Shown here: piece by piece, positions 1 to 64,000 of the stretch
Position numbering within the stretch: the stretch's first letter is position 1
How the letters are laid out: each line of letters starts with the position of its first letter
NCBI RefSeq assembly: GCF_030863805.1
Contig: NZ_CP132957.1
Coordinates: 1-64,000, forward strand
Reading direction: 5' to 3'
DNA from: Kineothrix sp. MB12-C1
GTDB lineage: Bacteria; Bacillota; Clostridia; Lachnospirales; Lachnospiraceae
Length of the DNA stretch: 64,000 bases
Program-made: the position numbers and the translations under genes
Notes under the pieces: generated by a model
What the model was told of the DNA's origin: nothing
Databases searched by the model: none
Seen by the model: only the letters and a program-made list of their open reading frames with translations

Positions 1-532
1 GGAATGCGGGAACGACCAATACACTAAGGTGCGCCTGGAACGAAGGCAGGTTTGATTGTTTTTGCCGGCGATGTATTGAAGTGTATTGTTGCTGTAATGA
101 TTTGCACCAACACATTTGAGAAGGCTTATCCGGATATGACTTATCTTCTTAAAATGTATGCGGCAGCAGAAATTTATACTTGGACATAACTTTCCTTTTT
201 ACTTGAATTTTAAAGGGGGTGGGGCATTGCGGCTACAGCAGGCTTAATTTTATCCTTTCATCCCAACTTTTTAGTGGTAGGTGTTGTTATGTTCTTCGGT
301 GCCTTTTTGCTGACCCATTATGTATCCATGGGATCTTTGCTTGTTTATGCGGCATTTATGACTCAGATTGTAGTATCGGAATGACTCGGATTATTCAATT
401 GAGATGAGCCAGTCGCTGCTTCTGGAAATGTATGCGATTGCTTTATTTTTGACAGCAATGGCATACTATAAGCACAGAGAGAATATCGTGCGTCTGCTAA
501 TAAAGGGAAGAAAGAAAAACCTATCTGTTTAA
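1..532 (+). CDS. plsY: Glycerol-3-phosphate acyltransferase PlsY, 5'-truncated and frameshifted
   Basis: PlsY is the integral-membrane enzyme that moves the acyl group of acyl-phosphate to glycerol-3-phosphate, the first step of phospholipid synthesis. Joined frames give GNAGTTNT, then KAGLIVFAGDVLK, then GHNFPFYLNFKGGKG followed by IAATAGLI. These match the three conserved cytoplasmic loops of the family (GN.GATN, K.G, GH.fp...F.GGKG). The C-terminal hydrophobic helices end in a basic tail, KNLSV, at the stop at 530-532. The window begins inside the gene, so the N-terminus is missing. At least three frameshifts are needed. It is followed by gpsA, which makes its substrate, a common Firmicutes pairing. 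Confidence 0.85.
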
Positions 533-565
533 AAGGGTGAAGTCATAGCAGAAATATTGAAAAAA

Positions 566-594
566 TGTAACTGTGAGGATACTGAACAGTTACA
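566..594. repeat. Dispersed intercistronic hairpin element, copy 1
   Basis: TGTAACTG and CAGTTACA form a perfect 8-bp stem around a 13-nt loop (TGAGGATACTGAA). It lies between plsY and gpsA. A run of 12 A residues (594-605) follows. It has no T-tract, so it is not a standard terminator. The same element recurs at 9943-9971 and 35531-35559, and shorter relatives occur elsewhere. Confidence 0.7.
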
Positions 595-625
595 AAAAAA
601 AAAAATAATGTTTGGAGGTAAAGAA

Positions 626-1640
626 ATGGCCGAATGTAAAGGTAACATTATTGAATTTACTTGGAAGTTGGGGAACGGCTTTATGAGCATTGCTTCATAA
701 AAACGGACATAAAAAAAAGGTTACTGTATGGTCGATTGTGGAATCAGAAGTTGAGATGCTGAATAGGGAAAGAGAACATAAGGATAAGCTCCCGGAGTGT
801 GCGCGAAACTGCCGGAGGATATGATATTTACCACAGATCTTGCAGAGGCGGTAAAAGGGAAAGATGTACTCGTTCTTGCGGTACCTTCGCCTTATACGAG
901 AAGCACCACACACATGTTAAAAGAATATGTGGAAGAAGGGCAGATTATCGTCAATGTAGCAAAAGGGATCGAAGAGGATACCCTTCTTACCTTATCCCAG
1001 ATTATCGAAGAAGAGATTCCTGCAGGCTTGTGTCTGCGTAGCACCAGGTCCCTCTCATGCAGAGGAGGTCGGCAAGGGAATCCCTACCACGATTGTTGTT
1101 GGCTCTCATAAGAAGGAAACGGCGGAATATTTACAGAACCTATTTATGAATGAGGTGTTCCGTGTATATATTAGTCCGGATGTACTCGGCATTGAGCTTG
1201 GAGCTGCGTTAAAGAATGTAGTGGCTCTTGCAGCAGTGTTAAGATGGACTTGGATATGGAGATAATACGAAGGCTGGCTCTTATTACGAGAGGAATTACA
1301 GAAATCTCCAGACTTGGTATTGCTATGGGCGGCCGCTTTGAGACTTTCGGCGGTCTGACAGGAATCGGCGATTTGATTGTTACTTGTGCATCCATGCATT
1401 CGAGAAATAGAAGAGCCGGTATTTTGGATTGGAAAAAGGATATACGATGGAAGAGGCTATGAAGGAAGTGAGGAAGATGGTCGTTGAACAGAGAGCGTGT
1501 ATTCTGCAAAAAGCGGCTATAAGTCTTGCGAAGAAGTACGATGTACAGCTTCCGATTATCGAACAGGTCAATCAGGTATTATTTGAAGAGGAAAGCCGGC
1601 GGATGCTGCAGTAAAAGAGCTGATGATGTCTAAGAGATAA
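626..1640 (+). CDS. gpsA: NAD(P)H-dependent glycerol-3-phosphate dehydrogenase GpsA, frameshifted
   Basis: GpsA reduces dihydroxyacetone phosphate to sn-glycerol-3-phosphate for phospholipid synthesis. Recognisable blocks in order are HKNGH..VTVWS of the Rossmann fold, then [18 protein letters not shown], then [18 protein letters not shown], then [18 protein letters not shown], then the catalytic-domain segment [17 protein letters not shown] with the active-site Lys, and finally [19 protein letters not shown]. The start ATG at 626 follows GGAGG. The true C-terminus [15 protein letters not shown] is reached in the third frame and stops at 1638-1640. About six frameshifts interrupt the gene. 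The upstream neighbour plsY uses its product. Confidence 0.88.
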
Positions 1641-1683
1641 GAAGCTGGAAAACTCTTCACTGGAAAGTGGAAGCGTAACGCAT

Positions 1684-2541
1684 ATGAGCGGACAGAACAA
1701 AGGATTTGCCGGCACTTCAGGAATATGTAGCTTCCGAACAATTGATGGCGAGCATAAATGTAGCGGTAGCGCTGCAAAAGCCACTGTTAATTAAAGGAGA
1801 AAGCACGGAACCGGTAAGACGATGCTCGCAGAGGCGGTTGCGAAAGTCAACAGGGAAGAAATTAATTATATGGAATATTAAGTCTACGAGAGAGCAAAAG
1901 GCACAGGATGGTTTATATGTATACGATACGATTCAGCAGCAGCACATGATGGACAATTCGGGGAAGAAGGGGTAGATGATATTTCCCGTTATATCAAGCT
2001 CGGTAAGTTAGGAGAAGCCTTCGATAGCGAAGAACAAGTTGTTCTATTAATCGATGAAATCGATAAGGCGGATCTGGAGTTTCCTAATGATTTGTTATAG
2101 GAATTGGATCAAATGGAATTCTATATCCATGAGACGAAGAGAACGGTGAAAAGCGAAACAACGGCCAATTGTTATTGTTACGTCCAACGCGGAGAAGGAA
2201 TTGCCGGATGCCTTTTTAGAAGATGTATGTATCTTTCACTATATCGATTTTGGATGAAGAGTTAATGGAAGAAATCGTAAAAGCACATTTTCCCGGATAT
2301 CGAAGATAACCTGTTAAAAAATGCGATGGAGGGGGGGAAGTATTCTATTGGGTTCGCTCCATTAGGGATGTCCGTAAAAAACCGAGTACCTCGGAGTTAA
2401 ATCGGTGGATCAATGCATTGCGTATCGGAGGTATTCCTTTTGGATACCTTACGAAATAAACTTCCGTTTCTCGGTGTGATCGTAAAGAAGGATGAGGATC
2501 TTGTTACTGTTAAGGAACAGTGTGAATTAATGAGAGTATAA
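1684..2541 (+). CDS. MoxR-family AAA+ ATPase, frameshifted
   Basis: This is a MoxR-type AAA+ ATPase, a family of chaperone-like ATPases that usually act with a VWA-domain partner. Visible blocks are YVASEQLMASINVAVALQ, then KPLLIKGE leading into a broken Walker A (TGKTMLAEAVAK across frames), then Walker B VVLLIDEIDKAD. Further on, sensor-1-like TSNAEKELPDAFLRRC and FHYIDF and the C-terminal helical bundle (LRIGGIP, KLPFLGVIVKKDEDL) can be read. The start is uncertain; ATG at 1684 is the best candidate. Many frameshifts break it. The next gene encodes the expected VWA/CoxE partner, a standard MoxR-VWA pair whose substrate is unknown here. Confidence 0.8.
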
Positions 2542-2561
2542 AGGATACATGAGGGACTGAT

Positions 2562-3790
2562 ATGTTTGTCGAATTCTTTGATATATTAAAGGCGAAAGGA
2601 CTTAAAGTTACCTTAAGCGAATGGTTGACGTTGCAGGAAGCCTTGGATAAAGGGCTGTGTAACAGCAGCTTGACCGAATTCTATTACGTTGCCCGAATGA
2701 TATTGGTGAAAAGTGAAACCGAATACGATAAGTTCGATTTGGCATTTGAGGAATGCTTTAAAGGGATTACGTCGGATAATGAAATAACTGCTAATGGCTT
2801 AGATGGCTGGATAAATCCAGATCTTGAATGAACTGTTTCACGAAGAAGAACGTCATCAGATGAATCCGGTCAGAAGACTTACAAATCGATAAAGACGACG
2901 TAGAAGAGAAGTTCAAGAAAGCAGCGCCTTAAGGATCAAGACAGCCGAGCATAACGGCGGCAGTTATTGGATCGGCACTATGGGGAAACACTTCTTTTGG
3001 CAATACGGGAGGCAATATCGGAGGAATTCGCGTCGGAGGAACTACCGGCTATCAATCGGCTTTTCCGGGTAATCGGGCCAGGAAGTACAGAGATTTTCGC
3101 GATGATAAAATTATCGATCAACAGGCAGTTTCAACTGGCCCTTCGAAGACTTCGCCAATTCTCCACCAAGCTGGATATCCCGAAAACGGAGCTCGATATT
3201 GACGGCACCATCGATAAGACTTTTAATAATGGCGGCTGCCTGCGAATGGTAATGGAGAAACCGAGGAAGAATTCGGTGAAGCTTTTTGCTATTGATGGAT
3301 TCCGGAGGAACGATGATTCCTTATACTAAAATTATTGAATAAATTATTTCAATCGGTTCATAAATCCAATCATTATAAGGATGTGAAAACTTATTATTTT
3401 CACAACTGTATTTACCAGTAAGCTATATAGAACACCGGAGATGTGAGAATGGGGACTGGATTGATACGGAATGGATGTTCAGGAATCTGGACAGCGATTA
3501 TAAAGGGGGGGAAATGATTATTGTAGGCGATGCAGCGATGGCACCTGAGGAATTATATTCCGATACGGGTAATTACAGGGGGCCTAACGGAGGTCTTTCG
3601 GGAATGGATTGGCTGCTTCTTATGAAGGAAGAATTATAAAAAGATTGTCTGGATGAATCCTAAGATGGCATACGGACACGCACCTTGGAGAGAAGCGGAG
3701 ACGGCGATTAAAAATCTGCTCCCTATGTATTAAGCTTACGGTAGACGGATTATGAATCAGGCGATGAGAAACATGTCTGATGGTCAATAA
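2562..3790 (+). CDS. VWA domain-containing CoxE-like protein, frameshifted
   Basis: This is the probable partner of the preceding MoxR ATPase. The N-terminus MFVEFFDILKAKGLKVTL and SLTEFYYVARMILVKSE matches the start of CoxE-like VWA proteins. The centre reads VGGTTGYQSAFRVIGARKYR and then QFQLALRRLRQFSTK. A broken MIDAS region reads LLLMDSGGTMIPYTK, in which the family expects D-x-S-x-S/G. The C-terminal part contains HNCIYQ.LYRTPEM, VGDAAMAPEEL and AIKNLLPM. The stop at 3788-3790 closes the frame ending SDGQ. Several frameshifts are present, so the exact length (about 400 residues) is estimated. The gene lies 20 nt downstream of the ATPase. Confidence 0.75.
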
Positions 3791-3799
3791 ATATGAAAA

Positions 3800-4150
3800 C
3801 TGCTATTGACAAGAAAAAAGAAGTGAGGGCTGGTACAGGTAATTTAAGAGATAAAAGCGATGAACAGAATAAGTAGTGAGCAAGGATAACACAGAAAGTA
3901 ACCGGTCGATGAGAGGTGCAAGGGAATTTGCTTATGAATACATCTGGGAGCTTCATAGCAGAAGAAAGTTTTCTAGAGATTTTTGGTAGGCTATGACGTG
4001 TTTCCCCGCGTTATGGAGGAGGAGTATCGCCGCTTGACGGTGGCCGTACTTGCGAAGGCAGATGATGTGAGTCATTTGTGAAGTTAGGTGGTACCGCGGA
4101 TTATTTCCGTCCTATTATGAGTTTTCATAGTAGGGCGGTTTTTTATGTAA
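3800..4150 (+). promoter_or_regulatory. T-box leader (Tyr) upstream of tyrS
   Basis: The 490-nt gap before tyrS holds a T-box riboswitch, which binds uncharged tRNA(Tyr) and antiterminates. The T-box sequence AGGTGGTACCGCG at 4086-4098 matches the family consensus, and the terminator follows at 4107-4146. In the stem I region, GAA-TAC-ATC at 3936-3944 fits the specifier loop, with TAC (Tyr) at 3939-3941 in the expected position. A TTGACA -35 lies at 3806-3811, but no convincing -10 follows at normal spacing, possibly because of a local indel. tRNA(Tyr) specificity is inferred from this codon and from the downstream gene. Confidence 0.9.
4107..4146 (+). terminator. T-box-controlled intrinsic terminator
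   Basis: CCGTCCTATTATGA pairs with TCATAGTAGGGCGG around a GTTT loop and is followed by TTTTTT. The stem begins immediately after the T-box sequence, as expected for the mutually exclusive antiterminator and terminator pair. Confidence 0.9.
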
Positions 4151-4279
4151 TAGAAAAAAGTTTCCTATTACATAATAATGGATGCGCAGTTGGCAAAGGA
4201 GAAAATAGCCGTAAACGGCACTGCTGGCGCGCGAAGAATCTGCGGAGCACATTCTTTATTTTAAAAAAGGAGAAGAAAA

Positions 4280-5530
4280 ATGACTATTTTTGATGAATTA
4301 AAGGCGAGAGAACTTCTGGCTCCAGCTTACCGATGAAGAGGAGATTAAAGGAATGTTAATAATGGAAAGGCAACTTTTTATATCGGATTCGATCCGACGG
4401 CTGACAGCTTTCATGTAGGACACTTCATGGCACTTTGTCTTATGAAGAGATTACAGATGGCAGGAAATAAGCCAATAGCTCTTCTTGGCGGAGGGACGGG
4501 TATGATCGAGGAGACCCTTCGGGGAGAAGCGATATGCGTACGATGATGACGCCTGAGATTATTCAGCATAACTGCGATTGTTTCAAGGAACAAATGAGTA
4601 AATTTATTGATTTCTCCGAAGGAAAGGCCATATGGTGAACAATGCGGACTGGTTAATGGATCTGAATTACATCGAGATGCTCCGCGAAGTGGGTTCTCAT
4701 TTCAGTGTAAATCGTATGCTTACGGTGGAATGCTACAAGCAGCGCATGGAGAAGGGACTTAGCTTCCTGCAATTCAACTACATGATTATGCAAAGCTAGC
4801 TATGACTTCTACGTGTTATACCAAAAGTACGGCTGCAATATGCAGTTCGGAGGGGATGACCAGTGGAGCAATATGCTGGGAGGAACGGAACTTATCCGCC
4901 GGAAGTTAGGTAAGAATGCATATGCTATGACAATTACTCTGCTTCTTAACTCGGAAGGAAATAAGATGGAGCCAAAACACAAAAGGGTGCGGTATATGCT
5001 CGATCCGAATAAGACTACTCACTTTTGAATTCTTCCAGTATTGGAGAAATATAGCGGATGCGGATGTATTGAAATGTATTCGTATGCTTACCCGGCTTCC
5101 TGCCTCTTGAGGAAATCGAACAGATGGATCAATGGGAAGGAAGCCAGTTAAGCATAAGGCGAAAGAGATTCTTGCTTTTGAATTGACAAAGATGATTCAT
5201 GGAGAAGAGGAAGCGAATAAATCGCACTGGAAAGTGCACGTGCTTTATTTACAGACGGCAACGCGGCACAGATGCCTACAGTTGTTCTGAAGAGGAAGAT
5301 TTTGAAGAAAACAAGATAGATATTTTATCGATGTTAGTTGCTTCCGGACTTGTAGCTTCTCGTTCCGAGGACGCCGTGCAGTAGAACGGGGCGGCGTGAC
5401 TGCGGATGGAGAGAAGGTTGCAGATATTAAAGCGGTATTTGAGAAAGAGCAGCTTGCCGGAGATGGTATCGTATTAAAGCGCGGTAAGAAAAACTTTAAA
5501 GAGAATTACTTGCTAAAATTAATAGAATAA
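4280..5530 (+). CDS. tyrS: Tyrosyl-tRNA synthetase TyrS, frameshifted
   Basis: TyrS is a class I synthetase that charges tRNA(Tyr). The N-terminal Rossmann domain shows [17 protein letters not shown], with HVGH as the HIGH motif, and then [32 protein letters not shown] is the tyrosine-binding region. KMEPKHK stands where the family KMSKS loop is expected, with adjacent base errors likely. A C-terminal S4-like domain ends [13 protein letters not shown]. The ATG at 4280 follows AAGGAGAAG. At least six frameshifts interrupt it. Expression is probably controlled by the T-box leader immediately upstream. Confidence 0.9.
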
Positions 5531-5584
5531 TGTTTTTTCCCCTTGCATATATTGTAACAGCAAATATGGAAGGGAAACTTTTTT

Positions 5585-7084
5585 ATGGACGCTTCACATA
5601 CATACACATAACTTATACAAAGATATACAATTACGTACTGGAGGAGAAATCTACATAGGGGTGGTAGGTCCGGTAAGAACTGGAAAATCCACTTTCATCA
5701 AACGTTTTATGGATGTAATGGTACTTCCCTATATGACGCAAAGAGCATGAAAGAATGCGCGCTCGGGATGAGCTTCCGCAGAGCTCGGGCGGGAAAACGA
5801 TTACGACAACAGAAGCCGAAGTTCATCGAAAGAAGCTGCTAAGATTACATTAGGAGAGGATATTAATGTTAATGTCCGCTTGATTGACTGTGTTGGTTAT
5901 ATGGTGGAAGGTGCCAGCGGACACATGGAAGAAAGATGTGGAAAAGATGGTGAAGACCCCTTGGTCATCACAGGAGATTCCCTTCACTCAGGCGGCAGAG
6001 ATAGGAACGAAAAAGGTAATCAATGATCACTCTACAATCGGTATCGTGATTACTTGTGACGGAAGCTTTGGAGAGATTCCGAGGGATAAGCTATCTTGCG
6101 GCAGAAGAACGTACCATTGAAGAACTTAAGAAAATACCATAAGCCTTTTATTGTGCTCGTGAATACAGAAAAGCCATATTCAGAGTGCTATAAGGCTTTC
6201 AGAAGAAGATCGGCAGGAAATATCAAGTGAGCACCATGCCGGTTAACTGCGAACAGTTAAAAAAAGAAGATATCAATGCCATTATGGAAAAGATTTTATA
6301 TGAATTCCCTCTCTCACTATGGATTTGAATTCTATATGCCTAAATGGAGTGGAGATGCTTCCGAATACCCATCGGATGAAAGCTGATATTATAGGAAAGA
6401 TTAAAGAACTAATGGGGCAGATCGGCTGTGTTAAGGATGTGGCGGCAAATGGCATCCCAATGGAGAGCGATTATATCCGTAAAATGTAAAGTGGATGGAA
6501 TCAATATGGCTAATGGATGTGTAACGGTATCCATGGAAGTGGACGATTCCTACTACTATGAAATGTTAAGTGATTTAATCGGAGAAAATATGCTAGCGAA
6601 TATCAATTGCTATCGGTACTTCAGCAGATGGCTAAAGATGAGAACGGAATATGTAAAGGTTCTTCATGCGGTAGATTCTGTACGGGGCAAAGGATATGGT
6701 GTGAAGCAACGCCGGAGAGGATGAAATTACCTTGGATAAACCGGAGATGATTCGCCATGGTAATAAGTTCAGGGTTAAGATTAGGGCAGAAAGCCGAGTA
6801 TTCATATGATACGGGCGAATATAGAGACAGAGATTTCGCCGATCGTAGGAACGGAAGAACAGGCACAGGATTTAATTCGTTATATTTCCGAAGCAGAGAA
6901 CGGGCGAAGAAGGTATGTGAGGAAACCAATATTTTTCGGCAAAACGGTGGAACAACTTGTAAATGACAGAATTATGGGAAAAATTGCACAATGATAATGG
7001 AGACGAGCCAAGTGAAGCTGCAGGAGACAATGCAGAAAATTGTCAATGACAGCAACGGTGGAATGGTTTTGCATCATTATATAA
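5585..7084 (+). CDS. spoIVA: Stage IV sporulation protein A (SpoIVA), frameshifted
   Basis: SpoIVA is the cytoskeletal ATPase that polymerises on the forespore outer membrane and anchors the spore coat basement layer. The diagnostic N-terminus reads GVVGPVRTGKSTFIKRFM (Walker A GPVRTGKST), then RARDELPQSS.GGKTITTTE. Further blocks are RLIDCVGYMVEGA, a PWSSQEIPFTQAAEIGTKKV segment, then HSTIGIVITCDGSFGEIPR. The C-terminus reads TMQKIVNDSNGGMV and ends near 7084. The start is uncertain because of frameshifts; ATG 5585 is used. At least eight frameshifts are needed over about 490 residues. Confidence 0.9.
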
Positions 7085-7093
7085 ATTAGGGAG

Positions 7094-7131
7094 GTGACTG
7101 TTTGGCTTTTCGAGCTGGGCAGTTACTTTTT
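7094..7131 (+). terminator. Rho-independent terminator after spoIVA
   Basis: GTGACTGTTTGGCT pairs with AGCTGGGCAGTTAC (14 bp with several G-U pairs) around TTTCG and is followed by TTTTT. The outer arms GTGACTG and CAGTTAC are the same as those of the dispersed hairpin element in this window. Confidence 0.75.
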
Positions 7132-7261
7132 AAGGATGAAATGTGTACAAAATTATGAACTCGTGTTATATTTACTTTATTGATAGTTTAGTAACTATTC
7201 AGCAGATCTGCGCATTTACTGCGTGGATCGTATGGATCGTGAAAATTGGGAGGTATATATG

Positions 7262-8105
7262 ATGAATGCGAATTATGAAAAATTACAAAAATGCTTGGAA
7301 AGTATTAAGGAGAAAATAGATTTTAAGCCGAAGGTGGCTATTGTGCTCGGCTCAGGTCTCGGAGATTTTGCTAACACGATCGAGGTAGAAAGCGGAGCTT
7401 TCCTACAGTGAAATCGAAGGCTTTCCTGTATCTACGGTTCAAGGACACATGCCGGCAAGTTCATTTTCGTATGTAGGGAATGTGCCTGTAGTATGTATGA
7501 AGGAAGAGTACATTTTTATGAAGGATATCTCCGATTTCAGATGTAGTGCTTCCGATTCGTCTGATGAGATTGATGGGTGCTGATACTTTGTTCTTAACGA
7601 AAAGATGCTTCCGGCGGTGTGAATAATGAGTTCAAGGCAGGAGATTTAATGATGATTACCGACCAGATTTCTTGCTTTGCTCCGAATCCGCTTATTGGGG
7701 CGAATATGGACGAGCTGGGGAACTCGTTTTCCGGATATGAGTACTGTATATGATAAGGGGTACAGGATATTTTTAAGGGAGACGGCGAAAGAAAACCACA
7801 TTCCGATGAAAGAAGGGGTATACTTACAGTTAACAGGATTACCTCCTTCGAGTCGCCGGCAAAATCCGCATGATTCGTACTTTGGGTGCGGATGCGGTAG
7901 GTATGAGTACCGTAGTGGAAGCAATTGTAGCAAATCATATGGGAATGAGAATTTGCGGCATTTCCTGTGTATGCAACCTGGCTGCAGGAATGACGGAGAA
8001 TCCCTTGACTCACGAAGAAGTACAGGAAGCAGCGGATCAGGCAGCGCACCACTTTTCACGAAGCTCGTATCCGAAGCAGTAGGAAGAAATTCTAACGAGG
8101 TATAA
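7262..8105 (+). CDS. punA: Purine nucleoside phosphorylase (inosine/guanosine type), frameshifted
   Basis: The enzyme phosphorolyses inosine and guanosine to base plus ribose-1-phosphate in purine salvage. [15 protein letters not shown] is the phosphate-binding Gly loop of trimeric PNPs. [13 protein letters not shown], then GRVHFYEGY, the base-site segment, and [19 protein letters not shown] with [11 protein letters not shown] follow. The true C-terminus [19 protein letters not shown] ends at 8105. GGGAGG precedes two adjacent ATGs at 7259 and 7262; the second has the better spacing. About five frameshifts are present. It opens a nucleoside salvage cluster with the cytidine deaminase and amidohydrolase genes downstream. 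Confidence 0.9.
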
Positions 8106-8108
8106 AAA

Positions 8109-8540
8109 GTGATAGAACAAAATAAAGATAAAGCAATTAATCGCCAATCCAGCTCTTAAGGCCAGGGAGTTTTCTATGTGCCATATTCTCATTTTGCGGT
8201 AGGGGCAGCTCTCTTCTTACGAAGGAAGGGGATGTTTATTCGGGTTGCAATGTGGAAAATGCTGCCTACGGCCCTACCAACTGCGCGGAGCGGACAGCCT
8301 TTTTAAGGCGGTGAGCGAAGGTGTGAAGGAGTTTGCTGCAATTGCAATTGTCGGATCGTTACAAGGAGAGAAATGTAAGCGGGTATGCTGCTCCTTGTGG
8401 TGTATGCCGTCAAGTGATGGCTGAGATTTGCGGACCATGATTCCCGATATTATCGTTTGCGAGAACGACAGAGGACTATTATATGAAATCCCCTAAAGGA
8501 AATGCTGCCGGAGAGTTTTGGACCGGCTAATCTGGCTTGA
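8109..8540 (+). CDS. cdd: Cytidine deaminase, frameshifted
   Basis: Cdd converts cytidine and deoxycytidine to uridine and deoxyuridine using a zinc ion. The family pattern is clear: YVPYSHFAVGAAL, then SGCNVENAAYGPTNCAERTA with the C-A-E zinc and catalytic motif, then APCGVCRQVMAE with the two remaining zinc Cys residues. It ends LPESFGPANL at the TGA at 8538-8540, matching the usual length near 140 residues. It begins with GTG at 8109, 3 nt after the phosphorylase stop. Three or more single-base indels break it. It sits between purine salvage and the MTA/SAH deaminase-type gene. Confidence 0.88.
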
Positions 8541-8571
8541 TAAAGGGAAATGGGAAGGAGAACCTGCCGCT

Positions 8572-9884
8572 ATGAATATTCGTTTATGGAATGCGAGAAT
8601 ATTAACGATGGAGGAAACTGTACCGATCTTCGAAGGTGAGATATGGGTACAGCAGGATAGAATTACTTATGTAGGTGCCGGCAAGGAAGAAGAAGTACCT
8701 GTATGGGATATGGAGATCCGATTGTAGGGAGAGGAACCTTTTAATGCCGAGAACTTTAAAAATGCGCATACGCATTCGGGGATGACACTTCTTCGTTCTT
8801 ATGCGGATGACCTTCCATTGCATGAGTGGCTGCATGGTCAAGTGTTTCCGGTAAGAAGCTAAAATGAGATCAGGAAGATATTTACTATTTGACGAAGCTG
8901 GCGGTGCTGGAATATCTGACAAGCGGAGTTACCTCCATGCTTCGATATGTATTTGACGCCGGAATCCATAGCGAGCGCTTGTTCGGACACCGGAATGCGC
9001 TGCGTGTTGGACCAGGAAGCAGATTCAATAATTTTAGTCAGTCGGTACCAGGCAGATGGAGTCATGGTATGAAAAAATTTAATGAAAAAGAATCTCTCGT
9101 AGCTTTCTTCCCGGTTTTTCATGCGGAGTATACTTCTTCGAAAGAAGTTAATGGCGCAAATTGCCTTTCTTTAGCGCATCGATTGAAAAGCCCCGTCTAT
9201 GTACATCTTTCGGGAGACGAAAGAGGAAGTGGAAGGATGCGTAGAACGTTATGGTATGACGCCCGGAATCTTCCTCGATTCTCTCGGAATATCATTTGAA
9301 TATGGTGGCGGCATTTATCATGGTGTGTATTTGACAGAAGAAGAAATCGCCCTTTTCAAGAAGAAGAATATCCATGTAGTTACCAATCCCGGTTCGAATA
9401 CGAAGCTTGCAAGCGAGAGTATCCCGCACCGATTCAAGATTTCTTAAAAGCAGGGAACTCAATGTGGCGATTAAGGGACGAGATGGTCCGGCAAGCAACA
9501 ATTCTCTGGATATGTTTCGCTGAGATGTTCCTGGTTACCGGACACTTGCTAAGTTAAAGAGAAAAAAGATGCTTCAGCGGTAGATGCGATGGAAGTTCTG
9601 AAAATGGCCACAGTAAACGGAGCAAAGGGCGATGTGTCTTGAAGATGCGGATGTACTGGCACCGAGGAAACTGGCCGATCTTATTATGATCGATTTGCAG
9701 CAACCCTAATATGCAGCCGATTAATAATATTGCCAAGAATATCGTGTATAGCGGAAGTAAGCAGAATGTGAAGATGACGATGATTAACGGTCGTATTCTT
9801 TTATCGCGATGGAAAGTTTTATGTGGGGAAGAAGCACATGATATCTATGAAAAGGCTAATGAAATAATTAACCGCCTTAAATAG
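8572..9884 (+). CDS. mtaD: Amidohydrolase, 5-methylthioadenosine/S-adenosylhomocysteine deaminase type, frameshifted
   Basis: This is a zinc-dependent amidohydrolase of the MtaD/SsnA group, which deaminates adenosine-type nucleosides. Blocks seen are [19 protein letters not shown], then [20 protein letters not shown] (metal-binding HTH), then [21 protein letters not shown], then [14 protein letters not shown], the metal-binding [15 protein letters not shown] region (family GTDG), and MATVNGA and LADLIMIDL follow. It ends ANEIINRLK at 9884. GGAAGGAG precedes the ATG at 8572. At least eight frameshifts are present. Substrate assignment rests on the family and the nucleoside-salvage neighbours; other nucleoside or guanine deaminations are possible. 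Confidence 0.78.
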
Positions 9885-9942
9885 TAGATGTGAAATGAAG
9901 GGATTGTAGGAATTTCATGCACGATTTTAATGAATCTTCACA

Positions 9943-9971
9943 TGTAACTGAGAAGGAACGGAACAGTTACA
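9943..9971. repeat. Dispersed intercistronic hairpin element, copy 2
   Basis: TGTAACTG and CAGTTACA arms flank a 13-nt loop AGAAGGAACGGAA. Geometry is identical to the copy at 566-594. It lies between the amidohydrolase gene and the MBL-fold gene, abutting the latter's start. Confidence 0.7.
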
Positions 9972-10744
9972 AGGTAACTATATTTATCACAGCTTGGATT
10001 TGCTGTGGAACTTGAAGACTTGTGTTCTCCTATTCGATCGTATTATAAAGGTGAACTGTTTCTAGTTGGGAAGAGAAGCCGATATATATATTCGTATCCC
10101 ATAAGCATGGTGACCATTTTCAGTCTTAAAATATTTGACCTGGTCAGTCAATATGACAACGTTCACTTTTTTCCTATCGAGCAGTGATGTGAAATTGAGC
10201 GAAAAATATCTGGAAAAAAATCATATCTCCCCTGCCGTGAAGGAGAAAATAACTACGATTAGGAAAAATCCAGAAGCTATCTTTTCCGGTTGTAGGAGCT
10301 GAAACGAAGATGATTCACCTTAACAATCGAGACCTTACGCTCTACCGATGAAGGAGTGGCCTTTATTATAGAGATAGAAGGAAGAAGACACTGTATCATG
10401 CAGGTGATTTAAATTGGTGGCACTGGGAAGGGAACCATCTCCTTTTAATGAGAATATGGAGAGGGACTATAAAAAGAGATCGATCGATGATAAATGGAAG
10501 GAATTTTGATTTAGCCTTTGTGCCGCTCGATCAAGGCTCCAGGAAGACGCTTACGGAGGCAGCATGGATTATTTTCTCTCTCCCATACAGAAGCAAAACG
10601 GATTTTCCCCTAATATGCATTTGTGGGAGGAATACGGCTATATCAGGAAAGTATAAAAGCACAGAAATCGGTAGCAGATTTAATGAAAATATTATTGAGA
10701 TTTCTGCACCGGGACAGAAGGAATTTGAATTATGGAATATATAG
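9972..10744 (+). CDS. MBL-fold metal-dependent hydrolase, frameshifted
   Basis: This is a predicted metallo-beta-lactamase-fold hydrolase of about 250 residues; its substrate is unknown. Joined frames give YIYHS.GFAVELEDL, then the metal-binding region around SHKHGDHF (H-x-H-x-D-H), then FDLVSQYDNVHFFLSS. CIMHAGDLNWWHWEG and AFVPLDPRL carry further metal-ligand positions, and FPMHLWEEYGYI ends in EFEL. No clean start codon remains, probably because an indel destroyed it just after the hairpin element; 9972 is approximate. The stop at 10742-10744 overlaps the next gene, suggesting coupled translation. Confidence 0.7.
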
Positions 10745-12478
10745 TATTTGCCTTGACGGTACTTGTTTTTCTTTTTGTTGATTATGGCCAAGGGGATTTG
10801 GGATGAGAAAAGAAAAAGGCTGAGTTTATTCGATGGCTTCATGAAAACTATGGAGCGCTTCCCAGGCAGACAGCACAGACCGTGGAAGATACCTCCAAAG
10901 GATTGCCAGTTACTTTAAAAAGCTTGCGGTAAGGAAGACTTTTGGATCGAAGTGATATTACGTGGAATGATTTAAATATGGATGCCGTGTTCCGACAAAT
11001 GAACTACGCTTATTCTGCGGCAGGGGAGGAATATTTATATTATCTTCTGCGCAGTCCGAAGGGCAAAAAGTAGGAGAGCTTAAGCGGATGGAAGGAAGCA
11101 CGTACGCATTTTCATGGAGAATAAAGAAGGCCGAATACAATGCAGATATTTTTTGCAGAGGCGGGAAAGACTGGAAAAGTATTCTATTTATGAAGCTATT
11201 TGGACCATTTAGAGCTTCTCGGGGAGAGGAAAAATACTACTCATTATCTCGGGAACCTGCTCACTCTTAGCTTCTATAGTATTGATAGTTTGCGTCAGTT
11301 CCTGTAGGGTGTCACTTTCTTTTACTGACTGTTATTTTGTTCTGGAATATTATCACTTATTTTAGGGTAAAGGGTGAAATTGACACCTTATATTATAAGC
11401 TTCAGCTATATTCTGAGATTGCTGCGAAGTGCAAAACGTAATGAGTAAGCTGCCGATGCGCAGGAAGAGGTTCGAGGGGAGTTTGAGGAATTGAAAAACT
11501 GCCTTAAGAGGATGAATAAATTTCAAGCCGGTTCTTATATTATTATGTCGCCCGGCAAGAATGAGAATGCATCCAATAATCCGATTGAGCTTCTGCTCGA
11601 TTATATACGTATGACCTTTCATTTCAGATTTTGATAAAGAGTTCAATAATATGCTGGCAGAAGTAAGGAAAAATAAAGGAAATAAATCGACCGTTGCTAG
11701 CAACTTTCTCTTGTATTAGCGGATTATATGGAGGCGGTGATTGCCATCGGTGCATACCGCGCATCTTTGTCCTCTTACTGTTTGCCGGAACTAACGGAGG
11801 AAAGGACACTTCAGGATTGGAGAATGTGTATCATCCGTTAATTGAACATCCGGTTAAAAACAGTAAATTGATACGGAAGCGGGGCGTACTGCTTACAGGA
11901 TCTAACGCTTCCCGGTAAGTCAACCCTTTTTAAGGACGGTGGCGATCAATGCCATTTTAGCGCAGACCATTCATACTTGCCTTGCGGATTATTCTATAGG
12001 GGGACTCTATGCCGCGTCCTTTCTTCCATGTCACTTAAGGATGACCTGGCCGGCGGGGGACAGCTATTATATTGTTGAAATTAAAGTCATTGAAGAGAAT
12101 TCTGAATCAAGCGGCAGAACAAGAAATCATCAAATACTTTGTTTTGTAGATGAGGTACTGCGGGGAACGAACACGGTGGAGCGTATTGCGGCATCCACTC
12201 AGATTTTAAAAAGCCTTTCCAAAGACAATGTCATTTTGTTTTGCGGCAACTCACGATATCAATTAACTTATCTTTTGGAAGAGAAATATAACAACTTCCA
12301 CTTTGAAGAAGAAATAAGAGGATGACGTAGTGTTCAACTATCGTCTGATGGAAGGACGGGCGACAACAAGAAATGCTATCAAGCTTTTTGCGCGTTATGG
12401 GATATGAAGAGAATATTATTCTGGATGCAGAAGAATTTGGCAGAACACTTTTTACAAAGTGGTGTGTGGACAAAATAA
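10732..12478 (+). CDS. MutS-family DNA-binding ATPase with N-terminal membrane segment, frameshifted
   Basis: The C-terminal third is a MutS ATPase domain: LLTGSNASGKSTF is the Walker A region, with LRTVAINAILAQTIHTCLAD nearby. VFVDEVLRGTNTVERIAAS (Walker B with the signature) follows, then ILFAATHDI.LTYLLE. The C-terminus AEHFLQSGVWTK ends at 12478. The N-terminus MEYIVFALTVLVFLFVDYG is hydrophobic, and a second hydrophobic stretch lies near 11290-11400. This arrangement fits the membrane-anchored MutS-like proteins of Clostridia rather than canonical MutS or MutS2. A proper mutS gene is at 37073. At least ten frameshifts are present. The role is unknown. Confidence 0.72.
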
Positions 12479-12498
12479 AGAGCAAGGAAATAGAAAGA

Positions 12499-12980
12499 AT
12501 GAAGGTAACAATTTATACGGACGGAGCAGCAAGGGGAATCCAGGAAGGACCTGGAGGCTATGGAACGGTATTGCAATATATTGATGCAAAAGGAATGCTG
12601 CATGAGAGGAATATTCGGCAGGATATAAGAAAACGACGAATAACCGAATGGAGCTAATGGCAGTTATTATCGGCCTGGAGGCACTCACTAAACCTTGTGA
12701 GGTAGAGGTTATCTCTGATTCCAAATATGTAACTGATGCCTTTAACCAGCACTGGATTGATGGCTGGCTTAAGAAGAACTGGAAGACAAGTACAAATAAA
12801 CCGGTGAAGAATATAGATCTATGGAAGCGCTTATTGGCAGCAAAAGGACAGCACCTGGTGACCTTTACATGGGTAAAGGGGCATGATGGCCATCCGGAAA
12901 ACGAACGGTGTGATATGCTGGCGACAACGGCAGCTGATGGAAGTGAACTGCTTGACGATTATGTACAGGAAATGGTATGA
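12499..12980 (+). CDS. rnhA: Ribonuclease HI, frameshifted
   Basis: RNase HI cleaves the RNA strand of RNA-DNA hybrids. Catalytic residues are visible: Asp in IYTDGAARG, Glu in NRMELMAVI (second frame), Asp in VISDSKYV, and the His and Asp region in [34 protein letters not shown] is the basic substrate-handle region. The total is about 158 residues, normal for the family. ATG 12499 follows AAGGAAATAGAAAG. One or two frameshifts lie near 12620-12650, before the catalytic Glu. The gene starts 20 nt after the MutS-like gene. Confidence 0.9.
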
Positions 12981-13023
12981 TAAAGGACAGATGGACAGAC
13001 GTATTTGAACGAGGAGGCTTGGG

Positions 13024-13172
13024 ATGACAAATTTGATTTTATTCATGAATGCTTTCTTATCCTATCTTTTGTGGTTGTAATAATTACGATATTAGTGATT
13101 GTGGCATGTATTCTCGGAGTGAAATGGAAGAAGAGTTCAGAAATGAAGGACAAGGGGCGCGCACAGGAGTGA
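13024..13172 (+). CDS. Small single-pass membrane protein, frameshifted
   Basis: A GGAGG box lies 6 nt before the ATG at 13024. Joined frames read MTNLILFMNAFLS, then VVVIITILVIVACILGVKW, then a basic tail KKSSEMKDKGRAQE ending at 13172, about 49 residues. One helix is predicted with a cytoplasmic basic tail. One indel near 13065-13075 splits it. No family is recognised. The intrinsic terminator at 13180 follows immediately, which supports it as a real last gene of the preceding unit. Confidence 0.45.
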
Positions 13173-13179
13173 AATGCTT

Positions 13180-13207
13180 AAGGGTGTTCAAGTATGAACG
13201 CCTTTTT
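13180..13207 (+). terminator. Rho-independent terminator
   Basis: AAGGGTGTTCA pairs with TGAACGCCTT across a short AGTA loop and is followed by TTTTT. It ends the unit running from the MBL-fold gene to the small membrane protein gene. Confidence 0.75.
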
Positions 13208-13251
13208 GTATGGAAATTTGCATGGAGATTAAGGAAGAAAAAGGGGTCAAT

Positions 13252-13938
13252 ATGGGAACATTTAAGATTATATTATGGGATGTGGATCAGACTCTGCTCG
13301 ATTTCAAAAAGTCGGAAAGCTATGCAGTTGCACATTGTTTTGAGCAATTTGAATTTGACAGCTACGGAAGAAATAATCGAATTATATTCAGGAATTAATG
13401 AAAGCTTTTGGAAACGTATTGAAAAGGGGGAAATCGCCAAAAAGATGCGCTCATAGAACGCTTTTGTACTTTGTTCGATAAAGTTGGGATAAAGAATATA
13501 AATCCGGAAGTATTTCAAGAAAAATATGCTGATGCTTTAGGAAGTGTATATTACTTTCAGGATGATTCTTATGAGTTATTAAAGAGCTTAAAGGGACGTT
13601 ATCGGCAATATCTTGTTACGAATGGGATTTCTTATACACAGAGGAAGAAGTTGGGTTTATCCGGATTTGATCAACTCGTCGAAGATATCTTCGTATCGGA
13701 AGAGATCGGAGTACCTAAGCCGCAGAAAGAATACTTTGATTATTGTTTCTCACGTATTCCTGATTTTAGATTGGAGCAAACGATTATTGTAGGTGATTCC
13801 TTAAGCAGCGATATGTTGGGCGGCAATCAGGCCGGAATTACAACTTGCTGGTATAATCCGAATGGCTTTAAGAATAATTCCGATATAAAAATTGATTATG
13901 AGATCAGAAATTTACAAGAAATCAAAACAATTTTATAA
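13252..13938 (+). CDS. HAD-family hydrolase, YjjG/YfnB-type nucleotidase, frameshifted
   Basis: This is a haloacid dehalogenase-superfamily phosphatase. Motif I is ILWDVDQTLLDF with the nucleophile and acid Asp pair, motif II is YLVTNGIS, the motif III Lys lies in GVPKPQKEYF, and motif IV is IIVGDSLSSDMLGG. The alpha-helical cap between motifs I and II and the roughly 227-residue length fit the YjjG type, which dephosphorylates pyrimidine and damaged nucleotides. Frameshifts near 13370 and 13445 split it into three frames. Substrate is inferred from the subfamily only. Confidence 0.82.
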
Positions 13939-13998
13939 TTGTAATAAACTGTAAAAATATGGATGAATTTTTTGGTGCGTTTTTATACCAGCCTCTTA

Positions 13999-14027
13999 TT
14001 GACACAAACTGTTTAATATTCTATACT
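13999..14027 (+). promoter_or_regulatory. Sigma-A promoter of nrdDG
   Basis: TTGACA at 13999-14004, a 17-nt spacer and TATACT at 14022-14027 make a near-consensus housekeeping promoter upstream of nrdD. The predicted start of transcription, near 14034, falls at the edge of the NrdR-like boxes. Confidence 0.8.
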
Positions 14028-14034
14028 ATGGATA

Positions 14035-14081
14035 CCACAAAATGTTGAATGATTTTACATGTTTGTTACAATATATAGTAT
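14035..14081 (+). promoter_or_regulatory. Paired NrdR-like boxes
   Basis: TTACAATATATAGTAT at 14066-14081 matches the core of the NrdR consensus ACACWATATATWGTGT. A second, weaker match, CCACAAAATGTTGAAT, lies at 14035-14050. The offset is exactly 31 bp, the three-turn spacing typical of tandem NrdR sites. NrdR represses ribonucleotide reductase genes when dATP is plentiful. Position just downstream of the promoter fits repression. Confidence 0.65.
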
Positions 14082-14177
14082 TTATATATGATAAAACGAA
14101 TGTGTATACGCATTGCGGGTGTGTTTGTTATTCGACACACGCTATGCGTATTTTTATCATTAAATGAAGGGAAAGGG

Positions 14178-16368
14178 ATGGTGATTAATATGGACAGGGA
14201 TGTTGTAGTGGAATTTGATTATGGCGAAGCATTTAAGCCGCCAAGAGAAGTAAAAGTCATTAAAAAAGACGGAAGCCTGGAAGCATTCAACGTACAGAAG
14301 GTAGTGGATGCAGTAGGTAAAAGTGCATACCGTGCATTGACGAAGTTTACGGAAGAAGAAAAGCAGCATATTTGTAAATATGTGGTGGATAAAGTAATGG
14401 GGTTGGGACAGGATGAAATCCCGATTCCGATTATGCATAATATCGTGGAGAAGGCTTTGGAAGATATTAAGCCGATCGTTGCCAAGAGTTACCGTGATTA
14501 CCGCAATTATAAGCAGGATTTCGTGCGCATGATGGACGATGTATATAAGAAGAGCCAATCCATTATGTATGTGGGAGACAAGGAGAATGCTAATACGGAT
14601 AGTGCTCTTGTATCCACTAAGAGAAGTCTTATTTTCAATCAGTTCAATAAGGAATTGTATCAGAAGTTCTTTATGACGACGGAGGAGATCCAGGCATGCC
14701 GCGATGGTTATATTTACGTCCATGATATGTCGGCTCGCCGTGATACGATGAATTGTTGTCTTTTCGATGTGGCTAATGTTCTGACCGGCGGCTTCGAGAT
14801 GGGAAATATATGGTATAACGAGCCTAAGTCTCTGGACGTGGCGTTCGATGTTATTGGTGATATCGTATTGAGCGCGGCCAGCCAGCAGTATGGCGGTTTC
14901 ACGGTACCGGAAGTCGATAAGATTTTAGAACCCTATGCGGAGAAAACTTATAAAAATAGCTTAGAGAAATATCAAAGACTTGGTATTAGTGAAGAAAAGG
15001 CTATGGAAGAAGCGAATGCGGATGTGTTGCGCGAATTCGAACAAGGATTTCAGGGATGGGAATATAAATTTAATACCGTAGCGAGCAGCCGTGGTGATTA
15101 TCCTTTCATTACGGTAACTGCAGGTATCGGTACGGGACGTTTTGCTAAACTGGCGACAATCTGTTTATTGGATGTAAGAAGAAAAGGGCAGGGGAAGAAG
15201 GGCGTAAGAAGCCGGTACTGTTCCCTAAGATCGTATTTTTATATGATGAGAACCTTCATGGACCGGGCAAGGAACTCGAGGATGTTTTTGAAGCAGGCGT
15301 AAGATGTTCCGCTAAGACAATGTATCCTGATTGGCTGAGCCTCACCGGAAAAGGGTATATTGCCAGCATGTATAAGCAATATAATAAAGTGATTTCACCT
15401 ATGGGTTGCCGTGCCTTTTTATCTCCTTGGTATGAAAGGGGGGGAATGAATCCTGCGGATGATAAGGATACTCCCTATATTCGTAGGCCGTTTCAATATC
15501 GGTGCAGTATCTTTGCACCTTCCGATGATTCTCGCTAAAGCAAGGCAGGAAAGTAGAGATTTCTATGAGGTATTAGATTACTATTTGAATCTGATTCGTC
15601 AGCTCCATAGGCGTACCTATGCCTATTTGGGAGAAATGAGAGCCTCTACCAATCCTCTGGCATATTGTGAAGGAGGATTCCTCGGCGGTAATTTGAAGCT
15701 TTCAGATAAAATTAAGCCTATTTTAAAAGCGGCAACAGCAAGCTTCGGAATTACGGCATTCAATGAATTGCAGGAACTGTACAATGGAAAATCGCTGGTA
15801 GAGGATGGTCAATTTGCTCTTGAAGTATTAGAACACATCAATAAAGAGAGTGATGGAATACAAGCAGGCGGATGGCAATCTGTATGCGGTATATGGCACG
15901 CCGGCAGAAAACTTATGCGGTCTGCAGGTAAAGCAGTTCCGTGCAAAATACGGTATTGTGGAAGGGGTATCGGATAAGGAATATGTTTCCAACAGTTTCC
16001 ATTGCCATGTGACGGAAGATATTACGCCGATTGAAAAGCAAGATTTGGAATACCGATTCTGGGAATTGACCAATGGCGGCAAAATTCAATATGTGAAATA
16101 TCCGATCGATTACAATATGGAAGCCATTAAGACGTTGATTCGAAGAGCCATGGATATGGGCTTCTATGAAGGGGTGAACTTGTCCTTAGCGTATTGTGAT
16201 GACTGTGGTCATCAGGAGCTGGAAATGGATGTATGCCCTAATTGCGGAAGCAAAAATCTGACGAAGATTGACCGTATGAACGGTTACTTGTCCTATTCTC
16301 GTGTGCATGGAGATACAAGACTTAACGATGCGAAAATGGCAGAAATTGCGGAAAGGAAGAGTATGTAA
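14178..16368 (+). CDS. nrdD: Anaerobic ribonucleoside-triphosphate reductase NrdD, frameshifted
   Basis: NrdD is the class III glycyl-radical enzyme that reduces ribonucleoside triphosphates to deoxy forms without oxygen. The N-terminal ATP-cone begins REVKVIKKDGSLEAFNVQKV. DGYIYVHDMSARRDTMNCC, then SRGDYPFITVTAG, GRFNIGAVSLHLP and the C-terminal zinc ribbon CDDCGHQ...CPNCGS are all seen. The glycyl-radical Gly lies in RMNGYLSY, followed by the tail AKMAEIAERKSM. ATG 14178 follows GAAGGG; ATG 14190 is an alternative. Four frameshifts lie near 15200, 15320, 15470 and 15850. It is followed by its activase nrdG. Confidence 0.93.
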
Positions 16369-16393
16369 TTGCATGTGACCGAAAGTTACATAC
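16361..16393 (+). repeat. Hairpin in the nrdD-nrdG junction
   Basis: GTATGTAA (16361-16368, containing the nrdD stop) is perfectly complementary to TTACATAC (16386-16393). An alternative inner stem, ATGTGAC with GTTACAT, is possible. It has no T-tract, so it is more likely an mRNA stability or coupling element than a terminator. It resembles the dispersed GTAAC hairpins. Confidence 0.45.
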
Positions 16394-16412
16394 TTTAGGA
16401 AAGTAAATATAA

Positions 16413-16925
16413 ATGAGATATCATAATATAACCAAGGACGATATGCTGAATGGGGACGGTCTTCGGGTCGTTTTATGGGTCTCTGGCTGTGCGCACTGTT
16501 GCAGGGAATGCCACAATTCTGTTACTTGGGATCCGGATGGAGGGCTGCTTTTCGATGACAATGCAAAAAAAGAAATCTTCGAGCAGTTGGACAAATCCTA
16601 TATTTCCGGTATTACTTTTTCAGGAGGCGATCCGTTGCATGTGGCCAACCGCTCGGATGTACGCGAATTCATGAAGGAGATTAAGGAGAAATATCCGACG
16701 AAAACTATCTGGCTCTATACCGGAGATTCGTGGGAGGATATCTATCACTATCCGCTTCTTCAGTTTGTGGATGTGCTTGTGGACGGCGAGTTCAAGGTAG
16801 AGTTAAAAGATCCTAAGCTTCTGTGGAAGGGGAGCAGCAACCAGAGAGTAATCGATGTGAAGCGCAGTTTGTTGAAGGAAGATGCGAACATCCCGGTCCT
16901 TCACTGTGAAAACTATTCCAGCTAA
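16413..16925 (+). CDS. nrdG: Anaerobic ribonucleotide reductase activating protein NrdG
   Basis: NrdG is the radical-SAM activase that generates the glycyl radical on Nrd[21 protein letters not shown] opens the family fold. The cluster motif is CAHCCREC, C-x3-C-x2-C using the second of the paired Cys residues, followed by HNSVTW. Then come [12 protein letters not shown] with the SAM-binding [14 protein letters not shown] and the C-terminal [15 protein letters not shown]. The 170-residue length is normal. This is one of the few unbroken genes in the first 18 kb. It lies 44 nt after nrdD and should share its promoter. Confidence 0.95.
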
Positions 16926-16959
16926 GGAACAGACAAAAGAACGACAGGAGAATAAATGC

Positions 16960-17420
16960 GTGAAAACGATAAAAATTAAATATTTTACGGATGAAATTGA
17001 CAAATTAACTTATATTGAGGGAAAATCCGATTGGATTGATCTACGTGCCGCTCAGGCTGTAGACTTAAAGGCGGGGGAATTCAAGTTAATTCCCCTCGGT
17101 GTGGCAATGGAACTTCCGAAAGGTTATGAAGCACACATTGTACCAAGGAGCAGCACTTTTAAAAATTTTGGTATTATTCAGACCAATCATCAGGGTGTAG
17201 TTGACTGCTCCTATTGCGGAGATAATGATCAATGGTTTATGCCCGCATATGCTCTTAGAGATACACATATTTCAGTAAATGAAAGAATTTGTCAGTTTCG
17301 TATCGTAGAAAATCAGCCAATAGTGCATTTCGAAGAAATGGAATCTCTTGAAATGAAGATAGAGGCGGAATCGGCAGTACAGGAAACAATAAGGTATTCA
17401 AAGACAGAGAATTTGTATAA
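16960..17420 (+). CDS. dut: dUTP diphosphatase (deoxyuridine triphosphatase), one frameshift
   Basis: Dut hydrolyses dUTP to dUMP, keeping uracil out of DNA. It begins with GTG at 16960 after [14 protein letters not shown] is motif 1, [15 protein letters not shown] is motif 2, and [14 protein letters not shown] with AYALRD is motif 3. [17 protein letters not shown] is motif 4. Near 17350 one base is missing: in the next frame the sequence continues [11 protein letters not shown], the Gly-rich motif 5 that closes the active site, and ends at the TAA at 17418-17420. The longer open frame to 17589 is therefore an artefact. Its place after nrdDG fits dNTP metabolism. Confidence 0.85.
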
Positions 17421-17495
17421 AAGCTCTTTCCAAGACATAATAGAATGTGATTATAATTCATGCACATTTTATGATGAAATGGAAGGAGCTTTTTT

Positions 17496-18957
17496 ATGGA
17501 GACAGAGTCAAAGGGAACAAGAAGCGGAGGAGAACAAATCAAAAAAGGGACAATATCCGCTTCCCTTGAAGAGAATATGGCATACTTAAATAAAGAATTG
17601 GGAATACCGGAGAACTTTGATATGGTATACCGGGTAATACAAATAGGCGGAAGAAGCGCTTGTCTTTATTTTATTGACGGTTTTGTAAAGATGAGCTGAT
17701 GCAGAAGCTGCTGCAGCATTTCATGTCCTTAAAGCCGGAAGATATGGCTGAGGATGCCCATGGGATGTCAAAGAAGAACATACCATATGTGGAAGTGAAC
17801 TTAGTGGATGAGTGGGAGCAAATCATTTATTTTATTATGTCAGGTGTCTTTGTCATTATGATAGATGGCTATGATCAATGCTTGTTGATCGACTCGAGAA
17901 CTTATCCTGCAAGAAGTGTATCGGAGCCGGAAAAGGATAAATCCCTGAGAGGTTCTAAGGATGGATTTGTGGAAACTATAATTTTTAATACTGCTTTGAT
18001 TCGAAGACGCATTAGAAGTACGGATCTTCGCATGGAGGTTTTTCTGCAGGAGAGGCTTCAAAGACGGATATCGTGCTTTGTTATATGGCTTCCAGAGTGG
18101 ATAAGGATTTCCTGAATGAATTACAGGAGAAAATTCGTAGAATTCATGTGGATGCATTGACTATGAATCAGGAAAGCTTGGCGGAATGTCTATATGATAA
18201 GAAGTGGTTCAATCCTTTTCCCAAGTTTAAATTTACAGAGCGGCCCGATACTGCGGCTGCACAGATTTTGGAAGGAGATATTGTTATTTTAGTGGATAAT
18301 TCTCCATCAGCTATGATTACTCCAACTTCTATTTTTGATGTGATAGAAGAGGCGGATGACTATTATTTCCCTCCGATTACCGGTTCTTATCTTCGCTTAA
18401 CGCGCCTTATTATTGCGCTCTTAACTTATTTTGTGACGCCCACCTTCCTTCTGCTGATGAACAATCCTACTTGGGTACCGGATAGTTTTCAATTTATTTC
18501 GGTAAAAGAGGTAAGTAACGTTCCTTTAATCTGGCAATTTCTTATATTAGAGCTTGCGATAGACGGCTTGCGTCTTGCAGCGGTCAATACGCCCAATATG
18601 TTAAGCACACCTCTTAGTATTATGGCGGCACTTGTCTTAGGAGAATTTTCAGTAAATAGCGGTTGGTTTAATAGTGAAGTAATGCTATATATGGCGTTTG
18701 TAGCAATTGCCGGCTATACGCAGCCTAACTATGAGTTGAGCTATGCGCTTAAATTTATGAGGATATTAAATCTGATCTTGACACAACTTTTTGGTATTTA
18801 CGGATATATTGCAGCAATTATTGTTTGTATAGTGTCAATTTTATCGAATAAAACTATTTCAGGAAAGAGCTATGCGTATCCTCTCGTTCCATTTAATCTT
18901 AAACAATTAGGAAAAAGAATATTACGTTATCGACTTCCTCATTCTGAAAAACAATAA
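17496..18957 (+). CDS. spoVAF: GerA-family spore germination protein, SpoVAF-like, frameshifted
   Basis: This is a GerA/SpoVAF-family membrane protein of about 487 residues. The cytoplasmic N-terminal domain contains [58 protein letters not shown] and [30 protein letters not shown]-like sequence precedes the membrane part. At least five membrane segments follow, with [19 protein letters not shown] and [19 protein letters not shown] typical of the family. GGAAGGAG precedes the ATG at 17496. Frameshifts lie near 17695 and 18060. No gerB/gerC or spoVA partner genes are adjacent. SpoVAF is favoured over GerAA because no receptor operon is present. Confidence 0.75.
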
Positions 18958-18958
18958 A

Positions 18959-18987
18959 TTGAATTTTTCTGAGAGGAATGGTAAAAT
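18959..18987 (+). promoter_or_regulatory. Probable sigma-A promoter of degV
   Basis: TTGAAT at 18959-18964, a 17-nt spacer and TAAAAT at 18982-18987 lie 33 nt before the degV start. Confidence 0.5.
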
Positions 18988-19020
18988 AGTGAAAATGGAA
19001 AAGATAAGGAGGAAAGGTGC

Positions 19021-19890
19021 TTGGCAGATTTTAAAATTATAACAAATACTACGGCAGATTTGCCATTAAGCTATATTGAAGAAAACAATTTGGGCCTGAT
19101 GGTTTTTAATTATACTATTAAGGGAGAAACTTACGGTAAGGGGCATGAACTTGATTGGAAGGAATTTTACGAGTTGATGCGTCAGGGGAACATGACAATG
19201 ACTTCTCAAGTGAATCCCGAAGAGTGTAAAGAATATTTTGAGGAATATTTAAAAGAAACGAAGGAATTATTGTATTTATGCTTTTCCTCGGGACTGAGCG
19301 GGACGTATAGCAGTGCTTGTCTTGCGGCAGAAATGGTGATGGAAGATAATCCCGGCTGCAAGATTACCGTGGTGGATACGAAGTGTGCATCGATGGGTGA
19401 AGGACTTCTCGTTGACAAAGCGGTACAACTAAAGAAGAACGGAAAATCCATGGAGGAGACAGTTGCCTGGGTAGAGGAAAATATTCCTCACCTGGTACAT
19501 ATTTTTACAGTGGATGATTTGAATCATTTATACCGCGGTGGGCGCGTAAGCAAGGCGGCGGCAGTCGTTGGAACGATTGTAGGAGTAAAGCCGGTGCTTC
19601 ATGTGGATGATGAAGGTCATCTAATTCCGATTTCCAAAGTGAGAGGACGTAAAAAGTCTCTGAATGCATTGGTAGATTTTATGGAAGAAAAGATTGGAAA
19701 ATATCGGGATGAGAATGATATTATTTTTATTAGTCATGGAGATTCATTGGAGGATGCGGAGTTTGTCCGGGATGAGGTCAAGGCGAGATTTGGAATTGAC
19801 AATTTCATGATTAACCATATAGGTCCGACAGTAGGTGCCCATGCAGGTCCGGGAACGATAGCACTTTTCTTTATGGGAGAAACGAGATAG
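19021..19890 (+). CDS. DegV family fatty-acid-binding protein
   Basis: DegV-family (FakB-like) proteins bind a fatty acid and present it to a fatty-acid kinase. The N-terminus FKIITNTTADLPLSYIEE, with MTSQVNPEECKEYFEE, CFSSGLSGTYSSACLA and VVDTKCASMGEGLLV, matches the lipid-binding domain. VDDLNHLYRGGRVSKAAAVV and GVKPVLHVDDEGHL are typical of the second domain. At 289 residues it is full length. The start is TTG at 19021 after AAGGAGG. It has its own promoter and terminator, so it is monocistronic. No fakA is in the window; the ligand is inferred from the family. Confidence 0.92.
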   Translation: MADFKIITNTTADLPLSYIEENNLGLMVFNYTIKGETYGKGHELDWKEFYELMRQGNMTMTSQVNPEECKEYFEEYLKETKELLYLCFSSGLSGTYSSACLAAEMVMEDNPGCKITVVDTKCASMGEGLLVDKAVQLKKNGKSMEETVAWVEENIPHLVHIFTVDDLNHLYRGGRVSKAAAVVGTIVGVKPVLHVDDEGHLIPISKVRGRKKSLNALVDFMEEKIGKYRDENDIIFISHGDSLEDAEFVRDEVKARFGIDNFMINHIGPTVGAHAGPGTIALFFMGETR

Positions 19891-19909
19891 AAAAATAGCA
19901 GTGATATAG

Positions 19910-19968
19910 AAAACAGAAAACGACCGTTCTTATCCTGAAGGGATAAAAGCGCGGTCGTTTTCTGTTTT
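19910..19968. terminator. Bidirectional terminator between degV and the CAP-domain gene
   Basis: AAAACAGAAAACGACCG (19910-19926) is perfectly complementary to CGGTCGTTTTCTGTTTT (19952-19968). An inner TTATCC/GGATAA stem lies between them. A-tracts and T-tracts flank both sides, fitting termination for both convergent genes. Confidence 0.85.
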
Positions 19969-20019
19969 ATGAAGTATTTAATCATTATAACTTAACTTTT
20001 TTGATTTAGATTATAACGT

Positions 20020-21018
20020 TTAAGCTGTGAAAAGCTGTGACCAATAAGGAGTGTTATTGGATACATAATAACCTACACCGATGGAAGTGAAGCTCTTATT
20101 TAATATATTAGCGCGGTGTCCTTCGGAGTTCATCCATGCGGTTACGACTTCTTCAGGTGTGGACTGTCCCCATGCAATATTTTCACCGGCAGTTCGATAG
20201 CTGATATTATTCTCTTTAAGAACAGTAGCGAAGGAAGTGCCGTTCGGTCTCGTGTGGGAGAAGGATTGGGTCGTTTCTTTCGCGCGGATCAATGCGGCAG
20301 CATTTAGATCATCCTTCATCGTAAGGGCAGAAAGTCCCGCTTTTTCACGCTCAGCATTTACAAGGTCCAGCACTTGCTCTACATAGCTCTTATTAGCGTT
20401 GCTTTCAGAGTTAGAACCTCCATTTCCCGGAGTATTGGTATCAGGAGCTTTAGTACCGCTGTCAGGGGTATTAGTACCTGGATTCTTAGTGCCGCTATCA
20501 GGGGTATTAGTACCCGGATTCTTAGTGCTGTTATCAGGAGTACTCGTACCCGGATTCTTAGTACCGCTGTCAGGAGTATTAGTATCGGGAGCTTTAGTAC
20601 CGCTGTCAGGGGTATTAGTACCTGGATTCTTAGTACCGCTGTCAGGAGTATTGGTATCAGGAACCTTAGTACCACTATCGGGGGTATTGGTATCGGGAAC
20701 TTTTATGTCGCAGTCGGGAGTATTAATATTAGGAGTTTCCGTGCCTGTTCCGGGAACCTTGATATCAGGAGCGTTGGCTTCGGGTTGAGTCGTTTCCGGC
20801 AGACAGTCCTTGATGGAACTAGCGTCAACACCCAATTGGTTCAAAATAGATTCCAAATCGGAAGCGCTTCCTACAATTGTCTGCTGTGTGGTGCGGTTAC
20901 TATTCAGTTGGTTCTGTAATTGATTTTGCAGCTGGCTAGTATCAGGACAGGCGTTAGAAGAAAAGCTTCCTCCTCCGATTATGGTAGTGGCTACAAGTAA
21001 ACTTGGTAATAGGTTCAT
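20020..21018 (-). CDS. Secreted CAP (SCP/PR1)-domain protein with Pro/Thr-rich tandem repeats
   Basis: This is a predicted secreted protein of 332 residues. The start chosen encodes MNLLPSLLVATTIIGGGSFS, a signal-peptide-like hydrophobic stretch, with GAGG 8-9 nt upstream; an upstream ATG at 21105 would add 29 charged residues. Residues 99-194 are eight 12-residue repeats of the type NTPDSGTKxPxT, a likely wall-spanning linker. Residues 212-332 are a YkwD-like CAP domain: SYVEQVLDLVNAEREKAG, QSFSHTRPNG, YRTAGENIAWG, NSEGHRANIL and IGVGYY. It is on the opposite strand from its neighbours. The biochemical role of bacterial CAP proteins is uncertain. Confidence 0.85.
   Translation of the reverse strand: MNLLPSLLVATTIIGGGSFSSNACPDTSQLQNQLQNQLNSNRTTQQTIVGSASDLESILNQLGVDASSIKDCLPETTQPEANAPDIKVPGTGTETPNINTPDCDIKVPDTNTPDSGTKVPDTNTPDSGTKNPGTNTPDSGTKAPDTNTPDSGTKNPGTSTPDNSTKNPGTNTPDSGTKNPGTNTPDSGTKAPDTNTPGNGGSNSESNANKSYVEQVLDLVNAEREKAGLSALTMKDDLNAAALIRAKETTQSFSHTRPNGTSFATVLKENNISYRTAGENIAWGQSTPEEVVTAWMNSEGHRANILNKSFTSIGVGYYVSNNTPYWSQLFTA
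20437..20724 (-). repeat. 36-bp coding tandem repeat, eight units
   Basis: Eight 36-bp units encode NTPDSGTKxPxT-type 12-mers in the CAP-domain protein. The variable residues alternate between V, N and A before the Pro. The array length is exactly 288 bp and keeps the frame. Copy number is likely variable between strains. Confidence 0.85.
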
Positions 21019-21321
21019 ATTTTTCCTCACTTTCCTTTTGTGAACTTTTTCATGAATTACTGTAATTTCTGTGAAATGAATCAGATGTAATGATACATTT
21101 CGCAAATATTACAAATATGTTACAAATATGTTACAAGCAGATATTATCATAAAAAAAATTCAATTACAATGGAAGTTCATGGCAGCATTACCAATTGAAG
21201 AAAAATAAATAGATAAGTATGAAATATGAAATAGATGTTGAATAAGTATTTTTGAAATGGTAGAATTCATATATGTGGTAATAGTAATCCAATATAATAA
21301 GAAAAAACAGGAGGTAGTGTT
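21019..21321. promoter_or_regulatory. Divergent intergenic region with ferritin promoter
   Basis: This is the AT-rich gap between the CAP-domain gene (minus strand) and the ferritin gene (plus strand). TTGAAT at 21238-21243, a 17-nt spacer and TAGAAT at 21261-21266 form a probable promoter for ferritin. TTACAAATATG occurs twice in tandem at 21109-21130, followed by TTACAA, an 11-bp period that could be a protein-binding site for the CAP-domain gene. No gene is seen. Confidence 0.5.
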
Positions 21322-21834
21322 ATGCTTAACAAAGAAATTGCGGCGAAAATAACGGATCAGATCAATTATGAATTATTCTCTGCATATTTATACCTTGATA
21401 TTTCCAATTACTATGCGGACAACAATCTAAATGGTTTTGCCAATTGGTTCAAGATCCAGGCTCAGGAAGAGCGCGACCATGCGATGCTGTTCATGGATTA
21501 TATGTTGAATAATGGCGAGAAAATACAACTCAAAGATATAAAGGCTCCGAATAAGACCTATAGCGATTTCAGAGAGCCTACTGTTGCTGCGTTCGAACAC
21601 GAATTAAAGGTGACGGAGAGAATTCATGAAATTTATGGTCTTGCACATGAACAAAAGGATTATAGAACGATGCAATTTTTGAACTGGTTTGTTCAGGAAC
21701 AGAACGAAGAAGAGAAGAATGCCGAAGAAAATATTAAAAAATATGATTTGTTCGGAACGGATGCTAAGGGATTATATCTTTTAGATTCAGAGCTTGCTGC
21801 CCGTGTTTATAGCCCGCCGTCTCTTACATTATAA
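21322..21834 (+). CDS. ftnA: Ferritin (bacterial non-haem, FtnA-like)
   Basis: FtnA forms a 24-mer shell that oxidises and stores iron. The 170-residue four-helix protein has the ferroxidase ligands in INYELFSAYLYL (Glu), QAQEERDHAMLF (Glu and His), a Glu in the third helix near KVTERIHEI, and FLNWFVQEQNEEEKN (Gln and Glu). The start ATG at 21322 follows GGAGG. It is preceded by its own promoter and is probably monocistronic. No Fur-like site was identified. Confidence 0.95.
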   Translation: MLNKEIAAKITDQINYELFSAYLYLDISNYYADNNLNGFANWFKIQAQEERDHAMLFMDYMLNNGEKIQLKDIKAPNKTYSDFREPTVAAFEHELKVTERIHEIYGLAHEQKDYRTMQFLNWFVQEQNEEEKNAEENIKKYDLFGTDAKGLYLLDSELAARVYSPPSLTL

Positions 21835-22052
21835 AGAGCGTGGCAAGAAATCTTGCCGGAAAAGTTAAAATTTTCATAAAATTTAAGATAGCTATAGCAT
21901 TTTTGGAGAATTTTCATTATAATAGACGAGGTGTATGTTTATTCTTAGTATAATCAACGAAAAAAACTCCCATTTAATTGTAAGTCGCGGGAATTATAGT
22001 CATTTTGCTGATACTGCTTAAATAGGGAGAAAATTATAAAAAGGAGATTAAT

Positions 22053-23849
22053 ATGACAGAGAACAAGAAGTTACTAGAGTGGGTTAAAGAAATGGCCGAC
22101 ATGTGTCAACCAGATGATATTTATTGGTGTGACGGTTCTGCGGAAGAAAACGAACGTCTGCTTCAGATGATGGTTGACAGCGGGATGGCAATCAAATTAA
22201 ATGAGGAGAAACGTCCCGGATGTTATTTGTTCAGAAGTGATGCTTCTGACGTAGCACGTGTAGAAGATAGAACTTTCATTGCTTCTAAGGCTAAAGAAGA
22301 TGCAGGAGCTACGAATAATTGGGTAGAACCTGATGAACTTAAAGCAACGATGAAGGGAGCATATAAAGGCTGCATGAAAGGCAGAACAATGTATGTAATC
22401 CCTTATTCTATGGGACCGATTGGCTCCCCGATATCCAAAATTGGAATTGAATTGACAGATAGTGCATATGTAGTTATCAACATGCGTATTATGACTCGTA
22501 TCGGTGCTGAAGTATTAAAAGTATTAGGCGCTGACGGTGAATTTGTTCCTTGTCTGCATTCCGTTGGATCTCCTTTGGCAGAAGGACAAGAAGATTCTAC
22601 ATGGCCTTGTGCACCGATCGATAAGAAATATATCAGCCACTTCCCAGAAGAAAGACTTATCTGGTCTTATGGTTCCGGATACGGCGGAAACGCTCTTTTA
22701 GGTAAAAAATGCTTTGCTCTTCGAATCGCTTCTGTTATTGCACGCGATGAAGGCTGGCTGGCAGAACATATGCTGATCCTTAAGCTGACAAGCCCGGAAG
22801 GGGAGACTAAATATGTTTGCGGCGCTTTCCCAAGTGCTTGCGGTAAGACGAATCTTGCAATGCTCGTTCCTACAATTCCCGGATGGAAGGTAGAGACAGT
22901 TGGAGATGATATTGCGTGGATGAAATTCGGATCAGACGGACGTTTATATGCGATCAACCCGGAAGCAGGCTTCTTCGGCGTAGCTCCCGGTACATCCCTC
23001 GATTCCAATCCCAACGCTATGCACAGCATTGAGAAGAATACTATTTTCACTAACGTAGCTCTTACCGATGATGGAGATGTATGGTGGGAAGGCATTGGAA
23101 CACCGGCTCCTGATCATCTTATTGACTGGAAAGGCAATGACTGGACACCGGATTCCAAGGAACCGGCTGCTCATCCGAATGCTCGTTTTACAGCACCGGC
23201 TTATCAGTGTCCTTCCATCGCTTCCGATTGGGAAGACCCTGCAGGCGTTCCGATTTCTGCTATCTTAATCGGTGGACGTCGTCCTAAGACGATTCCTCTT
23301 ATTCATGAAAGCTTCGATTGGAAACATGGTGTATTCCTTGGTTCCATCATGGGTTCTGAGATTACAGCAGCAGCTATCTCTAACAATATCGGACAGGTTC
23401 GCCGCGATCCTTTCGCAATGCTTCCTTTCTTCGGATACAATGTATGTAACTACTTAAAACATTGGCTCGCAATCGGAGAGAAGTCCAGCGAAGATAAATT
23501 ACCTAAAATATTCTATGTTAACTGGTTCCGCAAAGATGATGACGGCAAATGGTTATGGCCTGGATTCGGCGAGAACAGCCGTGTTCTGAAATGGATTTTC
23601 GAAAGAACGAATGGAAAAGATAATGCAGTAGAGACTCCTATCGGATTCATGCCTGCAAAGGATGCTTTAGATATCAGCGGACTTGAAGGCGTAAGCGAAC
23701 ACGATATGGAAGAACTGCTTAAGGTAAACAAAGATGAATGGTTGAGCGAAGTAGCGTCCGTTAAGGAGCATTATGCTAAGTTCGGCGATGAGCTTCCGAA
23801 GGAACTTCACAATCAGCTTGAAGCGTTAGAAAAGAGATTAAATGCATAA
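22053..23849 (+). CDS. pckG: Phosphoenolpyruvate carboxykinase (GTP)
   Basis: This cytosolic enzyme interconverts oxaloacetate and PEP using GTP/GDP. The 598-residue length and the kinase-1 loop [15 protein letters not shown] identify the GTP-dependent class. [60 protein letters not shown] and [12 protein letters not shown] are further family blocks. AAGGAG precedes the ATG at 22053. The frame is open, with its own terminator at 23884. In fermenting Clostridia it can work in the anaplerotic direction; direction here is not shown by the sequence. Confidence 0.97.
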
Positions 23850-23883
23850 TTTGCATTAGCTCATTGGACAAAATAAGTACAGC

Positions 23884-23924
23884 AAAACGGATTTCAATTC
23901 TACAAGATTTGAAATCCGTTTTTT
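23884..23924. terminator. Bidirectional terminator between pckG and cotJC
   Basis: AAAACGGATTTCAA pairs with TTGAAATCCGTTTT across an 11-nt loop, followed by TT. It lies between convergent genes and suits both. Confidence 0.85.
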
Positions 23925-23974
23925 ATTCTATAAGAAATAACTCGCGACCTTTTTGCGTATAACAAGAATTGCGG

Positions 23975-24582
23975 TTATTTCGGACACCGGTCAAAGGCAG
24001 GATTGAAGGCATAGAAGTTCTTGGAATCCAGCTTATCCTGGACAATTCTCAAAGCTTCTCCGAACCGTTGGAAATGTACAATCTCCCTGGCGCGAAGGAA
24101 GCGAATCGGTTCGGCTACGTCATGGTCATGAATCAGTCGTAAAATGTTATCATAGGTCGATCTGGCCTTTTGTTCTGCAGCCATATCTTCCACTAAATCA
24201 GTGATGGGATCACCTTTTGACTGGAATTCACAAGAGTTGAAAGGAATACCTCCCGCCGCCATGGGCCATATTCCTACGGTATGATCCACATAATAATTAG
24301 CGAAGCCGGAATTCTCAATTTCTTCCATAGAGAGATTTCTCGTTAATTGGTGTACGATAGTAGATACCATCTCGAGATGTGCCAGTTCCTCTGTTCCTAT
24401 ATCAGTTAACAGGGCAGCGACCTCGTTGTAAGGCATCGCATATCTTTGTGAGATATAACGCATGGATGCACTCAGCTCGCCATCGGGACCGCCAAACTGG
24501 CTCATGATTACTTGGGCAAGTTTTGCATTGAAATTTGGGTGATTTTCACAGGAAACTGCAATCGTTTTTCATAATTCCACAT
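23975..24582 (-). CDS. cotJC: Spore coat protein CotJC, manganese catalase family, frameshifted
   Basis: CotJC is a manganese-catalase-like protein of the spore coat. The body reads QFGGPDGELSASMRYISQRY, then TDIGTEELAHLEMVSTIVHQ (Glu and His metal ligands), GGIPFNSCEFQSKGD, DMAAEQKARSTYDNILRL, and EIVHFQRFGEAL with a further Glu/His pair. The conserved N-terminus MWNYEKRLQFPVKIT, then PNFNAKLAQVI, is in another frame starting at 24582, joined by one missing base near 24534. GGAGG precedes that ATG. It is the last gene of cotJABC and should be expressed in the mother cell. Confidence 0.88.
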
Positions 24583-24585
24583 TTA

Positions 24586-24854
24586 CTAACATCCTCCTTC
24601 CCAAGGCATCGGTTGCACTGCCCATTTCCACTCTTTACAGCTTGTGTCTGCGACAGAAAGAGAAAGAGGTCCGTATTTGTTTGCATAATCACGCATCATC
24701 TGGTTTTTATGCGCATATAATGGTTAAAATATTCCATGGCCTCTCTGTCCATTGGGTGAGTGTCAAGATACAGCGTCATTTCTACCGTAACGAAATCGAT
24801 AACGCCGATATTATGCAGCATATTTTCCTGCTCTGCACTCATTTTTTGATTCAT
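24586..24854 (-). CDS. cotJB: Spore coat protein CotJB, frameshifted
   Basis: CotJB is a small coat-associated protein encoded between cotJA and cotJC. The start encodes MNQKMSAEQENMLHNIGVID, followed by FVTVEMTLYLDTHPMDREA and EYFNHYMRIK. One missing base near 24710 shifts to a frame reading NQMMRDYANKYGPLSLSVAD, then CKEWKWAVQPMPWEGGC with the usual C-terminal end. AAGGAG lies 9 nt before the ATG at 24854. The ATG overlaps the cotJA stop by the ATGA pattern, and the stop is 3 nt before the cotJC start. Confidence 0.82.
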
Positions 24855-25021
24855 TTTACGCATCTCCTTCCCGTGAAAGGTTTTGTCAGTTCCGGGAAAA
24901 TGGTTCCAAGACAATAAGCTTTATCCAAGTCCTCGTAGATTTGAGTTAAATGCTGCCAGGGCACATATGCCATAGCTACAGGAAAGCGGTCAAAATATTC
25001 ATTAAAATTATAGTCCTGCAT
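24851..25021 (-). CDS. cotJA: Spore coat-associated protein CotJA
   Basis: This is a short intact 56-residue reading frame starting MQDYNFNEYFDRFPVAMAYV, then PWQHLTQIYEDLDKAYCLGT and IFPELTKPF. The proline-containing VPWQ and KGTIFPEL-type pattern is characteristic of CotJA. GAAGGGAG precedes the ATG at 25021. Its TGA stop overlaps the cotJB ATG. It is the first gene of the cotJABC operon. A sigma-E promoter is expected upstream, but none could be assigned with confidence. Confidence 0.85.
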   Translation of the reverse strand: MQDYNFNEYFDRFPVAMAYVPWQHLTQIYEDLDKAYCLGTIFPELTKPFTGRRCVK

Positions 25022-25297
25022 AAAACTCCCTTCATTAAATTAGAATATATTTGATACATTATATGACAGGTACTTCTTGACGTGTTTGTATATATGCATA
25101 TTTATCGAACATTCGGAATAGTACAATAAATCATAAGAAAACAAGACAAAAATATCATAAAAAGAGAAAAAATGCCTTGATTTCCTCGGGGGTTTATGTA
25201 AAAATAGTACATGCTGATAATGATAAAATGTTAACAATATTGTTTTAATTGTTATATGAGATGCGGGAATTTCCCGTTTGAGGATAAGGAGAACGTT

Positions 25298-26776
25298 ATG
25301 AGAGGTATCGATACGCAAGTCCGAAAAATCAGAAGACGCATATTCAAGGAGGTTTCTAATTTAGCCTATCATTCAACGGATTTAATTAATGATGTGGAGG
25401 CGTTGCCTTACAAGATTGTGGATTATGATGAATCCCCATATGGAAATGTTTATAGGGAACGTGCGGTAGTAAGAGAGATGATCCGGTTGGCGATGGGACT
25501 TTCGCTTCGTCCGGAGGATGCACCGGTTCACGTAACACAGGGATTGGCAGAAAGCGATATCGATGAGAAATATTATGAACCTCCGTTAATGCAGGTGATT
25601 CCTTCTGCTTGTAACGCCTGCCCGGAGAATCGTTATGAAGTAACGGATAAGTGCATGGGTTGTCTCGCTCATCCTTGCCGGGAGGTATGCCCCAAGGAAG
25701 CGGTATCCATGAGGAATGGTAAGTCTGTAATCGATCAGGAGAAATGTATTAAATGCGGTAAATGCAAGGCAGTATGCCCTTATGATGCGATTTCTCATCA
25801 GACGAGACCTTGTCTCGATGCCTGTGGAGTGAATGCAATTAAAAATGACTATAGAGGAAGAGCGCTCATCGATAACGATTTGTGCGTTTCCTGCGGACAG
25901 TGTATGGTAAGCTGTCCTTTCGGTGCTATTGCCGATAAATCACAGATTTTTCAATTAATTCGTGCGATGCAGTCCGGTAGAAAGATTGTAGCTCAGGTAG
26001 CACCTGCTTTTGTGGGACAGTTCGGGCCGAAGGTATCGCCTGATAGAATTAAGGCATCCTTAAAGGAACTGGGATTTTATGATATTTATGAGACGGCTAT
26101 CGGTGCCGATATGGGAGCGATGGCAGAAGCAGAGCACTATGTGCATGAAGTAGCAACGGGAGAGCTTCCTTTTCTGTTAACTTCATGTTGTCCATCATGG
26201 TCAATGTTGGCCAAGAAGTTCTTCCCTGAGACCATTGATAAAATATCAAATGCGCTGACGCCTATGGTAGCCACAGCCAGAAAGATAAAAGAAGATCATC
26301 CCGATGCCAGCGTTGTCTTCATTGGACCTTGTGCATCTAAGAAACTGGAGGCTTCCAGAAGAACGGTACGTTCTGATGTGGATTTTGTTATTACCTTTGA
26401 AGAACTTGCCGGAATGTTCGAAGCGAAGGGCATTGATTTGAATGAATTCAGCGAAATGGATAAGATGGAAGATGCTACAGGAGCCGGACGTGGATATGGT
26501 GTGGCCGGCGGCGTGGCAAGTGCCATCGAGGAATGTATTCGTGAGTATTATCCTGATACAGAAGTTAAGATTGAACATGCAGAAAGTCTTACAGAATGTA
26601 AAAAGATGTTGATGCTGGCGAAAGCAGGCAAGAAAAATGGCTGCCTGATCGAGGGGATGGCTTGTCCGGGCGGATGTATTGCCGGTGCAGGAACGAATAT
26701 TGCCATTCCGCAGGCGGCAAAAGAAGTGGCCGGTTTCAAGGCCGCTGCGGCGAAGAAAATACCGGATAAAGAATAG
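25298..26776 (+). CDS. [FeFe] hydrogenase, group B-type, with ferredoxin-like domains
   Basis: This is a predicted cytoplasmic iron-only hydrogenase of 492 residues. The N-terminal third carries several [4Fe-4S] motifs: CMGCLAHPCREVCP, CIKCGKCKAVCP and CVSCGQCMVSCP. H-cluster motifs follow: L1 TSCCPSW, L2 IGPCASKK and L3 EGMACPGGCIAGAG. The C-x2-C-x2-C-type arrangement and the altered L2 and L3 fit group B monomeric enzymes rather than the canonical HydA (MPC..K, ADMTIMEE). ATG 25298 follows AAGGAG. The frame is intact. gltX lies 24 nt downstream. No maturation genes are nearby. The electron partner is unknown. Confidence 0.85.
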   Translation: MRGIDTQVRKIRRRIFKEVSNLAYHSTDLINDVEALPYKIVDYDESPYGNVYRERAVVREMIRLAMGLSLRPEDAPVHVTQGLAESDIDEKYYEPPLMQVIPSACNACPENRYEVTDKCMGCLAHPCREVCPKEAVSMRNGKSVIDQEKCIKCGKCKAVCPYDAISHQTRPCLDACGVNAIKNDYRGRALIDNDLCVSCGQCMVSCPFGAIADKSQIFQLIRAMQSGRKIVAQVAPAFVGQFGPKVSPDRIKASLKELGFYDIYETAIGADMGAMAEAEHYVHEVATGELPFLLTSCCPSWSMLAKKFFPETIDKISNALTPMVATARKIKEDHPDASVVFIGPCASKKLEASRRTVRSDVDFVITFEELAGMFEAKGIDLNEFSEMDKMEDATGAGRGYGVAGGVASAIEECIREYYPDTEVKIEHAESLTECKKMLMLAKAGKKNGCLIEGMACPGGCIAGAGTNIAIPQAAKEVAGFKAAAAKKIPDKE

Positions 26777-26800
26777 AAGTAAAGGAGCAAGATTATAATT

Positions 26801-28263
26801 ATGGATAAAATAAGAACGAGATATGCGCCGAGTCCTACAGGACGCATGCATGTAGGCAATTTAAGGACAGCATTGTATGCTTATTTAATTGCAAAGCATG
26901 AAGGAGGAGATTTCCTTCTTCGTATTGAGGATACTGATCAGGAACGTTATGTGGAAGGCGCAGTGGAAATCATCTACCGTACGATGGAAAAGACGGGACT
27001 GATTCACGATGAAGGCCCTGATAAGGATAAGGGAGTAGGTCCTTATGTTCAGAGCGAACGTCAGGCACAAGGAATTTATCTGGAATATGCGAAGCTGCTA
27101 ATTGAAAGAGGAGAGGCCTATTATTGCTTTTGTGATAAGGAAAGACTTTCTTCTTTAACCCAGACTGTAGCCGGTAAAGAGATTAATATATATGATAAAC
27201 ACTGCTTACATTTATCCAAAGAAGAAGCGGAAGGGAAGCTCAAATCAGGAATTCCCTATGTTATCAGGCAGAACAATCCCACGGAAGGAACAACGACCTT
27301 TCATGATGAAATATATGGAGATATTACCGTAGATAATACGGAACTTGATGATATGATACTCATTAAGTCCGACGGCTACCCGACTTACAATTTCGCTAAC
27401 GTTGTGGATGATCACTTGATGGGAATTACACACGTAGTAAGAGGAAATGAATATCTTTCTTCTTCTCCGAAATATAACCGTCTTTATGAGGCGTTTGGCT
27501 GGGAAGTGCCTGTTTATGTACACTGTCCGCTTATTACCGATGAGGACCATCATAAGCTGTCCAAACGCAGCGGTCACTCTTCGTATGAAGATTTGGTAGA
27601 ACAAGGATTCTTATCGGAAGCAATCGTTAACTTCGTTGCGTTGCTCGGATGGAGTCCGGAAGGTACAGAGGAAATATTCTCGTTAGAGGATTTGATTCGG
27701 GTATTTGACTATAAGCATCTATCCAAATCCCCTGCCGTGTTCGACTATACGAAGTTAAAGTGGATGAATGGCGAATATATGAAAGCAATGGACTTCGACA
27801 GGTTTTATCAGATGGCGGAGCCATATTTGAAGAAGGTCATTAAGAAGAGCCTGGATTTAAAAAGATTGCTGAGATGGTAAAAACGAGAATTGAAGTATTT
27901 CCCGATATCGAAGGAATGATAGACTTTTTCGAAGAGTTGCCAGCCTACGATACTTCTATGTATATTCATAAGAAAATGAAAACAACAGAGGAATCATCGC
28001 TGGAAGTATTGGAAGAACTGCTTCCCCTTGTTGAAGAGCAGGAAGCTTTCAATAACGATTCTCTCTACCAGATGCTTGTTTCTTATGTGGAGAAAAAGGG
28101 CTGTAAAAACGGTTATGCGATGTGGCCGATTCGAACAGCGGTATCCGGCAAACAGATGACGCCTGCCGGAGCGACGGAGATTATGGAGATTCTCGGGAAA
28201 GAGGAGTCCATCCGTCGGATTCAGAAAGGTATTGAGCTGTTAAAAGATGCTGGCAGCAAATGA
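26801..28263 (+). CDS. gltX: Glutamyl-tRNA synthetase GltX, one frameshift
   Basis: GltX charges tRNA(Glu), and possibly tRNA(Gln) for later amidation. The Rossmann domain has [20 protein letters not shown] with HVGN as the HIGH motif, [12 protein letters not shown], then a CFC...HC zinc-like cluster in the insertion. [19 protein letters not shown] and HHKLSKRSG (KMSKS motif) follow. The anticodon-binding domain continues in a second frame after a missing A near 27862 (SLDLK then [13 protein letters not shown]) and ends [11 protein letters not shown]. The joined product is about 487 residues, normal length. The stop overlaps the helicase start by 17 nt. Confidence 0.93.
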
Positions 28264-30120
28264 AAATAAGGCGCAGACCTTAGCAATAGAGCACGCTTCC
28301 GGTCCCCTGCAAGTTCTTGCAGGGCCGGGGAGCGGCAAAACATATCTTACTATCCGTCGAATTCGTCATCTGATTCGGCATCATGGGATATCTCCCGATC
28401 ATATTCTTGTGATTACATTTACAAAAGCAGCGGCAATGGAGATGAAGGAACGTTTTTCTGCTCTGACACAGCAGGCTTATCCCGAAGTCCGTTTCGGTAC
28501 TTTTCATGCGATCTATTATCATATTCTCAAACAATCGGGCTATTCAGGCCTGAGAATAATTACCCTCAAGGAAAAGCGAAACTATATCAACCATATTTTG
28601 CGTGAAATAAAAAGTGGAGAAGCAGAAAACGCAGAACTATGTAACGAACTGATTAAAAGTATCGCTCATATTAAAATAAATGGCGGATGTTCTGAAGATA
28701 TGGAGAGTGTAAGTTTCTTTTATGATTTTGAAGAAAAGATAAAGGAACAATTTCCATTTATCTATAACGAATATTGTCGTATGATGAGAGAGGAGAATAA
28801 AATTGACTTCGATGATATGATTCTTTTATGTGATAAACTGTTAGAAGAAAGACCTGAAATCCTTTCCTTTTGGCAGAATACTTTTACTCATATTTTAGTC
28901 GACGAATTCCAGGATATTTCCCCTATGCAGTACCGTATTTTATGCCGACTTGCACTTCCTCAGAATAATTTGTTTGTAGTGGGAGATGATGACCAATCAA
29001 TTTATGGGTTTCGCGGTGCAGGTCCCGGTATTATGAAGCAGTTTATGGAAGACTATGCACAGGCTTCACAGTTAACGCTTACTATCAACTACCGAAGTGG
29101 TCCTCATATTGTAGAAGCTGCAGGAATGGTCATTAATGGTAATAAGGAACGTTTTTGAAGGAGCTGAAAGCAAATAAGGCCGAGGGAGGCACGGTTAGCA
29201 TCATTTCTTTTTCTACGAGAGAAGAGGAGCTTGCCTATCTTTCCGGTCAATTGCGAGGTAAAACAATAGAAGAACTTACTCAAAGTGCAATTATTTATCG
29301 CACCAATGCAGAGGTTGGTGCTTTATCCCGAACGCTAGCCTCCCTTCGGATTCCTTTTCATATGAAAGAGAGAGGAACGCATCTCTTTCAGCATGCGGTG
29401 GCGAAAGATATGATAGCGGTTCTTTCTTTTGCCAGGGATGTTTTTATAGGGGGTAAAAAGGGTGGAAATCGGAGTGATTTCCTTCGTTTCATGAATAAGC
29501 CATCCAGGTATATTAGCAGACAAGCAATTCCCGATCCACTGATAACGGAGCAATTATTACTCGATTATTATAAAGGCTTGGGAAGCTCTTCGCACTCCAA
29601 TATGGGAATGCAAGAGACTGTAAAGCAATTATGGAGGGATCTTAAGAGAATTTCTTCGCTCCGCCCTTATCTTGCTATCGATTATATTTGCAAGAATATG
29701 GATTATAAAAAGTACATATGTGAAGGCAAAGACAAAGAAGAGAGAAAAGAAATGGAAGAAATCTTACAGGAACTGCAAAAGGAAGCGATAAAATATCGTA
29801 GTTTTTCTGCATGGAAAGAGGCGATCGATGAATATGTATCGCTGATGGAACGGGCAGGGAAAGAACCGGAACAAAGGGAAGGTGTTCAGCTTCTGACGAT
29901 GCATGTTTCCAAAGGATTGGAATATAATAATGTCTATCTTCTGGATATCGGAGAAGGGAAGATGCCCGGGAAACGAGCGATAAAACCGGAGGAAATAGAA
30001 GAGGAGCGAAGGCTTCTTTATGTGGCTATGACAAGAGCCAAGGAACATCTTGAAATTCTATATTGCAACGAGCCATCGGCATTTATCGTCAAATTAAAAA
30101 AGACTCTTGACGGCAAATGA
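28247..30120 (+). CDS. UvrD/Rep-type superfamily 1 DNA helicase, one frameshift
   Basis: This is a 3'-5' SF1A helicase of about 625 residues. Motifs are visible: VLAGPGSGKTYLTIRR (Walker A), ITFTKAAAMEMKER (Ia), FGTFHAIYYHIL, ILVDEFQDISPMQYRIL (Walker B), VVGDDDQSIYGFRGA (III), INYRSGPHIV (IV), LLTMHVSKGLEYNNVYLLDI (V) and RRLLYVAMTRAKEHLEI (VI). A missing T in the run at 29147-29154 splits it; the correct junction reads RFLKELKANK. At about 625 residues it is shorter than PcrA (about 730) and lacks PcrA's C-terminal extension. It may act in repair or plasmid-type unwinding; the partner is unknown. Confidence 0.88.
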
Positions 30121-30150
30121 ACTGAACTGCTCGTAAAAAGTCTTTTTATT
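30096..30150. terminator. Probable bidirectional terminator after the helicase gene
   Basis: AAAAAGACT (30096-30104, inside the last helicase codons) pairs with AGTCTTTTT (30139-30147). It lies between the convergent helicase and DUF1292 genes. The loop is long, so this is less certain than others. Confidence 0.5.
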
Positions 30151-30166
30151 CTATGGGAAATTTATA

Positions 30167-30502
30167 TTATTCTACAACTTCATCAAATTCTACATTGTCC
30201 AAATATTCATCAAATGCATCGGCAACAATTTCATATTCTTCATCGGATTCAATGAATGAAAGTTCCGGTTCTGCATTTTCATCATCCTTATCTTCGATGT
30301 AACGATAGAACCATACTTCTCCATCTGTATTCTTTCCGTTTTCATCTAACGGTAAAAGAACAATATAATCTTTTTCCTGCACTTCAAGAATTGTAATAAC
30401 CGCACAGACAACATGGGAACCGTCTTCTAAGTCTAGTTCGACAGTTATTTCCTCATCATCAAATTCTTCGCCTTCTACCTGGCTGTTCCGTTCTTTTTCC
30501 AT
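30167..30502 (-). CDS. DUF1292 domain-containing protein
   Basis: This is a small acidic protein of 111 residues. The core EEITVELDLEDGSHVVCAVI, then VQEKDYIVLLPLDENGK, then EVWFYRYIEDKD and YEIVADAFDEYL match DUF1292, common in Firmicutes and often encoded near yrrK/ruvX. AAAGGAG precedes the ATG at 30502. Longer reading upstream would add a non-family, hydrophobic extension and is rejected. Function is unknown. It is encoded opposite to both neighbours. Confidence 0.88.
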   Translation of the reverse strand: MEKERNSQVEGEEFDDEEITVELDLEDGSHVVCAVITILEVQEKDYIVLLPLDENGKNTDGEVWFYRYIEDKDDENAEPELSFIESDEEYEIVADAFDEYLDNVEFDEVVE

Positions 30503-30702
30503 AAAAACTCCTTTCTTTTCCGGTAGTTCAGATTTTATTAACATTGATAGCATGTTATATGTCTTTATTGTACTAGTGCACCAAACATTAATCAATAATT
30601 TTTTCCGTATTTTTACACATAAAAAATTTTTTATGATATACTTTAAAAATGACACAGGCAGAATATGCAGAAAAATGCGGATATTAGCGGATGGAGGAAA
30701 AT

Positions 30703-32628
30703 ATGTATACAATTGACAGAAATGCAATAGGCAGACCGTATCCGTTAGGAGTGACAATAGAGAATAATCGTACTTATTTTTCGGTTGCTATGAAAAGTGA
30801 GATGGAGTGTGAAACATTTTGTACGATAAAAATGTAAAAGAAGAGACGAGAATTCCTTTTGACAGGATAAATAAATTCGGCTCTATATTTTGTATGGTAA
30901 TTAAAAACCTGGATGCTAAAAGATATGAGTATAATTTTTATGATGGAGGACGTATTGTTACAGATCCCTATGCCAAAGTCATCTGTGGCCATTCTAAATG
31001 GGGAACTTGTGATGAGGTGCTCAGAGGTGGATTTCTCATAGATTCTTATGACTGGGAGGAAGATGTTCTTTGAAGATTCCTTATTCAAACAGCATCTTGT
31101 ACTGTTTGAATGTGCGGGCCTTCACGAAGCATAGGTCATCGGGAATCGCTCATAAAGGAACTTATCAGGGCCTTATAGAAAAAATTCCTCATTTAAAAGA
31201 ACTCGGCATTACGGCGGTGGAACTAATGCCTGCTTATGAATTTAATGAGGTGAGAAGTAAAGAGGAGCGTGTCTATTCTTCTCAGGCAGCTACAATGGAA
31301 GAAGCGATACAAAGACTTGCCCTTCCTATGGAAGGCTTGAAAGAAGAAGGCTCCGAAAAGAAGAACGATATAATTGCTGGGGATATATAGAAGGCTATTA
31401 TTTTGCTCCCAAAGCAGCATTTAGTTTTCATAAGGATGCTTCCATAGAAGTAAAGGATATGGTAAAGGAGCTGCACCGGAATGGAATAGAAGTGATTCTA
31501 CAATTCTATTTTCCGAAATCTGTAAAGCCGGGACTTATTCTGGATGCCATCAAATATTGGGTGTTGGAATATCACATTGATGGCGTACATCTAAAGGGGG
31601 AGAGAATTCCGCTTCATGTTATAGCCACAGATCCTTTACTTTGCGAGACTAAGATATTCTATGATTATTTTCCTTTCGATGATATTTATGGAACACAGGA
31701 ACCGGCATATAAAAATCTTGCCATTTATAAGGATGATTATATGTATGCGGCACGGCGTTTCTTAAAGGGTGATGATAATGCTCTTTCCTATTTTATGGAG
31801 TTACAGCGTCAGAACCCTTCTCGTCACGGTATCATTAATTATGTGACGAATTATTACGGGTTTACGTTGACCGATATGGTTTCCTACGATAGGAAGCATA
31901 ATGAAGACAATGGGGAAGACAATGAGGATGGGAATGATTATAACTTCACATGGAATTGTGGTGTCGAGGGAATTACGAGAAAGAAGACAGTTCAGGAGCT
32001 TCGCCTCAGACAGATAAAAAATGCGCTTGTTATGCTTTTTTCGGCCCAGGGAACTCCGCTTATTTATAGTGGAGATGAGCTGGGGAATACGAGATATGGG
32101 AACAATAATCCCTATTGTCAGGATAATGAGATTGGTTTTATAAAATGGAATATGACCGGAATGGGGAAGAAAATTTTTTCTTATATGAAGGAACTGATTG
32201 CGTTGAGAAGGCAACATCCGGTGCTTCGCAATGAGAAGGAATTTAAGATTCTCGATACGATGGGCTGCGGCTATCCCGATATTTCTTACCATGGAGAAGA
32301 AGCGTGGCGGCCGGATTTCGGAGGTCACAGCCGTTATGCAGGAGTGATGTACTGCGGATTCTATGGGAAAACTGCGGAAAAAAAAGATGACAATTTCTTT
32401 TATATCGCCTATAATATGTATTGGCTTCCCAGCACTTTCGCGCTTCCGAAGCTACCCAAAGATATGGAATGGTGTCTGCTTACGGATACGAGCGAAACCA
32501 GCAATAAAATAGAAGAAGAAATGCAGATACAGGGAGGAGCAAGACCGCGCATCGAAGTACCTCCGCGTACAGTTCATATTTACATTTCAAGACAAAAGAA
32601 AGGACGTCACATCAAAAAAGGCAGTTAG
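30703..32628 (+). CDS. GH13 isoamylase/GlgX-fold protein lacking catalytic residues, frameshifted in its N-terminal half
   Basis: The fold is clear: an N-terminal CBM48-like part (GRPYPLGVTIENNRTYFSVA), then YCLNVRAFTKHRSSGIAHKG and HLKELGITAVELMPAYEFNE, then FTLTDMVSYDRKHNEDNGED, WNCGVEG, and LFSAQGTPLIYSGDELGNT, all as in glycogen-debranching GlgX/TreX. However, region I reads VILQFYFPKS instead of D-x4-NH, region II DGVHLKG instead of DGFRxD, and region IV NYVTNYYGF instead of TAHDGF. The nucleophile and transition-state Asp are absent, and no clear general acid was seen. These sites lie in the uninterrupted frame 31459-32628. Three frameshifts affect only 30830-31390. GGAGG precedes the ATG at 30703. 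Confidence 0.82.
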
Positions 32629-32632
32629 AATT

Positions 32633-33163
32633 ATGAAAATATGGAAGCATTTTAAAACAATTACTTATCATAGATATCTTGTGATGAAAGGCTGCTTTCG
32701 AGTGGGCCTTTATTGGCAGGGATTGGTTCATGACTTGTCCAAGTATAGCCTCACAGAATTCCTTGTAGGGGCGAAATATTATCAAGGGGATAGAAGCCCG
32801 AACAATGCGGAGCGGGAAAATATCGGATATTCCAGCGCTTGGCTCCATCATAAGGGAAGAAATAAACACCACTATGAATACTGGCTTGACTATAGTACGA
32901 AGAATATTGCCGGAGGCATGGCACCGGCGCCTATGCCTAATCGCTATATTGTAGAGATGCTGATGGATCGTATTGCAGCGTGTAAAGTATACCGTAAAGG
33001 AAATTATACAGACCGGGCACCTCTCGAATATTATCTGAAAGGCAAGGATCCGGCACCGCTCCATGAGAAGACAAAGGTGCTATTAGAGAAGCTTCTTCAT
33101 ATGCTTGCGGAAAAGGGAGAAGCAGAAACATTCGCTTACATTAGAAAAAAGGTCTTAAATTAA
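32633..33163 (+). CDS. DUF5662 family protein
   Basis: This is an intact protein of 176 residues recalled as DUF5662, frequent in Lachnospiraceae. It reads MKIWKHFKTITYHRYLVMKG, then LVHDLSKYSLTEFLVGAKYY, WLHHKGRNKHHYEYW and PNRYIVEMLMDRIAACKVY. The conserved HD and HH/H residues suggest a metal site of HD-domain type, but this is inference. It starts 5 nt after the GH13-like gene, so the two are probably cotranscribed. The biochemical function is not known. Confidence 0.8.
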   Translation: MKIWKHFKTITYHRYLVMKGCFRVGLYWQGLVHDLSKYSLTEFLVGAKYYQGDRSPNNAERENIGYSSAWLHHKGRNKHHYEYWLDYSTKNIAGGMAPAPMPNRYIVEMLMDRIAACKVYRKGNYTDRAPLEYYLKGKDPAPLHEKTKVLLEKLLHMLAEKGEAETFAYIRKKVLN

Positions 33164-33231
33164 ACATTGAAAAAGTAACCCTTTATGAGATGGCACATAA
33201 AATAAAGCATATCATAAAGGAGTTGAAAAAT

Positions 33232-33573
33232 ATGAATTGTCTTATTTTATTACTTTTACTTTGTTGCTGTGGCAATAATAATGGTGTGGGCGGCGATACG
33301 GATTGGAACCGGAAACCTTGCGGACGAAATGATGACGTACGTAGAGGTAATGCAGGCTGCAATGATACAGGCCGTGGAAATGTTTCGGGCAACAGAGGCA
33401 GTACATGGGGATGCAGTGAGGATATTCCGGACAAAAAGCCTTGTGAAGATGATAGAGGGTCACGTCCGGAGCAGCGCTTTGATAACAGACAGATGAATGA
33501 ATTCTATGGTGATGATTTGCGCAGAGGATATAATCCCTATGCTCAGGGAACTACATGTGGATGTGAAGAGTAG
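33232..33573 (+). CDS. Small Cys/Gly/Asn-rich protein, unknown function
   Basis: This is a 113-residue protein that begins MNCLILLLLLCCCGNNNG, a short hydrophobic stretch with a Cys triplet. The rest is polar, rich in Gly, Asn, Arg and Asp with scattered Cys, and ends TTCGCEE. AAAGGAG precedes the ATG at 33232; the upstream ATG at 33190 lacks a ribosome binding site. The start resembles Cys-rich small proteins seen in related Clostridia. A lipoprotein or spore-associated role is possible but not shown. It is followed by a strong terminator. Confidence 0.6.
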   Translation: MNCLILLLLLCCCGNNNGVGGDTDWNRKPCGRNDDVRRGNAGCNDTGRGNVSGNRGSTWGCSEDIPDKKPCEDDRGSRPEQRFDNRQMNEFYGDDLRRGYNPYAQGTTCGCEE

Positions 33574-33602
33574 CCTTGTTCGAAGGAAATAAAGTAAAAG
33601 TG

Positions 33603-33631
33603 AAAATCCGGGACGGTGTCTCGGATTTTTC
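33603..33631 (+). terminator. Rho-independent terminator after the Cys-rich protein gene
   Basis: AAATCCGGGA pairs with TCTCGGATTT around a short CGGTG loop and is followed by TTT. Confidence 0.8.
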
Positions 33632-33652
33632 ATATCATAGGGAGTTCCTTCC

Positions 33653-33681
33653 TTGACGAATTCTTGCCGCAATGCTACACT
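33653..33681 (+). promoter_or_regulatory. Sigma-A promoter of trpS
   Basis: TTGACG at 33653-33658, a 17-nt spacer and TACACT at 33676-33681 lie 47 nt before the trpS start. No T-box or attenuator is present in this short leader. Confidence 0.7.
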
Positions 33682-33727
33682 TATTACATTCGAAAAATGC
33701 ATATACTTAAACTTTGGAGGCAATATC

Positions 33728-34732
33728 ATGATAGATGGTAAAAAGATACTTTTCAGCGGAATGCAGGCAACGGGAACCTTGACTCTCGGTAATTATCTGG
33801 GTGCACTTAAGAATTGGGTGACCTTAAGCGACGAATATGAATGTTTTTATTCCGTTGTAGACTTACATTCCATAACAGTCCGCCAGGACCCGGCGGAGCT
33901 TCGCAAAAGAGCGAGGAACTTACTGACCTTATACATTGCGGCAGGTTTGGATCCGAAGAAGAATTGTATTTACTATCAATCTCATGTATCCGGACATACA
34001 GAACTTTCATGGATATTGAATTGTTTTACTTATATGGGTGAGCTGAACCGCATGACACAGTTCAAAGACAAGTCTTCCAAACATGCGGATAATATCAATG
34101 CCGGCCTTTTCACTTATCCGGTACTTATGGCTGCTGATATTTTATTATATCAGTCGGATGTAGTTCCTGTTGGAAAGGATCAATTACAGCATTTGGAAAT
34201 CACAAGAGATATCGCACAACGCTTTAATGCGATTTACGGAGATGTATTCACCGTTCCGGAGCCTTATATCGGCAAATCGGGCGCTAAAATTATGAGTCTG
34301 CAAGATCCGGTTAAGAAAATGTCCAAATCCGATGAGAATCCTAATGCGAGTATTTATTTGATGGACGATCCGGATACGATTATCCGCAAATTCAAGCGAG
34401 CGGTAACGGATTCGGAAGGGGCTGTAAGATATAGGGAGGAACAGCCGGGTATTCGTAATCTTATCGATATTTATTCCACATGTACCGGAAAGAGCGCAGA
34501 GGAAGTGGAGAAGGAGTTCGACGGCAAGGGATACGGCGATTTCAAGCTTGCGGTAGGCGAATCCGTAGTGAGTGTGTTAAAGCCTGTGCAAGAATGTTAT
34601 CAGGAACTGCTTCAGGATAAAACATATATCGATGCCGTAATCAAAGAGAATGCGGATAAGGCGAATTATTATGCGACTAAGACCTTGCGTAAGGTTCAGA
34701 AAAAAGTAGGATTCCCTGAAAGAATCCGCTAA
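33728..34732 (+). CDS. trpS: Tryptophanyl-tRNA synthetase TrpS
   Basis: TrpS is a class I synthetase charging tRNA(Trp). The 334-residue product has ILFSGMQATGTLTLGNYLGA with TLGN as the HIGH motif, then FYSVVDLHSITV, MAADILLYQSDVVPVGKDQL, QHLEITRDIA and VKKMSKSDENPNA with the KMSKS loop. The ATG at 33728 follows GGAGG, 6 nt upstream. The frame is intact. It has its own promoter. The next gene follows after 13 nt and may be cotranscribed. Confidence 0.96.
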   Translation: MIDGKKILFSGMQATGTLTLGNYLGALKNWVTLSDEYECFYSVVDLHSITVRQDPAELRKRARNLLTLYIAAGLDPKKNCIYYQSHVSGHTELSWILNCFTYMGELNRMTQFKDKSSKHADNINAGLFTYPVLMAADILLYQSDVVPVGKDQLQHLEITRDIAQRFNAIYGDVFTVPEPYIGKSGAKIMSLQDPVKKMSKSDENPNASIYLMDDPDTIIRKFKRAVTDSEGAVRYREEQPGIRNLIDIYSTCTGKSAEEVEKEFDGKGYGDFKLAVGESVVSVLKPVQECYQELLQDKTYIDAVIKENADKANYYATKTLRKVQKKVGFPERIR

Positions 34733-34745
34733 ATAAAACGCAATT

Positions 34746-35492
34746 ATGGATGAAAAGCGATTTGAAGAAGCAAAAAATAAAATAATCGGTATCCAAAGAA
34801 GCCGCGCAGGAATCGGAACTTTACAGGAAAAAACGGTACATGCAGTTTTAAAGAATTATTATGCTCCGGACGAAACAACACATGAGATTGTGTTGGAGCA
34901 TTATGTTGCGGATATTTTCACGGGTAAGGAAATCATAGAGATCCAAAATGGGAATTTCAATAAAATACGTACGAAATTAGAGGTATTTTTGGAACGACAT
35001 CCGGTAACAGTCGTCTATCCGATTCCTCATACGAAGTGGCTTATTTGGATCGATGAAGAGACGGGAGAATTTTCGAAGAAGAGAAAGAGTCCGCGGACAG
35101 GCAGCGCTTATCAGGCATTTAAGGAACTCTACCGTATTAAATCCTACTTAAAGCATGGAAACCTGAAGTTTTGTTTTCCCTTAATGGATGTGGAGGAATA
35201 TCGCCTGTTAAACGGATGGAGTGCCGATAAAAAGAAGGGTTCTTGCCGCTATGACAGGATTCCGGTGGCCTTATTCGATGAAGTAATTATCGAAAGAAGG
35301 GAAGATTATCTGCAGTTTCTGCCTTATGAGCTTCCTGTTACTTTCACTTCAGCGGATTTGGTGCAAACGGCTAGGATTCCGCTAAAAACGGCTCATCTTG
35401 TTCTAAATATTCTTTATTTTATGGAGGTGGTAGAGCGGATCGGGAAAAGCGGCCGCTCTTATTTATATAAAATTGCCGATGATTTGTCTTGA
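34746..35492 (+). CDS. Uncharacterised protein, PD-(D/E)XK nuclease-like with C-terminal winged helix
   Basis: This is an intact 248-residue protein that I do not recognise as a named family. The N-terminal part has Glu28 (TLQEKTVHAVL), Asp56 (VADIFTGKEI) and the EIQ triad at 65-67, a spacing compatible with a PD-(D/E)XK nuclease core in which Lys is replaced by Gln. The C-terminal part, TSADLVQTARIPLKTAHLVL, then NILYFMEVVERIGKSGRSYL, looks like a winged helix-turn-helix. No good ribosome binding site is visible; it starts 13 nt after trpS. Nuclease activity is inference only. Confidence 0.6.
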   Translation: MDEKRFEEAKNKIIGIQRSRAGIGTLQEKTVHAVLKNYYAPDETTHEIVLEHYVADIFTGKEIIEIQNGNFNKIRTKLEVFLERHPVTVVYPIPHTKWLIWIDEETGEFSKKRKSPRTGSAYQAFKELYRIKSYLKHGNLKFCFPLMDVEEYRLLNGWSADKKKGSCRYDRIPVALFDEVIIERREDYLQFLPYELPVTFTSADLVQTARIPLKTAHLVLNILYFMEVVERIGKSGRSYLYKIADDLS

Positions 35493-35530
35493 GATGGAAG
35501 GGAACATTCGGGCAAAACAAGAAAAAATGA

Positions 35531-35559
35531 TGTGACTGTGAGGGTACTGAACAGTTACA
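35531..35559. repeat. Dispersed intercistronic hairpin element, copy 3
   Basis: TGTGACTG and CAGTTACA arms (one G-T pair) flank the 13-nt loop TGAGGGTACTGAA, nearly identical to the loop at 574-586. It lies between the nuclease-like gene and miaB. Confidence 0.7.
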
Positions 35560-35608
35560 AAATGATTATGATATACGTCAGAAATTAGAAGAGGAGTAAG
35601 AGATTTTT

Positions 35609-37015
35609 ATGACACAACAGACAGAAAAGGACCGCCAGTTTCTCTTTATAGAACAAGCGAAGGAATATGTGGATAAACTGGCAGAGCAGCTTGGGAGAAG
35701 ACCTCTCTGCAATGTAACAACATTTGGTTGTCAGATGAATGCCAGGGACTCTGAAAAATTGTCCGGTATTTTAGAGCAAGTAGGCTATGAGCTGGTGGAT
35801 ACGGAAGATGCCGACTTTGTTATTTACAATACATGTACTGTTCGGGATAATGCGAATCAGAGAGTGTATGGGCGGCTTGGATTTTTAAATAGCATGAAAA
35901 AGAAGAAGCCTCATATGAAAATTGCGTTATGCGGGTGCATGATGCAGGAAGACTTAGTGATCGAAAAGATTAAGAAGAGTTACCGTTTTGTAGATTTGAT
36001 TTTCGGCACTCATAATATTTTTAAATTTGCGGAACTATTGTGTACGATGTTTGAATCTGACGATATGGTAATCGATATATGGAAAGATACGGATCAGATT
36101 GTAGAAGATTTGCCGGTGGAACGAAAATACTCGTTTAAATCGGGGATTAATATTATGTTCGGCTGCAATAATTTCTGCAGCTATTGTATTGTTCCTTATG
36201 TAAGGGGAAGAGAACGAAGCCGTAATCCGAAGGATATTATAAGGGAAATAGAGAATCTGGCGGCCGATGGCGTAGTAGAAATTATGTTGCTCGGACAGAA
36301 TGTAAACTCATATGGAAAAACGTTAGAGGAACCGATGAGTTTTGCTCAACTTCTTCGCGAAGTGGAGAAAGTGGATGGTATTGAGAGAATCCGTTTTATG
36401 ACCTCTCACCCTAAGGATTTATCGGAGGAATTGATTCAGGTAATGAAGGAGTCCAAGAAGATATGTCGTCATCTTCACCTTCCTCTCCAATCGGGTTCCA
36501 CCCGTATACTAGATGCGATGAATCGCCGTTATACGAAGGAACAATATCTTGCGATAGCGGAGAAGATAAGAAAAGAAATTCCTGATATGGCCATTACGAC
36601 GGATATTATTGTCGGTTTCCCGGGAGAGACACTTGCGGATGTGGAAGAGACGATAGAGGTAGTGAAAAGAGTGAAGTATGATAACGCCTTTACCTTTATT
36701 TATTCCAAGCGCACAGGAACACCTGCCGCAGCGATGGATAATCAAGTATCACAGGAAGTGGTAAAAGAAGGATTCGATAAGCTTTTAAAAATTGTACAGG
36801 AAACGGCGAGAGAGCGTGCGAGTATGTTGGAGGGGCTTACAGTCTCTGCATTGGTGGAAGAAATAAACGAACAGGATTCCTCCCTCGTAACAGGAAGACT
36901 TTCGAATAATACGATCGTACATTTTCCGGGCAATCAATCTTTCATCGGGAAAATTATGAATGTGAAATTAAAAGAATGCCGCGGTTTTTATTATACAGGG
37001 GAATTGGTTGATTGA
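35609..37015 (+). CDS. miaB: tRNA-2-methylthio-N6-isopentenyladenosine synthase MiaB
   Basis: MiaB is a radical-SAM enzyme that adds a methylthio group to i6A37 of tRNA. The 468-residue product has the N-terminal UPF0004 domain (VTTFGCQMNARDSEKL, YNTCTVRDNANQRVYGRLG, ALCGCMMQ) whose three Cys bind the auxiliary cluster. The radical-SAM CNNFCSYCIVPYVRGRE motif follows, and a C-terminal TRAM domain comes after SMLEGLTVSALVEE. ATG 35609 follows GAGGAG. Its substrate is made by MiaA, encoded four genes downstream in the same unit. Confidence 0.97.
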   Translation: MTQQTEKDRQFLFIEQAKEYVDKLAEQLGRRPLCNVTTFGCQMNARDSEKLSGILEQVGYELVDTEDADFVIYNTCTVRDNANQRVYGRLGFLNSMKKKKPHMKIALCGCMMQEDLVIEKIKKSYRFVDLIFGTHNIFKFAELLCTMFESDDMVIDIWKDTDQIVEDLPVERKYSFKSGINIMFGCNNFCSYCIVPYVRGRERSRNPKDIIREIENLAADGVVEIMLLGQNVNSYGKTLEEPMSFAQLLREVEKVDGIERIRFMTSHPKDLSEELIQVMKESKKICRHLHLPLQSGSTRILDAMNRRYTKEQYLAIAEKIRKEIPDMAITTDIIVGFPGETLADVEETIEVVKRVKYDNAFTFIYSKRTGTPAAAMDNQVSQEVVKEGFDKLLKIVQETARERASMLEGLTVSALVEEINEQDSSLVTGRLSNNTIVHFPGNQSFIGKIMNVKLKECRGFYYTGELVD

Positions 37016-37021
37016 TAATGA

Positions 37022-37037
37022 GTAACTGTTCAGTTAC
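37022..37037. repeat. Short palindrome related to the dispersed hairpin, copy 4
   Basis: GTAACTG and CAGTTAC arms are separated by only TT, in the miaB-mutS junction. The arms match copies 1-3 exactly, as if the 13-nt loop had been lost. Confidence 0.6.
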
Positions 37038-37072
37038 GCTAATAAACTTATGAGAAACAGAGGGGAAGAAAA

Positions 37073-39718
37073 GTGGCAGAGTTAACTCCTATGATGCAAC
37101 AATATATGGATACGAAAAGAGAATACAAAGATTGTATTCTCTTTTACCGGCTTGGTGATTTCTATGAAATGTTTTTCGAAGATGCGTTAACCGCTTCTAA
37201 GGAATTGGAAATCACTTTAACTGGGAAAAACTGCGGGCAGGAGGAGCGGGCTCCTATGTGCGGAGTGCCTTATCATGCGGTGGAAGGATATTTGAATAAG
37301 CTAGTATCCAAAGGCTATAAGGTGGCTATCTGCGAGCAAGTAGAGGACCCAAAGCTCGCAAAGGGCATTGTAAAAAGAGAGGTAGTTCGTGTTGTAACGC
37401 CCGGTACGAATTTAAATGTTCAAGGTTTAGAGGAGACACAGAATAACTATTTGATGTGTATTTCTTATTTTCCCAATGCAATAGGAATTTCTATCGCCGA
37501 TGTTACGACCGGTGATTACTATTTAACGGAAGTCGATGATCTGCGCAGGCTTTTGGATGAAATTAACAAGTATATGCCGTCGGAAATTATATGCAACGAT
37601 GCTTTTTTAGTGAGCGGTGCAGATATTGATGATTTAAAGAATCGTTTAGGCATTACGGTATATTCGCTGGAATCCCATTATTTTGACGATGATGCTTGCA
37701 GAAAATGTCTGATGAAGCATTTCCAAGTTCAGATGCTGACAGGACTGGGAATTGAGGATTTTCCCGTAGGACTGATTGCGGCGGGTGCGCTTTTGCAGTA
37801 TTTGTACGAGACGCAGAAGACCTCTCTTTCTCATTTCCTTCATCTATACCCGTACCTTACGAATAAATATATGCTCCTCGACAGTTCCACAAGGCGAAAT
37901 CTTGAATTAACTGAGACCTTGCGCGAAAAGCAAAAAAGGGGTTCTTTGCTATGGGTACTGGATAAGACGAAAACAGCTATGGGCGCGAGAACGCTTCGAA
38001 CTTATATCGAACAGCCCTTAATCGATTTACAGGAGCTTACGATGCGCCAGGATGCTATCGAGATTCTTTGCACCCATTCGGTATCCAGGGATGAAATCAG
38101 AGAGTATTTGAATCCCGTTTATGACTTGGAACGTCTGCTTAGTAAAGTGAGTTATAAGACGGCCAACCCGAGAGACTTGATTGCTTTTCGTAATTCGCTC
38201 GAAATGTTGCCCCATATGAAGACGGTATTGCAGGATTTGGATAGTGGACTGCTGAAGAAAATAGACAGCGATATCGATGGCCTTGAAGATATCTGTCAGT
38301 TAATCGAACAGGCGATTGCGGAAGAATCGCCTATCGCTGTAAAAGAAGGCGGTATCATAAAGGAAGGATTCGATGAAACAATCGATCATCTGCGCCATGC
38401 GAAGACGGAAGGTAAGAATTGGCTGGCACAGTTGGAGCATGACGACAGAGAGCGGACAGGAATTAAAAACCTCCGTATCAAATATAATAAAGTCTTCGGC
38501 TATTATTTCGAAGTCACTAATTCTTATATAAGCATGGTACCTGAGGATTATATTCGCAAGCAGACCCTTGCCAATGCCGAGAGATACACGACCCCTCGGT
38601 TAAAGGAACTGGAAGACACTATCCTGAATGCGGAAGATAAATTATACGCGTTGGAATACGAGATGTTCTGTAAGGTGAGAGATGCGATTGCTGGTGAAAT
38701 TGAGAGGATTCAGAAGACTGCAAAGGCGGTGGCTGCCCTCGATGTATTCGCCTCGCTATCATTGGTGGCAGAGAGGAATCAATATGTTCGTCCGAAAATA
38801 AATGAAAAGGGTCTTATCGATATAAAGGACGGGCGTCATCCCGTGGTAGAGAAAATGATCGTGAATGATATGTTTATTTCAAACGATACCTACTTGGACA
38901 ATAATAAAAATTGTATTTCTGTCATTACAGGCCCTAATATGGCAGGAAAGTCCACCTATATGCGGCAGGCGGCGCTTATCGTGTTGATGGCGCAGATTGG
39001 AAGTTTTGTTCCTGCTTCCAGTGCCAATATCGGCATTGTAGATCGGATATTTACAAGGGTAGGAGCTTCCGATGACTTAGCCAGTGGGCAAAGTACCTTT
39101 ATGGTGGAGATGAACGAAGTGGCAAATATTCTAAGGAATGCCACACAAAATAGCCTTCTTGTGCTGGATGAAATCGGGAGAGGAACCTCTACCTTCGATG
39201 GACTTAGTATCGCCTGGGCCGTTATTGAGCATATTAGTAATCGCAAGTATCTCGGTGCCAAAACCTTATTCGCTACCCATTATCATGAATTGACCGAATT
39301 GGAAGGTAAGATGAATAATGTAAATAATTATTGCATTGCGGTGAAGGAAAAGGGCGATGATATCGTATTTCTTCGAAAGATCGTTAAAGGCGGTGCGGAT
39401 AAAAGTTATGGTATTCAGGTGGCAAAGCTGGCCGGTGTCCCGGATATTGTGATTGATCGTGCGAAAGAAATCGTGGAGCAGCTTAGTGATAACGATATTA
39501 TGGAGAAGATACAGCATATTGCTGTGGATTATAAAACGGATAAAAAGCCAGTAAAGAAATACGATGAAGTGGATTTGGAACAGATTTCTCTGTTCGATAC
39601 AGTGAGTGATGAAGATGTTCTAAGGGAGTTGAAAGAAGTGGATGTTAGCAATTTGACACCGCTGGATGCTCTCAATATTTTGTATCGTTTGCAAAACAAG
39701 CTGAAGAACCGTTGGTAA
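37073..39718 (+). CDS. mutS: DNA mismatch repair protein MutS
   Basis: MutS recognises base mismatches and signals through MutL. At 881 residues it is full length. MMQQYMDTKREYKDCILFYR and LGDFYEMFFEDA are the mismatch-binding N-terminal domain with the Phe-x-Glu (FYE) wedge. The ATPase domain has ITGPNMAGKSTYMRQAALI near residue 620, LVLDEIGRGTSTFDG and FATHYHELTELE. The start is GTG at 37073 after AGGGGAAG. It is followed by mutL after 27 nt. The region has no frameshift. Confidence 0.97.
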   Translation: MAELTPMMQQYMDTKREYKDCILFYRLGDFYEMFFEDALTASKELEITLTGKNCGQEERAPMCGVPYHAVEGYLNKLVSKGYKVAICEQVEDPKLAKGIVKREVVRVVTPGTNLNVQGLEETQNNYLMCISYFPNAIGISIADVTTGDYYLTEVDDLRRLLDEINKYMPSEIICNDAFLVSGADIDDLKNRLGITVYSLESHYFDDDACRKCLMKHFQVQMLTGLGIEDFPVGLIAAGALLQYLYETQKTSLSHFLHLYPYLTNKYMLLDSSTRRNLELTETLREKQKRGSLLWVLDKTKTAMGARTLRTYIEQPLIDLQELTMRQDAIEILCTHSVSRDEIREYLNPVYDLERLLSKVSYKTANPRDLIAFRNSLEMLPHMKTVLQDLDSGLLKKIDSDIDGLEDICQLIEQAIAEESPIAVKEGGIIKEGFDETIDHLRHAKTEGKNWLAQLEHDDRERTGIKNLRIKYNKVFGYYFEVTNSYISMVPEDYIRKQTLANAERYTTPRLKELEDTILNAEDKLYALEYEMFCKVRDAIAGEIERIQKTAKAVAALDVFASLSLVAERNQYVRPKINEKGLIDIKDGRHPVVEKMIVNDMFISNDTYLDNNKNCISVITGPNMAGKSTYMRQAALIVLMAQIGSFVPASSANIGIVDRIFTRVGASDDLASGQSTFMVEMNEVANILRNATQNSLLVLDEIGRGTSTFDGLSIAWAVIEHISNRKYLGAKTLFATHYHELTELEGKMNNVNNYCIAVKEKGDDIVFLRKIVKGGADKSYGIQVAKLAGVPDIVIDRAKEIVEQLSDNDIMEKIQHIAVDYKTDKKPVKKYDEVDLEQISLFDTVSDEDVLRELKEVDVSNLTPLDALNILYRLQNKLKNRW

Positions 39719-39745
39719 CAGGTTAGCAAAAGGAAGGGACGTGCC

Positions 39746-41740
39746 ATGGCGCAAATTAATGTACTGAGTAAAGAAACCATAGATAAAATTGCTGCAGGCG
39801 AGGTAGTGGAACGTCCGTCCAGTGTGGTGAAGGAACTGCTTGAGAACGCATTGGATGCAGGAGCAACGGTTGTTACTGTGGAGATTAAGGAAGGGGGTAT
39901 ATCCTTTCTTCGAGTGACGGACAACGGCTGCGGTATTGAGAAAGATCAGGTGTCAAAAGCTTTTTTGCGGCATGCCACGAGTAAAATTAATACAGTAGAG
40001 GATTTAATACATATTGCGAGCCTTGGATTTCGCGGAGAGGCTCTATCCAGTATTGCTGCGGTATCAAAGCTTGAACTGATAACAAAAGTGGGAAGAGATC
40101 TTACGGGTATCCGCTATCTTATTGAGGGTGGAGTAGAAAAGGAAGCAGAAGAAATAGGGGCACCGGATGGGACCACAATTATCGTTAGAAATCTTTTCTT
40201 TAATACCCCTGTGCGGAAGAAATTCTTAAAGCAGCCTCAAACCGAGGGCAGTTATATTTCTGACTTAATGGAGCATATGGTGTTATCGCATCCTCATGTC
40301 TCCTTTCAATATATCAACAACGGACAGAGCCGGTTTCATACTTCAGGAAATGGTAATTTACAGGAAATTATTTATCGTATTTATGGCAGGGATATTTCCC
40401 GGTCGCTGCTTCCTGTGGATATTGAAGAAAATGGAATCCGTATGTCCGGCTTTATCGGTAAGCCGGATATCAATCGGGCGAACCGAAGCTTTGAGATTTA
40501 TTTTGTGAACGGACGCTTTATTAAGAGTAGTGTGATAGGCAAAGCGATTGAAGAAGGATATAAGAAATATGTAATGCAGCATAAGTTTCCTTTTGTTGTC
40601 CTGCATTTCCAAATAAATTCTGAAGAGATAGATGTAAATGTACACCCTACCAAAATGGAAGTACGTTTCACCGAACAAAAGAAGCTTTACGATTTTATTG
40701 CAGGGCATATCGAGCGAAATCTTCATAGGACGGAATTGATTCCTGAAGTTTCTTTGCAGGAGCCTAAAAAGGAAGTGACGCAAACCGTTAGACCCAGTGC
40801 CGTCCCGGAACCTTTTGAAGTGAACAGGAGGCTGCAAGATCAGAAGAATCAGGTGGATAGAAGGGAAGCCCTTCCGACTCCCGGCATTACTGCATCTGTG
40901 AAAAGCTTATCTATTGTAAAAGAAGAGCTGCCCTATGAAGGAAAGAATGAAAATGCAGAATCTGAGGAAGACTTCTTTATAGAAAGCCGGACTCCTTCGC
41001 ATAAAGAAGAACCTACCCAAAGAATAGAGGTCGGAGAATCGCAGGATGCCAAAGAGCAGGATGAACCTTCTTATCACGCCATGAAAGAGGATGAGATCCT
41101 TGTTACGGAGAAGCCGGAACAGCTTAACTTATTTGAAGAAAAGCTGCTAAGCGAGGAAGCTCGGGCACATTATCGTATTCTGGGACAGATTTTCGACACT
41201 TATTGGCTTGTGGCATTTTCCGATAAGCTGTTTATTATCGATCAGCATGCAGCCCACGAGAAAGTAAAATATGAGAAGTTTATCAAAGAATTGGAAGAGC
41301 GTCAGGTACAGTCTCAGTTAGTGCTTCCACCCGTTATTGTAACTCTTTCAGGGCGTGAAGAGAATGTTTTAAAAGAATTCATGGATAGCTTTGCGAATAT
41401 GGGATTTGAGATAGAGCTTTTCGGCGGTAATGAATATGCCATAAGAAGTGTGCCGACAGACTTATACGGCTGCAGTGAAAGCAGCTTGTTTACTGAAATG
41501 TTGGATGAATTAGCGGATGGCCCTCCCAAAGGTGCTCCCGCTGTCATTAACAGAAGGATTGCAACGATGGCGTGTAAGGCGGCGGTTAAGGGAAATATGT
41601 CGTTTAGTTTTGCAGAGATGGAAGCCTTAATCGATGAACTGCTTTTGTTGGATGATCCTTATCACTGCCCTCATGGGAGGCCGACTATTATTTCTATGAG
41701 TAAATATGAAATAGAGAAAAAGTTCAAACGAATTGTATAG
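39746..41740 (+). CDS. mutL: DNA mismatch repair protein MutL
   Basis: MutL is the mismatch-repair ATPase that in Firmicutes is also a nicking endonuclease. The GHKL domain shows IAAGEVVERPSSVVKELLEN, ALDAGA, DNGCGI and TSKI...GFRGEAL. VNVHPTKMEVRF ends the N-terminal part. An acidic linker (about residues 340-470) precedes the C-terminal domain, which contains the endonuclease motif DQHAAHEKVKYEK and CPHGRPT. At 664 residues it is normal. It lies between mutS and miaA. Confidence 0.96.
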   Translation: MAQINVLSKETIDKIAAGEVVERPSSVVKELLENALDAGATVVTVEIKEGGISFLRVTDNGCGIEKDQVSKAFLRHATSKINTVEDLIHIASLGFRGEALSSIAAVSKLELITKVGRDLTGIRYLIEGGVEKEAEEIGAPDGTTIIVRNLFFNTPVRKKFLKQPQTEGSYISDLMEHMVLSHPHVSFQYINNGQSRFHTSGNGNLQEIIYRIYGRDISRSLLPVDIEENGIRMSGFIGKPDINRANRSFEIYFVNGRFIKSSVIGKAIEEGYKKYVMQHKFPFVVLHFQINSEEIDVNVHPTKMEVRFTEQKKLYDFIAGHIERNLHRTELIPEVSLQEPKKEVTQTVRPSAVPEPFEVNRRLQDQKNQVDRREALPTPGITASVKSLSIVKEELPYEGKNENAESEEDFFIESRTPSHKEEPTQRIEVGESQDAKEQDEPSYHAMKEDEILVTEKPEQLNLFEEKLLSEEARAHYRILGQIFDTYWLVAFSDKLFIIDQHAAHEKVKYEKFIKELEERQVQSQLVLPPVIVTLSGREENVLKEFMDSFANMGFEIELFGGNEYAIRSVPTDLYGCSESSLFTEMLDELADGPPKGAPAVINRRIATMACKAAVKGNMSFSFAEMEALIDELLLLDDPYHCPHGRPTIISMSKYEIEKKFKRIV

Positions 41741-41763
41741 AAGAAGATAAAGGACAATAGCGT

Positions 41764-42720
41764 ATGAAGAAGACAAATAAACCTCTTATTATTTTAACAG
41801 GTCCCACGGCAGTGGGGAAGAGCGCATTATCCATTCAGTTGGCGAAAGAAGTGGGCGGGGAGATTATCTCCGCCGATTCCATGCAAGTATATCGCCATAT
41901 GGATATCGGTTCTGCGAAAATACGACCGGAGGAAATGGGAGGCATCCCTCATCATATGGTAAATATCCTGGAGCCGAAAGAAGAATTCAATGTGGTTCTT
42001 TTTCAGAAGATTGCAAAAGAGTGTATGGAGGGAATCTATCAAAAGGGTAGGGTTCCTATTATCGTAGGAGGAACCGGGTTTTATATCCAATCCATTCTTT
42101 ATGATATTGATTTTACAAAAAATGAAGAAAATACAGCTTATAGGCAGAGATTAGAGGAGCTTGTAAGGACAAAAGGAAATGGAGTGCTCCATCAGATGCT
42201 GGAAGAAGTGGATAAGGCTGCCGCTGATGCCATTCATGAAAACAATGTGAAGCGGGTGATACGAGCGCTGGAATTTCACATGCTCACCGGTCATAAGATA
42301 TCGGAACACAACGAATTGCAGCGTGAAAAGATTTCTGCATACTGTTCCTGTTATTTCGTGTTAAATGATAGAAGGGATTTGCTTTATGAGAGAATCGATA
42401 AGCGGGTAGACCTTATGATGCAGGAAGGCTTGGTCGATGAAGTGAAAAGACTGCAAGAGATGGGATGCAATAAAAATATGGTATCTATGCAAGGACTTGG
42501 CTATAAGGAGATATTAAGTGCCTTGGAAGGAGAGATATCTCTGGAAGAAGCGGTATATTTGATCAAAAGAGATACCAGGCATTTTGCTAAGCGGCAGCTT
42601 ACTTGGTTTCGCAGAGAAAAAGATGTGATATGGATGAACAAGGATGAATTTTCCTATGATGAAAGAGCCATTTTGGATGCAATGATGAAAAAATATGAGG
42701 AGATAATTAACAATGTCTGA
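41764..42720 (+). CDS. miaA: tRNA dimethylallyltransferase MiaA
   Basis: MiaA transfers the dimethylallyl group to A37 of tRNA, making the substrate of MiaB. LTGPTAVGKSALSIQLA is the P-loop, followed by EIISADSMQVYRHMDIGSAK, MGGIPHHMVNI and PIIVGGTGFYIQSILYDIDF. The C-terminal RQLTWFRREKDVIWM is typical. The length of 318 residues is normal. It overlaps the next gene by 8 nt, implying translational coupling. Confidence 0.97.
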   Translation: MKKTNKPLIILTGPTAVGKSALSIQLAKEVGGEIISADSMQVYRHMDIGSAKIRPEEMGGIPHHMVNILEPKEEFNVVLFQKIAKECMEGIYQKGRVPIIVGGTGFYIQSILYDIDFTKNEENTAYRQRLEELVRTKGNGVLHQMLEEVDKAAADAIHENNVKRVIRALEFHMLTGHKISEHNELQREKISAYCSCYFVLNDRRDLLYERIDKRVDLMMQEGLVDEVKRLQEMGCNKNMVSMQGLGYKEILSALEGEISLEEAVYLIKRDTRHFAKRQLTWFRREKDVIWMNKDEFSYDERAILDAMMKKYEEIINNV

Positions 42721-44008
42721 AACGATGGAGATGTATGAAGCTCTTGGAATATCGAAGGTTGTGTATTCCTATGGGGAAAAGATATGGAAGGAACTGATAC
42801 AGCGTTTTGAGGAAGTGGATAGAATAGCTGAATATAATCAGCTTAAAGTCGTTAAAGCGATGCAGGAAGCAAAGGTGAGTGAAGCCTGTCTGCTCGGTAC
42901 TACGGGCTATGGATATAACGATATGGGACGGGATACTCTGGAAACGATCTACGCTCATATTTTTCATACGGAAGATGCTCTGGTACGTCCTCAGATTACA
43001 TGCGGCACTCATGCATTGGCCTTGGCTCTTCTTAGCAATCTAAGGCCCGGAGATGAACTTCTTTCTCCGGTAGGAAAGCCCTATGATACTTTAGAAGAGG
43101 TAATAGGTATCCGCCCGTCCAGAGGTTCTTTGGCGGAATATGGCATTACCTATAGACAGGTGGATTTGCTTTCCGACGGAGAATTTGATTATGAGGGAAT
43201 CCGAAAGGCTATTCATGATAAGACGAAGTTAGTTACTATTCAGCGCTCCAAAGGATATCAGACAAGGCCCACGCTGTCGGTGAAGAGAATCGGAGAGCTG
43301 ATTTCCTTTATTAAAGATATCAGGCCGGATATTATATGCATGGTGGACAACTGTTATGGAGAGTTCGTGGAGACGATAGAACCTTCGGATGTAGGTGCGG
43401 ATATGGTGGTAGGTTCTTTGATTAAGAATCCGGGCGGCGGTCTGGCTCCTACAGGAGGATATATTGCCGGAAAAAGGGAATGTGTAGAAAACGCTTCGTG
43501 CCGCCTCACATCTCCCGGACTATCTAAAGAAGTAGGCGCTTCTCTGGGAATATTACCGTCCTTTTATCAAGGACTTTTTCTCGCACCTACGGTAACAGCA
43601 AGTGCTCTGAAGGGAGCTGTCTTTGCGGCCAATTTATATGAGCGCTTTGGCTTTGATGTGGTGCCGGGGGGTGCACAATCCCGGCATGATATTATACAAG
43701 CGGTGACGTTTGGAACGCCTGAAGGTGTAATTTCTTTTTGTAAAGGAATTCAGGCAGCGGCTCCGGTGGATAGCTTTGTTACGCCGGAACCATGGGATAT
43801 GCCCGGTTATGACAGCCAAGTTATTATGGCAGCCGGGGCTTTCGTCTCCGGTTCCTCTATCGAACTATCGGCAGACGGACCGATTAAGCCGCCTTTTGCC
43901 GTATATTTTCAGGGCGGTTTGACATGGCCGCATGCGAAGTTCGGTATTCTGAAAACGGTACAGCAGCTTCTGGATGACGGTGTAATCTCCATGGATAATT
44001 TAAAGTGA
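42713..44008 (+). CDS. ynbB: PLP-dependent methionine gamma-lyase family protein, YnbB-type
   Basis: This is a fold-type I PLP enzyme of the YnbB/aluminium-resistance group, annotated in Firmicutes as a methionine gamma-lyase family member. Cofactor-site blocks are QITCGTHALALALLSNLRPG, ICMVDNCYGEF, and ADMVVGSLIKNPGGGLAPTG with the likely Schiff-base Lys. PEPWDMPGYDSQVIMAAGAF and GGLTWPHAKFGI follow. At 431 residues it is full length. It sits after miaA as in Bacillus, where miaA, hfq and ynbB cluster. The true substrate is not established. Confidence 0.88.
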   Translation: MSETMEMYEALGISKVVYSYGEKIWKELIQRFEEVDRIAEYNQLKVVKAMQEAKVSEACLLGTTGYGYNDMGRDTLETIYAHIFHTEDALVRPQITCGTHALALALLSNLRPGDELLSPVGKPYDTLEEVIGIRPSRGSLAEYGITYRQVDLLSDGEFDYEGIRKAIHDKTKLVTIQRSKGYQTRPTLSVKRIGELISFIKDIRPDIICMVDNCYGEFVETIEPSDVGADMVVGSLIKNPGGGLAPTGGYIAGKRECVENASCRLTSPGLSKEVGASLGILPSFYQGLFLAPTVTASALKGAVFAANLYERFGFDVVPGGAQSRHDIIQAVTFGTPEGVISFCKGIQAAAPVDSFVTPEPWDMPGYDSQVIMAAGAFVSGSSIELSADGPIKPPFAVYFQGGLTWPHAKFGILKTVQQLLDDGVISMDNLK

Positions 44009-44142
44009 ATTTTGTCGTTTTTACTAAAGAAATCTGATTATTTAAAGAAAAGTTAAGAAAAAAATATTGGAATTTTATGTACATAAAATGCGATGTGTGA
44101 TATTATGAATGGTAGTTATGCTATTATTTATGGAGGCTTTGT

Positions 44143-44382
44143 ATGCGTAAGAAAAATAACTGGACTTGTCTTTTGTTAATCCTTGCCGGTATTGTTCTCG
44201 GTGGATTTGTCGGAAGCCTTTTTCCTAATTCGTGGGTGAATTTTGGACAGACCTTCGGGTTGACCAGCCCGGTTATCTTGGACCTCGGTATTTTGAGCAT
44301 TACCTTTGCTCTGACCATTAAGATAACGATAGCGAGCATTATCGGTATTTTTGCAGGTATTGTTATTTTCCGTTTTATATAG
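44143..44382 (+). CDS. DUF4321 domain-containing membrane protein
   Basis: This is a small 79-residue membrane protein of two helices. The first is LLLILAGIVLGGFVGSLF and the second includes KITIASIIGIFAGIVIFRF. The central LTSPVILDLGILSITFAL segment matches DUF4321, a conserved neighbour of mre/radC loci in Clostridia. ATG 44143 is preceded by GGAGG. A perfect 16-bp palindrome (44073-44088) lies upstream. Function is unknown; the conserved location suggests a link to envelope growth. Confidence 0.85.
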   Translation: MRKKNNWTCLLLILAGIVLGGFVGSLFPNSWVNFGQTFGLTSPVILDLGILSITFALTIKITIASIIGIFAGIVIFRFI

Positions 44383-44446
44383 GCAATGCTTCTCTTATAA
44401 TAATCTTTTCCTTTTGCCCGGAGAGCGCTTGGGAAAGAAGTGTAAA

Positions 44447-45148
44447 ATGAATAGTAAAAGTCTGATCCAGACATCATCCAACAATGCAGAGCTGCCTTAT
44501 GAGAAATTCTTAAGACGGGGAGCGGGAGCATTAACAGAGGCGGAACTTCTTGCCATTATCATTCGCACAGGTACTGTGGAAAGTTCTCCGGTGGAACTGG
44601 GAGAAGAGATACTTGGACTTGCTTCTGTGAAAGAAAACGGACTTAACGGTCTTCATAACGTGACAGTTAAGGAGTTGATGAGTATTAAGGGAATCGGAGA
44701 GGTGAAGGCGGTAAAAATCAAATGCCTTGCTGAGCTTTCTATGCGTATGGCTATGGCCAGAGCCGGGGAAAAGCTGCAATTTCTTAATCCATCTTCGGTG
44801 GCAGGTTATTACATGGAGAAGCTTAGGCATGAGAAGAAAGAAAGAGTAATGCTTCTTCTTTTGGATAATCGTTCCTGCCTTTTGGAAGAATGTCTTTTGT
44901 CTATAGGTACAGTGAATACCTCATTGCTTTCACCGAGAGAAGTATTTGTGACAGCGCTGAAAGCGGAGGCTGTTTATATCATGCTTCTTCACAATCACCC
45001 GAGTGGAGACCCAGCTCCAAGCAAGCAGGATATGATGATTACGGACAAGATAAAAAGGATAGGCAGTATGATCGATATCGAGCTTCTCGATCATATCATT
45101 ATCGGAGATAACAAATATATGAGCTTTAAAGAAGCTGGTTTACTATAG
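44447..45148 (+). CDS. radC: RadC/JAB-domain DNA repair protein
   Basis: This is a RadC-family protein of 233 residues with an N-terminal helix-hairpin-helix part (LRRGAGALTEAELLAIIIRT and LMSIKGIGEVKAVKIKC). A C-terminal JAMM/MPN+ domain has the metal-binding motif LLHNHPSGDPAPSKQD. The start ATG at 44447 encodes MNSKSLIQ; a longer frame from 44351 adds 32 residues that overlap the previous gene and is rejected. The molecular role of RadC is not settled. It precedes mreB, a conserved Firmicutes arrangement. Confidence 0.93.
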   Translation: MNSKSLIQTSSNNAELPYEKFLRRGAGALTEAELLAIIIRTGTVESSPVELGEEILGLASVKENGLNGLHNVTVKELMSIKGIGEVKAVKIKCLAELSMRMAMARAGEKLQFLNPSSVAGYYMEKLRHEKKERVMLLLLDNRSCLLEECLLSIGTVNTSLLSPREVFVTALKAEAVYIMLLHNHPSGDPAPSKQDMMITDKIKRIGSMIDIELLDHIIIGDNKYMSFKEAGLL

Positions 45149-45164
45149 AAAGGGGTTCGTCACT

Positions 45165-46175
45165 TTGGGAAACAATTCATTCGGTATTGACTTGGGAACA
45201 AGCAATATCAAAATCTACAGTAAGAACGATGACAATGTTATAACAGAAAAGAATATGATTGCCATCGAAAATAAAAACACACTTTTTGCTTATGGAAATT
45301 CCGCTTTTGAAATGTACGAAAAGGCACCTGCAAATATTCATATTTCTTATCCGCTGAGCAATGGTGTAATTGCCGATATTAAGAATATGCAGACATTGAT
45401 AAAATATTTTATCGGTGACTTAGTAAAGGGGAATTTAAAGCCTTCCGATTACTATATTGCGGTACCTACCGATGTAACCGAGGTGGAAAAAAGAGCTTTT
45501 TATGATTTGATTAAAGATGCCAATGTGAAATCCAGAAAGATTATGGTGGTGGAAAAAGCCGTAGCCGATGGACTTGGCATGGATATCGATGTGAAGAATT
45601 CACAAGGTGTTCTCGTTGTAAATGTAGGTTATGATACGACAGAAATTTCTATCCTTTCCTTAGGCGGTATTGTGCTCAGTCGATTGATCAAGGTGGGCGG
45701 ACAGAAGTTTGACGATGCTATTCGTGCGGCAGTGCGCCGTGAATTCAGCCTGATTATCGGTGGGAAAACAGCAGAGAATGTAAAGATTGCTTTACGTGAC
45801 TTAGACAAGGAACAAAAAGATGCGATTGTATATGGAAGAGATATCGTGACTGGTCTTCCGGTAGAACGGGCTATTCCTACTGCTTTAGTGGATGAATCTT
45901 TAAAAGAAAACTTCAATACAATTATTGATAACATAAAAGTTATTTTGGAGAGAACTCCTCCGGAACTTGCAGCAGATATATACAAGCATGGAATTTATTT
46001 AACAGGAGGTGCTTCACAAGTGAATCATCTGGCAGAGCTGATGAGCAACGGTACGGGGCTCAAGGTACAAGTTTCTGAGAATCCGATGACGAGCGTAGCG
46101 CTGGGACTTTCCAAAATTATTAAAGAAGATAATTATAAATCAGTAGCATATGCGATTGAAGGAATGAGCAAATGA
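45165..46175 (+). CDS. mreB: Rod shape-determining protein MreB
   Basis: MreB is the bacterial actin that guides lateral wall synthesis. The 336-residue product starts with TTG at 45165 (LGNNSFGIDLGTSNIKIYSK), with phosphate-1 DLGTSNIKI. NVGYDTTEISILSLGGIVLS is phosphate-2, and YLTGGASQVNHLAELM is the adenosine motif. The sequence is more divergent than the usual MreB (many alterations at phosphate-1), so an MreB paralogue such as Mbl is possible. It overlaps mreC by 4 nt. Confidence 0.92.
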   Translation: MGNNSFGIDLGTSNIKIYSKNDDNVITEKNMIAIENKNTLFAYGNSAFEMYEKAPANIHISYPLSNGVIADIKNMQTLIKYFIGDLVKGNLKPSDYYIAVPTDVTEVEKRAFYDLIKDANVKSRKIMVVEKAVADGLGMDIDVKNSQGVLVVNVGYDTTEISILSLGGIVLSRLIKVGGQKFDDAIRAAVRREFSLIIGGKTAENVKIALRDLDKEQKDAIVYGRDIVTGLPVERAIPTALVDESLKENFNTIIDNIKVILERTPPELAADIYKHGIYLTGGASQVNHLAELMSNGTGLKVQVSENPMTSVALGLSKIIKEDNYKSVAYAIEGMSK

Positions 46176-47038
46176 GTCCAATAATAAAGAAAAGAGGAGA
46201 GAAGTTTACATTACCAAGTAAATATCTCCTTTTTATTTTAACAATTCTTTGTGCAGGCAGTATTATCCTCACATTTAATACGAATATTTTCAGCGGCCCG
46301 CTAAATACTGCGGTAGGTTATGTTATTGTACCCTTCGAACGGGGGATCAGTTCCGCGGGAAAATGGTTGTCCAGCCGCTCAGAAGAATTAGCGCAGATTA
46401 GAGATCTTCTGAGGGAAAATAAGGAACTGAAGGCTCAAATCGATGAGCTTACTATCGACAATACAACGCTGCAGCAGGATAGGTATGAGCTTACTAATTT
46501 AAGAGAGCTTTATAAGCTCGATGCTCAGTATGAAGGCTATGAGAAAGTTGGGGCCAGAATTATCGCAAGGGATGCGGGTAATTGGTTTCATTCCTTTGTC
46601 ATCGATAAGGGAGAAGCGGATGGCATTCAGGTGGATATGAATGTAATAGCCGGAAGCGGCCTGGTAGGACGTGTCGTAGATGTGGGTCCTAATTGGGCTA
46701 AAGTCTCCTCTATTATTGCGGATAATTCCAATGTCAGCGGTCAAATATTGGCGACGGCAGATAACCTTATCGTATCCGGTGATTTAGAGCTATATGCTGC
46801 CGGTGTCATTCGATTCGAACAGCTTGTGGATAGCGCAGATAAAGTGGTGGAGGGAGATAAAATCGTCACTTCCAATATTAGCGACAAATACCTCCCTAAT
46901 ATCTTAATCGGTTATATCAGTACCCTGACGATTGATTCCAATAATATTACGAAGTCGGGACTGCTGACTCCCGCCGTAGATTTCGAGCATTTGAAAGAGG
47001 TACTTGTAATTCTTGAACAGAAGCAGACACTGGAGTGA
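46172..47038 (+). CDS. mreC: Rod shape-determining protein MreC
   Basis: MreC is a bitopic membrane protein that links MreB to extracytoplasmic wall enzymes. YLLFILTILCAGSIILTF is the membrane anchor. A coiled coil (about residues 65-110, RDLLRENKELKAQIDELTID) is followed by the beta-rich domain, with ARDAGNWFHSFVIDKGEADG, NVIAGSGLVGRVVDVGPNW and ILIGYISTLT typical of the family. At 288 residues it is normal. It begins with ATGA overlap on mreB and is followed by mreD. Confidence 0.95.
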   Translation: MSPIIKKRGEKFTLPSKYLLFILTILCAGSIILTFNTNIFSGPLNTAVGYVIVPFERGISSAGKWLSSRSEELAQIRDLLRENKELKAQIDELTIDNTTLQQDRYELTNLRELYKLDAQYEGYEKVGARIIARDAGNWFHSFVIDKGEADGIQVDMNVIAGSGLVGRVVDVGPNWAKVSSIIADNSNVSGQILATADNLIVSGDLELYAAGVIRFEQLVDSADKVVEGDKIVTSNISDKYLPNILIGYISTLTIDSNNITKSGLLTPAVDFEHLKEVLVILEQKQTLE

Positions 47039-47092
47039 TTTTATAATCATTTGGGAAAAAGATTTAATTAGTTGGGAAAGGAGGCATGCATA

Positions 47093-47611
47093 ATGAAGCG
47101 CGTAGTCGTTGTGACATTTTTAATATTTATATGTTTTCTCTTGCAGTGTACGGTGTTTCAGGCCCTTGCATTCGGAGGAATTGTTCCTAATTTGCTCATT
47201 GTGCTCACTGCGTCCTTCGGATTTATGAGAGGGGAAAGGAGCGGCCTTCTTATTGGTTTTTTGAGCGGTCTTTTTATCGATATATTTTTTGGTGATGTTA
47301 TTGGGTTTTATGCACTTCTTTACATGTATATAGGATATACCAACGGCAAGTTCAACCGAATTTTTTATCCTGAGGATATCAAGCTTCCCATTGTGCTCAT
47401 TATCGGCAGCGATTTGTTTTATGGTCTGGTATGCTACCTCCTGCTCTTTTTGATGCGTGCCAGGTTCAATATTGTCCATTACTTCAGGCACATTATTCTT
47501 CCTGAAATTGTTTACACCATTGTTATTACGATTTTTCTGTATCCCATTATACTTTGGATTAACCGTAAACTAGAAAATAGCGAGAAAAGGGGTGCAAAGA
47601 AATTTGTTTAA
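47093..47611 (+). CDS. mreD: Rod shape-determining protein MreD
   Basis: MreD is a polytopic membrane protein of the elongasome. The chosen ATG at 47093 follows GGAAAGGAGG and encodes MKRVVVVTFLIFICFLLQCT, giving 172 residues with five to six helices. GGIVPNLLIVLTASFGFMRG, SGLLIGFLSGLFIDIFFGD and IGFYALLYMYIGYTNGKFN match the family. An upstream start at 47072 would add seven residues without a better ribosome binding site. It overlaps the PBP2 gene by 20 nt. Confidence 0.93.
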   Translation: MKRVVVVTFLIFICFLLQCTVFQALAFGGIVPNLLIVLTASFGFMRGERSGLLIGFLSGLFIDIFFGDVIGFYALLYMYIGYTNGKFNRIFYPEDIKLPIVLIIGSDLFYGLVCYLLLFLMRARFNIVHYFRHIILPEIVYTIVITIFLYPIILWINRKLENSEKRGAKKFV

Positions 47612-50486
47612 GCGTTTCAAATATCTAAAAGAAAACTTTTTTAATACGGTAAATATACGTTTGCTCATATTGACTATAGTATTTATTGCACTCGGTGCCA
47701 TTATGATATACCGGGTTTTTCTTCTGCAGATTGTAAATGGAGAAACCTATCTGAATGATTTTCGTTTAAAAACAACAAAAACGAGAACCCTTGCCAGTAC
47801 GAGAGGAAATATTTATGATAGGAACGGTAATTATCTTGCTTATAATGAGCTGGCTTATAATGTAACCTTAGAGGATGTCTATGAATCGGGCAGAAGTAAG
47901 AATGCAAATCTTAATGAGACAATTTACAGGCTGATTCAGATGATTGAACAAAATGGGGATAGTATTGTGAGTGATTTCAATATTATTCTCGATAGTGACG
48001 GCAATTATGCCTTTGCGGTAGAGGATAGGCAGCTTAAGCGCTTTTTGGCCGATATTTATGGATATACAACTATTGATGAATTGATGGACAAGGGATATAA
48101 GTATGCTACCAAGACGGCAGATGAAGTCGTGAACGACCTATGTGCCACGGATCGTTTCGGCATCGGAACATATGAAGAACCGGGTAACAGCAAATCTTTC
48201 GTTGCACAAAAAGGGTATACGAAGGAGGAAATTATAAAGATTTTGACCATTCGCTATGCGTTAAGCACGAATAGCTTCCAGAAATATATTGCGACTACAG
48301 TAGCCTATAACGTGAGTCAGGAAACGGTGGCTGTTGTAATGGAAAATGCGAGTACATTAAATGGTGTGGATGTGGCAGAGGATACGGTGCGCCGATATGT
48401 AGACAGCGTCTATTTTTCGCAGATTATCGGTTATACCGGTAAGGTGTCCCAAGAGGAGCTTATTAGTTTACAGGCAGAAGATGGCAAATATGATCTGAAC
48501 GATACGGTGGGTAAATCAGGGATTGAATATTCCATGGAACAGCAGCTTCAGGGGACGAAAGGTTCTGAGGACGTTGTTGTCGATAATATGGGGAAGGTAA
48601 TTGAGACGAGTAACCGTATCGAACCGACTGCGGGCAATGACTTACATCTTACGATCGATAAAGACCTACAAGAGGCTGTTTATAATATTTTGGAATCTAA
48701 GCTGGCCAGTATTCTCCTTACGAAAATACGAAATATTAAAGAGTATACCCCGGGAGAAAACTCCGGAAGCAGCGATATTTTAATACCGATAGATGACGTT
48801 TATTTCTCCCTGCTCAACAATAATATTATAGATATGAGTGATTTTACAAAGCCCGGTGCAGGAGAAAATGAAAAGGCAGTATATGAAAGCTTCCTTAGCA
48901 AGAAGGAACTTGTAGTGGAAGAATTAAAAACGGAACTTAACGAGAAAAAAACTCCATATAGTTCTCTGCCGGTAGAGTATCAGGTATATGAAAGTTATAT
49001 TACATCAATGCTTTATGCGAATGCTGTCATTATGGAAGAAGAAATCGATAAGTCAGACGCCACCTATATTGCATGGACGACGGATGAAGTAATCAGTCTT
49101 CATGAATATTTAAATTATATTATTTCTAAAAACTGGATTGATGTAACGAAGCTTGATCTTTCTAGTCAATATTCGAATTCAGATGAAATATATGCTCACT
49201 TATTAGAATACATTTTTGCAAATATCGATAATAATTCAGCATTTAATAAAAAGATATATAAATATATGATAAGAAATAACGATATATCCGGAAGGCAAAT
49301 TTGCAGTATCTTGTTAGAGCAAGAGCTTGTAGAATTGGAGGAAGAAGAGCAGGAACGTTTCCAATCAGGGGTGATTTCCCCTTATGATTTTATGCTGGAG
49401 CGCATAAAACGTATGGATATTACGCCGGCCCAGCTTGCACTTGACCCTCATTCAGCGTCCTTAGTTATAACGGACGTCAATAATGGAGAAGTACTTGCTC
49501 TCGTTTCTTATCCGGGCTATGATAATAACCGGATGGCTAACGGAGTGGATGCCGATTATTTTTCATCGCTGTTAAATGACTTATCCACACCGATGATTAA
49601 TTATGCAACCTATCAGAAAACTGCTCCCGGTTCTACCTTTAAGATGGTAACGGCAACCGCAGGTCTTATGGAGGGTGCCATTAATCCATCGAGTACTATC
49701 GTGTGTACCGGAACCTTCGATAAGATAGATCCTCCTCCCCATTGCTGGATATGGCCGAGAGGAAGTCATGGCTCTTTGAATGTATCGGGAGGTATACAGC
49801 ATTCCTGCAATAACTTTTTTTATGAAGTAGGATACAGGCTCGGAACCTTAGGTGATCGATATGTTCCGGATATCGGGCTCCAAAAACTGACACAATATGC
49901 GGATATGTATGGATTGACGGAAGCATCCGGAGTGGAAATAGAAGAATCTTTACCGCAGGTTTCCGATGAAGATGCGGTTCGCTCTTCGATTGGACAAGGT
50001 ACGAATAACTTTACAACTGTCGGACTTGCGCGATACGTTACAACAGTCGCGAACAGCGGAACGTGCTATAATTTAACATTATTAGATAAATTGACCGACC
50101 ATAACAAGAATGTTTTGGAAGATTATTCAGCAGAAGTGAGAAATACGATTGATATGGATGCTTCTTATTGGGATAGCATTCATTCCGGCATGCGCAAAGT
50201 AGTGGAAGGCAAAGCTTACTACAATGATCTTAGTGTAAACGTTGCCGGAAAGACGGGTACCGCTCAGGAAAGCAAGAGCCGCCCGAATCATGCTCTCTTC
50301 ATTGGCTATGCTCCTTATGAGAATCCGGAAATTGCAATTGCAGCCAGAGTGGCTAATGGCTATACTTCCGATTATACGGCCCAGATAGTAAAGGACGTTA
50401 TCAAGTATTATTATAATCTGGCGGATGAAGAGGACTTAACAGGTGCTGCCCAGGCGCTTACCGGAGGCAGCATCAATACAGATTAA
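47592..50486 (+). CDS. mrdA: Penicillin-binding protein 2 (class B transpeptidase) with large insertion
   Basis: This is the elongasome transpeptidase partner of RodA. The N-terminus IRLLILTIVFIALGAIMIYR is the membrane anchor, and TLASTRGNIYDRNGNYLAYN starts the pedestal domain. TIDKDLQEAVYNILESKLAS (from residue 354) opens the transpeptidase domain. The domain resumes at residue about 621 with ASLVITDVNNGEVLALVSYP, so about 240 residues are inserted. STFK (Ser681), the HSCNNFFYEVG motif and KTGTAQE (Lys887) are the catalytic motifs. The total is 964 residues. The start is GTG at 47592 or TTG at 47604. It follows mreD directly. Confidence 0.93.
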   Translation: MQRNLFKRFKYLKENFFNTVNIRLLILTIVFIALGAIMIYRVFLLQIVNGETYLNDFRLKTTKTRTLASTRGNIYDRNGNYLAYNELAYNVTLEDVYESGRSKNANLNETIYRLIQMIEQNGDSIVSDFNIILDSDGNYAFAVEDRQLKRFLADIYGYTTIDELMDKGYKYATKTADEVVNDLCATDRFGIGTYEEPGNSKSFVAQKGYTKEEIIKILTIRYALSTNSFQKYIATTVAYNVSQETVAVVMENASTLNGVDVAEDTVRRYVDSVYFSQIIGYTGKVSQEELISLQAEDGKYDLNDTVGKSGIEYSMEQQLQGTKGSEDVVVDNMGKVIETSNRIEPTAGNDLHLTIDKDLQEAVYNILESKLASILLTKIRNIKEYTPGENSGSSDILIPIDDVYFSLLNNNIIDMSDFTKPGAGENEKAVYESFLSKKELVVEELKTELNEKKTPYSSLPVEYQVYESYITSMLYANAVIMEEEIDKSDATYIAWTTDEVISLHEYLNYIISKNWIDVTKLDLSSQYSNSDEIYAHLLEYIFANIDNNSAFNKKIYKYMIRNNDISGRQICSILLEQELVELEEEEQERFQSGVISPYDFMLERIKRMDITPAQLALDPHSASLVITDVNNGEVLALVSYPGYDNNRMANGVDADYFSSLLNDLSTPMINYATYQKTAPGSTFKMVTATAGLMEGAINPSSTIVCTGTFDKIDPPPHCWIWPRGSHGSLNVSGGIQHSCNNFFYEVGYRLGTLGDRYVPDIGLQKLTQYADMYGLTEASGVEIEESLPQVSDEDAVRSSIGQGTNNFTTVGLARYVTTVANSGTCYNLTLLDKLTDHNKNVLEDYSAEVRNTIDMDASYWDSIHSGMRKVVEGKAYYNDLSVNVAGKTGTAQESKSRPNHALFIGYAPYENPEIAIAARVANGYTSDYTAQIVKDVIKYYYNLADEEDLTGAAQALTGGSINTD

Positions 50487-50506
50487 TCGTAGAATGGAGA
50501 TTTATA

Positions 50507-51187
50507 ATGAAAAATGCTGTAATCATCAAAAGCTTTCAAAACGGGATTTCCGTATATCTGGACCCGTTACTTCCTTTTGAGGAATTATTAGAGGAGGTAG
50601 CCTTTAAGTTCAAGGAGTCCAGCCGTTTTTTCAAAAATGCGAAAATGGCAATTTCTTTGGATGGCAGGTCTTTGACGGAAGATGAAGAGCGCCGGGTTTT
50701 GGATGCGATAAGCATGAATTCAGACCTTCATATTGTATGCCTTGTAGGCAAAGATGAGGAGACGAATCAAAATTATTTGAAAGCGCTTCAGCAACTGGAC
50801 TATGGCGATCTCGAACAGGAGAATGAAGGACATTTTTATCGTGGAACTTTAAGAAATGGGCAGATTTTAGAAACGGAATCAAGCATCGTAGTGTTAGGCG
50901 ATGTTTACCCCGGAAGTTCCATTATTTCCACAAAAGATATCGTGATTCTGGGAGGGCTGTTTGGAAAGGCTTATGCCGGAGCAAATGGAGAGGAAGGTCA
51001 TTTCGTTGTTGCACTTGAAATGTCGCCGGAGAAATTAAAAATTGGCGATTTCAAATATAAAAATAGCGATAGACAAATTAAATGGCCAATCAAACCAAAA
51101 GTACAACCGAAGATTGCTTATGTAAAAAACGACAGAGTTGTGATGGAACCCATTACTAAAGAATTACTGAGCGGCCTGGCATTATAA
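50507..51187 (+). CDS. minC: Septum site-determining protein MinC
   Basis: MinC inhibits FtsZ assembly away from midcell. The N-terminal domain is variable (MKNAVIIKSFQNGISVYLDP). The C-terminal beta-helix shows FYRGTLRNGQILETESSIVV, LGDVYPGSSIISTKDIVILG and GGLFGKAYAGANG, which match the G-rich MinD-interacting domain. At 226 residues it has the normal length. Ribosome binding site AATGGAG precedes the ATG at 50507. It is the first of minCDE, 20 nt after the PBP2 gene. Confidence 0.95.
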   Translation: MKNAVIIKSFQNGISVYLDPLLPFEELLEEVAFKFKESSRFFKNAKMAISLDGRSLTEDEERRVLDAISMNSDLHIVCLVGKDEETNQNYLKALQQLDYGDLEQENEGHFYRGTLRNGQILETESSIVVLGDVYPGSSIISTKDIVILGGLFGKAYAGANGEEGHFVVALEMSPEKLKIGDFKYKNSDRQIKWPIKPKVQPKIAYVKNDRVVMEPITKELLSGLAL

Positions 51188-51247
51188 AATACATATACGC
51201 GCCAGGAGGACTCAGGGGACGAAATTATTCATTTTTGGAGGATAACT

Positions 51248-52039
51248 ATGAGTGAAGTAATTGTCGTCACATCAGGAAAAGGCGGGGTAGGCAAGACCAC
51301 TACCTCAGCAAATGTGGGTACAGGTCTGGCTGCGATGGGTAAAAAAGTAGTCCTTATCGATACAGATATCGGACTGAGGAATCTTGATGTTGTTATGGGA
51401 CTTGAGAATCGGATTGTCTATAATCTGGTAGATGTTATTGAAGGAAAGTGTAGGGTAAAGCAAGCTCTTATCAGGGACAAGCGTCATCAGAGTCTCTATC
51501 TGATGCCCTCTGCACAGACGAGGGACAAATCTTCCGTAACGCCCCAGCAGATGATAAAGATGATTCACCAATTGAAGGAACAGTTCGACTACGTCATTTT
51601 GGATTGCCCGGCAGGAATTGAACAAGGCTTTCAAAATGCCATTGCAGGTGCCGACAGAGCGCTCGTCGTAACGACGCCGGAAGTGTCGGCGATTCGAGAT
51701 GCTGACCGTATTATCGGTCTGCTGGAGGCTAATGAATTCAAACAAATCGACTTAATTATTAACCGGATGCGCTATGACATGGTGAAAAGGGGAGATATGA
51801 TGAGTGCCGCAGACGTGGTGGACATCCTATCCATACCCTTAATCGGTATTGTACCAGACGATGAAAACGTAGTGATAGCAACCAATCAGGGAGAACCTCT
51901 TGTTGGAAATGATACAATGGCCGGACGAGCTTACCAGAATATCTGCGAGCGTGTGCTCGGCAAAGAAATCCCTTTCATTGATTTTGAAAAGACGGTTTCT
52001 TTCTGGACAAGAGTAACAGGTATATTCCATAAAAATTAA
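51248..52039 (+). CDS. minD: Septum site-determining ATPase MinD
   Basis: MinD is the membrane-cycling ATPase that recruits MinC. SEVIVVTSGKGGVGKTTTSA is the deviant Walker A with the signature Lys, followed by VLIDTDIGLRNLDVVMGLEN and YVILDCPAGIEQGFQNAI. The product is 263 residues. The C-terminal membrane-targeting helix is FEKTVSFWTRVTGIFHKN. GGAGG precedes the ATG at 51248. It is followed by minE after 12 nt. Confidence 0.97.
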   Translation: MSEVIVVTSGKGGVGKTTTSANVGTGLAAMGKKVVLIDTDIGLRNLDVVMGLENRIVYNLVDVIEGKCRVKQALIRDKRHQSLYLMPSAQTRDKSSVTPQQMIKMIHQLKEQFDYVILDCPAGIEQGFQNAIAGADRALVVTTPEVSAIRDADRIIGLLEANEFKQIDLIINRMRYDMVKRGDMMSAADVVDILSIPLIGIVPDDENVVIATNQGEPLVGNDTMAGRAYQNICERVLGKEIPFIDFEKTVSFWTRVTGIFHKN

Positions 52040-52051
52040 GGAGGTTTTTAA

Positions 52052-52315
52052 ATGGGATTCGCGACATTTTTTAAAAGAAAGAGTTCCCGGGAAATAGCTA
52101 AAGACAGGCTGAAGATTTTATTGATATCCGACCGGGTAAATTGTTCTCCGGAAATGATGGAGATGATTAAGACGGATATTGCCAAAGTGATTTCAAAATA
52201 TATGAAAATAGATGCAAAAAGCATGGAAATACAAATTACAAAGACCGGAACAAAGGGACGAGGCAAGATGCCGTCTCTGTATGCCAGCATTCCGATTATC
52301 GATGTAAATAAATAA
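52052..52315 (+). CDS. minE: Cell division topological specificity factor MinE
   Basis: MinE stimulates MinD ATPase and produces Min oscillation. The 87-residue product reads ATFFKRKSSREIAKDRLKIL, LISDRVNCSPEMMEMIKTDI, AKVISKYMKIDAKSMEIQIT, matching the anti-MinCD helix and the C-terminal topological domain. AAGGAGG precedes the ATG at 52052. Its presence indicates an oscillating Min system instead of a DivIVA-only one. Confidence 0.95.
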   Translation: MGFATFFKRKSSREIAKDRLKILLISDRVNCSPEMMEMIKTDIAKVISKYMKIDAKSMEIQITKTGTKGRGKMPSLYASIPIIDVNK

Positions 52316-52375
52316 TTAAGGATTATTTTATCAACAGAAAGAAAAAACCGGGTATCCGGATTGGAGGGAAAATCT

Positions 52376-53485
52376 ATGCTAAAACAATATAGAATACGGG
52401 ATTATGACTTTAAACTTGTTCTTTTAGTGATTTCCCTTACTGTAATCGGCATTTTTGCGGTGGGCAGTGCAAAGGAGTCTATGCAAAAAACGCAAATTGC
52501 CGGTTTTATTCTCGGCTTATTTTTGATGCTTGTACTCTCACTTTTTGATTACTCTGTGTTATTAAAGCTAAATTGGTTGTTTTATATCGGCAATTTTGTT
52601 CTTCTGGCGTTAGTTGCGGTAATGGGAGAGACCAAGAATGGAGCCCAGCGCTGGATCGAATTGTTCGGAATTGAATTCCAACCGTCGGAAACTGCGAAAA
52701 TCTTATTGATTCTGTTTTACGCACAGTTTATAATGAAACATAAGGAACGGCTCAACACATTTAAAAATATCGGCATATGTTGTATACTTATATTGCCGCC
52801 GCTCGCTTTTATCTTCAAACAGCCCAATCTATCGACAACGATCGTACTGGCAGTTGTTTTTTGTGTCATAATGTTTGTAGGTGGATTGCATTGGAAGATT
52901 GTATCCAGTGTGTTGGCGGTCATTGTTCCGGTATTTGTAATTACGCTGACCATAATCTTGCAGCCCGACCAATCACTAATACGTGGTTATCAGCAGACTC
53001 GTATTTTAGCCTGGCTGCATCCGGAAGAATATGCTACGACAGAGGCTTATCAACAGTTGAATTCCATCATGGCAATCGGCTCAGGGCAATTGGAGGGGAA
53101 GGGCTATAAGACGAATGTCATCAGTTCTGTGAAGAATGGTAATTTTATTTCAGAACCGCAGACAGACTTCATTTTTGCAGTTATTGGAGAAGAATTCGGC
53201 TTTGTCGGAACATGTACGGTAATTATTTTAGTGATTTTAATTACATTGGAATGCCTTTTAGTGGCACGAAGGGCCAAGGATCTTGCCGGTTCCATCATAG
53301 CTGCCGGAATGGCAGGTTTAATTGGATTTCAGGGCTTTTTGAATATAGGGGTAACTACGGGACTTCTTCCGAATACGGGAGTAACGTTGCCATTTGTAAG
53401 TTACGGTCTGACTTCACTTCTTAGCCTGTATATTGGAATCGGTTTTGTTTTAAACGTTGGCTTACAATGTAAAAGTAAATATTAA
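52376..53485 (+). CDS. rodA: FtsW/RodA/SpoVE-family peptidoglycan glycosyltransferase, RodA-like
   Basis: This is a SEDS-family membrane glycosyltransferase of 369 residues with about ten helices. [78 protein letters not shown] and GEEFGFVG are family motifs (Q-P-S-E, P-x-TDFIF, E-E). The last part reads [23 protein letters not shown] 52376 follows GGAGG. The location in an mre/min cluster and the PBP2 gene upstream favour RodA over FtsW. Confidence 0.9.
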
Positions 53486-53504
53486 CATAAGAGAGGGTAT
53501 AACT

Positions 53505-53900
53505 ATGAACATTGCACTGATTGCACATGATGCAAAAAAGAAGCTGATGCAGAACTTCTGTATCGCTTACAAGGGAATATTGAGCAAAAATGAGCTTTTT
53601 GCTACAGGAACGACAGGACGTTTAATCGAAGAAGTGACTAACTTAAATGTGCACAAATATCTTGCCGGACATCTGGGGGGGGAACAGCAGATAGGTGCGC
53701 AGATCGAACACAATGAAATGGATCTCGTTATCTTTCTTCGCGACCCATTAACACCGAAGTCACATGAGCCAGATGTTAACAATGTAGTACGTTTATGCGA
53801 TGTGCATAACATTCCTTTGGCAACCAATCTCGCTTCGGCGGAACTTCTGATAAAATCCCTGGACAGAGGAGACTTAGAGTGGCGTGAGATGTATAAATAA
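53505..53900 (+). CDS. mgsA: Methylglyoxal synthase
   Basis: MgsA converts dihydroxyacetone phosphate to methylglyoxal, a bypass of glycolysis. The 131-residue product reads [60 protein letters not shown] and [17 protein letters not shown] with the catalytic Asp and phosphate-binding residues. ATG 53505 follows GAGAGGG. The upstream extension to 53457 overlaps rodA and is not needed. It overlaps the next gene by 17 nt. Confidence 0.95.
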
Positions 53901-54867
53901 TAAAATTCTTCGTATGAATATAGGTATGGGAGCGATATGTGCCCTTCTTACGGGGTGTGGCAGCACGCCTTATAGCATGGCATATTCTCCCGATTATCCG
54001 GTTAGCAGCTACCGCATCTTTGATTTGGAAGAGAATGCGGATGTTGCCATACCTTTTGCTACTGATTTATGTGTGGTAGACGGTACTATTACCGGAGATG
54101 CAGAGATTACCAATTCCAGTTCAGCCGCTCTTTTTTCTTTATCTTCTGATGAAACATTGTATGCGAAAAATGTGCATGAGAAGCTGGCGCCAGCCAGCCT
54201 TACCAAGGTGATGACAGCGCTCGTAGCGTTAAAGTACGGTTCTCCTGATGAAGTTCTGACAGCATCATCAAATGTTAAGATTACGGAATCAGGGGCTCAG
54301 ATGGCAGGCATCAAGGAGGGAGATCAGATGACTTTAATACAAGCACTTCATCTTCTTCTTATTAATTCTGCCAACGATGCTGCCGTTATGGTGGCAGAAG
54401 GAATTGGCGGAAGTGTGGAAGGCTTCAGCGAACTGATGAATCAGGAGGCGAAAGTGATCGGTGCTACTAATAGTAATTTTGTGAATCCTCATGGACTTAC
54501 AGCAGATAATCATTATGTAACGGCATATGATATGTACCTTATATTCAATGCGGCTTTAGGCTATGAGCTGTTCAATGAGATTATTTCCATGCCTACCTAT
54601 ACTACCGTTTATAAGGATAGGAATGGGAATGACAAAGAGATTTCCGTGAATACGACAAATCTCTATTTGCAGGGAGAGACGAATGCTCCCGATGCGATAA
54701 CTGTAATCGGAGGTAAGACCGGTACGACTAATGCTGCAGGACACTGTTTAATATTGCTTTCCAGAGACTCTTCAAGCAAGCCGTATATTTCTGTAATTCT
54801 CCGCTCCGAAGGGAGAGATACTCTCTATGGGGATATGACCGAATTGTTAAGCGAAATAAAGAATTAA
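53884..54867 (+). CDS. D-alanyl-D-alanine carboxypeptidase (DacA-type) lipoprotein
   Basis: This is a low-molecular-weight PBP of the S11 peptidase family that trims D-Ala from stem peptides. The N-terminus [17 protein letters not shown] has a lipobox-like LLTGC, so membrane anchoring by lipid is likely. [13 protein letters not shown] holds S-x-x-[16 protein letters not shown] holds S-x-N, and [13 protein letters not shown] holds K-T-G. At 327 residues it lacks the C-terminal amphipathic anchor helix of DacA, consistent with a lipid anchor instead. The start could be GTG 53884 or ATG 53914; both read the same lipobox. Confidence 0.88.
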
Positions 54868-54870
54868 CAG

Positions 54871-54899
54871 TTGTTTTTTAATATAATATAAACTATAAT
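54871..54899 (+). promoter_or_regulatory. Probable sigma-A promoter with downstream leader hairpin
   Basis: TTGTTT at 54871-54876, a 17-nt spacer and TATAAT at 54894-54899 precede the P-loop gene. The leader has a GGCCTAT/ATAGGCC hairpin (54907-54932), 26 nt before the start codon. Confidence 0.55.
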
Positions 54900-54957
54900 A
54901 TAGCTAGGCCTATTTAAAGATTTTTATAGGCCGAATTTACTATAGGAGGGTTCACCA

Positions 54958-55377
54958 ATGGTTCGATTAATAGTAGGTAATAAGGGAAAAGGCAAAACAA
55001 AACATTTACTTGATATGGTAAATGCCGAAGTGAAAACAGCATCAGGAAATATTACATATTTAGACAAAAGCACGAAGCATATGTATGAATTGAACAATAA
55101 GATTCGTTTAATTAATGCAATGGATTACATGATTACGAACAGCGATGAATTTGTTGGTTTTATCTGCGGTATTATCTCTCAGGATCACGATTTGCAGCAG
55201 ATGTATTTTGACAGCTTTTTGAAAATAGCATGTCTGGAGGATCAAGAAGTCCTTCCTACGATTGAGAAATTGGAAAAAATTGGAGAATCGTTTGGCGTAC
55301 ATTTCGTTTTAAGTATTTCCATAGAGGAAAATGAATTACCGGAAAGTCTGAAATCGAAGGTTGTTGTAGCTCTTTAA
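54958..55377 (+). CDS. Small P-loop protein, unknown function
   Basis: This is a 139-residue protein, MVRLIVGNKGKGKTKHLLDM, with a Walker A motif (G7-N-K-G-K-G-K-T14). The rest has no clear Walker B. It has NITYLDKSTKHMYELNNKIR and a C-terminal VHFVLSISIEENELPESLKS. Related short proteins are sometimes labelled PilT-like, which is not supported here. GGAGGG precedes the ATG at 54958. It has its own promoter and a terminator at 55434. Function is unknown; it precedes the HlyD-like, yggS and sepF genes. Confidence 0.55.
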   Translation: MVRLIVGNKGKGKTKHLLDMVNAEVKTASGNITYLDKSTKHMYELNNKIRLINAMDYMITNSDEFVGFICGIISQDHDLQQMYFDSFLKIACLEDQEVLPTIEKLEKIGESFGVHFVLSISIEENELPESLKSKVVVAL

Positions 55378-55404
55378 TTATAATTGTATTGAAATCAGGA
55401 AAAA

Positions 55405-55420
55405 TTGTAACTAGTTACAA
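55405..55420. repeat. Perfect 16-bp palindrome
   Basis: TTGTAACTAGTTACAA reads the same on both strands. The GTAACT/AGTTAC arms resemble those of the dispersed hairpin element, but no loop is left. Confidence 0.55.
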
Positions 55421-55433
55421 AGAATTTTAAAAC

Positions 55434-55464
55434 AGGCCTCGGATACATTACCGGGGCTTTTCCT
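55434..55464 (+). terminator. Rho-independent terminator after the P-loop gene
   Basis: GCCTCGG pairs with CCGGGGC (one G-T pair) around ATACATTA and is followed by TTTT. It separates the P-loop gene from the HlyD-like gene. Confidence 0.7.
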
Positions 55465-55496
55465 GTGGTATGCTGGAAGACTTGGGAGGATTGGAA

Positions 55497-56894
55497 TTGG
55501 CGAATCAAACTTCTAATAAGATAACCAAATACAGAAAACCGTTAAATCTCAATATCGGAATGATTATTTTTGCCGTTATTTTCATTTATATTGTTATTTG
55601 TATCTTTATGTATATGACTTCTAAGCATATCATAGCTTATGAGGTGAAGGCGGGCTCTTTATCTACCAATAATATTTATAAAGCGGTAGCTCTTAGAGAC
55701 GAGACCGTTATAACGGCTGAAGATGCCGGCTATATCAACTATTTTGCCAGAGAAGGGGGAAAGGTTGCAGCCGGGGACCTCGTATATGCCGTGGATGAAT
55801 CCGGTAAACTTGCTGATTATATTCAGTCGGGCTCATCGGGCGAGAATTCCCTGTCTCAAACGGACCTTTCTGAACTAAAAACAGAAATCGTAGGATTTGC
55901 GAGCACCTTTGAGCCGAAGAATTTTTCGTCCACCTATGATTTCAAATATAATATGCAAGGTACTGTTTTAAAACTTGCTAATTATAATATTCTGGAAAGT
56001 ATCGATGCTATTGATGCTTCCGGTCTTGCGGGGCTGGTAAAGCAATGTATTTCGCCTATTTCAGGCATCGTTGTTTACTCCACAGATGGTTATGAGACAT
56101 TGACGTTGGAACAGATGACCAAGGAACTGATTGCACCGAAGGACTATGAAAAGAATCAGTTAATCGGTAATGATTTGGTTGCGGTAGGCGATCCTGTTTA
56201 TAAGCTGTCTACGAACGAAGACTGGTCTCTTGTTATCGAAGTGGATAAGGACAGGGAGATGGAACTTTTAGAAGCCGAATATGTGAAGGTACGCTTTTTG
56301 AAAAATCAGGAAACTTCCTGGGGCAAAGTAGATTCCTATACGAACGAAGCGGGAGATATTTTTGTAAAACTTACTTTTACCAACTCTATGATTACCTTCT
56401 GTACCGACCGATTTGTAGATATAGAGTTAATTTTAGCGGATGAACAAGGGCTAAAGATTCCTAATTCCTCCGTTGTGGAAAAGGAGTTCTTTATCGTTCC
56501 TAAACGCTTTATCACAAAGGGTGGTAACAGCAATGTGGATGGCGTATTGAGAGAAGCTTATACAGAGGATGGGACAGCGACGACGGAATTTATTGAGACT
56601 ACTATTTATAATGAGGAAGACGATGAATACTATGTGGATGATGCTACACTCCGAATCGGCGATTATCTCGTTCTTCCTGAAGGGATGGAGAAATACGCCA
56701 TAAGTAAGCGTGGAAGCTTAATTGGTGTGTATAACATTAATAAAGGATATGCAGATTTCAAACAGATTAATATCTTGTACAGCAATGATGAATATTCCAT
56801 CGTACAATCCAATACAGCATATGGATTAAATGTGTACGACTACATTGTTTTGGATGCAGGATCGGTTAGCGAGGATGAGTTAATCTATGAGTAA
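55497..56894 (+). CDS. HlyD-like membrane-anchored adaptor protein
   Basis: This is a 465-residue protein with a single N-terminal helix (NIGMIIFAVIFIYIVICIFM) followed by a HlyD/biotin-lipoyl-like pattern: KAVALRDETVITAEDAGYIN, then YFAREGGKVAAGDLVYAVDE. A C-terminal half with LRIGDYLVLPEG and YDYIVLDAGSV resembles an adaptor beta-barrel. The start is TTG at 55497, chosen because GGGAGGA lies just upstream, which a start at 55470 would lack. No efflux transporter gene is adjacent. It overlaps yggS by 8 nt, so its role is more likely tied to cell division than export; this is inference. Confidence 0.65.
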   Translation: MANQTSNKITKYRKPLNLNIGMIIFAVIFIYIVICIFMYMTSKHIIAYEVKAGSLSTNNIYKAVALRDETVITAEDAGYINYFAREGGKVAAGDLVYAVDESGKLADYIQSGSSGENSLSQTDLSELKTEIVGFASTFEPKNFSSTYDFKYNMQGTVLKLANYNILESIDAIDASGLAGLVKQCISPISGIVVYSTDGYETLTLEQMTKELIAPKDYEKNQLIGNDLVAVGDPVYKLSTNEDWSLVIEVDKDREMELLEAEYVKVRFLKNQETSWGKVDSYTNEAGDIFVKLTFTNSMITFCTDRFVDIELILADEQGLKIPNSSVVEKEFFIVPKRFITKGGNSNVDGVLREAYTEDGTATTEFIETTIYNEEDDEYYVDDATLRIGDYLVLPEGMEKYAISKRGSLIGVYNINKGYADFKQINILYSNDEYSIVQSNTAYGLNVYDYIVLDAGSVSEDELIYE

Positions 56895-57591
56895 AAAAGA
56901 GATACATGATAACTTAATGATAGTTGAAAAGAAGATACAGATAGCTTGCCGGAAGGCAGAACGTGCACCTGAGGAAGTACAACTGATTGCAGTAAGTAAA
57001 ACGATGCCGGTATCTGTGCTCTTAGAGGCATATGAATGTGGATGCCGGCACTTTGGCGAAAATAAAGTACAGGAGCTTGTGGAAAAATATGAGCAGATGC
57101 CAAAGGATATTAAGTGGCATATGATAGGTCATCTCCAGAGAAATAAAGTGAAGTATATTATCGACAAGGTCGCTCTTATCCATAGCGTGGATTCCTTAAA
57201 ATTAGCGGAGGAAATTAGTAAAGAAGCAGTGAAGAAAAATGTCATCGCCCATATCCTTATTGAAGTAAATATCGCTCAGGAAGAGACAAAGTTCGGGGTG
57301 GCAAAAGATGAGGCTGCAGCCCTAATTGAAAGCATTGCAAAGCTGCCGTCGATTAAGGTCGAAGGGTTGATGACGATAGCTCCATATGTTGAAAATCCTG
57401 AGGAAAACAGGCGATACTTTGCCGGCTTACGGCAATTATCTGTTGACATAATGGAAAAAAACAATGATAATGTTAATATGAATGTTTTATCAATGGGTAT
57501 GACGGGCGATTATGAGGTCGCAGTTGAGGAAGGGGCAACTTATGCCCGTGTGGGGACAGGCATATTTGGTAGCAGGCATTATAATGGTTAA
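56887..57591 (+). CDS. yggS: YggS/PLPBP-family PLP homeostasis protein
   Basis: YggS is a PLP-binding protein that regulates pyridoxal phosphate and amino-acid homeostasis, with no proven enzyme activity. It is a TIM-barrel-type protein of 234 residues. EVQLIAVSKTMPVSVLLEAY carries the PLP Lys. FGENKVQELVEKYEQ, WHMIGHLQRNKVKYIIDKV, LIEVNIAQEETKFGV, KVEGLMTIAPY and LSMGMTGDYEVAVEEGATYA, then RVGTGIFGSRHY, are conserved. It precedes sepF, as in Firmicutes ylm clusters. Confidence 0.96.
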   Translation: MSKKEIHDNLMIVEKKIQIACRKAERAPEEVQLIAVSKTMPVSVLLEAYECGCRHFGENKVQELVEKYEQMPKDIKWHMIGHLQRNKVKYIIDKVALIHSVDSLKLAEEISKEAVKKNVIAHILIEVNIAQEETKFGVAKDEAAALIESIAKLPSIKVEGLMTIAPYVENPEENRRYFAGLRQLSVDIMEKNNDNVNMNVLSMGMTGDYEVAVEEGATYARVGTGIFGSRHYNG

Positions 57592-57605
57592 GGAGATTTT
57601 TAATA

Positions 57606-58100
57606 ATGGGAGTAATGGATAAGTTTCTAAATTATATGAAATTAAATGATGAAGATGAAGATTATTATGATGAAGATTACTATGATGATACAGAAGAAGC
57701 CCCGAAAAAAGTGATGATGCAGAAGGAAGAGCCTATCCCTATAGAGGATGCGACTACGAAAAAGACTGCTCCTAAGATTACACCAATGGCGAGACAGCCT
57801 CGCAAGTTAGGGGGAGCTGGCATGGAAGTATGTGTTATTAAACCGACAACGGTAGAGGATGCGAGAGAAATTACGGAAACTTTGCTTGCCAATCGGACAG
57901 TGGTTCTTAATTTGGAAGGATTGGATGTGGATATTGCACAACGGATTATCGATTTTACTTCCGGTTCCTGTTTTGCAATGAGCGGAAATCTTCAGAAGAT
58001 ATCCCATTACATATTTATCATTACCCCGGCAAGTGTTGATATTTCCGGTGATTTTCAGGAACTTTTATCAGGAGCATTCGATGTTCCTATCAATAAGTAA
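57606..58100 (+). CDS. sepF: Cell division protein SepF
   Basis: SepF anchors FtsZ to the membrane. The 164-residue product begins with a membrane-targeting helix (MGVMDKFLNYMKLND), followed by an acidic Asp/Glu/Tyr linker. Its C-terminal domain reads EVCVIKPTTVEDAREITETL, LANRTVVLNLEGLDVDIAQR and IIDFTSGSCFAMSGNLQKIS. It is 15 nt after yggS and is followed by a strong terminator. This is the usual yggS-sepF pair. Confidence 0.96.
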   Translation: MGVMDKFLNYMKLNDEDEDYYDEDYYDDTEEAPKKVMMQKEEPIPIEDATTKKTAPKITPMARQPRKLGGAGMEVCVIKPTTVEDAREITETLLANRTVVLNLEGLDVDIAQRIIDFTSGSCFAMSGNLQKISHYIFIITPASVDISGDFQELLSGAFDVPINK

Positions 58101-58107
58101 AGTAAAG

Positions 58108-58134
58108 ACTTCCCTGACAACGAGGGAAGTTTTT
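58108..58134 (+). terminator. Rho-independent terminator after sepF
   Basis: ACTTCCCT pairs perfectly with AGGGAAGT around GACAACG and is followed by TTTT. Confidence 0.85.
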
Positions 58135-58168
58135 ATATAAAGAACATAACTATTCGGAGGATGCGACT

Positions 58169-59278
58169 ATGGCGCAAAGAATGACCATTAATTATGAGAA
58201 AAAACCTTGTTATGATATTGTATTTTCACAGAGCTTCGAAGAACTTGGCTGTGAATTGGAAGATCTAGGAATTAAGGAACGCCGTCTTTGTATTGTTACA
58301 GACTCTTCTGTAGAAGCATTATATGCGCAGAGCGTTTTCGAAATCATAAAGGATAAGTGTAAGAAGGCAGTTATTTTCTCTTTTCCTTCCGGCGAACAGA
58401 GTAAAACCTTAGATACTGCAAGGAAGGTCTATACTTTTCTTATTGAAGAAGGTTTTGACAGAGGTGATTTACTTATTGCGCTCGGAGGCGGGGTGGTTGG
58501 AGATTTAACAGGATTCGCAGCGGCTACTTATTTAAGAGGAATTGACTTTATACAGATACCTACGACCTTATTGTCACAGGCTGACAGCAGCATTGGCGGA
58601 AAGACCGGGGTTGACTTCGATGGCTTTAAGAATATGGTAGGAGCTTTTCATATGCCTAAGCTAGTGTATATGAATGTTTCCTCTTTAAAAACTTTGGAAG
58701 AAAGGCAGTATTTTTCCGGATTTGCAGAAATTATGAAGCATGGCTTGATTCGTGATCATATTTTCTATGAATGGCTGCTTGAAAATATGTATGAAATATG
58801 TGAAAGAGAGCCTTCCGTATTAGAAGAAATGGTGATGAGAAGTAGTTCAATTAAAAAGATGATCGTAGAAAAGGACCCGATGGAAAAAGGGGATAGAGCC
58901 TTGTTAAACTTGGGCCATACGATTGGACATGCGATAGAAAAGGCGAAGAATTTCGAACTGTATCATGGAGAATGCGTGGCGCTCGGCTGCGTGGCCGCCG
59001 CCTTCATTTCTTGGAAACATGAACTTCTTACGATGGAAGAATATTATGAGATTCGCGATATGTTCGTCCCTTTCAATCTTCCTATTTCAGTAGAGGATAT
59101 CGATGCCCGGGAAATTGCAGCACTTACGAAAACGGATAAGAAAATGGATGCCGGAAAGCTCAAGTTTATACTGCTTAAGAAGGTGGGAAAAGCGATAGTG
59201 GATACGAGTGTGACAGAGGAAGATATTATAAATGCGGTAAGAGAGATTGTTTTCACCGAAGATGATATGAAGGAGTAG
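58169..59278 (+). CDS. aroB: 3-dehydroquinate synthase AroB
   Basis: AroB catalyses the second step of the shikimate pathway (DAHP to 3-dehydroquinate). The 369-residue product has the NAD-binding SFPSGEQSKTL, then LIALGGGVVGDLTGFAAATY and QIPTTLLSQADSSIGGKTGV. ALLNLGHTIGHAIEKA has the zinc-binding His residues. ATG 58169 follows CGGAGG. It is isolated from other aromatic genes in the window and precedes lspA by 20 nt. Confidence 0.96.
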   Translation: MAQRMTINYEKKPCYDIVFSQSFEELGCELEDLGIKERRLCIVTDSSVEALYAQSVFEIIKDKCKKAVIFSFPSGEQSKTLDTARKVYTFLIEEGFDRGDLLIALGGGVVGDLTGFAAATYLRGIDFIQIPTTLLSQADSSIGGKTGVDFDGFKNMVGAFHMPKLVYMNVSSLKTLEERQYFSGFAEIMKHGLIRDHIFYEWLLENMYEICEREPSVLEEMVMRSSSIKKMIVEKDPMEKGDRALLNLGHTIGHAIEKAKNFELYHGECVALGCVAAAFISWKHELLTMEEYYEIRDMFVPFNLPISVEDIDAREIAALTKTDKKMDAGKLKFILLKKVGKAIVDTSVTEEDIINAVREIVFTEDDMKE

Positions 59279-59298
59279 ATAGAAAGGACAATTATCGA

Positions 59299-59826
59299 AT
59301 GGGGCAGGGAAAAAAGATGTTGGCTGCGTTTGATTTACTTTTTCTTGCCATTTTGATTGTAGTGGATCAAGTAAGCAAGTATTTTGCAGTTTTGAAATTA
59401 AAAGATGGGACGGTATTTCAGGCCATAGATGGCGTTTTAGAGTTTCGTTATTTGGAGAATAAAGGGGCTGCATTTGGGCTTTTGCAGAATCAAAAAGCAT
59501 TATTTTTATTTGTGGGCATTATTTTTCTGTGTGCTATCTGTTACGTGTTGTATCAGTCTCCTTATGGAAGAAAGTATACGGTGCTTCACATTCTTCTCGT
59601 GACCATTGCAGGAGGCGCCATTGGAAATATGATAGACCGTATTCGATTAGACTATGTAGTAGATTTCATTTATTTTTCCTATATTAATTTTCCTATCTTT
59701 AATGTTGCCGATATGTATGTAACGACGGCGTCCATTATCCTTTGTATATTATTTTTATTTTATTATAAGGAAGAGGACTTAAGTTTTCTCAATTTCAAAC
59801 AGAATAAGTATAGGGAATCGAAATAG
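59299..59826 (+). CDS. lspA: Lipoprotein signal peptidase II (LspA)
   Basis: LspA cleaves prolipoprotein signal peptides at the lipobox. Four membrane helices are visible in 175 residues. IVVDQVSKYFAVLKL, then EFRYLENKGAAFGLLQNQ, GGAIGNMIDRIRLDYVVDFI and PIFNVADMYVT hold the two catalytic Asp residues (NMID, NVAD). The start is ATG at 59299. It is followed without a gap by rluD, whose ATG begins at the next base after the stop. Confidence 0.95.
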   Translation: MGQGKKMLAAFDLLFLAILIVVDQVSKYFAVLKLKDGTVFQAIDGVLEFRYLENKGAAFGLLQNQKALFLFVGIIFLCAICYVLYQSPYGRKYTVLHILLVTIAGGAIGNMIDRIRLDYVVDFIYFSYINFPIFNVADMYVTTASIILCILFLFYYKEEDLSFLNFKQNKYRESK

Positions 59827-60750
59827 ATGGATAAGGATACCAGACAGTTTTGCTTTCGAGTAACAGAAGAAATGGAAGATGAGAGAATCGATAAGTGTTT
59901 AAGTATGCTTATGGATTCTTTGTCACGTTCTTATATACAGAAATTATTAAAAGACGGACAAGTTACCGTAAATCGTACCGTAGTGAAGGCGAATTATCGG
60001 GTGAAGGCCGATGATGAAATATATCTCGAACTGCCCTCTGCGGAGGAACCCGATATTTTACCGGAAGATATTCCGCTTGAGATTCTGTATGAGGATGAAG
60101 ATGTACTTGTTGTCAATAAGCCGAAAAATATGGTAGTCCATCCGGCGGCAGGGCATCACAGCCATACACTTGTGAATGCGGTTATGTTTCATTGCCGGGG
60201 AGAATTATCCGGTATTAACGGTATTATGCGTCCCGGCATTGTCCATAGAATCGATAAGGATACCACAGGCTCTGTTATTATTTGTAAGAACGATTATTCC
60301 CATAATCATATTGCAGCTCAATTAAAGGAACATTCCGTAATACGAAAGTACCATGCAATATGTTATGGTACTTTCGCAGAAGATGAAGGCAGTATTAATG
60401 CTCCTATTGGAAGGCATCCGGTAGACCGTAAAAAGATGGCAATCAATGAAAAGAATGGGAAGCATGCGGTGACACATTATCGGGTGCTTGAGCGCTTCAA
60501 AGGATATAGCTATATCGAATGTATTCTGGAAACAGGTAGAACCCATCAGATTCGCGTTCATATGGCGAGTATAGGTCATCCTCTTCTCGGCGATGAAGTC
60601 TATGCCGAAGGCAGGAAATCTCCGTTTAAATTAGAGGGACAATGTCTGCATGCGAAGATGCTCGGCTTTATACATCCGCGTAGTCTGTCATATATTGAAA
60701 CGGATGCTCCCTTACCTGATTATTTCCGGCATCTTCTTCATATTTTATAA
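59827..60750 (+). CDS. rluD: Pseudouridine synthase RluD family (RluA-type)
   Basis: This is an RluA-family rRNA pseudouridine synthase of 307 residues. The N-terminus holds an S4 RNA-binding domain (RIDKCLSMLMDSLSRSYIQK). VLVVNKPKNMVVHPAAGHHS and PGIVHRIDKDTTGSVIICKN carry the catalytic Asp (HRIDKDT), and LETGRTHQIRVHMASIGHPL, then LGDEVY, is typical of the family. Pairing with lspA is the usual Firmicutes arrangement. The exact rRNA target is inferred. Confidence 0.93.
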   Translation: MDKDTRQFCFRVTEEMEDERIDKCLSMLMDSLSRSYIQKLLKDGQVTVNRTVVKANYRVKADDEIYLELPSAEEPDILPEDIPLEILYEDEDVLVVNKPKNMVVHPAAGHHSHTLVNAVMFHCRGELSGINGIMRPGIVHRIDKDTTGSVIICKNDYSHNHIAAQLKEHSVIRKYHAICYGTFAEDEGSINAPIGRHPVDRKKMAINEKNGKHAVTHYRVLERFKGYSYIECILETGRTHQIRVHMASIGHPLLGDEVYAEGRKSPFKLEGQCLHAKMLGFIHPRSLSYIETDAPLPDYFRHLLHIL

Positions 60751-60751
60751 A

Positions 60752-60839
60752 TGTAATAGTGAGGACGCCAAAATGTAGTTTTATTGCATCTTGTGTGCAT
60801 TTTTGTTGCTGGACATAGCGGAGTTGTGAACAGTAACAT
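60752..60839. repeat. Degenerate, extended relative of the hairpin element
   Basis: TGTAATAGTGAGGAC (60752-60766) resembles the left half of the element (TGTAACTGTGAGGAT) and TGTGAACAGTAACAT (60825-60839) the right half. About 58 nt separate them, so this is a possible copy carrying an insertion. The match is partial. Confidence 0.35.
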
Positions 60840-60845
60840 ATTTTA

Positions 60846-60874
60846 TTGAATTATAATGATTATTTATGTATAAT
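60846..60874 (+). promoter_or_regulatory. Sigma-A promoter of the cytidylate-kinase-like gene
   Basis: TTGAAT at 60846-60851, a 17-nt spacer and TATAAT at 60869-60874 lie about 74 nt before the gene. Confidence 0.65.
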
Positions 60875-60947
60875 ATATATAAAAGGTGATTGAGAAGATC
60901 TATGAAGTATTTAATTTTTCGGTCACAGGAATGAGAGGAGAATTGGT

Positions 60948-61583
60948 ATGGATACAATTATTACAATAGCGAGGCAATTTGGCTCTGCAGGAAGAGAGAT
61001 AGGAGAACATGTGGCGAAGCAGTTCGGCATTCCGTGCTATGACAAACAGCTTCTTACAAGGGCAGCTCAGGAAAGCGGTTTTTGTGAGGAGATGATACAG
61101 ACGCACGATGAGAGGCCTACAAACTCCTTTCTTTATAATCTGGTAATGGATACCTATTCGTTCGGTTATAACGCATCCTCATTTGTAGATATGCCTATCA
61201 GCCATAAAGTATTTCTTGCCCAGTTTAATACAATTAAGAAGATAGCGGATGAAGGTCCTTGTGTTATAGTCGGACGCTGTGCGGACTATGCACTTAGCGA
61301 TTATAAAAATTGCGTTAATCTGTTTATTTATGGTGATGAAGATGTCAAGGTGAAGCGCATTATGAACAAGTATGATTTAACGGAAGCAAAGGCGAAAGAT
61401 ATGATAGTTAAGAAAGATAAACAGCGCCAAAGCTATTACAATTATTACTCCTCGAAGAAATGGGGACGCGCCGATAGTTACGATTTATGTATTAATAGCA
61501 GTGTTTTAGGCCTTGAGGGTACTGCCGACTTAATCGTTCAATTTGTTAAAAGCCTCGAAAATAACAGAGCTGCCGGGAAATAA
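60948..61583 (+). CDS. Cytidylate kinase-like family protein
   Basis: This is a 211-residue P-loop kinase-like protein. MDTIITIARQFGSAGREIGE is the altered P-loop (G-S-A-G-R-E), followed by IPCYDKQLLTRAAQESGF, CVIVGRCADYALSDYKNCVN and LFIYGDEDVKVKRIMNKYDL. The family is widespread in Firmicutes and is distinct from canonical Cmk; its substrate is not established. ATG 60948 follows AGAGGAG. A terminator at 61615 makes it monocistronic. Confidence 0.88.
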   Translation: MDTIITIARQFGSAGREIGEHVAKQFGIPCYDKQLLTRAAQESGFCEEMIQTHDERPTNSFLYNLVMDTYSFGYNASSFVDMPISHKVFLAQFNTIKKIADEGPCVIVGRCADYALSDYKNCVNLFIYGDEDVKVKRIMNKYDLTEAKAKDMIVKKDKQRQSYYNYYSSKKWGRADSYDLCINSSVLGLEGTADLIVQFVKSLENNRAAGK

Positions 61584-61614
61584 ATTCTCAAAATAAAATG
61601 CATATGACAATTTT

Positions 61615-61648
61615 AGCCCATGGGTTTTCTGAGCCTGTGGGCTTTTTA
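61615..61648 (+). terminator. Rho-independent terminator after the kinase-like gene
   Basis: AGCCCATGGG pairs with CCTGTGGGCT (one G-T pair) and is followed by TTTTT. It begins the 316-nt gap 61584-61899, which holds no gene. Confidence 0.8.
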
Positions 61649-61665
61649 ATTCTATAGGAAACACC

Positions 61666-61707
61666 TTGTTACATTAAAGTATAAACTTTTATATCTTAAT
61701 GTAACAA
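61666..61707. repeat. 12-bp inverted repeat in the 61.6-61.9 kb gap
   Basis: TTGTTACATTAA (61666-61677) and TTAATGTAACAA (61696-61707) are perfect inverted repeats with an 18-nt centre. There is no T-tract. They contain GTAAC/GTTAC like the other palindromes in the window. Confidence 0.6.
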
Positions 61708-61801
61708 AGCCTGGCATTTATAGAAAAAACAAAAAATAATAGATTATATTTAAATGTGATTGCTGATATGTAGTCAATTATTAATAATGTTTGCAATTAT
61801 A

Positions 61802-61830
61802 TGGACAATAAATAAAATGTGGTATATAAT
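61802..61830 (+). promoter_or_regulatory. Sigma-A promoter of the DUF2087 regulator gene
   Basis: TGGACA at 61802-61807, a 17-nt spacer and TATAAT at 61825-61830. Two AAAATATTGC repeats with 13-bp period lie just downstream (about 61847-61869) in the leader. Confidence 0.65.
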
Positions 61831-61899
61831 GTAGATTAAGAAAATCAAAATATTGCATAAAATATTGCGAATAATAAGGAAAAGAGAGAGGGCTAACAT

Positions 61900-62664
61900 A
61901 TGAACGAGAAACATAATTTGTGGGATTTTACAGTGGAAGAACTTGTAGTTGGATATAGAGAAGGGAAAGAATCCTATTTATGTACCGTATGTGGTGAAGA
62001 ATTTAAGAAAGGTCTTATATTTCAAAGGGAAGGGGTACTATACGATGCGTTTGGATCGGTTACCGATCATCATGAAAAGGAACACGGAATTACCGTCGAT
62101 TATATTTTGGATATGGAACCCTCGGTCTGTGGAATCACGCAGATACAGAGGCAAATATTAAAGCTGATGTCGGAAGGCATGAACGATAAAGAAATTGCAC
62201 AGAACATCGGAATTGCATTGTCTACGGTTAGAAATCACCGATTTAAGTTAAGGGAGAAGGAAAAGCAGGCAAAGGTATTCTTAGCTCTCATGAACTCTCT
62301 GGAAGAGAAAACGAACCGATCCATCAATCAGGCGGATACCGGTATGATAGAAGAACTTCATGCTGCCGCAACGATGGTGGATGATAGATATAATATTACC
62401 GCCGAGGAAAGAGAAAAAACACTCAAAACTTATATGGATGAAGCGGGGGCGATAAAGCAATTCCCTGCAAAGGAAAAAAAGAAAATCATTTTATTAAGAG
62501 AAATTACGAAGAATTTTAAGCCGGAACAAGAATATAGTGAAATCGAAGTGAATAGAATTCTGGAAAGAATTTATGAGGATTTTCCCACGATACGCAGAGC
62601 GTTAATCGAATATGGTTTTTTGGACAGATCCCTTGACTGTAGTGTATACAGGGTGAGAATATGA
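61900..62664 (+). CDS. DUF2087 domain-containing transcriptional regulator with LuxR-type HTH
   Basis: This is a 254-residue protein in three parts. The N-terminus has CTVCGEEF and HHEKEH, a C2H2-like zinc site. Residues about 85-120 (GITQIQRQILKLMSEGMNDK, EIAQNIGIALSTVRNHRFKL) are a LuxR-type helix-turn-helix. The C-terminus (KNFKPEQEYSEIEVNRILER, IYEDFPTIRRALIEYGFLDR) is DUF2087. GAGAGAGGG precedes the ATG at 61900. It resembles transcription factors annotated in other Clostridia, but its signal and targets are unknown. It is followed by a TetR gene. Confidence 0.85.
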   Translation: MNEKHNLWDFTVEELVVGYREGKESYLCTVCGEEFKKGLIFQREGVLYDAFGSVTDHHEKEHGITVDYILDMEPSVCGITQIQRQILKLMSEGMNDKEIAQNIGIALSTVRNHRFKLREKEKQAKVFLALMNSLEEKTNRSINQADTGMIEELHAAATMVDDRYNITAEEREKTLKTYMDEAGAIKQFPAKEKKKIILLREITKNFKPEQEYSEIEVNRILERIYEDFPTIRRALIEYGFLDRSLDCSVYRVRI

Positions 62665-62725
62665 TATCAATCTATTAACTGGCAGGCAATAAATCAAACA
62701 GATATTGGCAGAAAGGAAGGGAATT

Positions 62726-63289
62726 ATGTCAAATTCTACAAAAGCAGATTTAGAAGAATCCTTGAAAAAACTATTACTGAAAAAGCCATTTGACAAGATT
62801 ACTATTAATGATCTAACGAGTGATTGCAGAATTAGCAGAATGTCATTTTACTACCATTTTAAAGATATCTATGATCTGGTGGAATGGTGTTGCGTAGAAG
62901 ATGGTAAAAGAGCATTGCAAGGAAAGAAAACGTATGATACCTGGCAGGAAGGATTGTTACAGATATTTGAAGCCGTTTTAGCCAATAAACCTTTTATTTT
63001 AAATGTTTATCATTCTGTGAGCAGAGAACAAATAGAAAGTTATTTATACCAGTTGACATATGGGCTTTTAGAAAATGTTGTTAAGGAACAGGCGCAAGAT
63101 ACATCGCTTCCTGAGGAAGACATGAAATTTATAGCGGAGTTTTATAAATATAGTTTTGTCGGAATCATGTTGGATTGGATTAAAAAAGGAATGAAGGAGG
63201 ATCCGGATGTAATTGTTGATAAGGTGAGTATTATGCTTAATGGAAATATATCAAATTCCGTTCAAAATTTTATAGCAATGCGTTATTGA
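62726..63289 (+). CDS. TetR-family transcriptional regulator
   Basis: This is a 187-residue repressor-type protein. The N-terminal helix-turn-helix reads KKPFDKITINDLTSDCRISR, MSFYYHFKDIYDLVEWCCVE, the usual Tyr-Tyr-His-Phe tetramer region. The C-terminal ligand domain has FYKYSFVGIMLDWIKKGMKE. AAGGAAGGG precedes the ATG at 62726. It lies upstream of an oleate hydratase gene, which is a plausible target, with TGATAA repeats between them. The inducer is unknown. Confidence 0.88.
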   Translation: MSNSTKADLEESLKKLLLKKPFDKITINDLTSDCRISRMSFYYHFKDIYDLVEWCCVEDGKRALQGKKTYDTWQEGLLQIFEAVLANKPFILNVYHSVSREQIESYLYQLTYGLLENVVKEQAQDTSLPEEDMKFIAEFYKYSFVGIMLDWIKKGMKEDPDVIVDKVSIMLNGNISNSVQNFIAMRY

Positions 63290-63322
63290 TATGAGATAAA
63301 TTCAATAAATTTTTATCAAAGT

Positions 63323-63361
63323 AGGCAGAATGATAAGTTTTTTTATCATTCTGCCTGTTTT
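63323..63361 (+). terminator. Rho-independent terminator after the TetR gene
   Basis: AGGCAGAATGATAA pairs perfectly with TTATCATTCTGCCT around GTTTTT and is followed by GTTTTG. It ends the TetR unit before the oleate hydratase promoter. Confidence 0.75.
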
Positions 63362-63366
63362 GTAAA

Positions 63367-63395
63367 TTGATAAGTGATAAAAAAGGACTTAATAT
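63367..63395 (+). promoter_or_regulatory. Promoter of the oleate hydratase gene
   Basis: TTGATA at 63367-63372, a 17-nt spacer and TAATAT at 63390-63395. TGATAA at 63368 and 63374 overlaps the -35 region and could bind a repressor. Confidence 0.5.
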
Positions 63396-63471
63396 AAATA
63401 AAAGTTGATTAGATAACTTTCAAAAAGCTGTAGATAATAACTTTAATGATTGATGAAAGGCAGGTTAATTT

Positions 63472-64000
63472 ATGTCCAATATGAAGACAAAGGTAGGGTT
63501 GGCCACATTGGCGGCGGCCGGTGCAGGCGCGGCCACGCTGGTTGTAAAAAACAAGGAAAAGGGAAGTAATAAAAAAAAGAAAACCGCACAAGTTCCTGTA
63601 GATTCTAGCTACCGTAATACAGAGCGTGGTAAACATGAAAAGAACAGCAAAGGTATTTACTATACTAATGGTAATTATGAAGCATTTGCAACACCCAAAA
63701 AGCCGGATGGTGTAGATGAAAAAGAAGCATACATTGTCGGTAGCGGATTGGCTGCCCTTGCAACAGCTTGTTTTCTCGTTCGTGATGGGAAAATGCAAGG
63801 ATCTCATATTCATATCCTCGAGGCAATGGATATTGCGGGTGGGGCATGTGATGGAATTGAAGACCCGACCAGAGGATATGTTATGAGAGGCGGCCGTGAA
63901 ATGGAAAATCATTTCGAGTGCCTGTGGGATTTGTTTCGCAGCATTCCGTCCCTCGAAACTCCGGGAGTGTCTGTATTGGATGAATTTTATTGGTTAAACA
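63472..64000 (+). CDS. ohyA: Oleate hydratase, 5' part (cut by window end)
   Basis: Oleate hydratase is an FAD-binding enzyme that adds water to unsaturated fatty acids, giving 10-hydroxystearate from oleate. The N-terminal helix [20 protein letters not shown], then TLVVKN and a Lys-rich stretch may attach it to the membrane. The FAD motif is [20 protein letters not shown], followed by [14 protein letters not shown] and [20 protein letters not shown] with PSLE, which are diagnostic of the family. GAAAGG precedes the ATG at 63472. About 176 of about 590 residues are in the window. The TetR gene upstream may control it. Confidence 0.92.

Follow-up and report, generated by a model that had tools for sequence, protein, structure and literature searches.

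Most sampled genera of the Lachnospiraceae encode a GlgX-like protein that appears to be a dead paralogue. We hold with moderate confidence that it is an old copy of GlgX that lost its hydrolysis residues and was kept for another task, as a non-catalytic alpha-glucan-binding protein of glycogen metabolism. The case studied here comes from Kineothrix sp. MB12-C1, in a stretch of 64,000 nucleotides (the window, bases 1-64000 of a single 3.94-Mb contig). The whole pseudo-GlgX gene occupies 30691..32628 on the forward strand, with a frame interrupted before 31459, which we read as an assembly error. A first-pass annotation had described an unbroken 389-residue frame at 31459..32628; this frame exists, with an ATG start, but is only part of an intact 646-aa protein, encoded in a single uninterrupted frame at the contig end (C1:3927242-3929182, also L051:9243-11183).

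Catalytic regions were compared by alignment to the canonical GlgX of the same genome (705 aa; GFRFDLAS / LIAEAWD / FLTCHDGF), which bore out the earlier claim that all four are altered; the motifs quoted for regions I, II and IV were all located in the 389-aa frame. In region I (VILQFYFPKS, 31492..31521, + strand), Asp is replaced by Gln, the Asn-His pair is absent and the ~44 residues that follow in GlgX are missing. Region II (DGVHLKG, 31579..31599, +) has Arg changed to His and the nucleophile Asp to Lys, and in region III (KIFYDYF, 31651..31671, +), the acid/base Glu is an Asp, at a position that varies within the clade. His-Asp of region IV has become Tyr-Tyr (NYVTNYYGF, 31837..31863, +). 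The catalytic Asp (II), Glu (III) and Asp (IV) of GlgX thus read Lys, Asp and Tyr.

Despite these changes, homology to GlgX/TreX debranching enzymes, as claimed previously, is clear. The 389-aa fragment matched TIGR02100 with E 7e-64 and 216 bits and the full 646-aa protein with 291.7 bits, both under the equivalog cut-off of 640.9 bits, compared with 644.1 bits for the canonical GlgX of this genome; this cut-off was also missed by 19 of 44 canonical-type genomes and is therefore a weak discriminator alone. Among the NCBIfam models tested, GlgX was the best match of the pseudo form. Structure prediction, a check that had been proposed, was run for the window fragment and for an orthologue (L065); the isoamylase fold obtained combines a CBM48-like domain, a barrel and a C-terminal sandwich and matches GlgX, ISA1 and plant ISA2. 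The CBM48-like sandwich falls on the frame piece at 30819..31073 (+), where CBM48 (PF02922) scored 20.0 bits against a gathering cut-off of 22.4, and no CBM_48 match was listed for L065 at E 0.001; structural matching of the models supports a putative domain of this type. The barrel starts in the piece at 31070..31390 (+; PF00128 21.8 bits, cut-off 22; TIGR02100 37.1 bits), and the frame at 31459..32628 (+) supplies the remaining barrel and the C-terminal beta-sandwich. Bacterial GlgX and archaeal TreX resemble the pseudo form in homology over most of its length, in domain order and in the motifs after region IV, but they are active enzymes, whereas it lacks the catalytic triad and the stretch after region I.

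Loss of catalytic residues recurs across the family. Among 184 altered-type sequences (four genomes occur twice, leaving 180 distinct at 97% identity), none of the triad residues is kept in 127, one in 52, two in 5 and all three in none, so that 57 still keep one or two. The nucleophile Asp is lost in 183 and kept in one, at most three of eight inspected catalytic-site residues remain, and the region I Asn-His is gapped in 184/184. The stretch after region I (GlgX 283-326, ~44 residues) is gone across the clade, as are smaller pieces near regions II and IV. With one sequence per genus (n = 123), 83, 37, 3 and 0 keep none, one, two and three triad residues. Orthologues with intact Asp and Glu, which would speak against a pseudo-glycosidase, were sought, and a full triad was found in 0/184; together with purifying selection in four measurable pairs (below), this upholds the earlier classification. 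Its expectation that orthologues share the same substitutions held for the loss of catalysis, but the exact HLKG and YY are typical only of Kineothrix and its close relatives, with different replacements elsewhere in the family. Of 15 sequences from Kineothrix and two neighbouring genera, 13 have HLKG in region II and one has HLLG, while one lacked a pattern match.

For comparison, 36/36 canonical GlgX keep all eight inspected residues, although this set is not an independent control, as 32 came from named loci whose residues had already been seen intact, the GlgX of this genome and L050 were also known beforehand and only L161 and L197, as profile neighbours, were picked blind. In a whole-protein tree (FastTree), altered and canonical sequences split exactly by residue state (support 1.0, branch 0.55); it is this split, and not the canonical residue counts, that we take as the independent result. 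Judged from these sequences, the loss is old in the Lachnospiraceae. One sequence gapped in region IV (L104) was placed in neither group, and L036-L049 lie outside the 184, although ten of the genomes concerned are represented among the 123. Four genomes outside the 184 that were read in the first orthologue alignment (G016, G026, G031 and G033) do not keep the triad either. Of 47 named pseudo loci, 38 entered fold alignment A2, and 19 of these entered A3. According to the accessible text on GlgX of Streptomyces venezuelae, an enzyme under c-di-GMP control, variants altered at either of the corresponding residues, Asp342 and Glu378, were not stimulable by c-di-GMP (PMC9530166), which fits a loss of hydrolysis in the altered clade; pseudo-GlgX would be expected not to hydrolyse glucan.

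The altered type is widespread within one family, to which genomes were assigned by record titles naming Lachnospiraceae, some titles giving only Bacillota, Clostridia or Clostridiales. Searches with the 389-aa protein (E 0.001) matched 39/61 genomes (its own and 60 relatives). Residues were read in 28 orthologues from other genomes (L022-L049), and 28/28 proved altered; L050 (38% identity) turned out canonical, and the remaining matches at 33-38% identity, mostly frames of at least 700 aa, were classed with it. The A1 profile (E 1e-30) found matches in 127 of 150 genera of the family; in 123 of these the best match was of the altered type, a set defined by a score threshold of ~390 bits with residues subsequently read in all 123. 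The other 27 were scored as lacking the pseudo form, including one match of unclear form (G155, E 2.6e-94), so the protein is dispensable to some genera. Across a class-wide sample of 293 genomes, altered-type scores occurred in 11, all Lachnospiraceae; a hit in another family (G472, 386 bits) looks canonical-like by score and its 716-aa frame. Named loci, taken from the best 80 of 593 relatives, include Butyrivibrio, Roseburia, Acetatifactor, Oribacterium and Velocimicrobium. No count rests on a degenerate DNA pattern for region II, which proved unspecific over the 150 genomes.

Omega was 0.047-0.085 in the four pairs, out of 105, with dS <2, which points to purifying selection on the pseudo form in close pairs; the remaining pairs were too diverged. 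Wherever a column is conserved at ≥85% in the 123, its residue is that of canonical GlgX, save in three columns. The shared columns include WGY, KHNExNGExNxDG-SWNCGxEG, GDE-GNNNxYCQDN and PDxSxH, and in the window, the retained stretches KHNEDNGEDNEDGNDYNFTWNCGVEG (31894..31971, +) and GDELGNTRYGNNNPYCQDN (32071..32127, +) show core conservation like that of canonical GlgX. The GNNN loop, part of this retained surface, has pLDDT <50 in both models. We infer that the kept residues may bind glucan.

Glycan binding as a scaffold or sensor, the function first proposed from the window, is plausible given that the conserved residues are common to active GlgX and that in two genomes the gene is clustered with glgB and malQ. 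These clusters run malQ-xth-pseudoGlgX-glgB in G145 and xth-pseudoGlgX-glgB-malQ in an Oribacterium metagenome-assembled genome (L266:2227-8829 and L095:7084-15651); both genomes are divergent, and their pseudo proteins are 42% identical. Beyond profile-confirmed examples, the xth and ABC-F labels are presumed from the look of the sequence, as is trpS. Overall, malQ, glgB, glgA or canonical glgX lay near 7 of 170 pseudo loci (168 distinct) versus ~3 expected (Poisson 0.03), where the expectation is a rough chance estimate from assumed gene counts, and glgA was near none of the 170. This proximity modestly above chance is suggestive only. As no export signal was seen by eye, the protein would be cytoplasmic. 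There it probably handles glycogen without cutting it: branched alpha-glucan could be held by the retained GlgX surfaces and the N- and C-terminal sandwiches, and the protein could, much like ISA2 in plants, adjust the building or breakdown of glycogen as a subunit, scaffold or sensor with no catalysis of its own.

Plant ISA2 is the closest analogy. The accessible description of ISA2 gives as its mark that at least four of five conserved catalytic-site residues are changed, the nucleophile included, and assigns it an extra N-terminal beta-sandwich before CBM48 (PMC12510319). In the window protein, at least four of the five are likewise changed, including the nucleophile. ISA2 (GH13_11) differs in its extra sandwich, which the pseudo form lacks (only from residue 144 on does ISA2 align with the L065 model), and in being a plant protein, whereas the pseudo form is bacterial and was found here in one family only. 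By sequence, it is closer to ISA1 (222-240 bits) than to ISA2 (133-134 bits), so the likeness to ISA2 probably arose by convergence, and the pseudo form should be classified as neither ISA2 nor a debranching enzyme. More tentatively, the protein might be a family-wide bacterial counterpart of ISA2, evolved independently of plants, that attaches to glycogen as it forms. Working with GlgB or other glucan enzymes and not with GlgX, it would then determine how the storage glycogen of Lachnospiraceae is branched or in what particle state it exists. If it does bind glucan, selection would have retained a non-catalytic isoamylase for a second time, probably independently, and the effects of such proteins on branched alpha-glucan could be studied in a system with simpler genetics than that of plants.

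Two further precedents are possible. In an archaeal review, entries in a table mark some genomes with one inactive GH13 isoform (PMC11046441), a likeness drawn here from the table entries. Butyrivibrio hungatei glgX2, described in the accessible genome report as a 648-aa glycogen debranching enzyme (PMC5716241), fits the pseudo clade by its described size and second-copy status, although it was published as an enzyme; the accessible part of an expression study also tabulates glgX2, under a locus tag that differs from the genome paper (PMC6344614). Among the literature matches listed, a scope that leaves out most subscription papers, none concerned a non-catalytic bacterial GlgX. Because the NCBIfam models tested match it best as GlgX, annotation and glycogen-pathway reconstruction in this major gut family may miscount the pseudo form as a debranching enzyme.

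Plant ISA2 is not known to occur without an active isoamylase. By analogy, pseudo-GlgX could be a non-catalytic subunit that pairs specifically with active GlgX in a strict heteromer, but we regard this as unlikely. Canonical GlgX was detected in 44 of the 150 genera at E 1e-110. Treating genera as unrelated, the pseudo form is commoner in genera that have it (41/44 genera with canonical GlgX versus 82/106 without; Fisher P 0.02), canonical glgX lies within 2 kb of the pseudo gene in G153 and G158, and crystals of S. venezuelae GlgX contain antiparallel dimers, according to the accessible text (PMC9530166). Against this, unlike ISA2, 82 of the 123 pseudo-bearing genera have no canonical GlgX at that threshold, so the pseudo form is not simply a GlgX subunit; on these counts, active GlgX cannot be its sole partner. 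Glycogen synthesis is available as a context but does not discriminate, as glgA occurs in 149/150 genera.

Rather than acting on glycogen, the protein might have been repurposed for a cell-envelope or membrane role, for example on a surface glycan, together with its operon partners. Pseudo-GlgX is usually the first gene of a tight operon with DUF5662 and/or TraX, families that were Pfam-confirmed on example loci. In the window, the DUF5662 gene (PF18907; 32633..33163, +), the commonest partner, begins 4 bp 3' of the pseudo-GlgX stop. Of the 123 genera, 67 have DUF5662 downstream on the same strand, at least 34 have TraX there and 86 have either, with a median gap of 1 bp for directly adjacent pairs; matches on the contig of the pseudo gene were picked by eye from those listed, the TraX count is a lower bound, and clustering gave 59, 35 and 82. 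TraX is a pilin acetylase family in Pfam/NCBIfam naming, and we know of no glycogen role for either family. The retained GlgX motifs argue against an envelope role, and so does the near-universal presence of the partners: DUF5662 occurs in 130/150 and TraX in at least 140/150 genera, DUF5662 presence showed no association with the pseudo gene across the 150 (Fisher P 0.36), and TraX and DUF5662 sit side by side without pseudo-GlgX in two genomes (G036:C151:52-1216 and G180:C96:1136-2313). The linkage may thus reflect shared transcription only, and an envelope role seems improbable to us. The term 'TraX family protein' was absent from the literature matches listed for TraX in Lachnospiraceae. 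In addition, a small Gly/Asn/Asp-rich ORF with cysteines (127 aa, window 33190-33573) follows DUF5662 and is the same in both contig copies, and at 17/123 loci the immediate upstream neighbour on this strand encodes a Peripla_BP_4 binding protein, with an overlap or a gap of no more than 24 bp in 15 (for example, L245:3357-4343).

That the protein acquired another enzymatic activity, with its catalytic residues located elsewhere, is more doubtful still. Gln454, Asp523 and Asp531 (numbering of the Kineothrix protein) are conserved at ≥85% in the clade with residues that differ from the commonest one in canonical GlgX, which would favour such an activity, but the old site holds no clade-wide set of new acidic residues, and the residues there differ between lineages.

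The interrupted frame in the window most likely stems from the assembly. The search with the 389-aa protein returned a second copy near the far contig end at 100% identity, and window 1-38769 aligned with the last 38.7 kb of the contig at 96-98.6% identity; the three stretches compared, of 8-17 kb, had 137-140 gap openings apiece. Noise was uneven, with 89 indel events over 34000-37999 against 3-9 in each other 4-kb stretch compared. Window 1-38769 is thus best explained as terminal overlap that a noisy assembly of a circular chromosome left untrimmed; a true 39-kb duplication was rejected in view of the position of the copies at the contig ends and the high noise in part of the overlap. Between the two gene copies there are 6 mismatches and 4 indel events, and all four indels fall 5' of 31459, in line with the earlier view that the upstream indels do not explain the substitutions. 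Given this and the intact far-end frame, the chromosome most likely carries one intact copy of the gene, its frameshifts being assembly errors. The broken frame and the noisy contig ends might suggest a pseudogene in decay, or sequencing errors behind the substitutions; this reading was rejected and deserves almost no credence in light of the intact far copy, the absence of indels in 31459-32628, the 123 genera and the omega values below 0.09. Genes in the overlap occur twice in the assembly, with indel noise. Among them, a helicase in two frames at window 28247-30120, which we take to be UvrD-type (uvrD) from the look of its sequence, is broken at another point in the copy at the contig end and is therefore probably one intact gene.
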